Positions 1 through 44,634 of a stretch of 44,634 bases of DNA are shown piece by piece; positions within the stretch are counted from its first letter, which is position 1; each line of letters starts with the position of its first letter. The notes beneath the pieces are model-generated. The model was not told the origin of the DNA. It searched no databases and was given only the letters and a program-made list of their open reading frames with translations. A program made the position numbers and the translations under genes. The stretch comes from a virus: IMG/VR virus record IMGVR_UViG_3300036820_000031, positions 1 to 44,634 of that record, one strand, 5' to 3'.

Positions 1-127
1 GTGAGATATATCGGAATGGTCATCCCTCCACACGATCGTTCCATGATGGCGCGACGACCGTCCCGATCTTCCGCATGCTGGCCATCGCGCCATCATCGTC
101 GTGATCCGGCCTCGCGACAGGTGATCA
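1..127. repeat. Terminal direct repeat, left copy
   Basis: The first 127 bases are repeated without change as the last 127 bases of the window (44508-44634). This means either that a circular genome (44,507 bp unique) was cut open with an overlap, or that the phage has a short direct terminal repeat. The length of 127 equals a common maximum assembler k-mer, which favours the overlap explanation. Confidence 0.97.
43..96. repeat. 12-bp inverted repeat near the window end
   Basis: ATGATGGCGCGA at 43-54 is the exact reverse complement of 85-96, with a 30-base spacer. It lies in the non-coding control region between the two divergent transcription units and could form a stem or be a pair of protein binding sites. 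Its role is unknown. A second copy sits in the right terminal repeat. Confidence 0.7.
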
Positions 128-359
128 TACGTATACATATGAGTTCAATCCGCGTATAACATTAATAATGATTGATCTACTAACATTGACCGTTGCGATT
201 AATATATGATGGCATTTAATATCGGCCGAAATAGACCGGGGTAGGGGTGGGGCGACCCCGCAGAACGCGCGCGCTGAAGGGATCGCGTGTTAGAGCTGAC
301 GCGAGGAGGATTTAGGAATACTCGATAAATTATCGTAATGAGAAAACCGTGGTTTATCA
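128..359. promoter_or_regulatory. AT-rich divergent control region upstream of terS
   Basis: No convincing gene is seen here. The stretch is much richer in A and T than the coding DNA and holds palindromic steps (CATACGTATACATATG near 127-142). A weak rightward promoter candidate is TTGCGA (194-199), 17 bases, TAATAT (217-222); TTGACC at 186-191 has no good -10 partner. A strong Shine-Dalgarno-like GAGGAGG at 302-308 has no start codon at the proper distance. Together with the right window end this forms the only large non-coding region, about 440 bp, and would suit a lysis/lysogeny switch, an origin or a packaging site. Confidence 0.45.
323..355. promoter_or_regulatory. Two small dyads in front of terS
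   Basis: CGATAA-A-TTATCG at 323-335 and AAACC-GT-GGTTT at 344-355 are perfect short inverted repeats directly upstream of the terS start at 360. They could be operator sites for the late arm. This is inferred from symmetry and position only. Confidence 0.35.
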
Positions 360-1076
360 ATGGCAGGACCGCCGAAAAGTCGAGATAAATTGACAAAAAC
401 CAGGATATCAAGTAAGCACGACCCCATGCCATCAGCACCCGCCCGACGAGCCGCCCGATATGACACCAAAAAGCTCCAGAAAGCCACCGCGGCAGGGAGG
501 CAACGGGCGTTAGTAAAAGACACCCCGCTGGTCATCGTTGACCGCGCCGAGGACGAGTTGGGGCCTGCGATGCGCGCCCTGACGGGCATGCAGCGCCGCT
601 TCGTTCTGGCTTATTTCCACCTTGGCAAACGCGAGCCGGCCCTGACCGCCGCGGGGTGCGCCTCGCCGCCGGGCAGTGAGGCCCTGGGTGCCACTGCCTA
701 TCGCATCTGGCACAGCCCCAGGGTCCAGGCCGCCATCAAGGAGTTCGCGGACGGCCAGTTGGTGGCAGGCATCCCGGAAGCGGTTGGCGCCATCATAGAG
801 GGGGTCAACGGCATCGGAAGCAAGGACGCGGTGGCCGCCGCTAAGGTGCTGCTGGACCGCACCATGCCGGTGGTGCAGCAGCACGAGGTAATCCACGTGC
901 GGGAGGACCACACGTCGCTGCTGAAGGAAGTCCTGTCCCTGGCCAAGATGCTCGGGAAAGACCCCAAGGAGCTTCTTGGCGGCGGCATGGCCTTCATTGA
1001 CGCCGATTACAAGGAAGTAGAGGCCGAACCTGAGCCAGAGCCGGACGGCACTGAGGGCCTGGAAGACTTACTATGA
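360..1076 (+). CDS. terS: Terminase small subunit
   Basis: The 238-residue product is read as the DNA-recognition subunit of the packaging motor. The core (about residues 75-125) has the pattern of small terminases: a QRRFVLAYF helix, then TAAG and an ALGATAYRIWHSPRVQAAIKE segment, resembling Terminase_2-type helix-turn-helix N-domains. The tail is acidic (EPEPEPDGTEGLEDLL). It starts the rightward late operon, and its stop overlaps the terL start by four bases (ATGA), a typical terS-terL junction. The ATG at 360 has no clear ribosome binding site; the ATG at 426 is an alternative. Family assignment rests on these motifs and on synteny. Confidence 0.85.
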   Translation: MAGPPKSRDKLTKTRISSKHDPMPSAPARRAARYDTKKLQKATAAGRQRALVKDTPLVIVDRAEDELGPAMRALTGMQRRFVLAYFHLGKREPALTAAGCASPPGSEALGATAYRIWHSPRVQAAIKEFADGQLVAGIPEAVGAIIEGVNGIGSKDAVAAAKVLLDRTMPVVQQHEVIHVREDHTSLLKEVLSLAKMLGKDPKELLGGGMAFIDADYKEVEAEPEPEPDGTEGLEDLL

Positions 1077-2602
1077 CTGGGAATAGCAACGAAATTTCCG
1101 CCGACTGGTCTAAAGTGCCACTTGCGGACCTGAAAAAGCTCCGCGACGGGCTGAAAGCCACCGTAAAGCTGCAAAACAGCGGAAAGATGTTCGTTTTCGA
1201 CCCTTATCCGTCGCAGCGGCGCTTCTGCAACCTCGGCCGGGAGATCAAGGAGGCCCTGTTGCGGGCCGGAAACCAGCGCGGGAAGACTATCACGGCGGCC
1301 TACAAGACCGCCTGCCACCTGACCGGCATCTATCCTGACTGGTGGGAAGGCGTCCGGTTCACCAAGGCCACACGCGGCTGGGTAGCCGGCGCTGGTGGTG
1401 TGCTGGTGCGGGATGGCCCCCAGGAGAAACTGTGCGGCCGGTCGCGCGGCGGCGAGGCGACGCTCGGAACCGGCATGATCCCCAGGGACCTGTTCGAAGG
1501 CAAGCCTTCCCTCGGCCACGGTGTCACCGGGCTGTATGACACCATTTTCGTCAAGCACGTTGCCGGCGGCATATCCTCGGCCACGTTCAAGAGCTACGAC
1601 CAGGGAGTGGAGAAATTCCAGTCGGAACCGCTGGACTGGATATGGCTGGACGAAGAACCTCCCATGGACGTGTATGAGGAATGCGTGACACGCACCACGG
1701 CCACGCAAGGCGTCGTCTACGTGTCCCTGACGCCCCGGCGGGGCTGGACGCCACTTCTGAAGCGGTTCCTGCGCGAGAAGACGCCAAGCCGCGTCGATAT
1801 CCACATGCTCCACGACGAGGCCAAGCACATCACGGCCGAGATGCACGCCGTCATGCTGCAATCCTGGCAGGCGCACGAGCGCGCGGCGCGGTCTGATGGC
1901 ATCCCGACCCTCGGCAGCAATGCCGTCTTCGAGGACGTGGCCGAGGAAAGCCTGGCGGTGCCGCTGGTGCTGAACGGCGCCGACGTGCTCCACATGGGTA
2001 ACGTGGTCCGCACCGAGCACTGGTATAAGCTCTGGGCGGTGGACTTCGGCATCGGGCACCCTTTCGCGGCGGTGCTCCTGGCCTGGGACAAAGATTATGA
2101 CGTGATATATGTCCTGGGCGGTTTCCGCATGACTGGGGCGCTCCCCAAGGCCCATGCTGATCGGATGCGGTCGATTGCGGCCGGCGTGCGCGTGGCGTGG
2201 CCCCATGACGGAACCCAGCGGGACAAAGGCTCTGGAGAGCCATTGGCCGCGATTTACGGGCGCGAGAAGCTCCCCATGCTGCCGGATCACGCCACGTTCG
2301 CGGACGGCGGCTATTCGACCGAGGCCGGTATCATGGAGATGCTGGTGCGGATGCGGTCCGGCCGGTTCCAGGTCGCGGCCGGGTTCGGCGACTGGTGGGA
2401 TGAATTCCGATCCTACTACCGGGAAGATGGCATTATCAAGAAGGTAGATGACGACCTTATGTCCGCCACTCGGATAGGCGTGATGCAGATCAGGTCCGCC
2501 CGCCAGGGCGCCATCGGCTACCGCCCCCAGAGCGCTATCGCCGCCGAGCGGACGCACTCTGTCATGCCTGCCGGCCACGACTACGACCTGTGGTCAGTTT
2601 GA
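1073..2602 (+). CDS. terL: Terminase large subunit
   Basis: The 509-residue product is the ATPase-nuclease that pumps DNA into the prohead and cuts it. Walker A is AGNQRGKT (residues 65-72), the form seen in podovirus terminases. Walker B with the catalytic acid is WIWLDEE (189-195). The RNase H-like nuclease domain begins at WAVDFGIGHPFAAVLLAWD (about residue 321), whose Asp is a metal ligand. The start overlaps terS by four bases. The stop codon lies inside the -35 box of the next promoter. Length is normal for the family. Confidence 0.95.
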   Translation: MTGNSNEISADWSKVPLADLKKLRDGLKATVKLQNSGKMFVFDPYPSQRRFCNLGREIKEALLRAGNQRGKTITAAYKTACHLTGIYPDWWEGVRFTKATRGWVAGAGGVLVRDGPQEKLCGRSRGGEATLGTGMIPRDLFEGKPSLGHGVTGLYDTIFVKHVAGGISSATFKSYDQGVEKFQSEPLDWIWLDEEPPMDVYEECVTRTTATQGVVYVSLTPRRGWTPLLKRFLREKTPSRVDIHMLHDEAKHITAEMHAVMLQSWQAHERAARSDGIPTLGSNAVFEDVAEESLAVPLVLNGADVLHMGNVVRTEHWYKLWAVDFGIGHPFAAVLLAWDKDYDVIYVLGGFRMTGALPKAHADRMRSIAAGVRVAWPHDGTQRDKGSGEPLAAIYGREKLPMLPDHATFADGGYSTEAGIMEMLVRMRSGRFQVAAGFGDWWDEFRSYYREDGIIKKVDDDLMSATRIGVMQIRSARQGAIGYRPQSAIAAERTHSVMPAGHDYDLWSV

Positions 2603-2627
2603 CAGGTCGGCGCTGGTAGGCTATCGT
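2599..2627 (+). promoter_or_regulatory. Sigma70-like promoter upstream of the portal module
   Basis: TTGACA (2599-2604), a 17-base spacer and TATCGT (2622-2627). The -35 box contains the terL stop codon. Transcription would start about 14 bases before the next gene at 2648. Confidence 0.55.
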
Positions 2628-2647
2628 GGGGCCATCAGGAGGCCATT

Positions 2648-2827
2648 ATGGCGAAAACTGGCATGATGAACGCCGCCCAGGACCTAGGCCTCGGTGACCA
2701 GCTTCAGGCGCAGGTTGACCAGGAGCTTGCCGCGCGCAAGAAAAAGAACCTGCTGACGGCCAACCAGGGCAGCGTCCTGGGTGCCGCGACGCAAGCCCTG
2801 TTCCCTCAGGGCATGCCGGGTGTCTAG
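2648..2827 (+). CDS. Small hypothetical protein before the portal gene
   Basis: A 59-residue protein, helical and Gln/Ala-rich with a basic patch (ARKKKN, residues 29-34). No family was recognised. The ATG follows an AGGAGG-like ribosome binding site (caggaggccatt), and the stop overlaps the probable GTG start of the portal gene by eight bases, so it is very likely translated together with it. Its place between terL and portal suggests a virion or head-assembly role, which is inference. Confidence 0.75.
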   Translation: MAKTGMMNAAQDLGLGDQLQAQVDQELAARKKKNLLTANQGSVLGAATQALFPQGMPGV

Positions 2828-4607
2828 CTTCGCCGACCTGGACCAGCGGACCCCGCGCGTCGTCAGTGAGGCCGAACAGGCCATAGTTGACGAGTGCATG
2901 CGCGAGTTCGGCCAACTCCAAATGTGGCGGAACACGACCGCAGCGCAGTGGGAAGAAATCGCGGAACTGATCGACCCGCCCTCACGCAACACCTTCATGG
3001 TGGGCAACTTCAACTGGCCCGGCCAGAAAAAGACCGACCGCCAGGTTGACGCCACTGGCATGATGGCGCTGGAGCGGTTCGCCGCCATCCTGGACAGTCT
3101 TCTGACACCGCGCAATATGTTCTGGCACGGACTGCGCGCCAGCAACAGCTACCTGATGAAACAGCGCGGCGTGCGGCTCTACTACGAGCAACTGACGCAT
3201 ATCCTGTTCAAGCACCGCTACAAGCCGGCATCCAACTTCGGCGCGAACAACCAGAACGTATGGAAGTCGCTCGGGGCCTATGGCACCGCCGGCATGTTCA
3301 TTGATGCACTGGACATATCCGTCTACGGCACGCCCGGCCTGCGCTACAAGAACGTGCCCATCGGCGAGCTTTTCCTGCGCGAGAACCACCAAGGCGTGGT
3401 GGACGGTTTCTGCCGGTGGTTCAAGTTGAACGCCGAGCAAGCCTGGCAGAAGTGGGGCCATCTTGGCACCTTCCCCGAGGTGCTGATCCCGCCGCTGAAG
3501 GCCAACAGCCCTACCCTGTTCGACTTCCTGCACCGCGTCACGCCGAGGCAGAACCGGGACATGGAGCGACTGGACCACAAGGGCATGCCGTATGCCAGCT
3601 ACTACGTCTCCCTGACCGGGCGCACGCTGCTGTCTGAGGGCGGCTACCGTTCGCTGCCGATCGCCGCCAGCCGCTACACCCAGACGCCATGGGAGATCAA
3701 TGGCCGCGGTCCCGCCAGCTACGTGCTGCCGGCGCTGAAGACGCTTAACGCCATGAAGACCACCATGCTGAAGGTTGGGCATCAAACCGCCGACCCGGTG
3801 AAGTTCACCGCCGACGATGGCGTTGTTGATGCTAATTTCCGGCCTGGCGCGCTGAACAAGGGCGGCGTCAATTCGGACGGCAAGCTGCTGATCCAGCCTT
3901 TCCCGGTCGGTAACATTCAGATCACCAAGGAGATGATGGCGGAAGAGACGGGCCTGATCAACGATGCCTTTCTCGTCTCTCTGTTCCAACTGGCCCTTGA
4001 TACCGCCAGCATGCCGCAGATGACCGCGACACAGGTCATCGAGCGCACCAACGAAAAGGGCATCCTTTTAGCCCCGAATGTTGGGCGCCAGGACAGCGAA
4101 TACCTTGGCGTTGCTATTCCGCGTGAACTGGACGTGCTGGCGCAGCAAGGCTTGCTGCCACCGATGCCGCCCGTGCTGCGCGAGGCCAAGGGCGAATATG
4201 AGGTGGTGTTCACCAGCCCCCTGGCCCGCGCCATGCGCGCGCAGGAAGCGGCCGGGTTCATGCGCACCCTGGAGGGCGTCAAGGAACTGGTGTCCATTAC
4301 GCAGGACATGAGCCTGCTTGACCCGTTCGACTTCGACAAGGCTATTCCCGCCATCGCGGATATCCAGTCGGTGCCCGAGAGTTGGATGGCCTCGCCGCAG
4401 GCAATCCAGCAGAAGCGCCAGGCTCGCGCGCAGCAGCAGCAGCGCCAAGAGGCAATCCAGGCGGCGCCGGCGCAAGCGGCTATTATGAAAGCGCAGGCGG
4501 TGCAGGCGAAGAACGGCATGGGTCAGCAGCAGGCGCAGCAGCCCGTGCAAGGTGCCCAGGGTCCGGCCGCGGGCGGGCCACCGCTCGCACAGCAGTTGGG
4601 GCAGTGA
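2820..4607 (+). CDS. Portal (head-to-tail connecting) protein
   Basis: The 595-residue product should form the dodecameric portal ring at the vertex through which DNA passes. The opening helix with WRNTTAAQWEEIAELIDP, followed by GQKKTDRQVDATGMMALERFA and LDSLLTP, is typical of the T7-type head-tail connector family. The C-terminal tail (from about residue 530) is low-complexity Gln/Ala, as in many podoviral portals. GTG at 2820 is preferred because it overlaps the upstream stop by eight bases; the open frame reaches back to GTG 2781, but that would add residues encoded within the small gene. The stop shares a base with the next ATG (TGATG). Confidence 0.92.
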   Translation: MSSFADLDQRTPRVVSEAEQAIVDECMREFGQLQMWRNTTAAQWEEIAELIDPPSRNTFMVGNFNWPGQKKTDRQVDATGMMALERFAAILDSLLTPRNMFWHGLRASNSYLMKQRGVRLYYEQLTHILFKHRYKPASNFGANNQNVWKSLGAYGTAGMFIDALDISVYGTPGLRYKNVPIGELFLRENHQGVVDGFCRWFKLNAEQAWQKWGHLGTFPEVLIPPLKANSPTLFDFLHRVTPRQNRDMERLDHKGMPYASYYVSLTGRTLLSEGGYRSLPIAASRYTQTPWEINGRGPASYVLPALKTLNAMKTTMLKVGHQTADPVKFTADDGVVDANFRPGALNKGGVNSDGKLLIQPFPVGNIQITKEMMAEETGLINDAFLVSLFQLALDTASMPQMTATQVIERTNEKGILLAPNVGRQDSEYLGVAIPRELDVLAQQGLLPPMPPVLREAKGEYEVVFTSPLARAMRAQEAAGFMRTLEGVKELVSITQDMSLLDPFDFDKAIPAIADIQSVPESWMASPQAIQQKRQARAQQQQRQEAIQAAPAQAAIMKAQAVQAKNGMGQQQAQQPVQGAQGPAAGGPPLAQQLGQ

Positions 4608-4897
4608 TGCCGGACGACATGTCGCAGTGGTTCCGGGGATTGGCACAGATGAAGGCGCGAAAGCGTGCCTACATCCAGGCTAAGATCCAACCCGCCGTGC
4701 AGGAGGTGCTGATCGATCTGGCGACCTTCTGTCGGGCAAATGAAAGCACCTTCCATGAGGACGCCCGCAAGGCGGCCATGCTGGACGGACGCCGCGAGGT
4801 GTGGCTCCGTATCCAGAACCATCTTCACCTGACCGCGGAGGAACTGATGGCGTTATACGCCGGCCGTGGCTTCACCGTAACGGAGGAACAGAAATGA
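4607..4897 (+). CDS. Bbp19-like phage protein
   Basis: A 96-residue protein. The segment DLATFCRANESTFHED, with GRREVWLRIQNHLHLT further on (residues about 40-85), matches the conserved core of the Bbp19-like phage domain known from Bordetella phage BPP-1 and relatives. The molecular function of that family is not established; it sits among head genes. The start overlaps the portal stop (TGATG) and the stop overlaps the scaffold start (ATGA), so it belongs to a tightly coupled head operon. Confidence 0.82.
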   Translation: MPDDMSQWFRGLAQMKARKRAYIQAKIQPAVQEVLIDLATFCRANESTFHEDARKAAMLDGRREVWLRIQNHLHLTAEELMALYAGRGFTVTEEQK

Positions 4898-5721
4898 GCG
4901 AAACGCAGGCCCCAGCACCAACGCCAGCGCCAAACCCGTCCCCCTGGTATCAGGGCGTGACCGGGATTGACAGTGAGTTGATCGGCCACATGCAGAACAA
5001 GGGCTGGCACAACCTAGGGCCGGCCGAAGCCGCCACCGCCGCCGCCCGCGCGCACCGCGAGGCCGAGCGCACGATGGGCATGCGCCATGACCACGACGTT
5101 CTGATGGTCCCCAAGGACCCGACCAAGGGCGACATGACCCCAGTGTGGGAGCGCCTTGGAAAGCCGAAGGCGGCAACCGATTATGACTTCGCCGACGTGA
5201 GGTTCAAGGACGGCACCGCCCTTGACGACGCCTTTGTGACCTTCATGCGGGACCGGGCGTTTGCCTCCAACCTGCCGAAGAACGCCGCCGCGGACATGGC
5301 GCGCGGGCTGGTGCAGTTCATGGAAGGGCAGACCGCGGCGGAGACCCAGACCGCGACCGAAGCCCTGGCCGTGGAGAAGACGACCCTCGCCAAGAATTGG
5401 GGCGCCAATGCCGCGGCCAACATGCTGGTGGCCCAGAACGCGGCGCGCGCCCTTGGCCTGGACCCCGAGGCGGTTAACGCCCTGGAAAGCCAGGTCGGAT
5501 ATGCTAAGGTCATGGAGATGTTTCGGTCGATCGGCACCCGCATCGGCGAGGACAAGTTCATCTCGGGCGGCAATCAGCCGAATGGGGTCATGTCGCGCGA
5601 CCAGGCCGCCGCCCGCCGGGCGGAGCTTAAGGCGGATGCCGGGTTCGTGACCCGCTATCTGGCTGGTGACCAGGCTGCCCGACGCGAGATGGCGGCCATT
5701 GACACCATAATGGCTGGGTGA
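4894..5721 (+). CDS. Scaffolding-like protein
   Basis: A 275-residue, mostly helical Ala/Glu-rich protein with a Pro-rich start (residues 4-20). This is the usual position and composition of the internal scaffold of podovirus proheads. No enzyme motif is visible. The ATG at 4894 is chosen for its four-base overlap with the preceding gene and the nearby AACGGAGGAACAG ribosome binding site; the frame is open further upstream but only as a shadow of the previous gene. The stop codon lies in the promoter at 5699-5727. Confidence 0.75.
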   Translation: MSETQAPAPTPAPNPSPWYQGVTGIDSELIGHMQNKGWHNLGPAEAATAAARAHREAERTMGMRHDHDVLMVPKDPTKGDMTPVWERLGKPKAATDYDFADVRFKDGTALDDAFVTFMRDRAFASNLPKNAAADMARGLVQFMEGQTAAETQTATEALAVEKTTLAKNWGANAAANMLVAQNAARALGLDPEAVNALESQVGYAKVMEMFRSIGTRIGEDKFISGGNQPNGVMSRDQAAARRAELKADAGFVTRYLAGDQAARREMAAIDTIMAG

Positions 5722-5727
5722 TAGTCT
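5699..5727 (+). promoter_or_regulatory. Sigma70-like promoter after the scaffold gene
   Basis: TTGACA (5699-5704), 17 bases, TAGTCT (5722-5727), with an extended TGATAGTCT that recurs in the promoter at 24296. It overlaps the end of the scaffold gene and would serve the gene at 5807 onward. Confidence 0.55.
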
Positions 5728-5763
5728 CCTGGGGATCACGTAGTTTCCCTTCTGTCAACCTTT

Positions 5764-5789
5764 CCCTAGGCGGCAGTAACCGCCTCGGG
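5764..5789 (+). terminator. Leader hairpin, possible attenuator
   Basis: AGGCGG (5768-5773) pairs with CCGCCT (5780-5785) around a six-base loop, and three more C-G pairs lie beyond one mismatch. It is located about 30 bases into the transcript of the promoter at 5699 and just upstream of the gene at 5807. It is followed by ACTTTCTTGG, which is a poor U-tract, so it is at best a weak terminator or attenuator. Confidence 0.35.
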
Positions 5790-5806
5790 ACTTTCTTGGG
5801 GCCGCC

Positions 5807-6028
5807 ATGTTCTTGGTAACCTACCGCGACGGCAGAACAGACACCTTCCAGGGCAACACCTACCAGATTGATGGCTCCCTGTTGGAGTTCTATTGCGGGA
5901 CGGGTGACATAGTGGCGTCTACGCGCGACTGGCGCACCGTGCGCGCCATTGACGACGCTGAAGACGGCACGGGGGAGCCGACCGAAGTCCAGAATGAGCC
6001 GGTTCGGCTGAAGGTGGTCAATGGCTAA
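5807..6028 (+). CDS. Small hypothetical protein
   Basis: A 73-residue protein with a beta-rich first half (TYRDGRTDTFQG, LLEFYCGTGDIVAS) and an acidic linker. No family was recognised. It overlaps the next gene by eight bases, so both are probably expressed together. Its position between scaffold and major capsid genes suggests a virion morphogenesis role, which is not shown by sequence. Confidence 0.7.
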   Translation: MFLVTYRDGRTDTFQGNTYQIDGSLLEFYCGTGDIVASTRDWRTVRAIDDAEDGTGEPTEVQNEPVRLKVVNG

Positions 6029-6197
6029 GCACTGGATACAAGGCGCCGTGAAGCACCCCGGCGCCGAGAAGGCCGCTGCCAAGCGCGCCGGGGAAAGCAC
6101 CCACAACTACATGGAAGAACACAAGGGCGACAGTGGCACGGCGGGCAAGCGCGCCCGGCTCGGCCTCGCTCTGTCACGGATGGCGAAAAAGAAGTAG
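6021..6197 (+). CDS. Small basic protein (KHWIQGAVKHPGA type)
   Basis: A 58-residue Lys/Arg/Ala-rich protein. It begins with MAKHWIQGAVKHPGA and ends with GTAGKRARLGLALSRMAKKK. Proteins with this kind of start and a basic GKRARLA tail occur often among phage structural genes, but their function is unknown to me. It overlaps the previous gene by eight bases; a gap of 17 bases with ACGGAGGGAAC precedes the next GTG start. Confidence 0.72.
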   Translation: MAKHWIQGAVKHPGAEKAAAKRAGESTHNYMEEHKGDSGTAGKRARLGLALSRMAKKK

Positions 6198-6214
6198 CCT
6201 GTTACGGAGGGAAC

Positions 6215-6877
6215 GTGACCCAGATACTCGCGGCGACGCCGGCCTATGGTGGCCACCTGACGATCCCATATCATCGCAGTTTCGTGGCCATGACGGTGGA
6301 CTGCGGCAAGCGCGGCATCTCCATCGCCACCATGATAACGCACAGCGGCTTCGTCAGCCGGGCGCGAAACTCCGCGGCAGCGACGGTCATCGCCCGGCCT
6401 GAGTTCACCCACTTGCTGACGATCGACGCGGACATGGGGTGGCCAACCACGCTGCTGCCGCGCCTGCTGGAAGCCGACAAGGATATCGTTGGCGCCACCT
6501 ATCCCCGCCGCGCTCTGACCGACCGACCGCAGTTCATCGCCGGTATTGAGGAAGGCGCGGAGGTGGTGGACGGCTTCGCCAAGGCGCTCTACGTCGGCTG
6601 CGGCTTTATGCTGGTGAAGCGCGAAACGCTCGTAACCCTGGCCATGGCGTATCCTGCCCGTCAGCATGCCGATGACACGCTGAAAATTCCAGTCTTTGAC
6701 CTGTTCCCATCTGGCGCTATGGGCGGCGTCTGTGTCACCGATGACGTAGGGTTCTGCCGCCTGGCGCGATCGGCTGGGTTTGAGGTGTGGGCGGACCTTA
6801 CCACTTCCCTGTCCCACACCGGCCCGGTGACGTTCGAAGTAGGCCCGATGACCGACTACCTGGAGGGGCTTACATGA
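6215..6877 (+). CDS. Glycosyltransferase-like protein (GT-A fold)
   Basis: The 220-residue product resembles compact phage GT-A glycosyltransferases. The nucleotide-sugar/metal motif is IDADMGW (DxD = Asp71/Asp73), preceded by FTHLLT, the usual strand. The C-terminal part has GVCVTDDVGFCRLARSAGF, the acceptor-side acidic region. GTG at 6215 is the start, with GGAGGGAAC just upstream. It lies inside the head module between scaffold and capsid genes, so a virion protein is a possible acceptor; host envelope or phage DNA are alternatives. The substrate cannot be read from the sequence. The stop overlaps the next start by four bases. Confidence 0.8.
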   Translation: MTQILAATPAYGGHLTIPYHRSFVAMTVDCGKRGISIATMITHSGFVSRARNSAAATVIARPEFTHLLTIDADMGWPTTLLPRLLEADKDIVGATYPRRALTDRPQFIAGIEEGAEVVDGFAKALYVGCGFMLVKRETLVTLAMAYPARQHADDTLKIPVFDLFPSGAMGGVCVTDDVGFCRLARSAGFEVWADLTTSLSHTGPVTFEVGPMTDYLEGLT

Positions 6878-7020
6878 GCGAGTTTATGGACCAGTTCCTT
6901 ACTATGTTGGTGGCCCTGCGCAGCCACCCACCGGAGTATGTGGAGGTAATCGCGGGAACCTGCCCCTTCTTTATTCCGGCCAAGGAGCAACCTCTGGTCC
7001 GGGTTAAGTTCGGGGCTTGA
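6874..7020 (+). CDS. Very small hypothetical protein
   Basis: A 48-residue protein starting MSEFMDQFLTMLVALRSHPPEYVEV. The ATG overlaps the glycosyltransferase stop by four bases, and CTGGAGGGGC provides a ribosome binding site. The stop codon falls in the -35 box of the promoter at 7017. No family was recognised. Confidence 0.62.
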   Translation: MSEFMDQFLTMLVALRSHPPEYVEVIAGTCPFFIPAKEQPLVRVKFGA

Positions 7021-7045
7021 CAGCCTAGCGGCTATCGTGCATGAT
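7017..7045 (+). promoter_or_regulatory. Sigma70-like promoter of the major capsid gene
   Basis: TTGACA (7017-7022), 17 bases, CATGAT (7040-7045). The -35 box contains the stop codon of the preceding gene. A GGCTATCGTG string shared with the promoter at 2599 lies in the spacer. The transcript would have a leader of about 150 bases. Confidence 0.5.
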
Positions 7046-7166
7046 GGCCACGCAGCCCCGGTTAGGCTCGGAACCGCGTCGTAAGGGCAAGAGTTCTGAA
7101 CCTATTCCGGGGCCTCCACCCCCATAACGCCCCTGGCGCGTGGGTGGTCTGCCCCCGTGAGGACAA

Positions 7167-7196
7167 GGCACCGTTGCAATCTAACAGCAAGGTGCC
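7167..7196 (+). promoter_or_regulatory. Hairpin masking the capsid ribosome binding site
   Basis: GGCACC (7167-7172) and TTGC (7174-7177) pair with GCAAGGTGCC (7187-7196), leaving one bulged G and a nine-base loop. The AAGG at 7189-7192, seven bases before the capsid ATG at 7200, is the only Shine-Dalgarno sequence and lies wholly in the stem. Folding would block ribosome access, so translation of the most abundant virion protein could be controlled here. Confidence 0.6.
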
Positions 7197-7199
7197 GTC

Positions 7200-8138
7200 A
7201 TGGCTGGCTCTGTCGATAATGGTCTCGTCCCCCTCTACACCGTGCAATACACCACGGCCCTGGAACTGCTTCTTCAGCAGATGGGCAGCAAGCTGCGCGG
7301 TCGGGTGCGGGAAGGCTTCCACGTCGGCAAGATGGCCTCGCCGATCAACCAGGTTGGCGCCATCGCGCTTAAGGCACCGGCCGGCCGCTTCACGCCGAAG
7401 ACGCGCACGGATGCCGAGTTCGTCCGACGCTGGGTGATGCCGCAAGAGGGCAGTATCGATCAGCTTATCGACAGCTTCGACGAGCTACAGACCATCGTTG
7501 ACCCCAAGTCCTCCTACGTTCAGAACGCCGGCAACTCGGTGGGCCGCGGCTGGGATGATGCGATTATCGCCGCCGCGGCCGGTTCGGCCACGCTGGGCAC
7601 CGACGCCGGCAGCCTGACGACTGAAACCTTCAACACGACCAACTTCCAAATCGCGGCCACATTCGGTTCCGGCGGCACCGCCAGCGGCATGAGCGTGGCG
7701 AAGCTGCTGGAAGCCCGGCGCATCTTCCTGCACTACGAAAACGACCTGGACGCAGACGATGTAACGGTCCTGGTCGGCAGCAAGCAGGACAGCGACCTGC
7801 TTTCGCTCGCGCAGGTGGTCAGCACGGACTTCGTGGAGAAACCCGTGCTGGTGGACGGCAAGGTGAGCCGGTTCCTTGGGATGAACTTTGTCCACACAGA
7901 GCGGCTTCCGTTCAGTGTCGGTGGCGCCAACACGCGCGGCGTGCTCGCGTTCGTCAAGAGCGGCATGTATCTGGGCATGTGGAAGGAACTGACCAACCGC
8001 GTCAGCATCCGCAACGACCTGGAAGGCGAGCCGTGGGACCTCTACACCTCCACCATGTATGGCGCCACGCGGATGCAGCCGGGCAAGGTGCTTCAAATCC
8101 TCTGCGCCGACAGCACCGGCGGCAGCATCACGCCGTAA
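7200..8138 (+). CDS. Major capsid protein
   Basis: The 312-residue product is taken as the HK97-fold shell protein. It begins MAGSVDNGLVPLYTVQYTTA and has an N-arm followed by a charged segment (RGRVREGF). The ending, with WDLYTSTMYGATRMQPGKVLQILCAD, is like the A-domain end of podovirus capsid proteins of the BPP-1 type. Length and the position after scaffold fit. It has its own promoter (7017) and an ordered leader (7046-7199), suggesting separate high-level expression. Its assignment relies mainly on organisation and general similarity, not on a unique motif. Confidence 0.85.
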   Translation: MAGSVDNGLVPLYTVQYTTALELLLQQMGSKLRGRVREGFHVGKMASPINQVGAIALKAPAGRFTPKTRTDAEFVRRWVMPQEGSIDQLIDSFDELQTIVDPKSSYVQNAGNSVGRGWDDAIIAAAAGSATLGTDAGSLTTETFNTTNFQIAATFGSGGTASGMSVAKLLEARRIFLHYENDLDADDVTVLVGSKQDSDLLSLAQVVSTDFVEKPVLVDGKVSRFLGMNFVHTERLPFSVGGANTRGVLAFVKSGMYLGMWKELTNRVSIRNDLEGEPWDLYTSTMYGATRMQPGKVLQILCADSTGGSITP

Positions 8139-8162
8139 TCGCGGCCATCAGGAGAACCTTCA

Positions 8163-8840
8163 ATGACCGCCGAGAACCTTGACAGCAACGCCCTGGTGAA
8201 CCTGGACGCCCAGCCCATCGTCATGCCCACGGCGGGCGAGGGCGGATACGGCTACCGACAGAACCAACAGGACTACGTGACCCACACCACCTCCTTTGGC
8301 TCTGCCGCGGGCAACTCCAGCCGGCAGAGCCGGTTCCCGGTGGCCGCCAAGGTCAAGTCCGTGTGGATGTATACCTACGGCCTGGACAGTTCCAGCGCCC
8401 AGACCATGACGCTGGACGTGAACGTGGCCTTCAGCGACAGCGCTTTCGACGGCACCAACGCGCAGGCGCAGGCACAAATCCCGCTGGTGGCGCTCACTGG
8501 CGGTCTGGTGTCCCTCGCCACCTACACCGGCGCGAACAAGCTCTTCGGCTCGGCCCTGACCGTCGCGGCCAGCGGCGCCGTCCAGTATGAGGAAGTCACC
8601 TGGAAAGGCGCCAGCGAAATCTACAATCCGGCACTGGCCCAGGAGCCAATGTGGGCGGTGCTGGGCGGCACGGGCACCGCGACAGCGGCCCCGTTTAATG
8701 CCGGCGGTGGCTTCGCCCAGAACGCGAACGGCGTCATCACGTCGCCGGGTGGTTTCTTCGATCTGCTGGTGGTGACGGCTCACACATCCACCGTTGACGC
8801 AACCGGGACGATCGGCACGGAAGTCGATTTCGTCCTGTAA
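8163..8840 (+). CDS. Probable capsid cement/decoration protein
   Basis: A 225-residue beta-rich protein lacking enzyme motifs, with many Ser/Thr/Gly/Ala residues (for example TTSFGSAAGNSSRQSRFPVA). It follows the major capsid gene by 24 bases with an AGGAGA ribosome binding site. In BPP-1-like podoviruses a cement protein gene is linked to the capsid gene, so this is the likely role. It could instead be another structural protein. Confidence 0.6.
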   Translation: MTAENLDSNALVNLDAQPIVMPTAGEGGYGYRQNQQDYVTHTTSFGSAAGNSSRQSRFPVAAKVKSVWMYTYGLDSSSAQTMTLDVNVAFSDSAFDGTNAQAQAQIPLVALTGGLVSLATYTGANKLFGSALTVAASGAVQYEEVTWKGASEIYNPALAQEPMWAVLGGTGTATAAPFNAGGGFAQNANGVITSPGGFFDLLVVTAHTSTVDATGTIGTEVDFVL

Positions 8841-8849
8841 CCCGTCCCG

Positions 8850-8909
8850 CCCCGAGGCACCGGAACCCTCCCCGAACCCTCCCTCGGGCAAGGACCTGTA
8901 GCCTCGGGG
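8850..8909. repeat. 9-bp inverted repeat after the cement gene
   Basis: CCCCGAGGC (8850-8858) and GCCTCGGGG (8901-8909) are exact reverse complements in the 93-base gap between genes. Inside it, GAACCCTCCC is repeated directly. It may slow transcription or act as an RNA processing hairpin; no U-tract follows. Confidence 0.4.
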
Positions 8910-8933
8910 GTCTGGGCGACTGGAGGTGTCCGC

Positions 8934-9164
8934 ATGACGACTTATTACCTGTCCAGTTCCCAGGGTAAGACTGGCGCTAGCGCCGGAAATTCTTCGGGCA
9001 TCACAGAGGGCACGTCCAGCCCGACTGCCGACGTGATCGTGTCATTCCCGACCGCAACGGCAGTTTCCCGCGATGCGGTGATCCGCATCCTGCGTGGCAT
9101 TGTAACCTATCTGCTTACGGACGCGGCGAACCCCGCCGGCACCACCATCCCGTTCCTACGCTGA
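8934..9164 (+). CDS. Small virion-region protein, paralogue A
   Basis: A 76-residue protein beginning MTTYYLSSSQG and ending GTTIPFLR. The same start (MTTYWLS), an internal TSxPxAD, a basic-hydrophobic helix and an ending GTDIPLPP recur in the gene at 9908, so the two look like diverged paralogues that flank the coiled gene at 9172. Function is unknown; perhaps a minor fibre or tail component. A ribosome binding site (CTGGAGGTGTCCGC) precedes the ATG. Confidence 0.72.
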   Translation: MTTYYLSSSQGKTGASAGNSSGITEGTSSPTADVIVSFPTATAVSRDAVIRILRGIVTYLLTDAANPAGTTIPFLR

Positions 9165-9171
9165 TCCGGCC

Positions 9172-9894
9172 ATGAGCCTGGTTTCCATAGCCGTCACGCT
9201 CGGCGCGCCGGACACGGCCGGCCTGGTGCCGATCACGACCAGCGACCTGGCCGCCGAGATCGCGCAGGCGGTGACGGACACCACGTCCCTGGCCGCGGCC
9301 ATATCGACGGCGCAGACCGCAGTGTCGGCGTCAGAGACGTCAACCACGACGGTGCAGACCGATATCGGCGTCGCCAGCACAGCGGTTGCCACGGCGGTGA
9401 CCGCGGCGGCCACCGTCAGCACAGATCTGGCTACCGTGTTGACGGCGCTTGGCACCTTTGCCACGGCGGTTATCGCCATCACGGGCGACACCTACGTCAG
9501 CAACCAATTCGTGTTTGGCGGCAGCACTGGCCTGACGCACGCCCAGGTGGCGACCGAGTTCGCGCTGCTGAATACCGCCATCACGGACATTCTGACGGCG
9601 CAGACCGCAGCCACCACAGCCAACACGAACGTGACGACCGTCAGCACCGATATTGCCACATGCACCACCGACGCCGCGACGGCGGTCACGAGCGCCACGA
9701 CGGCCAACACGGACACCACGGCGCTGTCCACCTCCACCGTTGCCGCCGACCACACCGCAGCCCAGGCCATCATATCGGCGGCGAACGTCTTTCTTCAGAC
9801 GGATAGCACCGTCGTGACCAACATTGCGGGCCTCAATGGCGCCTTGGTGGCAGCCTTGACCTTTGCCCGCGACGATGGCATTCTGCCAGTCTAA
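9172..9894 (+). CDS. Ala/Thr/Val-rich extended helical protein, possible fibre component
   Basis: A 240-residue protein almost wholly made of A, T, S, V and D with heptad-like spacing (for example TAVSASETSTTTVQTDIGVA). Two helical stretches flank a more complex middle (GDTYVSNQFVFGGSTGLTHAQ, about residues 105-125), and a short ordered end follows. This composition is typical of a long coiled stalk in a trimeric fibre or of a structural rod. It lies between two paralogous small genes in the virion operon. No catalytic motif was seen. Confidence 0.7.
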   Translation: MSLVSIAVTLGAPDTAGLVPITTSDLAAEIAQAVTDTTSLAAAISTAQTAVSASETSTTTVQTDIGVASTAVATAVTAAATVSTDLATVLTALGTFATAVIAITGDTYVSNQFVFGGSTGLTHAQVATEFALLNTAITDILTAQTAATTANTNVTTVSTDIATCTTDAATAVTSATTANTDTTALSTSTVAADHTAAQAIISAANVFLQTDSTVVTNIAGLNGALVAALTFARDDGILPV

Positions 9895-9907
9895 CAGGAG
9901 CGCCTAG

Positions 9908-10141
9908 ATGACCACCTATTGGCTATCGGACACGATCGGCAATGCGGAGCGCATCATCGACGGCGACATGGCCGTTGCGACCAGCGACCCGGCCGCCGAT
10001 TTCGCTTTCGAGTGGCTGTCCACGCATGCACCAAACCGCCGGCAGGCTGTCCTGTTTCTGAAGAAGTGCATCCTCTATATCGAGAATGGCGGCATCGGCA
10101 CGGCTGGCGGCCAGGGGACGGATATCCCGCTGCCGCCATGA
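9908..10141 (+). CDS. Small virion-region protein, paralogue B
   Basis: A 77-residue protein with the MTTYWLS start and GTDIPLPP end shared with the gene at 8934. The middle helix (NRRQAVLFLKKCILYI) aligns with the RDAVIRILRGIVTYL helix of that protein. Function is unknown. It overlaps the next gene by four bases (ATGA), and CAGGAGCGCC precedes its ATG. Confidence 0.72.
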   Translation: MTTYWLSDTIGNAERIIDGDMAVATSDPAADFAFEWLSTHAPNRRQAVLFLKKCILYIENGGIGTAGGQGTDIPLPP

Positions 10142-10446
10142 ACGTCACCGAGAGCGTTGACTTCCAGGACTTCACGACCACTCAGGGTCCGTTCACTCTG
10201 CGCGGTGGCATATACACGTTCACCGTCGTTAACGGCGCCTGGAACAGCGCATCCTTGTCGCTCAATGCCCTTGGCCCGGACGGCACCACCTACGCGGAGA
10301 CTTCCAACGTTGCCGGCACCGGAGCGTCCCTGTCCGCCAATGGCATGGTGTGCGGTATCTACCTGCCGCCTGGCCAATACGAGATGGTTGCCAGCAGCAC
10401 CCCGACTGACGGCTGGTATGCGGTAGTCGCCTCCGTTCCGACTTAG
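10138..10446 (+). CDS. Small beta-rich protein
   Basis: A 102-residue protein with alternating beta strands (FTLRGGIYTFTVVNG, SASLSLNALGPDG, GIYLPPGQYEMVA) resembling a small beta-sandwich of the kind found in virion or decoration proteins. The ATG at 10138 is fixed by the four-base overlap with the previous gene. No family was recognised. It lies just before the tail tube gene. Confidence 0.7.
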   Translation: MNVTESVDFQDFTTTQGPFTLRGGIYTFTVVNGAWNSASLSLNALGPDGTTYAETSNVAGTGASLSANGMVCGIYLPPGQYEMVASSTPTDGWYAVVASVPT

Positions 10447-10456
10447 GGAGGCATGC

Positions 10457-12010
10457 ATGGGCTTTAAGACGCCCGAGGATATCGCCAACCGAGCCTTGCA
10501 GCACTGCGGCGCGAGCCTGATCGTCACCTTGCAGGATGACGATAAGGGTGCCCAGCAAATTGCGCAGTGCTATGATGGACTGCGCCGGGCCGAGCTCCGC
10601 CGTAACGTGTGGACTTTCGCGGTGAAGAAGGCAGTTCTTTACCCTCTCAATACGTCTCTGACGAACCTGCCGATCGGCACTGCCACTGCTTCGCCCACGA
10701 CACCGGCCACGCTAACGCAAAGCCTGCCGACGCTGAAGCTTATCGCGCAGCCGTGGAGCGCCGCTCAGGTATATCCGTTCGGCAGAGTGGTGTCATATGG
10801 TGGCAGCGTGTGGCTGTCCACTGCGACCACCAGCGCGAACCAGCAGCCGGGCCTCGACGCCAGCACGAATTGGGATACCTACTTCGGATCCAAGGTCGTG
10901 GTGCCATATGACCCCACCGTAGCCTACTACTTCGGCGATCTGGTCTACGTTGCGGATGGCCCCGCGACGCTGGTGTTTTCGTCCCTGGAGAACAGCAACG
11001 GCAGCACCAACAATGCAGCCACCGGAACGGTATCTAACAACCCGCTGAACCCGGCAACGTGGTCCAGCGCGGTAACCTACGGCGTCGGCTCCGTCGTGTT
11101 GGACGCAGCCGGCTTCGCATGGTATAGCCGCATCAGCAACAATGTGAACCTTCAGCCGGGTGTCTACGGCGCGTGGTCGTCGGCGCCAACCTATGTGACT
11201 GGGGCGTTGGTGATCGCCACCGATGGGCTGCTGTATCAGGCAGCGACCGGCGGCAACAACCAGAACCCCGCCAATGGTGCCAGCCCGTCCTACTGGACTG
11301 CGCTAGGAGCCCCCGGTTCCTGGCCGATGTGGAACACGAACACGACCTACGCCAAGGCCGCGGTCGTGATGGGCAGCGACGGTATGCTCTACCAGGCGGT
11401 GCAGGCCGCCAACACGGGCCACCAGCCGGTCGGTGCCGCCTACAACCCGAATACCCCGGCTACCAACTGGTGGGTGCCGCTCGGCCAGCAGGCGTCGTGG
11501 GTGGCCAACTTCAACGCTCCTGTGACCAACGCGTCGTGGTTGAACCAATACGCGACCCTGGACATGGTGAACATTGCCTATCCGATCGGCGCCGGCCCGT
11601 CGCAGCAGGAGTTCACCAAGAACGTATTCATGCTACCGCACGGCTATCTACGGCAGGCTCCGCAAGACCCTAAGCGCGGTAGCATGTCCTTCCTCGGCGC
11701 CCCAAGCGGCATGCAATACAGCGATTGGGAGCTTGATGGCGACTGCATCATCTCGCAGCAGGCGTATCCCATCATTCTGCGCTTCGTGGCTGACGTGACC
11801 CAGGTGTCCAAGATGGATGACATGTTCTGCGAAGGGCTTGGCGCTCGCGTCGCAATGGAGGTGTGCGAGACGTTGACCCAGAGCGGCAGCAAGCTGGGCG
11901 CGATCGGCGCCGTCTACAAGAAGTTCATGGACGATGCGCGCACCGTCAACGGCATTGAACAGGGAGCGACCGAACCCCCCGTAGACGACTGGATCGCTTG
12001 CCGGGTGTAG
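10457..12010 (+). CDS. Tail tubular protein A (gp11-like) with carbohydrate-binding-like inserts
   Basis: 517 residues. The first 65 (IANRALQHCGASLIV, RRAELRRNVWTFAVKKAVL) and the last 165 (FMLPHGYLRQAPQDP, GLGARVAMEVCETLTQSGSK) match the adaptor that joins portal and nozzle in T7-like tails. Between them, about residues 99-345, lie five repeats of the pattern W-x-Y-x-x-G-x-V, then Y, then P and W, as in carbohydrate-binding modules of family 5/12: about 99-148, 150-206, 202-240, 240-284 and 291-343. T7 gp11 has about 196 residues, so the insertion more than doubles the protein. The modules may face outward and hold the host surface sugar. Confidence 0.83.
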   Translation: MGFKTPEDIANRALQHCGASLIVTLQDDDKGAQQIAQCYDGLRRAELRRNVWTFAVKKAVLYPLNTSLTNLPIGTATASPTTPATLTQSLPTLKLIAQPWSAAQVYPFGRVVSYGGSVWLSTATTSANQQPGLDASTNWDTYFGSKVVVPYDPTVAYYFGDLVYVADGPATLVFSSLENSNGSTNNAATGTVSNNPLNPATWSSAVTYGVGSVVLDAAGFAWYSRISNNVNLQPGVYGAWSSAPTYVTGALVIATDGLLYQAATGGNNQNPANGASPSYWTALGAPGSWPMWNTNTTYAKAAVVMGSDGMLYQAVQAANTGHQPVGAAYNPNTPATNWWVPLGQQASWVANFNAPVTNASWLNQYATLDMVNIAYPIGAGPSQQEFTKNVFMLPHGYLRQAPQDPKRGSMSFLGAPSGMQYSDWELDGDCIISQQAYPIILRFVADVTQVSKMDDMFCEGLGARVAMEVCETLTQSGSKLGAIGAVYKKFMDDARTVNGIEQGATEPPVDDWIACRV

Positions 12011-12012
12011 CC

Positions 12013-15000
12013 ATGCCCGACGCCTCTCTTCTGCAAGCGTCCTTCCTTGGTGGAGAATGGTCTCCATTCGCGCAGGGCCGCGTCGATCATCCGCAGTATC
12101 GCTCGGCCATGTCAACCTGCCTAAATGCAATGCCGGTGGAGGAAGGCGCCTGCCCGCGCCGGCCCGGCTTCAACTTCATCTGCACCACTCGCAACGGGGC
12201 GGTTGGCCGCGTGCTGGACTTCAACGTCACCGACCAGGCGGCGTTCCGCGTGGAACTTACTGCCGGCCACCTGCGCATGTTGTGCGGGTCCGGCGGCGTG
12301 TGGGGCCTCGTCTATGATAGCTCGGCATCGGTTGTAAGCGTTTCGCTGGACAACCCGGCCATCGTTACAGTTGCCGGTGCCACCACCTGGCAATCGGAGG
12401 ACCAAGTCCAATTCTTGTTCCAGAGCGGAACCGTTCAGAGTGGCGCCATATTGCGCAACCGGCAATTTGGCATATCGGTATTGAACGCGTCGCAGGTATC
12501 CCTATACGATCCTGCTACGGGAGATGGGGTTGACGGGGCTGCGGTTAACTGGGACCCGGCCACCGTAGCAACGGTTGGTCATATCCTGGACCTTCCGACA
12601 CTCTACGCCGAGGCGGACTTGCAGAAGGTTCGGCTGGTCGTCGCGGCCACGCCGGGCGTCTCCGCAACTGGCCTGGGGCTGCTGCTGCACAATGGCTACG
12701 CGCCGCAGACCCTGGCCCTGACACTGGACGCTACTGGCCCCAACTTCTCTGCCGTCACCCTTACCGCGCAGCAGTTCGAGGATGGCCCCTATCTTGACGC
12801 GGTGCCAAATTCACAGATGACGCCGAGCGGCAGCGGAGCGGACTACCTCGCCCTGTTCACACCCTGGGGCAATACCTACAATGACACGCCAAATTGGGGA
12901 AACACTGCCGGGCAGTTGGTAACCTGGGGCGGCTACAACTTCGTCTGCATCCAATCGCACGGCAGCCTCGGTGCCGACTTCAACTATTGGTTTTCCACGT
13001 TCCCCACGTCCAGCGACTACTACACGCTGGTTACGGCGACTGCACCGTTCTCCGCATACAACGCTGATACGGCCTATGTTGTTGGCGACGTGGCTACTTA
13101 CAGCAGTCTGACCTATGTGTGCATACAGAACGGCACCGGAGAAGAACCCGACACGGCCACGACCTACTGGACATCGGTAGTCCTGGCGTCGTCTGGCTTG
13201 GGCGGCACGGTGAGCCTGCAACTGTCCTACCTGGAGTGGGGCAGCACCACCAGCTATTCCATTGGGAGCTTCGTCAGTTATGGCGGGTTCGCATACCAGT
13301 CCCTGGCCGCTGTGAACTACGGCCAGGAGCCTGACGTTTCCCCGTCCTACTGGACTGCGATCAATGACGGCGGCGCAGTCGGGCCGCAAGGGTTCACCAC
13401 CGCCAACATCGGGCAGTTGGTGCGCCTGCTGTCCCAGCCTGCCGCGTGGGCTGCCGGCACAGGCTATTCAGCCGGCGAGACGGTAACCTACAACGCCGCC
13501 TACTACGTGGCGCAGGCCAGCACTACTGGCAACGAACCGGACACCAGCCTGACGGACTGGCTGCCGACCACAAGCCTGTCCACCGCCAGTTGGTTCTACG
13601 CGCAGATCATCACCGTCGTAAACGACAACAACATCGTCGTGAACATGCTGGACGGCGACCTGTTGAACTCCAACCCGATCACGACCTGGCAGCTTGGTGC
13701 CTATGGCGGGGCAGTCGGATACCCCGGCAACGGCTGCTACTATGAGGGCCGCTTGTGGTTGGGCGGCGCGTTGCCGAACCGGCTGGACAGCAGCAACAGT
13801 AATGACTTCTTCAACTTCGCGCCGACCGGGCCGGACGGCACCGTGGGCGACGCGAACTCCGTCAGTGCAATTTTCAACAGCAACGACCAGAACGCCATAT
13901 ATTGGGTGGAGCCGTGTTCCTCGGGGCTGGTGTGTGGCACGAAGGATGGGGAGTGGCTGGTGCAGGCCAGCACCTTGAACGATCCGATCACGCCGACCAG
14001 CATACAGGTCCACCGCTACACCAAGATCGGCGACGCCGACGTGCTGCCCTGCCACACGCCCCTGACACTGGTGTTCGTCCACAAGTATGGCCGCATGCTA
14101 TTCGAATATTTCCCCGATGTGTTTTCGGGCCGAATGACGGCGCCGGTCCTGAACAGCTTCAGCAAGCACCTGACCGTTGGTGGTGTGCAGGAGATCGCCT
14201 ACCAGTCGGAGATGGCTCCGGTTGTGTGGGGCCGCACAGGCGACGGTGCGCTGATCGGCTGGACCTACCGCCGCGTGAGCCAGTTCAGCACTGAGGAGCC
14301 GAAGTTTGTTGGTGCGCACCGGCATACGCTCGGGTCGGGCCGGCTCGTGGAGAGCCTGTGCGTCGGCGCCGACGCGAGCCTGACGCTGGATACCTTGACG
14401 ATCGTCAGCAACGACCCGGCCACGAACATCCGCCATATTGAGGTGATGACGCCGCTTATGGACCCGAGCGACCCGGTAACGTCGTCATGGTTCGTGGACG
14501 ATGCTGTATCACCTAGCGGTATACAGGTGACGACGCAAAGTGGTGTGGCCGGGGTCATGCTCTACGGCTTGTGGCACCTGAACGGCCAGACCGTGAGCGC
14601 CGTGCTTGGCGGCTTCGACTGCGGTGATATCCTGGTAACAAACGGAGCCATGTTCGTGCCGTTCGGCGCGGACCCGGCCGGGCTGGTGACCCAGACGACG
14701 CTACAGTCTTTCAGCACCGGCACGTGGGGCAGCCTGGGCACCACCATGGGGATCGCCACCTACAGCGGTGCGGCGCCCACAACCGAACAGGATACGATCC
14801 AAATGTGGACGTTCCCTGTGCGTAACTTTGCGGGCGTGGACGGCAGCACCTTGATAGTGGATTGGGCGAACAACCGCGCCTTTGCCGCCTCTCAGGACAA
14901 TGGGTTCCGCACCTTCAGCGTGACCGGCGCGGCCGAGACATCGGAAGCAAATTTCGTGAATGTTGGGGGCGACGTTGTTCCCCAACCGTTGAACAGTTCC

Positions 15001-16347
15001 CAAGCCTGGACGTATGGCCTGGACGGGTATATTTACGCCCAATACACGGGGGGATATGCCAAGATCGATCCGGGTTCCTGGACAACGATAACGACCTTTG
15101 GAACGGACGAGGACACCTACACCCCAAACGCGGCCTTCATCCCGCCGAGCTCTTCCCTGGCCACGGTGAGGGCTGGGGCCAATTACCTGGTATGTGGATA
15201 CAGTCGCGGGTCTGACCCCGTGTCATGTGGTATCACGGTCATTGACACCGATACCATGGCCTGGGTTATCGGGAGCGCGTTCACCGGAACGCACGCCCCC
15301 ACCGCGCGCGTGCTGTCAATGGTGACCGTCACCCAGGGATCAGCCGGCGGCCTGGTTATTTCGATGGACACCCCATACGGGGTGATTACCGATCAACTGA
15401 CGTTCTACTCCACGGCCATCACAGCCGCGGGCGCGGTCACAACTCAAACGATAGGGAATATCCCCCTCGCCTCGATTGATCCACAATGGGTTGAGGTTTC
15501 CGCCACGGTTGGCCCCTTCGTTGACACGACCGACAACAACCTTATCGTCGGGGTGACCAACGGGGCCGCGGGTGCAGTGCACCCGTGCTATTTGATGAAG
15601 GTCAATACCGCGAATGCCAGCATCATCTGGAAGACGGCTGTGGCCGAGCTTCCCGCGAGTTTCGTCGGTGTGCAATACAGCCGCGTGCAGAGCGAGCTTT
15701 ACGCCTACGTGGGCGACACGACGGTGTATATCTGGAACCTCGGGACTGGCACCTTTGAAACTGCTGCTTGCAACCGGGACGGCAACCACGCCGACGCCCA
15801 GGTGTCAGACGCTACTACCGGGACCATCATCCTATATGGTGGCTACACGAGCGAAACCGGCAGGCCCGCGCAGGCGCCGGGATCGCCGACCAGCTTCACG
15901 GACCACTTCGCCACCTTGACCGTAGGCACGTTCGCGCCGGCCGCCGGGAGTGTCGTCACCACCAGCAGTTCAACGCTTCCGGGCGTCGTAGGCTTCACCT
16001 ACACCACGCAAGGGCAGCCGGTGCGCCCAGCGCTCCCACAAGAGGCCGGCGCGGCCAACGGCCCGGCGCAGGGCAAAACCAGGCGCAGCCACATGATGAA
16101 CTGCCTCCTGGCCGGGGCGGTCTACGGGACCTTGTTCTTCGGCACCGTGTTTACGAAGCTGCGCGGCGCCTACTTCAAGTCCGCAGGCGGTATCCCGGTG
16201 CCTACCACGACCTTGTATTCAGGGGTCTATTGGTCTACCTTGGAGGACGACTACAGCTTTGAGGGTGCGCCATGCTGGCAGATCAGCCGTCCTTTGCCAG
16301 CCCATGTGGTTTCCCTCGGGGCGTTCCTGAACACCCAGGATCGTTAA
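12013..16347 (+). CDS. Giant tail nozzle protein (gp12-like) with binding modules
   Basis: 1,444 residues, far longer than T7 gp12 (about 794). The start (SFLGGEWSPFAQGRVDHPQYR, CPRRPGFNF) and the parts around residues 575-790 (YYEGRLWLGG, WLVQASTLNDPITPTS) are typical of podoviral nozzle proteins. Four carbohydrate-binding-like modules lie at about 293-327, 344-388, 407-450 and 477-518. A second beta-rich insertion at about 915-1325 resembles repeat beta-propeller blades (for example TTVYIWNLGTGTFE), after which the nozzle fold returns (HMMNCLLAGAVYGTLFFG). ATG 12013 lies two bases after the tube gene stop. Confidence 0.83.
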   Translation: MPDASLLQASFLGGEWSPFAQGRVDHPQYRSAMSTCLNAMPVEEGACPRRPGFNFICTTRNGAVGRVLDFNVTDQAAFRVELTAGHLRMLCGSGGVWGLVYDSSASVVSVSLDNPAIVTVAGATTWQSEDQVQFLFQSGTVQSGAILRNRQFGISVLNASQVSLYDPATGDGVDGAAVNWDPATVATVGHILDLPTLYAEADLQKVRLVVAATPGVSATGLGLLLHNGYAPQTLALTLDATGPNFSAVTLTAQQFEDGPYLDAVPNSQMTPSGSGADYLALFTPWGNTYNDTPNWGNTAGQLVTWGGYNFVCIQSHGSLGADFNYWFSTFPTSSDYYTLVTATAPFSAYNADTAYVVGDVATYSSLTYVCIQNGTGEEPDTATTYWTSVVLASSGLGGTVSLQLSYLEWGSTTSYSIGSFVSYGGFAYQSLAAVNYGQEPDVSPSYWTAINDGGAVGPQGFTTANIGQLVRLLSQPAAWAAGTGYSAGETVTYNAAYYVAQASTTGNEPDTSLTDWLPTTSLSTASWFYAQIITVVNDNNIVVNMLDGDLLNSNPITTWQLGAYGGAVGYPGNGCYYEGRLWLGGALPNRLDSSNSNDFFNFAPTGPDGTVGDANSVSAIFNSNDQNAIYWVEPCSSGLVCGTKDGEWLVQASTLNDPITPTSIQVHRYTKIGDADVLPCHTPLTLVFVHKYGRMLFEYFPDVFSGRMTAPVLNSFSKHLTVGGVQEIAYQSEMAPVVWGRTGDGALIGWTYRRVSQFSTEEPKFVGAHRHTLGSGRLVESLCVGADASLTLDTLTIVSNDPATNIRHIEVMTPLMDPSDPVTSSWFVDDAVSPSGIQVTTQSGVAGVMLYGLWHLNGQTVSAVLGGFDCGDILVTNGAMFVPFGADPAGLVTQTTLQSFSTGTWGSLGTTMGIATYSGAAPTTEQDTIQMWTFPVRNFAGVDGSTLIVDWANNRAFAASQDNGFRTFSVTGAAETSEANFVNVGGDVVPQPLNSSQAWTYGLDGYIYAQYTGGYAKIDPGSWTTITTFGTDEDTYTPNAAFIPPSSSLATVRAGANYLVCGYSRGSDPVSCGITVIDTDTMAWVIGSAFTGTHAPTARVLSMVTVTQGSAGGLVISMDTPYGVITDQLTFYSTAITAAGAVTTQTIGNIPLASIDPQWVEVSATVGPFVDTTDNNLIVGVTNGAAGAVHPCYLMKVNTANASIIWKTAVAELPASFVGVQYSRVQSELYAYVGDTTVYIWNLGTGTFETAACNRDGNHADAQVSDATTGTIILYGGYTSETGRPAQAPGSPTSFTDHFATLTVGTFAPAAGSVVTTSSSTLPGVVGFTYTTQGQPVRPALPQEAGAANGPAQGKTRRSHMMNCLLAGAVYGTLFFGTVFTKLRGAYFKSAGGIPVPTTTLYSGVYWSTLEDDYSFEGAPCWQISRPLPAHVVSLGAFLNTQDR

Positions 16348-16845
16348 ATGTCAGGTAGCTTGCCACCGAGCGTCAACTACGGCCTGATCGGCTCAGGCCT
16401 TCAGGGCATCGGCGGGGCCGCAAGCGACCTGTTCAGCGCCGCCGGGTCTGAAGCCGCCGCATCGTCCTACGGCCAAGCGGCTACCTTGGAAGGGCAGAAC
16501 GCCACCATAGCCAAGGCGTCAGGCGCCATACAACTTGCCCAGCAGCAGCGCGCCCTCTACCAGTCCGAAAGCTCCACGACGGCGGCAGCCGGCGGCGCGG
16601 GCCTGTCATCGGGAGGCAGCATCGGCAGCGTGCTGCGCAGCAGCGCCCAGCAAGGCGCCCTGGCAGGAGCGCTGATCGGCGCCCAGACGGACATCGCGGT
16701 CACCGGCTACGAAGCCCAGCAGACAGCCTACCAAGGCCAGCAGCAGCAGGAGCAAGCTGCTGCGACGGCAGCGACGGCCGGCGGCATCATGAGTGGCCTG
16801 GGCGGCGCGGCCTCACTGTTCGGCGCCTTCGCATCGTTCCTCTGA
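16348..16845 (+). CDS. Internal virion protein (gp14-like)
   Basis: A 165-residue protein with Gly/Ala-rich ends that could span membranes (GSGLQGIGGAASDLFSAAG, GIMSGLGGAASLFGAFAS) and a Gln-rich helical middle. This architecture, and the position after the nozzle gene and before two larger helical proteins, match the smallest of the three ejection proteins of T7-like phages, which builds the pore in the outer membrane. It starts directly after the nozzle stop. Confidence 0.72.
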   Translation: MSGSLPPSVNYGLIGSGLQGIGGAASDLFSAAGSEAAASSYGQAATLEGQNATIAKASGAIQLAQQQRALYQSESSTTAAAGGAGLSSGGSIGSVLRSSAQQGALAGALIGAQTDIAVTGYEAQQTAYQGQQQQEQAAATAATAGGIMSGLGGAASLFGAFASFL

Positions 16846-16852
16846 GGGGTCC

Positions 16853-18388
16853 ATGCCAAACATCCCGCAATATCAGGTATCGCCGAACGCTGCGGCCATC
16901 CGCCCGAGCGAGGAAGGGCCGAGTGCCTTTGAGCGTGTCGGTCGCACTGAACTCATGGCTGGGGAGCTATCCGGCCGGGCAATCGGCGGCGGGATCAGTG
17001 AACTCGGCCGGGCTACGGCACAGATCGGCGACGCCTACCAATCCCTTCAGACGCAACAGGACATGGTGAACGGCGCACACAAGGCGTCGCAGCTTGCAAT
17101 CCAGGCCGCCACCGATCTTCCCAAGGTGCTGGCGAACAGCGACGACCCTGTAGGCGCCTTCAAGAACTACATGGAGAACACCTACGAACCGGCCCGGCAG
17201 TCCATCATGGATGGCATGCGGACGGCCAAAGGCCAAGCCGCCATGTCCGAGCACCTGGACAGCACGGAGGTGGCACTCACGACGCATGGCATTGCCGAGG
17301 CCATGTCGGTGGCTGGCACGCAGGCGATGGCGAAGACAGAAGCGACCACAAACAACCTGGCTATGGCGGCCTACCAGAACCCCTACAATGCTGCCGCCTA
17401 CGCCGACCAAATCACCAGCGGGTTTAACGCGGTAAAGAGCACCTTGACGCCGCAGCAGCAGGCCGCTTTGCCGGTGCATATTCAGGAGGAGCGACAGAAG
17501 GTCTTCTTAGCCGCCGGCCAGAAACTCATAGACACGAACCCGAGCGTGTTCAAGCAGCAGTTGGCAAAAGGCTGGGGCGCGGGCGATTTGTCCGCGGAGG
17601 GTATACGAACTCTGGACAACGCCGCGGACTATAAGATACGCGAGCAACACACGGAAGCGCGCGAGGCTTCCGAGGACCGCGCCGACGACTACATGGGGCA
17701 GATCGCGTTGGCGTTGCAGACCGGCGACACGGCAGCCCTGGCCAAGATATCGGGGCAGGCAGCGAATGACCCCAGCCTGCGTGGGGGCGCCCGCGCTCGC
17801 ACGCAAATCTTCGCCATCTCGGCGGCCGATCGCGTGTTGAACGGCACCAACGTGCCCGAAAACCAGAAGGTCTATTCTCTGCTGCATGATCAGGCGTTGG
17901 ATCAAACGGTGCCGGACGAAACCTACAAGGACGGTGTAACTGCCCAGGTCAAGGGTGGGCAGATCAGCGCGCAGAGCGGTGCCTTCCTGATCGGGCTGCA
18001 TAATGAGACCGTGAGCAAAGACGCCGGCATGCAGGCGATAACCAGCGACCGGCGCGGCGCCTATGCCAGCATAGCAACCATGGCGCGCACCAACACATTC
18101 GGGATCGCGCCTAAGCTGCCCCAGGTCGAAGCGCAGAACGATGCGGTGAAGAACTTGCAGGCAGACGAGCAAGCGCAGCGGGCCAAGGGCCTCCCGGTCG
18201 CAGACGTTTACGACAAGAGCAAGCCCGCCTTCTGGGGCAACCAGCCGTGGGCTGTGCAACTGAAGGCTCAATATGACAAGGGCAACCTGGATACTGGCGA
18301 CACTAGCACGCCCCTGACCGGGGCGGCGCCGGCCGCCGGAACACCGTCCGGGGCTGATGCGGCGAAGCGTGTCTTTGGGGTGCAATAA
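16853..18388 (+). CDS. Internal virion protein (gp15-like position)
   Basis: A 511-residue, almost entirely helical Ala/Gln-rich protein with no catalytic motif. It lies second in the set of three ejection proteins, as gp15 does in T7. ATG 16853 follows GAGGGGTCC; the reading frame is open 20 codons further upstream but there it only shadows the previous gene. Its stop shares the last base with the next ATG (TAATG). Confidence 0.7.
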   Translation: MPNIPQYQVSPNAAAIRPSEEGPSAFERVGRTELMAGELSGRAIGGGISELGRATAQIGDAYQSLQTQQDMVNGAHKASQLAIQAATDLPKVLANSDDPVGAFKNYMENTYEPARQSIMDGMRTAKGQAAMSEHLDSTEVALTTHGIAEAMSVAGTQAMAKTEATTNNLAMAAYQNPYNAAAYADQITSGFNAVKSTLTPQQQAALPVHIQEERQKVFLAAGQKLIDTNPSVFKQQLAKGWGAGDLSAEGIRTLDNAADYKIREQHTEAREASEDRADDYMGQIALALQTGDTAALAKISGQAANDPSLRGGARARTQIFAISAADRVLNGTNVPENQKVYSLLHDQALDQTVPDETYKDGVTAQVKGGQISAQSGAFLIGLHNETVSKDAGMQAITSDRRGAYASIATMARTNTFGIAPKLPQVEAQNDAVKNLQADEQAQRAKGLPVADVYDKSKPAFWGNQPWAVQLKAQYDKGNLDTGDTSTPLTGAAPAAGTPSGADAAKRVFGVQ

Positions 18389-21300
18389 TGTCGGGATCAA
18401 ACGACACTGAAGTTGCCCTCGGTCGCGGGATTGATCGACCCCCCGCGCTGGTGCAAGGGTCCTACCTCACGACGAAGTCCGCCGAGGCGCGCGCGGCCGG
18501 CGCAAGTTGGGACGATATCCACGCCGCGGTCAACGCGAAGTGGGATCAGGCGCGCGCGGCTGGCGCCAGCGATGCGGACATTGAGAAGGTGCTCGGCTTC
18601 CAGAACCCACAGCCAATTGACGACCGTATCCGGGATCACGTCGCATCAGCGTTGAATTCGGTCGCGCCTCCGACGCAGGTTGACGGCGTATGGGGCGGCT
18701 TCCGGGCCGGCGCCGAGGCCAGCGTTACGGGCCTCCTGGCCGGCGGCCTGCCGCATGAGGAGCTGGTTCCAGGAGCGGGCTTCATGGCGCGCACCGCATC
18801 GGCCCTTGGCCAAGGGGCTGGCGATCTGCCGGCCATGGTGCCAGGCATTATAGCCAGATCGCCGACTACGGCTATGGCGCTGCCGACTGCAATCAAGAGC
18901 GTCGTCACGGATGCTTACGAAAATGGTATGTATAAGTCGCCGGGTGACGCGGCCAGCCGCATCGCCAACATCGCGTGGGAGACGGTCAAGAGTGCGGCCG
19001 AGGGGAAAGCCATGGGCCTGGCCGGCGGCGTGGCGGCAGCCAGGCTTAGCAAATTCGGCGATGTAGCATCGGCGGCCGGCGCGGTCGGTGGCAGCACGGC
19101 AGGACTGACGGCGGCGCAGGCCGCGTTGGAAGGGCATCTTCCGACGCCGCAAAACCTACTGGACAACGCGATGCAGGTTGGCCTGTTCCACGCTGGCAGC
19201 ATGGGCGTGGAGCGCGCGCCGACGATCATGCGCAACATGATGGACCGCTGGACAGCCACCAACGACACCCCCGCGCAGACCGCCCAGGAAGCCGCTACAG
19301 ACCCGCACCTCTACGGCCAACTGATGCTGCCGCCCGAGGGCGCGCCGGCCCCCGGCAGCAGCATGACGCCGACCGGAGAAGCAGGCGAAAGCCTGGTGGT
19401 GTCACGGCCTCACGGCGCATTTGACGACGCCGTGGGAGACCCGCTGAAGACCAGTGAGCCGGGCATGCGTTATGGCATCTCGGCCAAGAACAACCCCGAC
19501 ATTGACCTATCCAGCCTGACACCAGACAGCGCGGCCAACATCCTGCACGAGAAGTATTGGGGGCCGCTGGGGCTGGACGATGCGCCGCCGGCAATCGCCA
19601 AGGAAGTGTTGGGTGTCGCCGCGCGCGACGGTATCGAGGCCGGGCAAAAGGTGCTGGACCTGTTCACGGCCGCACCGGAAGCGCCAGCCGAGGGCGAGAA
19701 GCCGAGCACCGCGCTGGCGCTGCTGACGGAACAGGTTGGCCCCGAGGTCGCCAAGGCAATGCCCAACACGGTGGCGCTGCTGGACCGGCGTGGGGTGGGC
19801 GGAGAACCGCCGAAGCCACCGGCCATACCGGAGCGCCCCGCGGGTTCTGCTGAAGGGCCAGAGGGCGGCCCGACGCTGTGGGGTGATCCCTGGGCCAAGG
19901 CACGAGAGGCCATGGCCGAGGGCACCACCGAGCGCGTGCCAACTGAGACAACTGGCCAGGCGCTCTACCGGGAACTGTTCAACCGCAATGCGCCCGTGCT
20001 GCGCCTGTGGCGCGCGATCCGCGGCGGGGAGCCAATCCGCGCCGATGACAACGCGCTGCTTACCCTGCGCGACGAAGAGGGCAGCGGTAGCCGCGCGCAG
20101 TGGCGCATCCACAACAAACTGGCACCCATTCTGAAGACGGTCGCGCCGGACGAGTGGCACGACTTCGGCACCTACCTGGCTGCCTACCGCGCGCACGCCG
20201 AGCATGTGAACGGCGTGGAAAATCCTATGGACAAGGCTGCTGCCAGGCAGGTGCTTGACCAGGCGTCCATGAAGTATGGCACGAAGTTTTCCGACGCGCT
20301 GGAGAAGTTGCGCAGTTACCGCATGGATCTTATGACTTACATGCAGGACCGCGGGATGCTGTCCGCCGCCGACGTGGACTTGTTCACCAAGGAAGCTGCC
20401 TATGGTGTCCCTGGCTGGCGCGAGAGTGATCTGGCTCGCGTGCGCGCGCCTGGGTCGCAGGTGTTCAACCCGGTGCGCAAGGTGGCCAACGGGCAGGAGA
20501 AGTTCATCCATCCGGTCGAAGCCCTGATGCGCGACACCTTCACCCGTATGGCCTTGGCCGATCGCAACGCCACCAACCTTGCCTTGATGCGTAAGGCGGT
20601 GCCGGCCGGCGAAGCTACGGTGCGCAACGTGGAGACGAAGCCGGCCGAGATGCAGGAAGTGCAGCCGAACAAGACTGGCACGCCGAGTGAGCAAGAGGCG
20701 TGGATGACCGGCATTCCGACTTTCGAGATGGGGTCGGAGGAAGCCCTGGTGAAGATGTTCGGTGGCACGGTGAAGCCCGATGAAGTGCCGGTGTTCGACC
20801 AGGGCGTGCGCAAGCTCGTGGTGTTCAAGGACCCTGAAGTGGCACGCGTGCTGCGCCAGTATGATGAAAACGGCATGGGCAGGATCATGGAGATTGCGGC
20901 CAAGGCCACGAGTGCCTACCGCTGGCCGATCGTCCACAACCCGCTATTTGCACCCGTCATAACCGGGGGCGATCAACTGTTCTTCCAGATGTTCAAGCCG
21001 GGCGGCATGGTTGGCCGCAACAGCGCGCCGGCCAATCTTGTGGAGGGCCTGTTCCACTCCCTGTTGCCAACCGGCATGTGGCAGCGCGCGGTCGAAGCCG
21101 GTGTGGTGCAACACGCCTTCGCCAGCATGAGCCGGGATGACCTGGTGCGCTCTGTCGTGATGAACGAAGTCGGCACGCGATCGATGCCGCAGCGGGTGTG
21201 GAACCGGGTAACGTCGCCGCTGGAGTGGTGGACCACGCACATCATGAATGCCCCGTCCGTTGGCCGCTATGCGCGCGGCCTGCGCAATGAGGAGCCAGAA

Positions 21301-22593
21301 CTGGAGGCGCGCGCTGCGGCCACCGAGGCGGTGTTCCACCGGCCCGGCTACGGCGGCGCTGTCAGCCGGCAGATTAACCGCAGCATGATCCCCTTCACAA
21401 CCGCGTTCCTGAACGGGCTGGAGAAGGAAAAGCGGATGTTCCTGGGCGGTGAAGGCGAGACGGGCGAGAAGATGAACCCGGCGACGGCGTGGCTGAAGCT
21501 GGCCGCCGTCGTCACCGTCCCGGTGTTGGGTTCCTATTTCGCCTATCACGACAAGGAGTGGTATAAGGCGCTGCACCCAAGCGACAAGGACAACTACTTC
21601 ATCCTGCGCACAGGCGGCGACGGGCCAGCCGGCATCACGCACAAGTTCTGGATACCGCCGGGTATCGCGTTCGTTGGAAGCGCCCTGCCACGACGCATCG
21701 CTGAACAACTCTACGGCCACGATCCCGACGCCTGGCAAGGCATGGCCGAAGCGTTTGGCCGGTCCTTTGCGCCTACCGGCAGTGAGAGTGGCTTCGCGCC
21801 GTCTGTGCTCGGGCCGATGCTGGAGGCGATCAACAACCACAGCATGGTCACCGGCCGGCCGCTGGTGTCCGATGCCGACCAGCGGTTGCTGCCATCCAGC
21901 CGATACAAGCCTTACACCACACAGACGGCGAAGACGATCGCGAGCTTCGTCAACAACACGCTGCTGGCCAAGACCGGCACGCTGGCGCCCGAGGACGTTG
22001 ACACACTGATCAGCGGCTACACCGGCAAGATGGGCATGGGCATGTTGCAGACGGTGGAACGGTTGCTCGGTGCGCCTCCCGCGCCGGGCGAAAACAGCTT
22101 TTGGAAGTCATCATTTTTCACTGCGACGCAGGCCCGGTATCCGACCGCCAGTAGCCAGCCGACCGAGGACTTCTACGGGCAGATGGACACATACAACCAG
22201 GTCCACAACACGCTTATCCAGAAGATGAAGGAAGGTGATCTCGCCGGTTTCAAGAGCATCCTGACGCAATATCCGTGGATGGCCACGATGCACCGTTGGT
22301 CCCTCTCGAATGAGGACCGCATGCAGATGGGCGCAGTTACGCCGGCCTACACCCAGGCGCTTGACGACGCCGTTGACAAGGAAGGTCCGGCCGAGCGCCA
22401 GGCCGCGCTTGGCGTGCTGAAGGCGAGCAAGCTGCTGCAAGTCCAATCCACATACGCCAGGATGGTGGAGCGGAATGCCAACGGTGCGCTGAAGCCGGTG
22501 GAGCAATCCCAAATACTGGACCAGGCCTATATGGGGATGCAGGCGATTTCTGAACGCGGCCTGGCTTACTTCCACCAGGCTGGCCAGCGATGA
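18388..22593 (+). CDS. Large ejection protein (gp16-like position), LPD38-like
   Basis: A 1,401-residue protein and the largest of the ejection set. The first 260 residues are helical with membrane-like Ala/Gly stretches (VGGSTAGLTAAQAALEG). A mostly helical middle follows. Around residues 850-1,030 the pattern (IVHNPLFAPVITGGDQL, then RQINRSMIPFTTAFLNGLEKEKR) resembles the large polyvalent-protein-associated domain LPD38 found in phage ejection proteins. No lytic transglycosylase motif was evident, although T7 gp16 has one. It should enter the cell with the DNA and form the trans-envelope channel. Overlap with the fibre gene is four bases. Confidence 0.75.
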   Translation: MSGSNDTEVALGRGIDRPPALVQGSYLTTKSAEARAAGASWDDIHAAVNAKWDQARAAGASDADIEKVLGFQNPQPIDDRIRDHVASALNSVAPPTQVDGVWGGFRAGAEASVTGLLAGGLPHEELVPGAGFMARTASALGQGAGDLPAMVPGIIARSPTTAMALPTAIKSVVTDAYENGMYKSPGDAASRIANIAWETVKSAAEGKAMGLAGGVAAARLSKFGDVASAAGAVGGSTAGLTAAQAALEGHLPTPQNLLDNAMQVGLFHAGSMGVERAPTIMRNMMDRWTATNDTPAQTAQEAATDPHLYGQLMLPPEGAPAPGSSMTPTGEAGESLVVSRPHGAFDDAVGDPLKTSEPGMRYGISAKNNPDIDLSSLTPDSAANILHEKYWGPLGLDDAPPAIAKEVLGVAARDGIEAGQKVLDLFTAAPEAPAEGEKPSTALALLTEQVGPEVAKAMPNTVALLDRRGVGGEPPKPPAIPERPAGSAEGPEGGPTLWGDPWAKAREAMAEGTTERVPTETTGQALYRELFNRNAPVLRLWRAIRGGEPIRADDNALLTLRDEEGSGSRAQWRIHNKLAPILKTVAPDEWHDFGTYLAAYRAHAEHVNGVENPMDKAAARQVLDQASMKYGTKFSDALEKLRSYRMDLMTYMQDRGMLSAADVDLFTKEAAYGVPGWRESDLARVRAPGSQVFNPVRKVANGQEKFIHPVEALMRDTFTRMALADRNATNLALMRKAVPAGEATVRNVETKPAEMQEVQPNKTGTPSEQEAWMTGIPTFEMGSEEALVKMFGGTVKPDEVPVFDQGVRKLVVFKDPEVARVLRQYDENGMGRIMEIAAKATSAYRWPIVHNPLFAPVITGGDQLFFQMFKPGGMVGRNSAPANLVEGLFHSLLPTGMWQRAVEAGVVQHAFASMSRDDLVRSVVMNEVGTRSMPQRVWNRVTSPLEWWTTHIMNAPSVGRYARGLRNEEPELEARAAATEAVFHRPGYGGAVSRQINRSMIPFTTAFLNGLEKEKRMFLGGEGETGEKMNPATAWLKLAAVVTVPVLGSYFAYHDKEWYKALHPSDKDNYFILRTGGDGPAGITHKFWIPPGIAFVGSALPRRIAEQLYGHDPDAWQGMAEAFGRSFAPTGSESGFAPSVLGPMLEAINNHSMVTGRPLVSDADQRLLPSSRYKPYTTQTAKTIASFVNNTLLAKTGTLAPEDVDTLISGYTGKMGMGMLQTVERLLGAPPAPGENSFWKSSFFTATQARYPTASSQPTEDFYGQMDTYNQVHNTLIQKMKEGDLAGFKSILTQYPWMATMHRWSLSNEDRMQMGAVTPAYTQALDDAVDKEGPAERQAALGVLKASKLLQVQSTYARMVERNANGALKPVEQSQILDQAYMGMQAISERGLAYFHQAGQR

Positions 22594-24299
22594 GCGTCCT
22601 GAAGCGCGCTATCCGTGGCATCCGGGACAGCATCCCGAGCGGCTACATGCTTGGCCGCGTCTCGGCTGGCAACGGCCCGGCGGAACTGATCCACGTCAGC
22701 ACCCTAGGCCAGGTCATCACCGCGGCCGGGACTGGCGGGGGCGGCAGCAGTGCGCCGGCCGAGTGGAATGCCGGCAGCGTTACGGTGCTGGCCGGGGGCC
22801 TGTCCGTAAGTGGCGGCACACTGGACGTGACCGTGGCGCAGGAGTGGAGTGCCGGCACGGTCACAGCATTGCAAGGGCTTGCGATCGGCGGCGCGTTCGG
22901 GGCGGAAACCACATTGACCGCGGACTGGAACGTTGGCCTTGTTGACGAAATTGGGGTCGGCCTAACTATTGGCACCAGCCATAAAGCAGGAACACTGTTT
23001 ACCGATTGGGGCGCGGGCAGTGTGCTGGCGGTTGGCACCGGCCTGACCATCGTCAGTGAAACACTGTCCGCAACCGGCGGCACATCCGAGTGGAATGCCG
23101 GCACCGTCGCTGCGCTGGGTGGCAGTCTTTCTATAAACGGCAGTGGCACGCTGGCGGATGCCTTGGAGTGGAACGCCGGCACCGTCACCGCGCTGGGCAC
23201 CGGGTTGTCAATCACCAGCGGCACGCTGAACGTATCCAGCACCGGTGAGTGGACCGCCGGCACCGTCTCGGCCATTGGCACTGGCCTGACCCTGACGACG
23301 GGGACCTTGACCGCCAGCAGCGGCGGCAGCGCCTTCCCGATCACGGCGGCCGGCACCACGCAAAGCGTGGGCGAAATGACTGTCACCGGCACCAATGCCG
23401 GCATGGCCGTGATCCCGAATGGCACGGGCGCCTTCATGTTGGCGGTCCCTACCGGCTCCTCCGCGGGGGGCAACGCGCGCGGCGCCTATGCGGTGGACCT
23501 GCAACTTCAGCGTGGCAGTGCGGCACAAGTGGCAAGTGGGGCCAACAGCTTTGTGGTTGGCTATGAGAATGTCGCAAGCGGCCAGTATGCCGTCGCGGCC
23601 GGGAACAACAGCAACGCGACCAACACCAACTCAGTGGCGATCGGCAGTGGGAACATAGCATCCGGCAACGCCGCCCTGGCTCTTGGTTCGTCAACCACGG
23701 CGTCGGCAGCAAGCGCTTCCGCTATTGGCTTCGGCACTACCGCGTCCGGGTCTTACAGCACCGTCATGGGCTACAATGGCACGGCGGCCGGCGAATACAG
23801 CACAGTGGTGGGTGCCATCGGCAACGACCGGACCAACACTGCTGCCTTTGTCCACGGCGGCGGCGGCTCGGATGGCATTCAGAGCGAAGACCATTTGCTG
23901 TATTTTACGACCACTGGCGCCACGGCTGTGCGGCTTACCGCGCTCGGCTCTGGCACCGCGACGGCGACCAACACCGTTGGGGTAGCCTTCGGCGCGTCCC
24001 TGTTCTGGATTGACTTCATCGCCTACGATCGCACCAGCGGTCAGGTGATGACCTACACGTGCGGACCTGGCGTCATCTTCCAGGCGGCCGGGGGCGTTTC
24101 CACGACCACGTTCGGGACCGCGGGCGCGCCGGCCTTTACCGCCGGCCCGTTCACATCGGCGACGGCAGTCCTGGCCGCAGCCCCGACCGTGGCGGCGGAC
24201 ACCACCTTGGGCAGTTTCAACATCAGCGTGACGCCGCCCGTCGCCAACACGGCGACGTGGCACTTCGCTGCCCGCGTGAGGCTCCTCTCCATAACTTGA
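22590..24299 (+). CDS. Trimeric YadA-like tail fibre / receptor-binding protein
   Basis: 569 residues in four parts. Residues 1-35 (SVLKRAIRGIRDSIPSGYML) likely anchor it to the tail. Residues about 58-250 hold seven copies of a 26-28-residue repeat beginning with (E/D)W-x-AG-x-V-x-x-L, typical of a beta-structured stalk. Residues about 320-420 have 14-residue steps (NSVAIGSGNIASGNAALALG), the pattern of YadA-like left-handed beta-roll heads in trimeric adhesins. The last 140 residues are probably the distal trimerising domain. It overlaps the ejection gene by four bases and ends inside the promoter of the lysis genes. The receptor is unknown. Confidence 0.8.
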   Translation: MSVLKRAIRGIRDSIPSGYMLGRVSAGNGPAELIHVSTLGQVITAAGTGGGGSSAPAEWNAGSVTVLAGGLSVSGGTLDVTVAQEWSAGTVTALQGLAIGGAFGAETTLTADWNVGLVDEIGVGLTIGTSHKAGTLFTDWGAGSVLAVGTGLTIVSETLSATGGTSEWNAGTVAALGGSLSINGSGTLADALEWNAGTVTALGTGLSITSGTLNVSSTGEWTAGTVSAIGTGLTLTTGTLTASSGGSAFPITAAGTTQSVGEMTVTGTNAGMAVIPNGTGAFMLAVPTGSSAGGNARGAYAVDLQLQRGSAAQVASGANSFVVGYENVASGQYAVAAGNNSNATNTNSVAIGSGNIASGNAALALGSSTTASAASASAIGFGTTASGSYSTVMGYNGTAAGEYSTVVGAIGNDRTNTAAFVHGGGGSDGIQSEDHLLYFTTTGATAVRLTALGSGTATATNTVGVAFGASLFWIDFIAYDRTSGQVMTYTCGPGVIFQAAGGVSTTTFGTAGAPAFTAGPFTSATAVLAAAPTVAADTTLGSFNISVTPPVANTATWHFAARVRLLSIT

Positions 24300-24324
24300 C
24301 GCCCGTATGCCAGCCTGATAGTCT
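24296..24324 (+). promoter_or_regulatory. Sigma70-like promoter of the lysis cassette
   Basis: TTGACG (24296-24301), 17 bases, TAGTCT (24319-24324) with the same TGATAGTCT as the promoter at 5699. The -35 box includes the fibre stop codon. The next gene starts at 24348 behind a GCCAGGAGC ribosome binding site. Confidence 0.55.
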
Positions 24325-24347
24325 GGAGGCAGCCAGGAGCTTGCCTT

Positions 24348-24557
24348 ATGGACGGTAGCGGCCGGATACTCAGTCTCCCAGGATGGGTGATATCCAACCT
24401 CATGTGCGGGGGCTGCATCGTGTCGTCTGTCCTGGGCGTCCTCCCTGCCATCATGTCAACCGTATCGGCCACGCTTGGCGCCATCTGGTGCGCCATCATG
24501 ATCGCCGAGAGCGCGCCCGTGAAGCGCTATCGTGACCGGAGAAACAAACATGGATAG
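24348..24557 (+). CDS. Small two-segment membrane protein, holin candidate
   Basis: A 69-residue protein. It has two hydrophobic stretches (about residues 12-32 and 35-53) and a strongly basic tail (VKRYRDRRNKHG), which is the layout of small holins that release endolysin through the inner membrane. The first gene after the lysis promoter; it overlaps the next gene by eight bases. Holins vary so much that position and membrane pattern are the only evidence. Confidence 0.6.
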   Translation: MDGSGRILSLPGWVISNLMCGGCIVSSVLGVLPAIMSTVSATLGAIWCAIMIAESAPVKRYRDRRNKHG

Positions 24558-24786
24558 CCGTCCGGCCCCCATACCGCCGCCGACCGAACTGGAACCCGTT
24601 GAGTTCGCTGGCCGCACGGCGCTGCCTTGGGACACTCTGGCCAAGTGGGCGGCGGTAGCTTGTCTTGCGGCCAGCGTGCTGGTGCTGGACATCATGAAGC
24701 TGCCAGCGGACCACTATATCAACCTGATCGTGATCCCCGGCCTGTCCTACCTCGGGCTGCACACCGCAGCCAAGACCCTGAACTGA
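24550..24786 (+). CDS. Second small membrane protein, holin or antiholin candidate
   Basis: A 78-residue protein with a Pro-rich start (APIPPPTELEP), a hydrophobic helix at about residues 31-49 (WAAVACLAASVLVLDIM) and a second at about 55-72. ATG 24550 follows CCGGAG; GTG 24532 is possible. Two adjacent small membrane proteins before the lysin suggest a holin pair, which is inference. Confidence 0.6.
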   Translation: MDSRPAPIPPPTELEPVEFAGRTALPWDTLAKWAAVACLAASVLVLDIMKLPADHYINLIVIPGLSYLGLHTAAKTLN

Positions 24787-24797
24787 AGGACCCCACC

Positions 24798-25079
24798 ATG
24801 AAGAAAGCCCTGCTAATCCTCGGCGTGCTGACTGCTGTCTCAATGCTGGACGGCTGCACCTCGGCGCAGATCGCAGCCACAACCTCCGCTGTCACGTTGT
24901 CCACGCCATGCGCCCTGGCGCTGGTGGCAGCCGGTCAGGTTGCCGCAGCCGGCTCCACCTCCAGCGCAGTCAACACCGCTGTGACCGTCGCCAACGGCGC
25001 CGCGGCCCTGGCCGCGGTCGCGGGCAGCGCGGCCTGCACCGCGGCGGACACTGCCGTCCTGGCAGCGGTCAAGAGTTGA
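24798..25079 (+). CDS. Small putative lipoprotein
   Basis: A 93-residue protein with a Lys-Lys start, a hydrophobic signal (ALLILGVLTAVSM) and a lipobox-like LDGC at residues 18-21; Asp at the -2 position is unusual. The rest is Ala/Thr/Val-rich with two further Cys. It may be an exported lipoprotein acting at the envelope during lysis or superinfection exclusion. Overlap with the next gene is TTGA. Confidence 0.58.
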   Translation: MKKALLILGVLTAVSMLDGCTSAQIAATTSAVTLSTPCALALVAAGQVAAAGSTSSAVNTAVTVANGAAALAAVAGSAACTAADTAVLAAVKS

Positions 25080-25267
25080 CCCGCGCGGCTGCCTTGCTCG
25101 CACTGGTGCTGCTGTCCGGCTGCACAGCACCAGTGTGGGTGGCCGGCGCCGCTGCGATAGGCGGCGCCTTGGCCGATGACCTGGGAGCGGTGGACGCAGC
25201 GGCATCCGCCGTCCGTGATCTGTTGCCGGCGAAGCCTGGTGTGTGCGCTCTGCCGGCAACGCCGTGA
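25076..25267 (+). CDS. Small lipoprotein, outer-membrane spanin candidate
   Basis: A 63-residue protein from a TTG start that overlaps the previous stop. It has a hydrophobic signal (AAALLALVLLSGC) and a canonical LSGC lipobox, giving a mature lipoprotein of about 47 residues. It sits directly before the endolysin gene, the usual place for an o-spanin, but no partner i-spanin was recognised. An ATG start is lacking, so the start is less certain. Confidence 0.58.
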   Translation: MTRAAALLALVLLSGCTAPVWVAGAAAIGGALADDLGAVDAAASAVRDLLPAKPGVCALPATP

Positions 25268-25740
25268 TTGACCCGCGGCAACTGCGGGACCTGGTTATCC
25301 TCCCGGTGCTGCAAGCCCTTGCCGACACCGAGCTTCACGCTGCGACTGAACTCATGCTCGGCACGGCCATGCAGGAGACGCACTGCGGCGACTATTTGGC
25401 CCAGGTGGGGGGTGGCCCCGCTCTTGGCCTGTGGCAGATGGAGCCTGCGACCGAAGCCGACCTGTGGACCAACTACCTGAAGTTCCGGCCGGCGCTGGGC
25501 GGCACGGTGCGCTCATTTGTAATGCTCGGGATGCCCCGCGTTAACCAGTTGGTAGGGAATGCCTACTACGCCTGTGCGATGGCGCGGGTGCTCTACATGC
25601 GCGCGCCTGGCGCACTGCCACCAGCGGGCAACCCTGCCGCGCAGGCGGCCTACTACGTGCACCACTACAACGCAGGCGGCAAGGCAACCGTGGAGGAATA
25701 CGTGGACAACTGGCACGCCCTACAGGCCAAGCTAACATGA
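25264..25740 (+). CDS. Transglycosylase-like endolysin
   Basis: A 158-residue protein that should cut the glycan strands of peptidoglycan. The segment GTAMQETHCGDYLAQVGGGPALGLWQMEPAT (residues about 32-62) is the conserved core of phage lysins of this kind, with Glu in QETH as catalytic acid and the GLWQMEP loop as in lytic transglycosylases. The C-half has YYVHHYNAGG. GTG at 25264 overlaps the preceding stop by four bases (GTGA); GTG 25243 is an alternative giving 165 residues. No signal peptide, so it relies on a holin. Confidence 0.78.
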   Translation: MIDPRQLRDLVILPVLQALADTELHAATELMLGTAMQETHCGDYLAQVGGGPALGLWQMEPATEADLWTNYLKFRPALGGTVRSFVMLGMPRVNQLVGNAYYACAMARVLYMRAPGALPPAGNPAAQAAYYVHHYNAGGKATVEEYVDNWHALQAKLT

Positions 25741-25943
25741 TCCGCTGGTGCAGAGAGATATGGCGCTCGGCCAGGTGCGGCTTCTACCAGCGCGCCTACG
25801 AATTGTCGGTGGAGCGGGGCAACTGGATACAGGCGCACCAATACCGGCGGAAGCTGGAACGTGCCGGCGGATGGGAAGACTTGCCTACCCGCCAAGGCGC
25901 CACACAGCCGGAACGTTTTTCAAATATCCCGACCGGAAAGTGA
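25737..25943 (+). CDS. Small basic hypothetical protein at the end of the late operon
   Basis: A 68-residue protein, Arg/Trp-rich at the start (IRWCREIWRSARCGFYQRAYELS), with the helix VERGNWIQAHQYRRKLERAGGWEDL. Its ATG overlaps the endolysin stop by four bases, so it is expressed with lysis genes. No family was recognised. Confidence 0.65.
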   Translation: MIRWCREIWRSARCGFYQRAYELSVERGNWIQAHQYRRKLERAGGWEDLPTRQGATQPERFSNIPTGK

Positions 25944-26016
25944 CCAGTCCCGGCAGTCTTTGTCCTGAAAAGCTCAATTAAAACAACGCCGTCTTACATC
26001 TGCCTGTAGTGTGGCA
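25944..26016. other. Short intergenic gap between lysis and integrase genes, possible attP
   Basis: The 73 bases between the convergent operons are the best place for the phage attachment site because the integrase gene ends here. No tRNA-like core was recognised, so the crossover site cannot be named. It also holds an AT-rich AATTAAAACAA. Confidence 0.3.
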
Positions 26017-26039
26017 TGCAGTCTAGGACTGCACTTTTT
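26017..26039 (+). terminator. Intrinsic terminator closing the late operon
   Basis: TGCAGTC-TAG-GACTGCA (26017-26033) is a perfect seven-base-pair hairpin followed by CTTTTT. It would end rightward transcription. The integrase stop codon (26023-26025 on the other strand) is inside the hairpin, so it may also be a leftward end, although the A-side lacks a U-tract in that direction. Confidence 0.78.
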
Positions 26040-26997
26040 CAGCGTTTGTAATTTTTGTCACATTTGACAACTTTTCCACCGCCGAACGGGCCAAACGAGC
26101 CTGGTCCGCCCCAAGAGTATATTCCTGCACCATGCGCAGTGATTGGTGTCCCGTAATGGATGCAATCTCATGCGGCGTGGAGCCGGCATTGGCAAGATTG
26201 ACGGCGGCCAGACGGCGCAGCCCATGGACGTTCAGGCCGCGTGGCAGGCCGATGCGCCACAGCGAATGCGACAGGTCACGGGACAGGTGATCCGCGGTCC
26301 AAGGGCGGCCACGGGAGTTGCGCAGGATGGGGCCACCTGAGCCTGGCTCGCGCCACAGATCGAGTTCCGCCTGCAAGCTCAGGTGACACGGTATCACCAA
26401 CGACGCCCCGGTCTTCTCCTGCACTACCGCGATAGCGCAGCCGTCGTAGGCGGACCACGGCATCGCGCATAGATCGCCCCGTCGCTGGCCTGTGAAGAGC
26501 GCCAGGATCACCACACGGCGCAGGTGTTCCGGGAGTGCCTCCAAGGCGCGCTCGGCCTCGGCGGGCGTCCAGGTGCGGTGATGCGACCCCGCCAGCAGCT
26601 TTATCCGGTGCGCGGGGTTATTCTCCAAACGGTCTCGGCCAACCGCCCAGCCGAACGCGGCCGAGACGGACCGGATGAAAGTATTGGCCGCGCCGTGACC
26701 CCGCGCCTCAGCGATGGCGTCGCGGACGGTCAATAGATCGCGGCGTCGGATGGCGCGGAACTGGAGGTGCCCGATTTCCTCCATTGGACGCAGCCCGATG
26801 GTGTAGGTGGCCCGGCTGCGCGGGGCCAGCGCCGCCCACTCCGGGCTATGCTGGTAGTCCCGTATCAGGGCACGGACACTGTTAGCCCGGACGTGAGACG
26901 GTCGCGGCTTGTAGGCGGCGTAGGTGTAGGTCTTAACCGTGCCGTCAGCCAGCGTGTGCTTGACGACGCGGACCTTTCGCTTTGATCGCTTGGGCAA
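26023..26997 (-). CDS. int: Tyrosine integrase
   Basis: 324 residues. It carries the full catalytic set of tyrosine recombinases: Arg172 in FTGQRRGDL, Lys195 in QEKTGA, His258-x-x-Arg261 in VHGLRRL, His284 in TGHQSL and the nucleophile Tyr293 in QEYTLG. The N-terminal part (residues 30-130) has the SAM-like core-binding pattern. It indicates a temperate phage that recombines attP with a host attB. The start is TTG 26997, which lies 53 bases inside the excisionase gene, so translation is probably coupled to xis. Integration target unknown. Confidence 0.93.
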   Translation of the reverse strand: MPKRSKRKVRVVKHTLADGTVKTYTYAAYKPRPSHVRANSVRALIRDYQHSPEWAALAPRSRATYTIGLRPMEEIGHLQFRAIRRRDLLTVRDAIAEARGHGAANTFIRSVSAAFGWAVGRDRLENNPAHRIKLLAGSHHRTWTPAEAERALEALPEHLRRVVILALFTGQRRGDLCAMPWSAYDGCAIAVVQEKTGASLVIPCHLSLQAELDLWREPGSGGPILRNSRGRPWTADHLSRDLSHSLWRIGLPRGLNVHGLRRLAAVNLANAGSTPHEIASITGHQSLRMVQEYTLGADQARLARSAVEKLSNVTKITNAEKVQS

Positions 26998-27202
26998 GGG
27001 CGGCCACCGCTATGCTGGGGTCCGCAGAGCTTGCGTCGCCCCCCATCACGGCGTCAAGCTCATCCTGCGCCCACCGCGGCGTCTTTGGCCCAAGCGCGTA
27101 GCTCGGCGCCGGCAACAGCCCATCCCGGACGCGGCGCACGAATGCCACCTTGCTGATGCACAGGTGCTCCGCCGCCGCGCCCGCGGTGAACCATGCGGTC
27201 AT
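26945..27202 (-). CDS. xis: Excisionase-like winged-helix protein
   Basis: 85 residues. The segment FTAGAAAEHLCISKVAFVRRVRDGLLPAPSYALGPKTPRWAQDELDAVM is of the MerR/AlpA-like winged-helix type used by excisionases, binding attP DNA to steer recombination. It overlaps int by 53 bases and its ATG at 27202 overlaps the stop of the preceding gene by four bases. Alternatively it is a transcriptional regulator of the int operon. Confidence 0.75.
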   Translation of the reverse strand: MTAWFTAGAAAEHLCISKVAFVRRVRDGLLPAPSYALGPKTPRWAQDELDAVMGGDASSADPSIAVAALAQAIKAKGPRRQAHAG

Positions 27203-27360
27203 GGGAGTGCACCAGCCAGAAGCACTAATCCGACAAACCCAAACTCGCCAGCTACTAAAATCGCAGCCAGCGGCCACGAGATAGCCGCAGCCGCCACATT
27301 GGCCACGAACAGGGCGCCAACAATAAGGACGATACCAATCCACCCCGTTACTTGTTGCAT
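27199..27360 (-). CDS. Small two-segment membrane protein
   Basis: A 53-residue protein made nearly entirely of two hydrophobic stretches (WIGIVLIVGALFVANVAAAA and WPLAAILVAGEFGFVGLVLL). It lies in the early/lysogenic arm beside xis, so it may be a superinfection-exclusion or other prophage-expressed membrane factor; this is inference. Its start is fixed only by ATG 27360; its stop overlaps the xis start. Confidence 0.62.
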   Translation of the reverse strand: MQQVTGWIGIVLIVGALFVANVAAAAISWPLAAILVAGEFGFVGLVLLAGALP

Positions 27361-27365
27361 GCTGG

Positions 27366-28058
27366 TCACACCAGGTCTTCCCGGATGCGCTTCTCGATGG
27401 CGATTTGGGCCTGCGCCAGCGCCCGCCACGCCACCTTTGTGTCGTGAAGCTCCCCGTCCTTATCAAGCGTGCCACGATCCTTCATGTGGCGCAGAATGCA
27501 GTCGGCGTGATCCGGTGACTTCTCCCGGTCCCAGTGCATTGGCTCGCCGGGGTGATGCTGCTGGGTGGCCACGAAGCTAAGGTGCGCTACCGCGGCCAAG
27601 GCGTCTGGGAAATAGTCGAAACACCCGGTTGCAAGCGGGATGCTCTTGCGGGCTGCGCTGTCGTCAGTGAGGCGCGCAGCAGGCAGACAGGGGCTGTCCT
27701 TGCGAATGTCCGGCAGCAGAGGCACCACGCCCGGTTCCATGAACACCACGGGCTTGCCGTCGCCATCGAACACCTTGATTTCTTCTTGGATACCGTAGGA
27801 GATTTCCCAGGATGGCAACTTGCACACGATGATGCCGAACGCCCCGGCCATGAAAGGCGCGTCCGCTGGCAGCCAGACGGAGTGATCGGTTAGGCTGATG
27901 TTGCCGTGCACCGCTGGCCCGTGCGTATGGGCGATCGGGCAGAAGACCGGGATGCCGGCACGGATCAGCAAGGCTTGCTGTTCACACGCTGCCCGGTAGG
28001 CAGCCTTTTGGCCGCTGGGAAACTTGCTGTATGGGGTTGCCAGATACCAGTAGGTCAC
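27366..28058 (-). CDS. DUF1937 domain fused to MazZ-like dATP/dGTP pyrophosphohydrolase
   Basis: 230 residues in two parts. Residues 1-110 (YLATPYSKFP, PVFCPIAHTHG, WEISYGIQEEI) match DUF1937, a domain related to nucleoside 2-deoxyribosyltransferases. Residues about 136-225 (TGCFDYFPDALAAVAHLS, HPGEPMHWDREKSPDHADC, KVAWRALAQAQ) match the N-terminal family of dATP/dGTP diphosphohydrolases that includes MazZ of the 2-aminoadenine pathway. It likely acts on free deoxynucleotides during infection. No PurZ homologue (GDEGKG motif) is in the window. GTG 28058 has a GGAGGG ribosome binding site and overlaps the upstream stop (GTGA). Confidence 0.8.
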   Translation of the reverse strand: MTYWYLATPYSKFPSGQKAAYRAACEQQALLIRAGIPVFCPIAHTHGPAVHGNISLTDHSVWLPADAPFMAGAFGIIVCKLPSWEISYGIQEEIKVFDGDGKPVVFMEPGVVPLLPDIRKDSPCLPAARLTDDSAARKSIPLATGCFDYFPDALAAVAHLSFVATQQHHPGEPMHWDREKSPDHADCILRHMKDRGTLDKDGELHDTKVAWRALAQAQIAIEKRIREDLV

Positions 28059-29821
28059 GCTGCCCTCCGTTGCTCGAATGAAACCCAATCGGCCGAGCCA
28101 CTGCTCTTGCGTGGCTCGTCCAGGTAGATCTGCCATTGGTTGGTGACGCCGTGGAGCGGGTGAACGAACCACAGGGCTTGCGAGGGGCGGCTGTAGGGCA
28201 CGCGCAGCGCCAGCCTGGCGTATTCGTCGTATCCCTTCAGCGCGCCGTTGACAATGACATGGACCGCCTCGCCGCGCGGGATGTAAGTGTGCCAATGGCC
28301 GATCACCAACGTATCGAAGTCGCGGCCAATCTGTGCCTCACTGCGGCCAACCTTCATCGTGCCACGGGCGATTGGCCCAAGTGCGCCAATGATGCCGTCG
28401 CCGCCCTTGACGCCCAGCGTGTCACCGTGGGTCAGAAGGAAGCGGTGACCATAGACGCTGAAGTAAGCATCCGTTTCGTCGGGGATCTGGAACTGGATAC
28501 GCGGGTCGTCTTTGAGGAACCGCTCCAGCATTTGGTAGACCAGCCACTCATGGCTGGTGTGGACACGGTTTTTCATGCGTGGCTTGAGCGTGTCGCGCCC
28601 GTGGTTGCCGGGGACGCACGAGACGAACACCCGGCCGAACGCATCACCCATCTGCCGCAGTCCGGCCAGTAGGGCGTCGGTCACCCCTACGATGGACTGT
28701 TGCACCGTGGCATCGTTGGTGGCCTCCAACTCGGGGTGGATATCGCCCGTAATCATGTCGCCGCCGAGGCACACCACGACGCCTGGGTATACCGGGTTCA
28801 CCGTGTAGGTCTTCAGCAGCTTCACCGTTTCGGTGACCAGGAGCTTGGCACGTTCCGCGGCGATGATGCTGTTGAATTCATTGACGCCGCCAACCTGGTT
28901 GCGGAAGACCTTCTCACCCCAATGCCAGTCCGACCATATCGTCATCGGCACGCCGGGCGCGCCGGCCACATGCTCGGATTGCAGCCAGGTCGGCGGGTCC
29001 GGCGTGTGCGCGGCGAGGCCGAAGATTTGCTCGCGAATACGCTCGGCGGTGTCAGCCTCACGCGCCAGTGCCCGCACCTCGGCCTTCAACCTGACAATCT
29101 CTTGCTGCGCGCGGACAGCCTTCGGGTCCGGGCCGGCCGGCTCCGCTGCCGCTGGTGGCGCCGCATCCTCGCCCGGCGGTGTCCAGCCGCGTGCGATCAG
29201 GCCACCACGCTCCAATTCCTGGGAGGTGACGGAGAGGATATCAACGTCGGGGTTGGCCGCCCGAAACGCTTTGATGATTGGGATGCCGATAGTGGCGCGG
29301 AGGTTGGTCCTGGCATGTGCCCGGACCCCGCTGGGGGTTCCGACCCATTCGGCTATCATACCCTTCTTCGGGTGTGTCCCGTTGCCGCCATCCGCTCTCG
29401 ATATCACCACCACCCCAGGCCACAACGCCTTGGCGATCTGGTTGGGGTTCATGCCTCGATCGTGGAGCACCTTAGCGGCCTTCTTGAAGTCCTGCGTCTC
29501 CAGGTTCTGCCCATGATCGCGGTTCATCAGGATGCCGTAGGACAACGCATCCGTCAGGCTGCCCTCAAACACCTCACAAGGCGCTTCCGTGAGGCCGGCT
29601 TTCTTGGCCGCCGAGTAGCGGTGGAAGCCGTCCACCAGAACCCATTTGTCCTCATGGCGGTAGATCGTCAGTGGATGGGTAGCGCTGAAGCCCTCGCCGT
29701 CCGGGGCCATGCGTTCCGCCAACTCGGCTACCTTCACGGCGTTGGTGTGAACCCGCAGTTGGAAGGGTTCTTCGACGGCGTGGATAACCTTCAGCAAAAG
29801 CGTCTGTTTTTCAAGTGCCAT
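28055..29821 (-). CDS. ParB-like domain fused to metallophosphoesterase
   Basis: 588 residues. The first 100 match the ParB/Srx fold (PLTIYRHEDKWVLVDGFHRYSAAKKAG, residues 50-76), followed by a helical ParB-like middle (about 100-190) and a coiled segment (233-260). The C-half is a calcineurin-type phosphoesterase with all metal motifs: DWH (298-300), GGD (353-355), GNH (405-407), THGDT (464-468) and GHWH (508-511). It may be a DNA-directed phosphatase or nuclease; the fusion points to a target near DNA or nucleotides. ATG 29821 follows TTAGGAAAC. It overlaps the MazZ-like gene by four bases. The substrate is unknown. Confidence 0.85.
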   Translation of the reverse strand: MALEKQTLLLKVIHAVEEPFQLRVHTNAVKVAELAERMAPDGEGFSATHPLTIYRHEDKWVLVDGFHRYSAAKKAGLTEAPCEVFEGSLTDALSYGILMNRDHGQNLETQDFKKAAKVLHDRGMNPNQIAKALWPGVVVISRADGGNGTHPKKGMIAEWVGTPSGVRAHARTNLRATIGIPIIKAFRAANPDVDILSVTSQELERGGLIARGWTPPGEDAAPPAAAEPAGPDPKAVRAQQEIVRLKAEVRALAREADTAERIREQIFGLAAHTPDPPTWLQSEHVAGAPGVPMTIWSDWHWGEKVFRNQVGGVNEFNSIIAAERAKLLVTETVKLLKTYTVNPVYPGVVVCLGGDMITGDIHPELEATNDATVQQSIVGVTDALLAGLRQMGDAFGRVFVSCVPGNHGRDTLKPRMKNRVHTSHEWLVYQMLERFLKDDPRIQFQIPDETDAYFSVYGHRFLLTHGDTLGVKGGDGIIGALGPIARGTMKVGRSEAQIGRDFDTLVIGHWHTYIPRGEAVHVIVNGALKGYDEYARLALRVPYSRPSQALWFVHPLHGVTNQWQIYLDEPRKSSGSADWVSFEQRRAA

Positions 29822-29858
29822 GTGGTCGTTTCCTAATTCGAGAAGGCTTCGGCGTAGG

Positions 29859-30179
29859 TCATGTGGTTCCCCGCAACATGCCCAGCAGGGACGCAAGCGG
29901 CAGGATGGCAACCCAATCCTGGCGGTTGCGGCGATGGGCCACGACGGGCACCTTGCCGCCGGCATCACGCACGGCCTGGGCCAGCCAGGTGTAGAGGTTG
30001 CCGGCCTCGACGCGCTTGCATTCCAGGTGGACGCCGGGCAGCGCCGGACACACCACGTCGGGGCTGTCGCTGCCGCCCTTGAACTGCACCCCGCGGCGGG
30101 CATCAAAGCCACGCTCGCGCAGGTAGGCGGCCAGTTCAAGCTCTCCGGCCTTGCCCTTTGCCCGGGAGTTAATTTTCAT
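29859..30179 (-). CDS. PD-(D/E)XK endonuclease, resolvase-like
   Basis: 106 residues. It shows the Hjc-like arrangement: GELELAAYLRERGFDARR (Glu near residue 13), SPDVV with the metal-binding Asp (about residue 40) and ECKR (E-x-K about residue 53-55). Such proteins cut Holliday junctions or other branched DNA in replication and recombination. It starts at ATG 30179, eleven bases inside the preceding small membrane gene. A VRR-NUC type nuclease is an alternative. Confidence 0.75.
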   Translation of the reverse strand: MKINSRAKGKAGELELAAYLRERGFDARRGVQFKGGSDSPDVVCPALPGVHLECKRVEAGNLYTWLAQAVRDAGGKVPVVAHRRNRQDWVAILPLASLLGMLRGTT

Positions 30180-30252
30180 CGTAGAGCGCCACCCACACCA
30201 GCAGCGCCAGGAACGCGGCTACTATGAGCCAGCCAAGCAGTTCGTCTATCAT
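30169..30252 (-). CDS. 27-residue single-span membrane peptide
   Basis: MIDELLGWLIVAAFLALLVW followed by VALYDEN. The ATG at 30252 overlaps the polymerase stop by four bases and the end overlaps the nuclease start by eleven bases, so it is very probably translated. It is almost only a transmembrane helix with acidic flanks. Its function is unknown. Confidence 0.6.
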   Translation of the reverse strand: MIDELLGWLIVAAFLALLVWVALYDEN

Positions 30253-32264
30253 TTTCTGTAACGATCCCCTTCCCAGCATTCCGCCGCGACTGGTATCTGC
30301 ATCTCCACAGCCCAGCGTGGCCGATCTGTCATGATCTGTTCCAACACGGTAACCGCGTCGGTCTTCGTCTTCAGCGGTTCGGCCACTATTTCGTCGTGCG
30401 ACGTGAGCACGACCGGCAGCCCTTCCTTCTCGCATTTGAACATAGCAGCCACGAGAAGGTCCCGCGCAAGCGCCTGCACCACATTTTCCGTCATCAGGCC
30501 GCCGTAGGCATCGATACGCTTCCATTGGCCGGCCTTCTTGGCGTGATAGCACCACGATGCCCGCACGTCCGGCTGTTCCGTGGTGGACCATGGCATCTCC
30601 TTGCGGCACAGGGCCGGATGGCAATACCATAACTTGCGGCCACTGGGCAATCGTGCAGTGAGCCATTCGCCTTCCATGCGATACTCGACCCCATACGCCT
30701 CATGTGGACGCTGCGTCCAGACTGTCTCGCGCGCGGCGCTCTCCAGGGCCGCCCATAGCTTCGGCACTTCAGGCGCCCAAGATTGCCGGTAGGCAGTCAC
30801 AGCATCCTTGGCGAAGCTGTCAGGCTGGTCCGGGCAGTATCTACGCTGGAAGGTGGCCCAACCCATTTGGAAGCCGCAGCCCAGTACCGAGTTCTTGCCG
30901 GCCTGGCGCTCGGCCGCGTGCGTCTTCTTGTTGAAGCTGCCGGCGGGCGCGCTGTAGATCATCTCGGCCATGGACAGGTAAACGTCGGCGCCGCTCGCCA
31001 TCAAGGCGCATTTGTCGTGTTGGCCGGCTAGAGCAAGGACAACGCGAGCCTCAATGCCAGCAAAATCACCAACCACGAGCTTACGCTCAGGGCCAGCAAC
31101 AAGAGCATGGCGCAAGGCGCCTGCCACAGTTTCGATCGCGGGTCCCAGTATGGTTTCGACATAGCGCCAATCTCCTGTCATGATTGCCGCAACCACAAGT
31201 TGCGGGTCGGGGGCGGCCTTGTCAATCTTTATCGTGCCACGCGGGAAATTTTGTGGCTGCAACAACCGCCCAGCCCACCGGCCGGTTCCGGCGCCGTGGT
31301 ATTGCAGCAGGCCACGCGCCCGGCCATCAGCACAGGTGCAAGTCTGCATACGCGCGAGCTTCTTTATAGACGCGCTGCCGATCAGTTGCCGGATGGACAG
31401 GGCTTCGTGGACCTTGGGCGGCAGATCGGGCGGTGCGCCCAGGAACACGTCGGCGTCTTCGTCCGCCTCGGGGTCCCCCAGAAGCCTGGCCAGGGTGTCC
31501 TTCGTCATGTTCGGCGGCCGGAAGCCTTCAGCCTCGCACCACTCAATTACCTTGTCGCGCTGCGTCGGGTTAAGCCCGCATGTCAGTTCGCGGAACCGGG
31601 CCAGCAGTGGCACGCTGGCATCGTCCACGATCTTCTGCGCCTGGCGCACGAAGTCCAGGTCAATCCGCACGCCGCGCTCATTGATCCGCTGGTCCAGCAG
31701 CCACACGTCACGCTCGCCGGGCGGCAGGAAGCCGATGCGGTCCAGCAGTTCCGCCTCGGCCTGCACGTCCGCCTCGCAATAGCGGTAGACCGTGGTCAAG
31801 GTTCTGGCTGTCAGGGATGGGTAGGCGCCCTTCCGGTTCGGCTTGGACAGCCCAATCGTCATGGCGCTGGCGGTCTTGTCCTTCTGATGCCCCATGTTAA
31901 GGACACGCGCCGCGTCGTCCAGCCCTTGCGGGATGGCGCGCATGGCGCACGTCGCTTGCGTGTCGTGCCAGCGGTTGTTGGGGATAGGCGGGAAGCCGTA
32001 GACCGGCTGCATGATGTTGCGCCAGATGGCCTTCTCGAAGGCCGCATTGTGGGCGACGAACACCGTATCCAGATCGCCAGCCTGCGAGGCCAGCAGGGTG
32101 GTGTCTTCACCAGGCGCCCAGGTCTCGGTCTTGTCGCACCAACGGCGCCGGAAGCTGGCGCACAGCACGGCGGTGGTCGGGTCTTCTGCGTAGCGCCACG
32201 CGCCGGCCGTCTTCAGATCGCACGCCGAGACGGTTTCAAAATCAATGATGACAACGCGGGTCAC
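30249..32264 (-). CDS. polA: Family A DNA polymerase
   Basis: 671 residues. The N-terminal 3'-5' exonuclease has DFET (residues 8-11), AHNAAFE and YCEAD. The polymerase domain has motif A VVGDFAGIEARVVL, motif B RQAGKNSVLGCGFQMG and motif C LTSHDEIVAE with the catalytic Asp-Glu. In motif B the usual Tyr near the end is Phe and the Escherichia coli F762 position is Leu, which may alter nucleotide choice. It replicates the phage DNA together with the single-strand binding protein, helicase and primase of the same operon. Starts overlap neighbours by four bases. Confidence 0.93.
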   Translation of the reverse strand: MTRVVIIDFETVSACDLKTAGAWRYAEDPTTAVLCASFRRRWCDKTETWAPGEDTTLLASQAGDLDTVFVAHNAAFEKAIWRNIMQPVYGFPPIPNNRWHDTQATCAMRAIPQGLDDAARVLNMGHQKDKTASAMTIGLSKPNRKGAYPSLTARTLTTVYRYCEADVQAEAELLDRIGFLPPGERDVWLLDQRINERGVRIDLDFVRQAQKIVDDASVPLLARFRELTCGLNPTQRDKVIEWCEAEGFRPPNMTKDTLARLLGDPEADEDADVFLGAPPDLPPKVHEALSIRQLIGSASIKKLARMQTCTCADGRARGLLQYHGAGTGRWAGRLLQPQNFPRGTIKIDKAAPDPQLVVAAIMTGDWRYVETILGPAIETVAGALRHALVAGPERKLVVGDFAGIEARVVLALAGQHDKCALMASGADVYLSMAEMIYSAPAGSFNKKTHAAERQAGKNSVLGCGFQMGWATFQRRYCPDQPDSFAKDAVTAYRQSWAPEVPKLWAALESAARETVWTQRPHEAYGVEYRMEGEWLTARLPSGRKLWYCHPALCRKEMPWSTTEQPDVRASWCYHAKKAGQWKRIDAYGGLMTENVVQALARDLLVAAMFKCEKEGLPVVLTSHDEIVAEPLKTKTDAVTVLEQIMTDRPRWAVEMQIPVAAECWEGDRYRK

Positions 32265-32467
32265 TTGCGCTTCACTCCAAACCGCTCCCGGTCAAATTCG
32301 GTGATGCCGCGCCTTTCCGCTTCGGCAATCTGCGCCCCATACCACTGCAAATCAGCCCGGCTTCGGTCAGCCAATTTCTGCTGTTCGCGCAGCCTGGCTT
32401 CGGACCGCGCCAAGTTGGCTTTCCGGTTCTCCAAGATGTCGCGGTGCCAGGCCAGAGGGAACTTCAC
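32261..32467 (-). CDS. Small coiled-coil protein before polA
   Basis: A 68-residue highly charged, helical protein (ENRKANLARSEARLREQQKLADRS) ending in RERFGVKRK. GTG at 32467 overlaps the stop of the upstream zinc-finger gene (GTGA) and its own stop overlaps polA. It may assist the polymerase, but no family was recognised. Confidence 0.65.
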   Translation of the reverse strand: MKFPLAWHRDILENRKANLARSEARLREQQKLADRSRADLQWYGAQIAEAERRGITEFDRERFGVKRK

Positions 32468-32658
32468 CGCTGCCGGACCTTGCCATCTTCAAACGGGGCC
32501 AGGAGCGCCTTGTCGCGGACTTCCTCCATGCACTTGGCGCCGTAGCGGCATGTCGGCGACATGAGCACGACCGTGACTTGCTTGCTGTCCAGGTTCACCG
32601 TCACTTCCCGCCGCTTGTGGCAGTAGGGGCACGTCTCCGCACGATTGCGCATCAGCAT
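32464..32658 (-). CDS. Small zinc-finger-like protein
   Basis: A 64-residue protein with CPYC (residues 10-13) and a distal CRYGAKC (residues 37-43), which could bind zinc. The second cysteine pair is wider than in a classic ribbon. Its first 40 bases are duplicated at 32775-32814. It lies in the replication cluster just upstream of the polymerase, so a nucleic-acid role is likely. Confidence 0.62.
   Translation of the reverse strand: MLMRNRAETCPYCHKRREVTVNLDSKQVTVVLMSPTCRYGAKCMEEVRDKALLAPFEDGKVRQR
32619..32658. repeat. 40-bp direct repeat, copy in the zinc-finger gene
   Basis: Forty bases encoding the first 13 residues of the zinc-finger protein (MLMRNRAETCPYC) recur exactly at 32775-32814. 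The flanks differ on both sides. Confidence 0.95.
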
Positions 32659-32733
32659 GGCATGTCGCCCTCTACATCACCAACAGGTTCAGTTTCGAGA
32701 GTGCTAGGAGTGCGTTGGGCGGCTCACCGTATG

Positions 32734-32814
32734 CTAGGCGCCTGATATGTGGGTCTCGGTGACCGGGAGAAAGAGGCAGTAGGGGCACGTCTCCGCACGA
32801 TTGCGCATCAGCAT
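32734..32814 (-). pseudogene. Truncated duplicate start of the zinc-finger gene
   Basis: A 26-codon frame starts with the same 13 residues as the zinc-finger protein, then runs into unrelated residues (LFLPVTETHISGA) and stops. It begins one base after the stop of the gene at 32816-33019. It looks like a recombination remnant rather than a working gene. Confidence 0.6.
32775..32814. repeat. 40-bp direct repeat, second copy
   Basis: Exact repeat of 32619-32658. On its left it is joined to GGGAGAAAGAGGC (32765-32777), a string also found in the leader of the gene at 32816 (33031-33043), so the segment appears stitched from two local sequences. Confidence 0.95.
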
Positions 32815-32815
32815 A

Positions 32816-33019
32816 TCAATCCACCACGATTTTAATTTCGGGACACAGCGTGGTGCCAATCGTCCGGAGAACAAAGGCTATGTTGCCATCAACCCGCCGT
32901 TCGAGAGCAAGGCAGCATAGGAGGCCCCTAACAGCGGATATGACTTGGCCTACATCCGGGTTCTGCACTGCATCGTTCAACCATGCGTATTGCGCAGGCG
33001 TCACGTGAGCGATAATCAT
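32816..33019 (-). CDS. Small hypothetical protein
   Basis: A 67-residue protein (IIAHVTPAQYAWLNDAVQN, VDGNIAFVLRTIG). The ATG at 33019 has CCCAGGAGTTTGCC before it. It lies after the single-strand binding protein in the replication operon. No family was recognised. Confidence 0.62.
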   Translation of the reverse strand: MIIAHVTPAQYAWLNDAVQNPDVGQVISAVRGLLCCLALERRVDGNIAFVLRTIGTTLCPEIKIVVD

Positions 33020-33041
33020 GGCAAACTCCTGGGAGAAAGAG

Positions 33042-33075
33042 GCGGCCGAGCTTCCTAAGGATACCGCCCGGCCGC
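33042..33075 (-). terminator. GC-rich hairpin after the single-strand binding protein gene
   Basis: GCGGCCG (33042-33048) and CGGCCGC (33069-33075) pair perfectly around a 20-base loop; downstream on the minus strand comes CTCTTTCTCC. It could be a leaky terminator that lowers expression of genes after the abundant binding protein. The U-tract is weak. Confidence 0.3.
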
Positions 33076-33096
33076 TGCCGTTCCAGGGCTCAGTCG

Positions 33097-33735
33097 CTAG
33101 AACGGTATCTCATCGTCAAGGCTGCCGGCTGTCGGGTCTTCCGCCGTGGCGTGGCCGATGTATCCCTTGAACGCCTCGGCCGCCGACCGGCCACCGCCGA
33201 CGCGCTCGCCCTTGCCGGTGCTGAACACCTTGTTCAGATAGGCAGTGACGTATTTCTTGCCGCTGACTTCGACGGCGACGAAATTGAACGTCGCCAAGAC
33301 CGACGCGCCAGAGAAGAACTTGGCCTGTGCCACACTGCCGGCGGTGGTGGAGGGAATTTCCTTGATCTTGCCGCCCTCGACCCAGGACAGCATCGGCTCA
33401 TACTTCGACCGTGCTTTGAGCAACGCCTTGCCCTTGCACAGCGCGCCGTCCTTGCCGCCTGCGTCACGCTTGGCCGCATATTCGTCGCCAGAGGAAACCG
33501 GCCAGCCGACTTCCTTCAGGGAGATGCCGGGCCACTTGCCGCGCGCTACGCCGACCGCCAACGCCTTGGCCGCCTTCAGGTCTACGTGCTCAGGCGTGAA
33601 CAGGAATGTGGCGCCGAATTTCGGCTCGCCCTTCTGCTTGCCGGCCTCCATGTAGGGCTTGGCTTCCAGCAGCGCCGGCCACACCATCGTTGTGGGCACC
33701 GTCATGTCGAAGATGCCCGTTGTTTGATCGCTCAT
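33097..33735 (-). CDS. ssb: Single-stranded DNA-binding protein (gp2.5-like, DUF2815)
   Basis: 212 residues. The start (FDMTVPTTMVWPALLEAKPYMEAGKQKGEPKFGATFLF) and the KWPGI and SKYEPMLSW regions match DUF2815, the phage OB-fold family comparable to T7 gp2.5. The acidic tail ends DDEIPF, with a terminal aromatic residue that usually docks polymerase and helicase. It should coat single strands at the fork. ATG 33735 follows AAGGAGCGATCA, and a repeated operator-like sequence is 45 bases upstream. Confidence 0.9.
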   Translation of the reverse strand: MSDQTTGIFDMTVPTTMVWPALLEAKPYMEAGKQKGEPKFGATFLFTPEHVDLKAAKALAVGVARGKWPGISLKEVGWPVSSGDEYAAKRDAGGKDGALCKGKALLKARSKYEPMLSWVEGGKIKEIPSTTAGSVAQAKFFSGASVLATFNFVAVEVSGKKYVTAYLNKVFSTGKGERVGGGRSAAEAFKGYIGHATAEDPTAGSLDDEIPF

Positions 33736-33763
33736 TGATCGCTCCTTGTTAGACCCTGTTGGT

Positions 33764-33792
33764 AAAATAGCCAGTTGGTAGCCCCATGTCTG
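33764..33792 (-). promoter_or_regulatory. Candidate promoter of the ssb gene
   Basis: Read on the minus strand: CAGACA (33792-33787), 17 bases, TATTTT (33769-33764). The -35 part lies inside the 24-bp repeat, so a protein bound there would control access. Confidence 0.4.
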
Positions 33793-33803
33793 TTACATGA
33801 CAC
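33780..33803. promoter_or_regulatory. Palindromic 24-bp operator-like repeat, copy 1
   Basis: Contains CATGT-CTGTT-ACATG, a dyad. It lies 45-68 bases upstream of the ssb start, and an identical 24-bp copy is upstream of the neighbouring gene (34122-34145). Such placement suggests a common regulator. Confidence 0.65.
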
Positions 33804-33810
33804 CTACTCC

Positions 33811-34092
33811 TCACACGATGACCGCTATGCAGCCATTCCGCATCGGTGCGCCGTGTTCTTCCATGCACGCCACACCCAAGGAGCAGACCTTGCGTATGCT
33901 ATCGAGAGCGGCAGTTTCCGGCGATGCATGCGAGGCAATCCCGGCAGCTTCGTCAATGTATGCGCGCATGTAAGTGATCCACGCCGCTATTTCGTGGTTC
34001 TTTCCGCCAGTTCGCGCGTCAACCCAACGCCGCTCATGGTAGTCACGTTCGCTGTCGATTGCTGCATACACAACCTTCCGAGACACACTCAC
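33811..34092 (-). CDS. Conserved phage hypothetical protein
   Basis: A 93-residue protein: AIDSERDYHERRW near the start, IAAWITYMRAYIDEA in the middle, LDSIRKVCSLGVACMEEHGAP near the end. I recognise this pattern from other phage genomes as a conserved hypothetical of unknown function beside replication genes. It has its own leader with an operator-like repeat and an upstream promoter. Confidence 0.75.
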   Translation of the reverse strand: MSVSRKVVYAAIDSERDYHERRWVDARTGGKNHEIAAWITYMRAYIDEAAGIASHASPETAALDSIRKVCSLGVACMEEHGAPMRNGCIAVIV

Positions 34093-34121
34093 TTTCTGCC
34101 CCTTCCACCATCGATAACGTC

Positions 34122-34145
34122 AGCCCCATGTCTGTTACATGACAC
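34122..34145. promoter_or_regulatory. Palindromic 24-bp operator-like repeat, copy 2
   Basis: Identical to 33780-33803 and located 30-53 bases upstream of the gene start at 34092. On the minus strand a further ACATGGGGC lies just before it, giving two direct half-sites. Confidence 0.65.
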
Positions 34146-34201
34146 GCCCCATGTTTTCGTGGCAGTTCCGAAGAACCTTATGCACGATGGCCGTAACACA
34201 G

Positions 34202-34597
34202 TTATATTACGCGTTGTCCCTCCCGAATGTCAATGCCTGCCTGCACCCTTCGATCGTCGCCAGTCCATTTCTTGAGTTCGTCGAAGAGTTCAATGCGTTC
34301 GCCGTCCGTCAACTTGCAGTGGTCGGCCAGGCGGCGAAATTCATCCCGCACGGCTATGTCGGTGCCTACTGTCCGCGCTTGCAGCACATTGCCATTTGGC
34401 AGCCGCAGGTTGGCCCGCACCTTGCCAATCAGGTCTATGTGCGCCTGGTAGGCGTATGCCGCCCCGGTGGCGCAGTTGCGGCCGAGCACGGCGCGCACCA
34501 GTGGTCCCATGGGGTCGTGCGTGAAGGATGCCAGTAAGACCCGGTAACGCCAGGTGTGCTCGGGATCAAACACCGCCGTGCTGCTATGATACGGCAC
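34202..34597 (-). CDS. Hypothetical early protein
   Basis: A 131-residue protein with VPYHSSTAVFDPEHTWRY at the start and a helical end (KLTDGERIELFDELKKW). GTG 34597 is chosen since it shares a base with the preceding stop (TAGTG) and has GAGGAG eight bases before it. The frame extends to 34645, but only over the coding part of the previous gene. No family was recognised. Confidence 0.68.
   Translation of the reverse strand: MPYHSSTAVFDPEHTWRYRVLLASFTHDPMGPLVRAVLGRNCATGAAYAYQAHIDLIGKVRANLRLPNGNVLQARTVGTDIAVRDEFRRLADHCKLTDGERIELFDELKKWTGDDRRVQAGIDIREGQRVI
34204..34233 (-). promoter_or_regulatory. Internal early promoter
   Basis: On the minus strand: TTGACA (34233-34228), 18 bases, TAATAT (34209-34204). 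The -10 box includes the stop codon of the gene at 34202-34597. It would feed the 93-residue gene and ssb. Confidence 0.5.
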
Positions 34598-34785
34598 TAG
34601 AATTGCTCCTCGGCGAGCTGCGGGAGTTCCGGCAATTGTTCCCAATGCCCCGAAAACTCCTCACAGCACCACACAGAGCCGTCGTCACAGACCCCAAACA
34701 CCTTCCACATCACAGTTGGTGTCCCATAGGCAACATCAGGTGGGTGGGAAGTTTCAGTGGCAACAATTTGAATGAGTTTACGCAT
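34597..34785 (-). CDS. Small hypothetical protein
   Basis: A 62-residue protein (RKLIQIVATETSHPPDVAYG; CDDGSVWCCEEFSGHWEQLP), Trp- and Cys-containing, with a compact beta-like pattern. The ATG at 34785 overlaps the nuclease gene stop by eight bases. No family was recognised. Confidence 0.68.
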   Translation of the reverse strand: MRKLIQIVATETSHPPDVAYGTPTVMWKVFGVCDDGSVWCCEEFSGHWEQLPELPQLAEEQF

Positions 34786-35992
34786 GGGTTGCCTCCAGTT
34801 TTGCCACCGCAGCACCAAACGCTTCAGCAGCGGTGCGGATGGTGATCGCCGGCCTCTTGTCACTATCGGGTGCCAGCGTTGTGCCCGTGAGGGGCACGTA
34901 GGCCCAGCTTGCCACAATGCCCTTGGCCAGGGGCGATAGCTTCTCCACCCTGGCTGGCGACAGCAACGACGGCTTGCTGTAGGCATCGTCGCCAAGCTGG
35001 GTTTTCGCTACCATCTCGGCACCGTCCTTCCACACCCGGTCGGCCTTCTTCGCCACGATCTTGGCGCCGGGGATACGCTCGCCGCGGTTCAAGGCGGCTT
35101 CAATTTCTTCTTCCAGCGCGCGGATGTAGAAGCGCACGCCCTGCACCTGTTGATACTGGCGGCCAAGGGCCTCGGCGCCCATGTTCACCAGCTCCTTTGG
35201 ATCTGCTTTGGCCGCGGCGCCGAACACCCCCGTGAGCACGGGGCAGATCAGCTTCGCCGGGCAGAACCGGCACCACTCGCCTGGGTCCAGGTCTCCGGAC
35301 ATTTCCGCGTCGCGCATGGCCGGCAGCAGTTCGGTGTCCGCCCACAGGCAAAGGCTCTCGGCGCTTTCCTCCCAAGTGCGCACGATGCCATCGTGGTGGA
35401 AACCACGCGGCTGCACGATGGTGTAGCGCACACGGCGCACACCAGGAAACCTATCTACCAACAAGCGCCCGTAGTAGCGAACCTGGGGGTTTTCGATCAC
35501 GTCCACCGAGACGCCAACGCCGTGCTTGTAGTCGGTCAGGTCTAGTAGTTGTTCTTCCTCCACATAGCACCACACGTCAGCCGTGCCAAAGGCAAGCGCG
35601 TGCAGGTCGGGGCGATGCAGCTTTTCTTCGACGCCACTCTGTGTCGCCCGCGCCATGATTGGCCGCACCACGTCAAGCATGACCTGGACCGCATCCGCCA
35701 TCTCGGCGGTGCAGACCACGCCATTTAGGGCGGCGGCTCCGACCCATTCCCAAGCGTCCATCACGTGGAGCAAGCACTGCGCCACCACCTCGTGAGCGGC
35801 GGTGCCCTCGGCGCGGTAGTCGGGTTCGTCCGTCTCGTGCAATGTGAGGCGCTTGATCAGCGCCACGCTGCCAGGACAGTGCATCCAACGTTCCGCCGAG
35901 GATGCGCCTAGCGGAGAGTGGGCTGGCAGCACGGTATCAACCGCGTGCCCTGTGGTGCCGGTGCAGTCCGGCAGGTGGATTACATCAGACAC
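34778..35992 (-). CDS. DUF2800 PD-(D/E)XK exonuclease-like protein
   Basis: 404 residues. The N-part has HSPLGASSAERWMHCPGSVAL and YRAEGTAAHEVVAQCLL, hallmarks of DUF2800, a Cas4/RecB-like nuclease family common next to phage SSB and helicase genes. The active site region is LLDLTDYKHG (Asp and Lys) and the QPRG loop. The cysteine pattern (CRFCPAKLICP) may hold an iron-sulphur cluster, as in Cas4. It probably processes DNA ends in phage recombination. GTG 35992 has GGGAGGA eight bases upstream and overlaps the previous gene by eight bases. Confidence 0.85.
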   Translation of the reverse strand: MSDVIHLPDCTGTTGHAVDTVLPAHSPLGASSAERWMHCPGSVALIKRLTLHETDEPDYRAEGTAAHEVVAQCLLHVMDAWEWVGAAALNGVVCTAEMADAVQVMLDVVRPIMARATQSGVEEKLHRPDLHALAFGTADVWCYVEEEQLLDLTDYKHGVGVSVDVIENPQVRYYGRLLVDRFPGVRRVRYTIVQPRGFHHDGIVRTWEESAESLCLWADTELLPAMRDAEMSGDLDPGEWCRFCPAKLICPVLTGVFGAAAKADPKELVNMGAEALGRQYQQVQGVRFYIRALEEEIEAALNRGERIPGAKIVAKKADRVWKDGAEMVAKTQLGDDAYSKPSLLSPARVEKLSPLAKGIVASWAYVPLTGTTLAPDSDKRPAITIRTAAEAFGAAVAKLEATHA

Positions 35993-36191
35993 GATCACAA
36001 TCCTCCCGCATACCAAATGCTGTCTGTTCACGCACGCGGGCAACATGACGGTCCGCCGCAGCATTCAGCGCCGCCTTGGCCCATTCGGACAAGCGCGGGT
36101 CCGCAGTCAGACCCACGCGCCTGGCCTGCGCACAGGCCCTCTCTAAATCCGCCAAGTATGTAACGGATGCCGTTCCTGGGCGACGTTCCAT
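35985..36191 (-). CDS. Small helical protein
   Basis: A 68-residue protein, Arg/Ala-rich and helical (LADLERACAQARRVGLTADPR). It lies between the 213-residue accessory gene and the DUF2800 nuclease, overlapping the latter by eight bases. Function unknown. Confidence 0.65.
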   Translation of the reverse strand: MERRPGTASVTYLADLERACAQARRVGLTADPRLSEWAKAALNAAADRHVARVREQTAFGMREDCDRV

Positions 36192-36194
36192 AGG

Positions 36195-36836
36195 TCACCC
36201 CGCCTTCGCAATCTGCTTGAGTTCCAGGAGGAACGCCGCGCGCTTCATCTGGGGGATTTCCGCGGCGAAGTGCTTGCTGCCATCCTGCGCGGTGTAGAGG
36301 CCGATCAGCTTGCGGATGGCCGGCGGGTTCTGACACTCGGCGTTCTGCCGCGTGATCGCCGTAAGCAGGGCTTGGTCGGTGATTTCCGCCACCTCTGACA
36401 CCATGGGGTCATCCTCCTCCATGATAGCCGCAGGATCAGCGTTGCCGGATACCTTGGCGAGTTCGGCCGGTGTCGGCGTGGGTTCATCACCCATAGCTGC
36501 CGGGTCCGCGGCCTTGGCCGGCTCAGGATAAGCCGGCGGTGTGGGCGGCTTGACCAGCGTTGGGCGGCCCCGGCGCGGCTTGGAAGGCTCCCCCTCCTCG
36601 GCAACTGGCTCTGGTGGCGGCAGTGGCACCGCCTGGGGCAATTCCACCGCCGGCAGGCCAAGCACTCGGTTGACCTGGGCGTGCGCCAGATCACCCGCAC
36701 GGGATACGATAACCACGTCGTTGGCGCCCGCCTCGACGGAGAACGCAATCTCTGCTGCGGCTACCTTGTGCTCAAAGTCCCCAGTTTTGACCCTCCGTTC
36801 ATAGTTAACCTTGCCGCCTGTCACATATGCTGCCAT
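36195..36836 (-). CDS. Replication-region accessory protein
   Basis: 213 residues with two folded ends. The first 60 (YERRVKTGDFEHKVAAAEIA) and the last 60 (AIRKLIGLYTAQDG, AAEIPQMKRAAFLLELKQIAKAG) are conserved-looking, joined by a Pro/Glu-rich linker (about residues 65-125). The linker and small end domains suggest an adaptor in the replication or recombination complex. ATG 36836 is preferred over 36851 for its GAGGAG ribosome binding site and its position one base after the previous stop. Confidence 0.68.
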   Translation of the reverse strand: MAAYVTGGKVNYERRVKTGDFEHKVAAAEIAFSVEAGANDVVIVSRAGDLAHAQVNRVLGLPAVELPQAVPLPPPEPVAEEGEPSKPRRGRPTLVKPPTPPAYPEPAKAADPAAMGDEPTPTPAELAKVSGNADPAAIMEEDDPMVSEVAEITDQALLTAITRQNAECQNPPAIRKLIGLYTAQDGSKHFAAEIPQMKRAAFLLELKQIAKAG

Positions 36837-36837
36837 C

Positions 36838-37020
36838 TCACCACTCCTCATATGTTGCTACTAAGTTAACCGTGCATTGACACGCGCCGTCTTCGTGGAG
36901 TGCTGCCTCTGCGGTGTTCCGAAGAGCCTCACTTAGAGCCGCACTTAGCGTCTCGGCACCAAACGCTGCGACCGCCATAGCATTGCTATCCCGGTCCAGC
37001 CACGTAGCGACGAACTGCAT
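36838..37020 (-). CDS. Small hypothetical protein
   Basis: A 60-residue protein (QFVATWLDRDSNAMAVAAFG, CQCTVNLVATYEEW). The ATG at 37020 shares a base with the helicase stop (TGATG), which favours it over the upstream GTG codons. Function unknown. Confidence 0.63.
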   Translation of the reverse strand: MQFVATWLDRDSNAMAVAAFGAETLSAALSEALRNTAEAALHEDGACQCTVNLVATYEEW

Positions 37021-38708
37021 CACCACACTGTCTCCAAACGCTTGTCAAGCACTGCATCAGTTACCGCCAGTTTGCGCAGGGCACTGGCGAGAACCCTCTC
37101 GGCTATACTTCCCGGCGCCACGAATATATCGCCTTGGACTGTCCCCAGCTGGCCGCCGCGGTCCAGTCTGTCGAAGCACTGTAGATTTTCCCCAGGTGTC
37201 CAGGATGGCTCGGCGATGAGGCCGTGACAACAGACTTCTTGAAGCCCGTCAGTTCCAGTTCCCATGGCCTGAATATTGCCGAGCGCAACACGGATGCCGG
37301 GGTCCGCGACGAATTGCCGCACAAGATGATCCTTAGCAGCTGCACTGGTGCTTCCGTCAATCCTGACTGATCCATAGCGACGCAGTCCCCTCTCCAAGGT
37401 GTTCAACACGTCAACGTGCCACGCGAAGACTACCAACTTTTCCTCGCCGCCATCAAGGAGCATCTTGACGTAATCAGCGATTTGCGGGGCCATGGCAACG
37501 CCCATTTGGTGCCGCACTTCGGCAACGTGGCCGAGGATGGCCATGTCGGCGCCGTCCAGGCTGTCCGGGTCGAAGTCCAGGAGCTTCTCGGCCTCCAGGA
37601 CCTGCTTGACTGCGCCGGTTTCCTCCACCTGTATAAGATCAAAGACGGGCATGTGAAGCTGCGGCATCACCTCACGCTTCAGGTGGCGCACCATGAAGTT
37701 GGCGCGGAGCCGGTTCTGAAGCTCGGCGTGGCGCCCGGTGCGTTCATCACGGATGCGGTAGGGCGTGCCGTCCGCCCGCTCTTTCTCGATCATCACGCAA
37801 GGGTTGAACCGCTCAGTAAACGCCTCTTCAGAGAGCCAGTCGATCGCGTCATGGCAGAGATGGCGGGCGATATTATAGGCCTCGGCAGGACGATTGGGCA
37901 AAGGAGTGCCTGTAAGCGCCAGGCAGCGTGTGGCATTTCCGAGTATCGGCGGAAAAAGGCGTTTCTCACCGCCACCAAAGATCGCACGGCTTCTTCGGCT
38001 GTCGATCGTTTTGAGGTAGTGGGCTTCATCGAGTATCACCAGGTCATAGCGTTGACGGGCCAGTGCCGTGCCGATCGCGGCAGTGCGTGCGAGGTCGTAG
38101 CTGACAATATTCCACGTCGCGGGATAGTCGTCTACCGGCGCCACCCCGCGGCGACTGTTGGTGATCGAGTGGACGATGCAGCGCCGACCTTGCTCATAGG
38201 ACTGCCGGGACCACTGCCGGATGCGACGTTCCCACTGGCGCCTGATATTCGCCGGACAAATAACCAGGACGTGTCTGGCCTGTATCTCATTTGCAACCGA
38301 GATTGCAATTGGTGTCTTACCCAATCCTGGTTGATCGCCCACCAGAGTATTCGTGCGCCGAAGGGCGTAAGCGACGGACGCCCGCTGGAAGGGCCATAGG
38401 CGCAGGGGCTTCCCATCATCACCCAGAACGGGGGGGCACCAATACGTAGTTTCGCTGTCGGGTGCCCATGACGTTTCGATCTCACGAAGCATGTCCTCCA
38501 TGGTGGCGCGGGCGCGCGGTGTGGCGTGCGCCGAGAAGGCCGCAGCAGCATACGGCTCGCGCGTCAGCAGCACGGCTTCGTTGGCCGTGCTCGCCGACGT
38601 GGAGAAATCGAGGCCATGCTCCTGAATGAGCGAGCGGACAAGCCCCCGGTCCGCCCGATCGACGCGGAGGTAGTAGCATCCGAGAGCCGGGTTGTAGTCC
38701 AGGATCAC
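37020..38708 (-). CDS. SNF2-type superfamily 2 helicase
   Basis: 562 residues. ATPase motifs: PFQ (Q108), Walker A GDQPGLGKT (124-132), DEAH (227-230), LTGTP (265-269) and the motif VI region CFDRLDRGGQ (about 510-520). It resembles SMARCAL1/HepA-like translocases encoded near phage DUF2815/DUF2800 genes, used for annealing or remodelling of forks. The GTG at 38708 has GAGGAAAAGCT before it. The preceding small gene, if frameshifted, ends ten bases before. Confidence 0.9.
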   Translation of the reverse strand: MILDYNPALGCYYLRVDRADRGLVRSLIQEHGLDFSTSASTANEAVLLTREPYAAAAFSAHATPRARATMEDMLREIETSWAPDSETTYWCPPVLGDDGKPLRLWPFQRASVAYALRRTNTLVGDQPGLGKTPIAISVANEIQARHVLVICPANIRRQWERRIRQWSRQSYEQGRRCIVHSITNSRRGVAPVDDYPATWNIVSYDLARTAAIGTALARQRYDLVILDEAHYLKTIDSRRSRAIFGGGEKRLFPPILGNATRCLALTGTPLPNRPAEAYNIARHLCHDAIDWLSEEAFTERFNPCVMIEKERADGTPYRIRDERTGRHAELQNRLRANFMVRHLKREVMPQLHMPVFDLIQVEETGAVKQVLEAEKLLDFDPDSLDGADMAILGHVAEVRHQMGVAMAPQIADYVKMLLDGGEEKLVVFAWHVDVLNTLERGLRRYGSVRIDGSTSAAAKDHLVRQFVADPGIRVALGNIQAMGTGTDGLQEVCCHGLIAEPSWTPGENLQCFDRLDRGGQLGTVQGDIFVAPGSIAERVLASALRKLAVTDAVLDKRLETVW

Positions 38709-38717
38709 AGCTTTTCC

Positions 38718-38968
38718 TCACACGCCGACGTTGACAGAAGCCGCCTTCTTGCCGAATAGGCCGGCCCGACGCGCGGCGGCGTGCCGTTCGTTGGGCAGAT
38801 ACACCTTCTCGGGACGCGTGGCACGGCGGAGACGGCGCGCTGCATTTATCTGATCCTGGCGCTCGCGCGTCGGGACCCGGCAAGGCGCTCATTCCGTGTC
38901 AGGCCCATCCATAGCCAGTTCACGTCCTGGGCGATCTTCACAAGCTCGGCTTCGACTTTAGGTGTCAT
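38718..38968 (-). pseudogene. Small gene with an apparent -1 frameshift
   Basis: The ATG at 38968 overlaps the previous stop by four bases and gives 40 residues (TPKVEAELVKIAQDVNWLWM, GLTRNERLAGSRR) before TAA at 38846. In the -1 frame, open from 38888 to 38718, a continuation reads TRERQDQINAARRLRRATRP then EKVYLPNERHAAARRAG and LFGKKAASVNVGV, which looks like real protein, has no ATG, GTG or TTG upstream of codon 24, and ends at the usual distance before the helicase. A joined product would have about 83 residues. It may be a mutated gene, an assembly error, or programmed frameshifting. Confidence 0.6.
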
Positions 38969-39429
38969 CTTGACTTGGCACCTTTCTCCATGCCGTCGCG
39001 GATGCGGGCAGGAACATCACCCATATCCGCCTTGCGCGCTGCCAGCCAGGAAAAGACGTTCTGGCCGTTCCGCGACAGGATCACGTTCGCTGCGCTGCGG
39101 CCAAGGTGGAAGCCTATCCGCTTCATGCCGAGGCTGAACGCCCGCTTGTCGCCCGGTGTGGCCTTATGCAGCACATTCGGCTGGCCGATCAGGTGCAGCC
39201 AGTCGCCGACCGTGTGCGTCTCGCCAGCGTCCGCGTTCTGCACCGCATAGGTTTCGAGCTTCTGGAACAGATCGTCCGGCCACGGCCGGCGAAGCGCTTC
39301 CGGGTCGCTGGCCCATATCTCCTGGGTCTGCGCCGTCATGGTCTGGCGCGTGTCCGCCAGCATGTCCTGCAACTGTGCCACCAGTTCCTCGCGGACCGTC
39401 TGGCGCACGATGTCCTTCAGAGTGCTCAT
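38965..39429 (-). CDS. Hypothetical early protein
   Basis: 154 residues. A helical N-part (TLKDIVRQTVREELVAQLQD), then a globular part with DWLHLIGQPN and RIGFHLGRSAANVILSRNGQNVFSW. It may bind nucleic acid, but no family is recognised. It has its own promoter and phased A-tracts upstream. ATG 39429 follows GAGGGAACTATC. Confidence 0.68.
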   Translation of the reverse strand: MSTLKDIVRQTVREELVAQLQDMLADTRQTMTAQTQEIWASDPEALRRPWPDDLFQKLETYAVQNADAGETHTVGDWLHLIGQPNVLHKATPGDKRAFSLGMKRIGFHLGRSAANVILSRNGQNVFSWLAARKADMGDVPARIRDGMEKGAKSR

Positions 39430-39467
39430 GATAGTTCCCTCTTGCTTTTAGTAGCCATCAAGTGGGG

Positions 39468-39496
39468 CATATGCCAGAGGTCTGACCCGGTTGCAA
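39468..39496 (-). promoter_or_regulatory. Promoter candidate with upstream phased A-tracts
   Basis: On the minus strand: TTGCAA (39496-39491), 17 bases, CATATG (39473-39468). Transcription would begin about 32 bases before the start at 39429. Confidence 0.5.
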
Positions 39497-39500
39497 GGCG

Positions 39501-39530
39501 TTTTAACGGTTTTTAACGACTTTTGACGTT
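39501..39530. repeat. Three tandem 10-bp A/T-tract repeats
   Basis: TTTTAACGGT, TTTTAACGAC and TTTTGACGTT follow without gaps, each one helical turn, and a fourth T-rich step (TATTTTACAG) follows. The repeat lies just upstream of the promoter at 39468. It should bend DNA or bind a regulator; as iterons it could also mark an origin. Confidence 0.75.
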
Positions 39531-39751
39531 TATTTTACAGAGGTGCTTCTCCGGACTTGGCGCTTTGGCGGGTCCCTGTGACCGGCTTCGACCGCCCGCC
39601 TATGACACCAAGCCGCTTCCTCCTGGCGCACAACATGATCGCACCCGGCTCCCAAAGTCCCGTCCCGCCACTGGCGCTCGCATTGGAGCCAGTAGTCGGC
39701 CACGGTGACCCCACACCGCGTTGCCATCTCGGGAACGTAGACGACGCTCAT
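39530..39751 (-). CDS. Small hypothetical, possibly DNA-binding protein
   Basis: A 73-residue protein. The start (YVPEMATRCGVTVADYWLQCE) could be a helix-turn-helix and the end is rich in Arg and His (HRRAVEAGHRDPPKRQVRR). ATG 39751 overlaps the primase stop by four bases and has GAGGGAAAACAC before it. It is a candidate regulator, but the evidence is thin. Confidence 0.55.
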   Translation of the reverse strand: MSVVYVPEMATRCGVTVADYWLQCERQWRDGTLGAGCDHVVRQEEAAWCHRRAVEAGHRDPPKRQVRRSTSVK

Positions 39752-41607
39752 GTGTTTTCCCTCTCGTAGAACCACCAAAGGGCCTTGTCGGCTTCCTCGC
39801 ACCAGGCGCGAAGGCGCCCGCCACGACCCTCTTTCTCAAGGCGCCTGGGGCCGTCCTCGGCGCCCAGCCTCCCACCCAACAGTTGCCACAGGCGGGGCGT
39901 GTCCAGCGCCGTGGCGCGGCTGTGCGCCTTCTCGGCGGCAAGCACGCGGCCGATCTTCACTGGCGACAGGGGGTCATCTTCGGCCAAGGTTTCGGCATGC
40001 TCGGCGCTTGTGGTCGGGCTGAACACCAGGCTGCCCGCCACATGATGGCCCTGAAAGGTCCATTTCTGCCCGTCCGCGGCATTCTTGTGCTTCCGCACGC
40101 GCACCTCGACGGCAAGTTGGTCTATGCTCGGCCGGCGCGTCTCGATCAGGCTGTCGAAGTCGGCAAGCCACGCGCTGCTGCCACGGGCACCGCGCTCCGT
40201 GTCCTTGCCCTGATGGTGGACGGCTACGACCGTGCAGTGAAACCTCTCGCGCAGGTCGTCACACATTTTCCAGAACAGGCGGACGGTGCTGCTGTCGTTT
40301 TCGTTCAGCCCGGCGAGGGTTTTGCCGGCGGTGTCAATGGCGATAAGTCGAAGTGGGCGCCCGGCCAACCAGCCGTCAATTTCACTACACCATTCATCAT
40401 AGTCACCTGGCATTCCCAGGAACGGGACCAAGCAGGCGCGGAAACTGTCAAGTTCAATATCGGCCCCTCCACGCCCATGCTGCCAAGCTTGGCGGCGAGC
40501 GCGGCCAATGTTACGTAAATCTTCGATCGCGCCGTATAGGACAAGGCCTCGGGATGGTTTGGCATTGAAGGTCTCCGTTCCAGTTGCGACACTCAGGAAG
40601 GCGTCCAGTAGTAAGAAGGATTTGAATGACTGGCTGGGGCCGACCCATAGCACAAGCGCATCCTCGGGCAACAGCCCCGGTATGATCCATGCCGGCTCGG
40701 GTTCGTTGTCGAAGTCCGCGGCGCTCATCATGCGGTAGCGCGACTGCTTCACGGCATTGACCTTCATCGCCTCACGGAAGGCAGCGGTGCGGCCAAACGC
40801 TTCCTCGGCAGTGCCCACATCCCAGGCACCGCTTTCGTTCTGGGCGTAGCTGACGGCGTTGTCCACGATGGAGGCAAGTTTGGCTCTATCCCATGGCGGC
40901 AGGCAGTGTTGGTTCCATTCGTCTAGCAGCAGCCGCAATGCTCTGTCGCGGCTAAGGCCAAGATTGAGCAATTCTGCACTGACCTGATACGTGCGATTAT
41001 TTCCACCGCATCCGCTGATCGCAACGTCGCCTCGGCCAACCATAGCACGGACCAGCCCAAGGCCACGACTGACGGCGGCGGGGGTGTCGCGCTCGTCAGT
41101 TGCCGCCGCAGCATGCTGGCGCACGACTGCAAGGCGAGGGGCAATCCAGTCAGGCAAAGGGGCAAGGTCGCGGTCATGCAGGAGCCTGTATGGCTTGCCG
41201 TTGACAATCGACGGCGGCACGAGAACATAGCCACCTTGACCCCTGGTGTCCACATGGGCGCCGAGCTTGCCAACACTGGACGGCACGCGGCCAACGAAAT
41301 ACAGGTGCAGCCCGCCGCGTGGCGTCTCCACGGTGTAGGTCGGTGCGTGCTCGCCGTGCCCGGTCAAGAGAGCAATCCAGGCGGTTTCGCCGCCGGGGTC
41401 CAGGTCAATCACACACCAGCCGGCATCGTCCGGGCAGATAGCCACGTTGTAGTCCGCCTCAGCCCACCAGGCGTCGATCTGGGCAACGTCGGCGGTGGCG
41501 TCATGGAAGCCGGCCACAGTGCGTGGGTGCTTGCTGTCCTGGAGGCAGGGGAAAACTGGCACCCCAGAGAGTGCCAGCGCCCGCGCCTGTGCGTGGCGCG
41601 GTGTCAT
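39748..41607 (-). CDS. Primase-polymerase with RecA-like helicase domain
   Basis: 619 residues. The first 160 are an archaeo-eukaryotic-type prim-pol domain: the metal pair D-x-D in VIDLDPG (Asp68, Asp70), and TPRGGLHLYF with His101. The C-half is a RecA-fold ATPase with Walker A GPSQSFKS (about 323-330) and a Walker B-like LRLIAIDTAGK (about 415). Together these make primers and unwind DNA at the phage origin. ATG 41607 overlaps the stop of the preceding gene by four bases. Confidence 0.9.
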   Translation of the reverse strand: MTPRHAQARALALSGVPVFPCLQDSKHPRTVAGFHDATADVAQIDAWWAEADYNVAICPDDAGWCVIDLDPGGETAWIALLTGHGEHAPTYTVETPRGGLHLYFVGRVPSSVGKLGAHVDTRGQGGYVLVPPSIVNGKPYRLLHDRDLAPLPDWIAPRLAVVRQHAAAATDERDTPAAVSRGLGLVRAMVGRGDVAISGCGGNNRTYQVSAELLNLGLSRDRALRLLLDEWNQHCLPPWDRAKLASIVDNAVSYAQNESGAWDVGTAEEAFGRTAAFREAMKVNAVKQSRYRMMSAADFDNEPEPAWIIPGLLPEDALVLWVGPSQSFKSFLLLDAFLSVATGTETFNAKPSRGLVLYGAIEDLRNIGRARRQAWQHGRGGADIELDSFRACLVPFLGMPGDYDEWCSEIDGWLAGRPLRLIAIDTAGKTLAGLNENDSSTVRLFWKMCDDLRERFHCTVVAVHHQGKDTERGARGSSAWLADFDSLIETRRPSIDQLAVEVRVRKHKNAADGQKWTFQGHHVAGSLVFSPTTSAEHAETLAEDDPLSPVKIGRVLAAEKAHSRATALDTPRLWQLLGGRLGAEDGPRRLEKEGRGGRLRAWCEEADKALWWFYERENT

Positions 41608-41948
41608 GGGCAGCCACACGCAGTGGCGAACGCCAATGCCTTGGCCGTGGCGTAGGCGACGATGGCATCATAGGCGGAGTATGGCCCATCGCCCGCGGCG
41701 TAGGTGGCATCAGCAGACACCATGGCCGCGACGTAGGCGGCATCGATCACCGCCCTGACCGCTAGGTAGGCATCTCTCGCCGACCCGCTTAGGAGGTTCC
41801 TGGCTGCCCAGTTCCAGTCGAAATCTGTAGCGTGCTTGACGCAAAGCTCGCGAGTGATAATCACCCCGTTCGGATACAGCTGGCAAAACTTGTCGCGCTG
41901 GGCGACGCAAGCCCCTTTGCTCACCAGCATACGATAGGTGACCATCAT
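41604..41948 (-). CDS. Ala/Tyr-rich protein, duplicate 1
   Basis: 114 residues. A conserved head (LVSKGACVAQRDKFCQLYPNG, then WNWAARNLLS) is followed by an A-x-x-AY-rich helical tail ending AFATACGCP. The neighbour at 41987 is a close paralogue. Both starts have an identical AAGGAAGGGAAA ribosome binding site. ATG 41948 is preferred because it lines up with the paralogue; an in-frame ATG at 41990 overlaps the previous stop. Function unknown. Confidence 0.72.
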   Translation of the reverse strand: MMVTYRMLVSKGACVAQRDKFCQLYPNGVIITRELCVKHATDFDWNWAARNLLSGSARDAYLAVRAVIDAAYVAAMVSADATYAAGDGPYSAYDAIVAYATAKALAFATACGCP

Positions 41949-41986
41949 GGTAGTTTTCCCTTCCTTGTTCGCCGGTGCGTGCGAGG

Positions 41987-42427
41987 TCATGGGCAGCCAC
42001 ACGCAGTGGCGAATGCCGACGCCATGGCCGCGTTGTAGATAATTCTTATTGGCGCCTCGGCCGCTAGATAGGCGTCTTTTGCTGGCATCACAGCCGCGAG
42101 ATAGGCATTCTTAGCCAACGTCTCAAACGCGGCCAAGGCCGCGGTGTAGGCGGCATAAGCTGGCCCCGCGACCGCATCGTAAGGGGCATAAGCCTCCACC
42201 ACGGCAGCCTTGTAGGCAGCTTCAGCTGGTGCCAAGGCTTCGACGTAAGCGTCAAAAGCCGCATCGCTTAGGAGGTTCCGGGCTGCCCAATTCCAATGAA
42301 AATCCTGGGCGTGCTGGACACAAAGGTCTCGGGTGACAGTCACCCCGTTCGGGAACAGTTCACAGAATTTGTCGCGCTGGGCGACGCAGGCGCCAGTGCG
42401 CACCAGCAGGGAGTAAATGATTTTCAT
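41987..42427 (-). CDS. Ala/Tyr-rich protein, duplicate 2
   Basis: 146 residues. The head (LVRTGACVAQRDKFCELFPNG, then WNWAARNLLS) and the last residues (AFATACGCP) are the same as in the next gene, while the repeat-rich middle is longer (AYAAYTAALAAFETLAKNAY). This is consistent with recent tandem duplication followed by repeat expansion. Function unknown. Confidence 0.74.
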   Translation of the reverse strand: MKIIYSLLVRTGACVAQRDKFCELFPNGVTVTRDLCVQHAQDFHWNWAARNLLSDAAFDAYVEALAPAEAAYKAAVVEAYAPYDAVAGPAYAAYTAALAAFETLAKNAYLAAVMPAKDAYLAAEAPIRIIYNAAMASAFATACGCP

Positions 42428-42487
42428 GGTAGCTTTCCCTTCCTTGTTCGTTGTGGTTCAGTCCATACGCGCCAGTGGGCGCGGCCG

Positions 42488-43057
42488 TCAACCGATCTCG
42501 GCCGGAGGAGGAGGAGGCAAATGCCAGCGCAAAGGGATCACCAGCCGGCCAAAGCGCAACACCTTCTCCCCCTGCGTCACGCAGTCCTGCATGGCGCCCT
42601 GGGCCAGGATACTGAGTGTGACGGCGAGCCGCTGACGCTCAGCTTGTGTGGCACTGCCGCCTGTGCGCGCTTCGCCCCACACGGCTTTCATGACCTCCGA
42701 CGTTGACATGGCATGCCCCCGGACGGCCTCGCGTGCAACGCCTTCGCGTGCCGCTTGCTCCACCACCGGGAATAGGGTGGCAGGGCGTGTGCTGACGTCC
42801 AGGAGCGCCGGCCAATCACGGCCAACTGCCGACGCAGGGGATGGGGCGAACATCGCCTTAGCTTCGGCTGTCCACGCTCGCTCCCGAGCCTGAACCGCGT
42901 CCAGGGCAGCGTGGTAGGCTGCCATAGCCGGCAGCACGGCATGGAGCGTGGCGGCAGCTTGGTGGCGACGTTTAGCAACCGCAGCCTGGACCATGGCGGT
43001 AGCCTCGGCCAAGGAGCGCGGTATGTTAGAAGAACAAAGCCACTCTTTCTCACACAT
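42488..43057 (-). CDS. Hypothetical helical protein
   Basis: 189 residues, helical and Ala-rich with few polar patches (LAEATAMVQAAVAKRRHQAAATLHAV), ending with a Pro run (LPPPPPAEIG). No family was recognised. It has its own promoter in the inverted-repeat region at 43077-43200. Confidence 0.68.
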   Translation of the reverse strand: MCEKEWLCSSNIPRSLAEATAMVQAAVAKRRHQAAATLHAVLPAMAAYHAALDAVQARERAWTAEAKAMFAPSPASAVGRDWPALLDVSTRPATLFPVVEQAAREGVAREAVRGHAMSTSEVMKAVWGEARTGGSATQAERQRLAVTLSILAQGAMQDCVTQGEKVLRFGRLVIPLRWHLPPPPPAEIG

Positions 43058-43076
43058 TTAATTTTTCCCTACTGTT

Positions 43077-43184
43077 TGGGTGATAAGTCGGCGATGCACC
43101 CTGGATTTTCTCTAGCCTATTGACCTCCAGGGGCAGCTGGGTAAACTAGAGATAATCTAAAGTGCATCGCCGACTTATCACCCA
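43077..43184. repeat. 108-bp cruciform-like element with 23-bp perfect inverted repeats
   Basis: Bases 43077-43099 are the exact reverse complement of 43162-43184. Inside, 43104-43115 and 43146-43157 form a second 12-bp pair with one mismatch, and CCAG/CTGG may form a tip. No gene covers it. Target-site duplications at the outer ends are not seen. It may be a paired operator, an origin hairpin or a structured RNA. Confidence 0.9.
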
Positions 43185-43200
43185 TTTTCTGAAAAGTCAA
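43172..43200 (-). promoter_or_regulatory. Internal early promoter overlapping an inverted repeat arm
   Basis: On the minus strand: TTGACT (43200-43195), 17 bases, TAAGTC (43177-43172), with an extended TGATAAGTC. The right arm of the repeat covers the -10 and spacer, so a bound protein would block polymerase. Confidence 0.5.
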
Positions 43201-43242
43201 GGGGTCTGTGTAGGGTTGCTACACCAGCCCTTTGGCCGAGGC

Positions 43243-43650
43243 TTAGCCTCCAAGGTAGAAGTAGACCCGCCCGTTGTCACCGGGATATAGGCTCCCGCTG
43301 ATTGTGCCAGCCTCAGCCAGTTCGCGGGCCTTGGCCCAATCGACTGGAAGGAGGTCACCGCACAAGTGCTCCAGATAGCGCATCTCACTGCTGACTAATT
43401 GGATAAACAGGGCGTTGCACTGCGCGTCAGACCATGTGGCGATTTCCTCCTCTGACCATGCGCCAAACCCGCGCACGTAGCTACGCAAAGCCTCAATCTG
43501 TTCCTCAGTGGTAAGGATGGGGGCGTCGGTGCCTACACGCATGGCATTGGCCCAGGTTTCTGCCCCCGCGTTCTGCCCGCGCTCAGTTTTGCTGGCGAAG
43601 AAGTCATAGGCATCTGCGGCACAAAAGAACTCGGTTACGTCGATTTCCAT
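43243..43650 (-). CDS. Conserved phage hypothetical protein
   Basis: 135 residues, acidic: AADAYDFFASKTERGQNAGA and WSEEEIATWSDAQCNALFIQ, then LYPGDNGRVYFYLGG. I recognise the WSxxExNALxIQ-type segment from other phage hypotheticals of unknown function. It lies early in the leftward operon, so an anti-host or regulatory role is possible. Confidence 0.72.
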   Translation of the reverse strand: MEIDVTEFFCAADAYDFFASKTERGQNAGAETWANAMRVGTDAPILTTEEQIEALRSYVRGFGAWSEEEIATWSDAQCNALFIQLVSSEMRYLEHLCGDLLPVDWAKARELAEAGTISGSLYPGDNGRVYFYLGG

Positions 43651-43659
43651 GGCGTCACC

Positions 43660-43893
43660 TCACGAGTGGAACGCGCGGCAGCACGAGACAGAACAAAACA
43701 CATACCCGCTGCGGCGGACTGGACGGGTGTTGTCATCACGCTCCGTCCAGTAGGCATAGAGGCTGGGCTTACCGCCTGCCCTGCCTGCGCCAATGCTGCC
43801 GCACCAGTCGCAGGTCCGCCCTGGCATGGTATGCGCCCGCTCGCGCATCAAGGCAGTTCGGGCGAACGGGTCGCGGCTAATCCGTATTGCCAT
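43660..43893 (-). CDS. Small zinc-binding protein
   Basis: 77 residues with two cysteine pairs: CDWC (residues 28-31) and CSVSCC near the end (about residues 67-72), spaced as in a zinc ribbon. Early operon position. The target is unknown. Confidence 0.66.
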   Translation of the reverse strand: MAIRISRDPFARTALMRERAHTMPGRTCDWCGSIGAGRAGGKPSLYAYWTERDDNTRPVRRSGYVFCSVSCCRAFHS

Positions 43894-43894
43894 G

Positions 43895-44116
43895 TCAGTT
43901 TCCCTTGTGCTTGGCCGCAGTGTAGTGATGGAGTGCCTCGGCGACGCGGGACTGTGCCATCAAATTGTCCTGGTTCAGGTAGTCGCCGCGTTGCATCGCG
44001 ACGTGCGGGAGTGCCAGACGCAGCAGTGCCAGCACCCGCGGGTCAACGCTACGCAGGGAACGGCCGATCTCGAGCAGCGTAAGGGCCAGAGAGGCGTTGC
44101 TGATTTTCGTGGTCAT
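43895..44116 (-). CDS. Small helical early protein
   Basis: 73 residues: MTTKISNASLALTLLEIGRS then a helical body, ending AAKHKGN. The last codons double as the ribosome binding site for the next gene. The ending and this arrangement are shared with the upstream gene (AAKHEGD). Function unknown. Confidence 0.65.
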   Translation of the reverse strand: MTTKISNASLALTLLEIGRSLRSVDPRVLALLRLALPHVAMQRGDYLNQDNLMAQSRVAEALHHYTAAKHKGN

Positions 44117-44117
44117 G

Positions 44118-44285
44118 TCAATCTCCCTCGTGCTTAGCTGCAGTGTGCGCGGTCCATAGATCGATGACAATGCACGCTTCCATGCGTTCGGTCGGGTCAT
44201 CCGACTGAGTGGACAGACGTGCGCCAATCAACCAATCCGGTTCGGTTGAGCGGCTTGCTGGTTTGCTGGGGATGATTTTGATCAC
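44118..44285 (-). CDS. Small early protein
   Basis: 55 residues from GTG 44285, which overlaps the preceding stop (GTGA); ATG 44303 would add six. The sequence contains WLIGARLSTQSDDPTERMEA and ends AAKHEGD. No family was recognised. Confidence 0.58.
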   Translation of the reverse strand: MIKIIPSKPASRSTEPDWLIGARLSTQSDDPTERMEACIVIDLWTAHTAAKHEGD

Positions 44286-44419
44286 TTTAGGATATCCGCG
44301 CATTCCAGCAAGGTCACCAGTTTGCGCGCCCATTGCGCCGCGTCGCTGTCCTTGCCGCATTGCTTGTAGGCAATTGCTTTAGCGAGTGCCTGAGCGACTG
44401 CTGAACGGTCGATTGCCAT
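44282..44419 (-). CDS. First gene of the leftward operon, small protein
   Basis: 45 residues, helical (DRSAVAQALAKAIAYKQCGK, then WARKLVTLLECADI). It follows the promoter at 44448 after an AAGGGAACACGA ribosome binding site. As first gene of the early arm it might be an anti-host or regulatory protein. Confidence 0.63.
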   Translation of the reverse strand: MAIDRSAVAQALAKAIAYKQCGKDSDAAQWARKLVTLLECADILK

Positions 44420-44447
44420 TCGTGTTCCCTTTCGTTTGCGTGGTTCC

Positions 44448-44476
44448 GACATATCCCCACTGGCTGACCGTGTCAA
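44448..44476 (-). promoter_or_regulatory. Main leftward early promoter
   Basis: On the minus strand: TTGACA (44476-44471), 17 bases, TATGTC (44453-44448). It is about 30 bases before the first early gene and is preceded by an A-rich stretch (GTAAAAACATTT) that may act as an UP element. Confidence 0.68.
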
Positions 44477-44497
44477 AATGTTTTTACTGCTGTCCTA

Positions 44498-44511
44498 TCA
44501 CGATAACGTGA
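44498..44511. promoter_or_regulatory. Palindromic operator-like site
   Basis: TCACG-ATAA-CGTGA is a perfect five-base dyad about 22 bases upstream of the leftward -35 box, at the edge of the terminal repeat. A repressor or activator could bind here. Confidence 0.4.
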
Positions 44512-44634
44512 GATATATCGGAATGGTCATCCCTCCACACGATCGTTCCATGATGGCGCGACGACCGTCCCGATCTTCCGCATGCTGGCCATCGCGCCAT
44601 CATCGTCGTGATCCGGCCTCGCGACAGGTGATCA
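44508..44634. repeat. Terminal direct repeat, right copy
   Basis: Exact copy of bases 1-127. See the left copy for interpretation. Confidence 0.97.

Follow-up and report, generated by a model that had tools for sequence, protein, structure and literature searches.

In tailed phages, recognizing the host is commonly regarded as the task of fibres and spikes. The locus described here, two adjacent ring-protein genes with repeated modules of carbohydrate-binding type, raises the question of what such modules do in the body of a short tail, and whether that body could itself take part in adsorption. The window, i.e., the whole stretch of DNA analyzed, is a single virus record of 44.6 kb with a 127-bp direct terminal repeat, from which the genome is probably complete. 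Terminase, portal-type and capsid genes lie upstream of the tail genes, and the other arm of the genome encodes an integrase (26023-26997), DNA polymerase A, a helicase and a primase. A separate fibre candidate with YadA-head repeats is located at 22590-24299. No tRNA genes were found in the window, and a scan of genome contigs for a host yielded one contig, of 6.3 kb and from a Planctomycetota MAG (L094), which is too short to be trusted as a host assignment.

Two ring proteins of a T7-like tail

The protein P0001 matched the tail protein family PHROG 394 (3.6e-31), with the best stretch in its C-terminal core. Its AlphaFold model (mean pLDDT 83) was compared by Foldseek with solved structures and matched the adaptor chains of LME-1 (9efk), Carin1 (8ck1, chain 8ck1_E), KP32 TTPA (5mu4) and T7 gp11 (7box). 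Core sequence, core fold and a position directly upstream of the gp12 nozzle gene identify P0001 as a T7-like gp11 adaptor. The adjacent protein P0002 matched the tail protein family PHROG 376 (1e-70) and, by sequence, the Carin1 nozzle 8ck1_A (2.6e-19). The predicted fold of its fragment 1-935 matched the same chain (4.4e-29) as well as LME-1 and T7 gp12, and by sequence and fold P0002 is a T7-like gp12 nozzle. Its reading frame opens at a TTG at 11998, but in relatives the start corresponds to the ATG at 12013. The gp11 and gp12 identities proposed in an earlier note on this DNA are therefore confirmed by PHROG and by both sequence and fold matches to the PDB.

The modules are built into these ring proteins, as the same note had stated, and appear as inserts relative to module-free relatives (Table 1). 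The adaptor core comprises residues 1-66 and about 361-517, with a module insert of ~300 aa between them; compared with the module-free relatives, the insertion site separates the N-terminal helices and the first strand from the rest of the core. In tblastn searches, P0001 splits into N- and C-terminal pieces. In the nozzle, B1-B3 lie between a DGPYLD segment and a strand of the pattern DVGR.IR, and B4 occupies the loop just past that strand, the pattern being as in relatives. Overall, three loop insertion sites are used: one in the adaptor, holding five modules in tandem, and two in the nozzle, holding three modules and then one. The nozzle additionally carries an extra insert, which is missing in two relatives (L007, L008) and has partial matches in L011/L013/L014 and L053/L054.

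Table 1. Ring-protein genes, modules and the additional nozzle insert, in positions of the window.
Feature	Position	Strand	Evidence
gp11-like tail adaptor gene P0001	10457..12010	+	517 aa; PHROG 394; predicted-structure matches
Adaptor module A1, residues 97-140	10745..10876	+	family HMM 35.3 bits; CBM_5_12 at 10754-10873, 1.7e-5
Adaptor module A2, residues 148-190, divergent	10898..11026	+	family HMM 20.5 bits (weakest)
Adaptor module A3, residues 197-236	11045..11164	+	family HMM 39.7 bits
Adaptor module A4, residues 238-283	11168..11305	+	family HMM 29.9 bits
Adaptor module A5, residues 290-342 (HMM match 290-327)	11324..11482	+	family HMM 29.1 bits
gp12-like tail nozzle gene P0002	12013..16347	+	PHROG 376; Carin1 nozzle 8ck1_A
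Nozzle module B1, residues 299-334 in P0002 numbering, degenerate	12892..12999	+	CBM_5_12 19.1 bits, 7.6e-5; family HMM 0 bits
Nozzle module B2, residues 351-394	13048..13179	+	family HMM 29.7 bits; CBM_5_12 1.1e-5
Nozzle module B3, residues 409-455	13222..13362	+	family HMM 44.5 bits; alone 26.3 against the Pfam cut-off of 26.2
Nozzle module B4, residues 478-525	13429..13572	+	family HMM 40.1 bits; CBM_5_12 2.1e-5
Extra nozzle insert of ~400 aa (residues 936-1340)	14803..16017	+	weak Kelch-like signal

Module inventory and relation to CBM5/12

A family HMM was seeded with one nozzle module (P0002 residues 413-455) and iterated over the window and its relatives. Eight units were recovered with scores of 20.5-44.5 bits, of which five belong to the adaptor and three to the nozzle; no module was found in any other frame of the 44.6-kb window. 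The best score over 1000 shuffles of the inserts was 10.7 bits; these shuffles and a negative control, the ring proteins of annotated phages without modules, rule out a chance origin of the matches. The Pfam profile CBM_5_12, PF02839, matched P0002 in four stretches (5e-13, 49.3 bits, cut-off 26.2) and P0001 weakly in two (0.013, 15.9 bits, below the cut-off). Searched across the genome, it gave five matches, all within the adaptor and nozzle genes.

Both genes and the repeated motif are at the positions given in the earlier note, which had claimed nine mutually similar modules. Eight are clear, A2 being divergent, and their recovery from a single seed establishes the similarity among them, whereas the ninth, B1, is a degenerate unit, detected by Pfam and scoring 0 bits in the family HMM. 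B1 matches ChiA1 (1ed7) weakly (E 0.071), and one relative (L009) has a similarly degenerate unit at the same place. In the nozzle model, B3 is predicted with pLDDT >90 and B4 with about 90; B1 and B2 are not resolved (pLDDT <50).

The proposed relationship to CBM5/12 is upheld by the Pfam matches and by profile searches against solved structures. With the module profile as query, the top PDB match was the ChiA1 CBM12 (1.3e-6), followed mainly by chitinases and chitin deacetylases. Of 36 diverse modules, 30 matched CBM_5_12 at E<=1; among 73 relatives of the adaptor, 34 did so at E<=0.01, the best of them at 2.8e-12. The expected small CBM-like beta fold is present in the predicted adaptor structure, which matches the ChiC chitin-binding domain 2d49 in Foldseek (rmsd 1.3 Å, TMt 0.73, 46 columns). 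The modules have the W-Y-G-V-Y-P-W framework in common with CBM5/12; among about 440 aligned modules, positions 7, 13, 27 and 47 are aromatic in about 100% and Pro 39 is present in 100%. Among database entries for viral proteins of similar structure, some already bear the names CBM5/12, ChiA1_BD or ChiC_BD.

Unlike members of CBM5/12, the modules sit in virion rings and not on enzymes, and they also differ at the ligand site. As reference we used the column of ChiA1 W687, which we take to be the chitin-binding Trp; the comparison covers this one column, that of the only binding aromatic that could be aligned. In the same set of about 440 modules, the column is aromatic in 3% and mostly Asn, His or Gln. 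Polar residues are conserved near it (Asn in 89% and Ser in 86%, at two positions), with the conserved S and N following the third aromatic. Since the W687 column is non-aromatic, there is no indication that the modules bind chitin or cellulose in the manner of ChiA1; they may bind another ligand.

Conservation and history of the modules

Viral-contig relatives were retrieved with alignment queries, a single P0002 query having given none. To avoid a bias towards module-rich proteins, which a search with the entire gp11 might introduce, relatives were collected again with only the C-terminal core of the adaptor. All 55 non-redundant adaptors retrieved with the core carry modules (1-7, none with zero). 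Only in L103 does the adaptor have just one module, and since the adjoining upstream ORF holds another, the gene may be split there. The 46 nozzles carry 0-3 modules: 45 have 1-3, and one has zero. In six annotated relatives, the family HMM gave no module hits in either ring protein. Their gp11s measure 190-222 aa, and the adaptor insert, set in a conserved ring core, is missing from them, which is the pattern of a decorated ring.

The inserts are under purifying selection: their dN/dS, measurable in 13 pairs, was 0.06-0.36, and that of the core, in 11 pairs, 0.02-0.25. Insert identity was 0.45 at a core identity of 0.55 and 0.82 at a core identity of 0.83; divergence of the inserts roughly keeps pace with that of the core or runs slightly ahead of it. 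Diversifying selection or hypervariability of the inserts was looked for in both identity and dN/dS, and none was found. The modules are real, old and kept by selection.

The earlier note had further suggested that the repeats may have spread between the two adjacent genes. Among 407 modules, the nearest neighbour lay in the same gene for 400, and no module had its nearest neighbour in the partner gene of its own genome. In a tree of these modules, the gene label changes 12 times against about 101 after shuffling, and the position label 12 times against 161; the tree was built on about 47 columns, so that single nodes are weak and the label counts are the result. The modules group by gene and position, and any gene-to-gene sharing must therefore predate the family. 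Both the nearest-neighbour and the label tests contradict recent gene-to-gene copying, and this part of the note is not borne out. Module A3 of the window groups with A1-type modules of relatives, which suggests shuffling inside the adaptor gene.

Possible functions and known parallels

Host-polysaccharide binding by the modules is plausible. The reading that we favour, with about an even chance of being right, is that the array works by avidity-based glycan binding at the host surface. Modules exposed on the tail, as we infer them to be, would make many weak contacts with the repetitive glycans of the host surface or of an exopolysaccharide matrix, and these contacts would keep the phage in place and oriented until its fibre, a separate protein, finds the specific receptor. 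In T7-like tails the adaptor ring is a dodecamer and the nozzle ring a hexamer; assuming 12 adaptors and 6 nozzles here as well, each tail would carry up to ~84 modules (60 + 24). For siphophages, a comparable role has been proposed for evolved Dit rings that bind carbohydrates. Adsorption to EPS+ lactococci is restored by evolved Dits that bear carbohydrate-binding domains (PMC10688798), and TTPA/TTPB of phage OWB bind the host protein Vp0980 and mediate adsorption (PMC7241545).

Glycan avidity is favoured by the relationship of the modules to CBM5/12 in sequence and predicted fold, by a module copy number that varies while the core stays, by the purifying selection on the inserts, by the six annotated relatives without detectable modules, by the repetition of the modules around a symmetric ring, and by these precedents of ring proteins that help in adsorption. 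Several observations speak against it: the W687-equivalent column is so rarely aromatic (3%), the inserts diverge at a rate near that of the core, as a diversifying adhesin that sets host range would not, the identity of each module goes with its position, which would also fit a structural role, and the genome has a fibre candidate of its own. More tentative is a further-reaching version, in which the tail body would be the first-contact adhesin, with 60-90 CBM-derived modules per tail, a polar (Ser/Asn) site replacing the aromatic one, and a family-wide distribution with virus-specific copy number; we regard it as possible but doubtful.

A close rival, which we consider a serious possibility although somewhat short of probable, is that a small, stable fold has been put to new use in the modules, for contacts between proteins and without a sugar ligand, either thickening and locking the adaptor and nozzle rings or forming a socket for fibres and spikes at the adaptor-nozzle junction. 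Such docking would fit a W687 column that is not aromatic while the fold-core W/Y/P residues are near invariant, an insert conservation close to that of the ring core, and position-specific module identity. Further matches of the module profile (E 0.016-0.028) fall in the N-terminal part of the fibre of Agrobacterium phage 7-7-1 and of the Milano spike gp124, and residues 1-175 of gp124 are a tail-binding module with two globular domains wedged into the baseplate (PMC10811340); the Milano match, however, is marginal and covers only 24 residues. In nozzles of the Carin1, BcepC6B and epsilon15 type, the loop that corresponds to the B4 site carries a domain of the pattern W..Y..P.H..G..WDG, which profile alignment places in register with B4. 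This likeness is weak, however (hhalign E 0.007, probability 5%); Pfam CBM_5_12 was not detected in the Carin1 or BcepC6B nozzle domain, and the alignment is at most suggestive of homology to the modules. Against docking, a copy number that ranges over 1-7 for adaptors and 0-3 for nozzles is odd for a fixed socket, and the six annotated relatives do without detectable modules.

It is rather improbable that the modules act after attachment and not in first adsorption, binding peptidoglycan or inner glycans so as to hold the nozzle steady at the wall while DNA is ejected. In T7-like tails the nozzle forms the distal end, and the module profile matches All3316 (0.0021), a chain of the base-plate structure 7b5h; this base plate belongs to a contractile injection system of Anabaena, which is anchored in the cell envelope. 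Most modules, however, belong to the adaptor, which of the two rings is closer to the head, nothing links them to peptidoglycan, and the residue with which ChiA1 binds GlcNAc polymers is not conserved. Least credible by far is a recent recombinational spread between the two genes of repeats without fixed function, which would account for one module family in neighbouring genes, varying copy number and the placement of A3, but not for the absence of any module nearest to the other gene of its genome, the few gene-label changes or the purifying selection on the inserts.

The earlier statement that such modules are normally found on enzymes or fibres was too strong: evolved Dits are known to have carbohydrate-binding modules in a virion ring, and short phage tails are known with additional domains of lectin-like or Ig-like type. 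Evolved Dits (PMC8540738, PMC10688798) resemble the present case in having carbohydrate-binding modules inserted in a conserved tail ring protein with insert-free relatives. Here, in contrast, the proteins belong to the podophage adaptor and nozzle families and not to Dit, tandem arrays occupy two different rings and occur in every sampled adaptor, and binding is putative; the system is an analogue of evolved Dit, not a member. KP32 TTPA (5MU4), also a gp11-type adaptor, has at residues 57-99 an extra beta region, proposed to be lectin-like and absent from T7 gp11 (PMC5440376). This region lies in the same general part of the protein as the insert described here, a likeness noted without direct alignment of the two, but it is a single stretch of ~43 residues and not a CBM5/12 array. 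KP32 TTPA is also reported to degrade EPS, whereas such degradation is not indicated for the window adaptor.

Cobetia phage Carin1 (8CK1) provides the closest solved nozzle in addition to the connector match 8ck1_E; its connector of 222 aa, however, has no modules, and its nozzle gives no module-HMM match, the B4 site holding the distantly similar domain. In phi29-like phages, Ig-like domains for which carbohydrate binding has been proposed are located beside the tail tube, and gp11 of Acinetobacter phage Phanie has six extra repeated beta domains placed laterally on the short tail (PMC11476376). These domains have an Ig fold and belong to different tail proteins; the likeness consists in repeated extra beta domains on a short tail. 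A description of the adaptor/nozzle module arrangement was not found in the literature searched, which includes few subscription journals.

Our results reveal a family of uncultured podophages that keeps tandem folds of sugar-binding type in the adaptor and nozzle rings. They also serve as a warning that naming such domains carbohydrate-binding needs a check of the ligand residues. The arrangement extends the evolved-Dit idea to podophages and gives a testable case in which the body of a short tail would take part in adsorption.

Additional nozzle insert and nozzle naming

A further insert of the nozzle, with a weak Kelch-like signal, was absent from two of the viral sequences compared (L007 and L008) and partially matched in L011, L013 and L014 and in L053 and L054; it is perhaps a second beta-propeller. 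The nozzle of podophage L088 (2501-5053) matches 'E1 ubiquitin-activating enzyme FCCH domain' at 1e-21, a name under which other phage nozzles have also been deposited, and which is likely a misleading annotation for such proteins.

Fibre candidate and lifestyle

The YadA-head-repeat protein is a candidate tail fibre. The integrase gene, together with terminal direct repeats of 127 bp, indicates that this podophage is probably temperate and its genome complete.

Features of the window outside the modules
Feature	Position	Strand	Residues or length	Match
Nozzle insert	14803-16017		936-1340 (~400 aa)	Kelch-like, weak
YadA-head-repeat protein	22590-24299		569 aa	YadA head, 1.6e-7
Integrase gene	26023-26997	-		

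Modules and a possibly related domain in other genomes

Among bacterial genomes, the sole match was L094, a 6.3-kb contig from a Planctomycetota bin encoding an adaptor with four modules, a nozzle with two and, upstream, a fibre-like ORF. The adaptor of viral sequence L103 (5278-6471) appears to be divided over two neighbouring ORFs with one module each, reflecting either a sequencing error or a genuine gene split.

The nozzles of Carin1, BcepC6B, phiV10, epsilon15 and Xanthomonas phages (L091, L092, L158-L164) share a W..Y..P.H..G..WDG domain, located in the loop equivalent to the site of module B4 in the window nozzle. This domain is possibly a distant CBM5/12 relative in well-studied phages.
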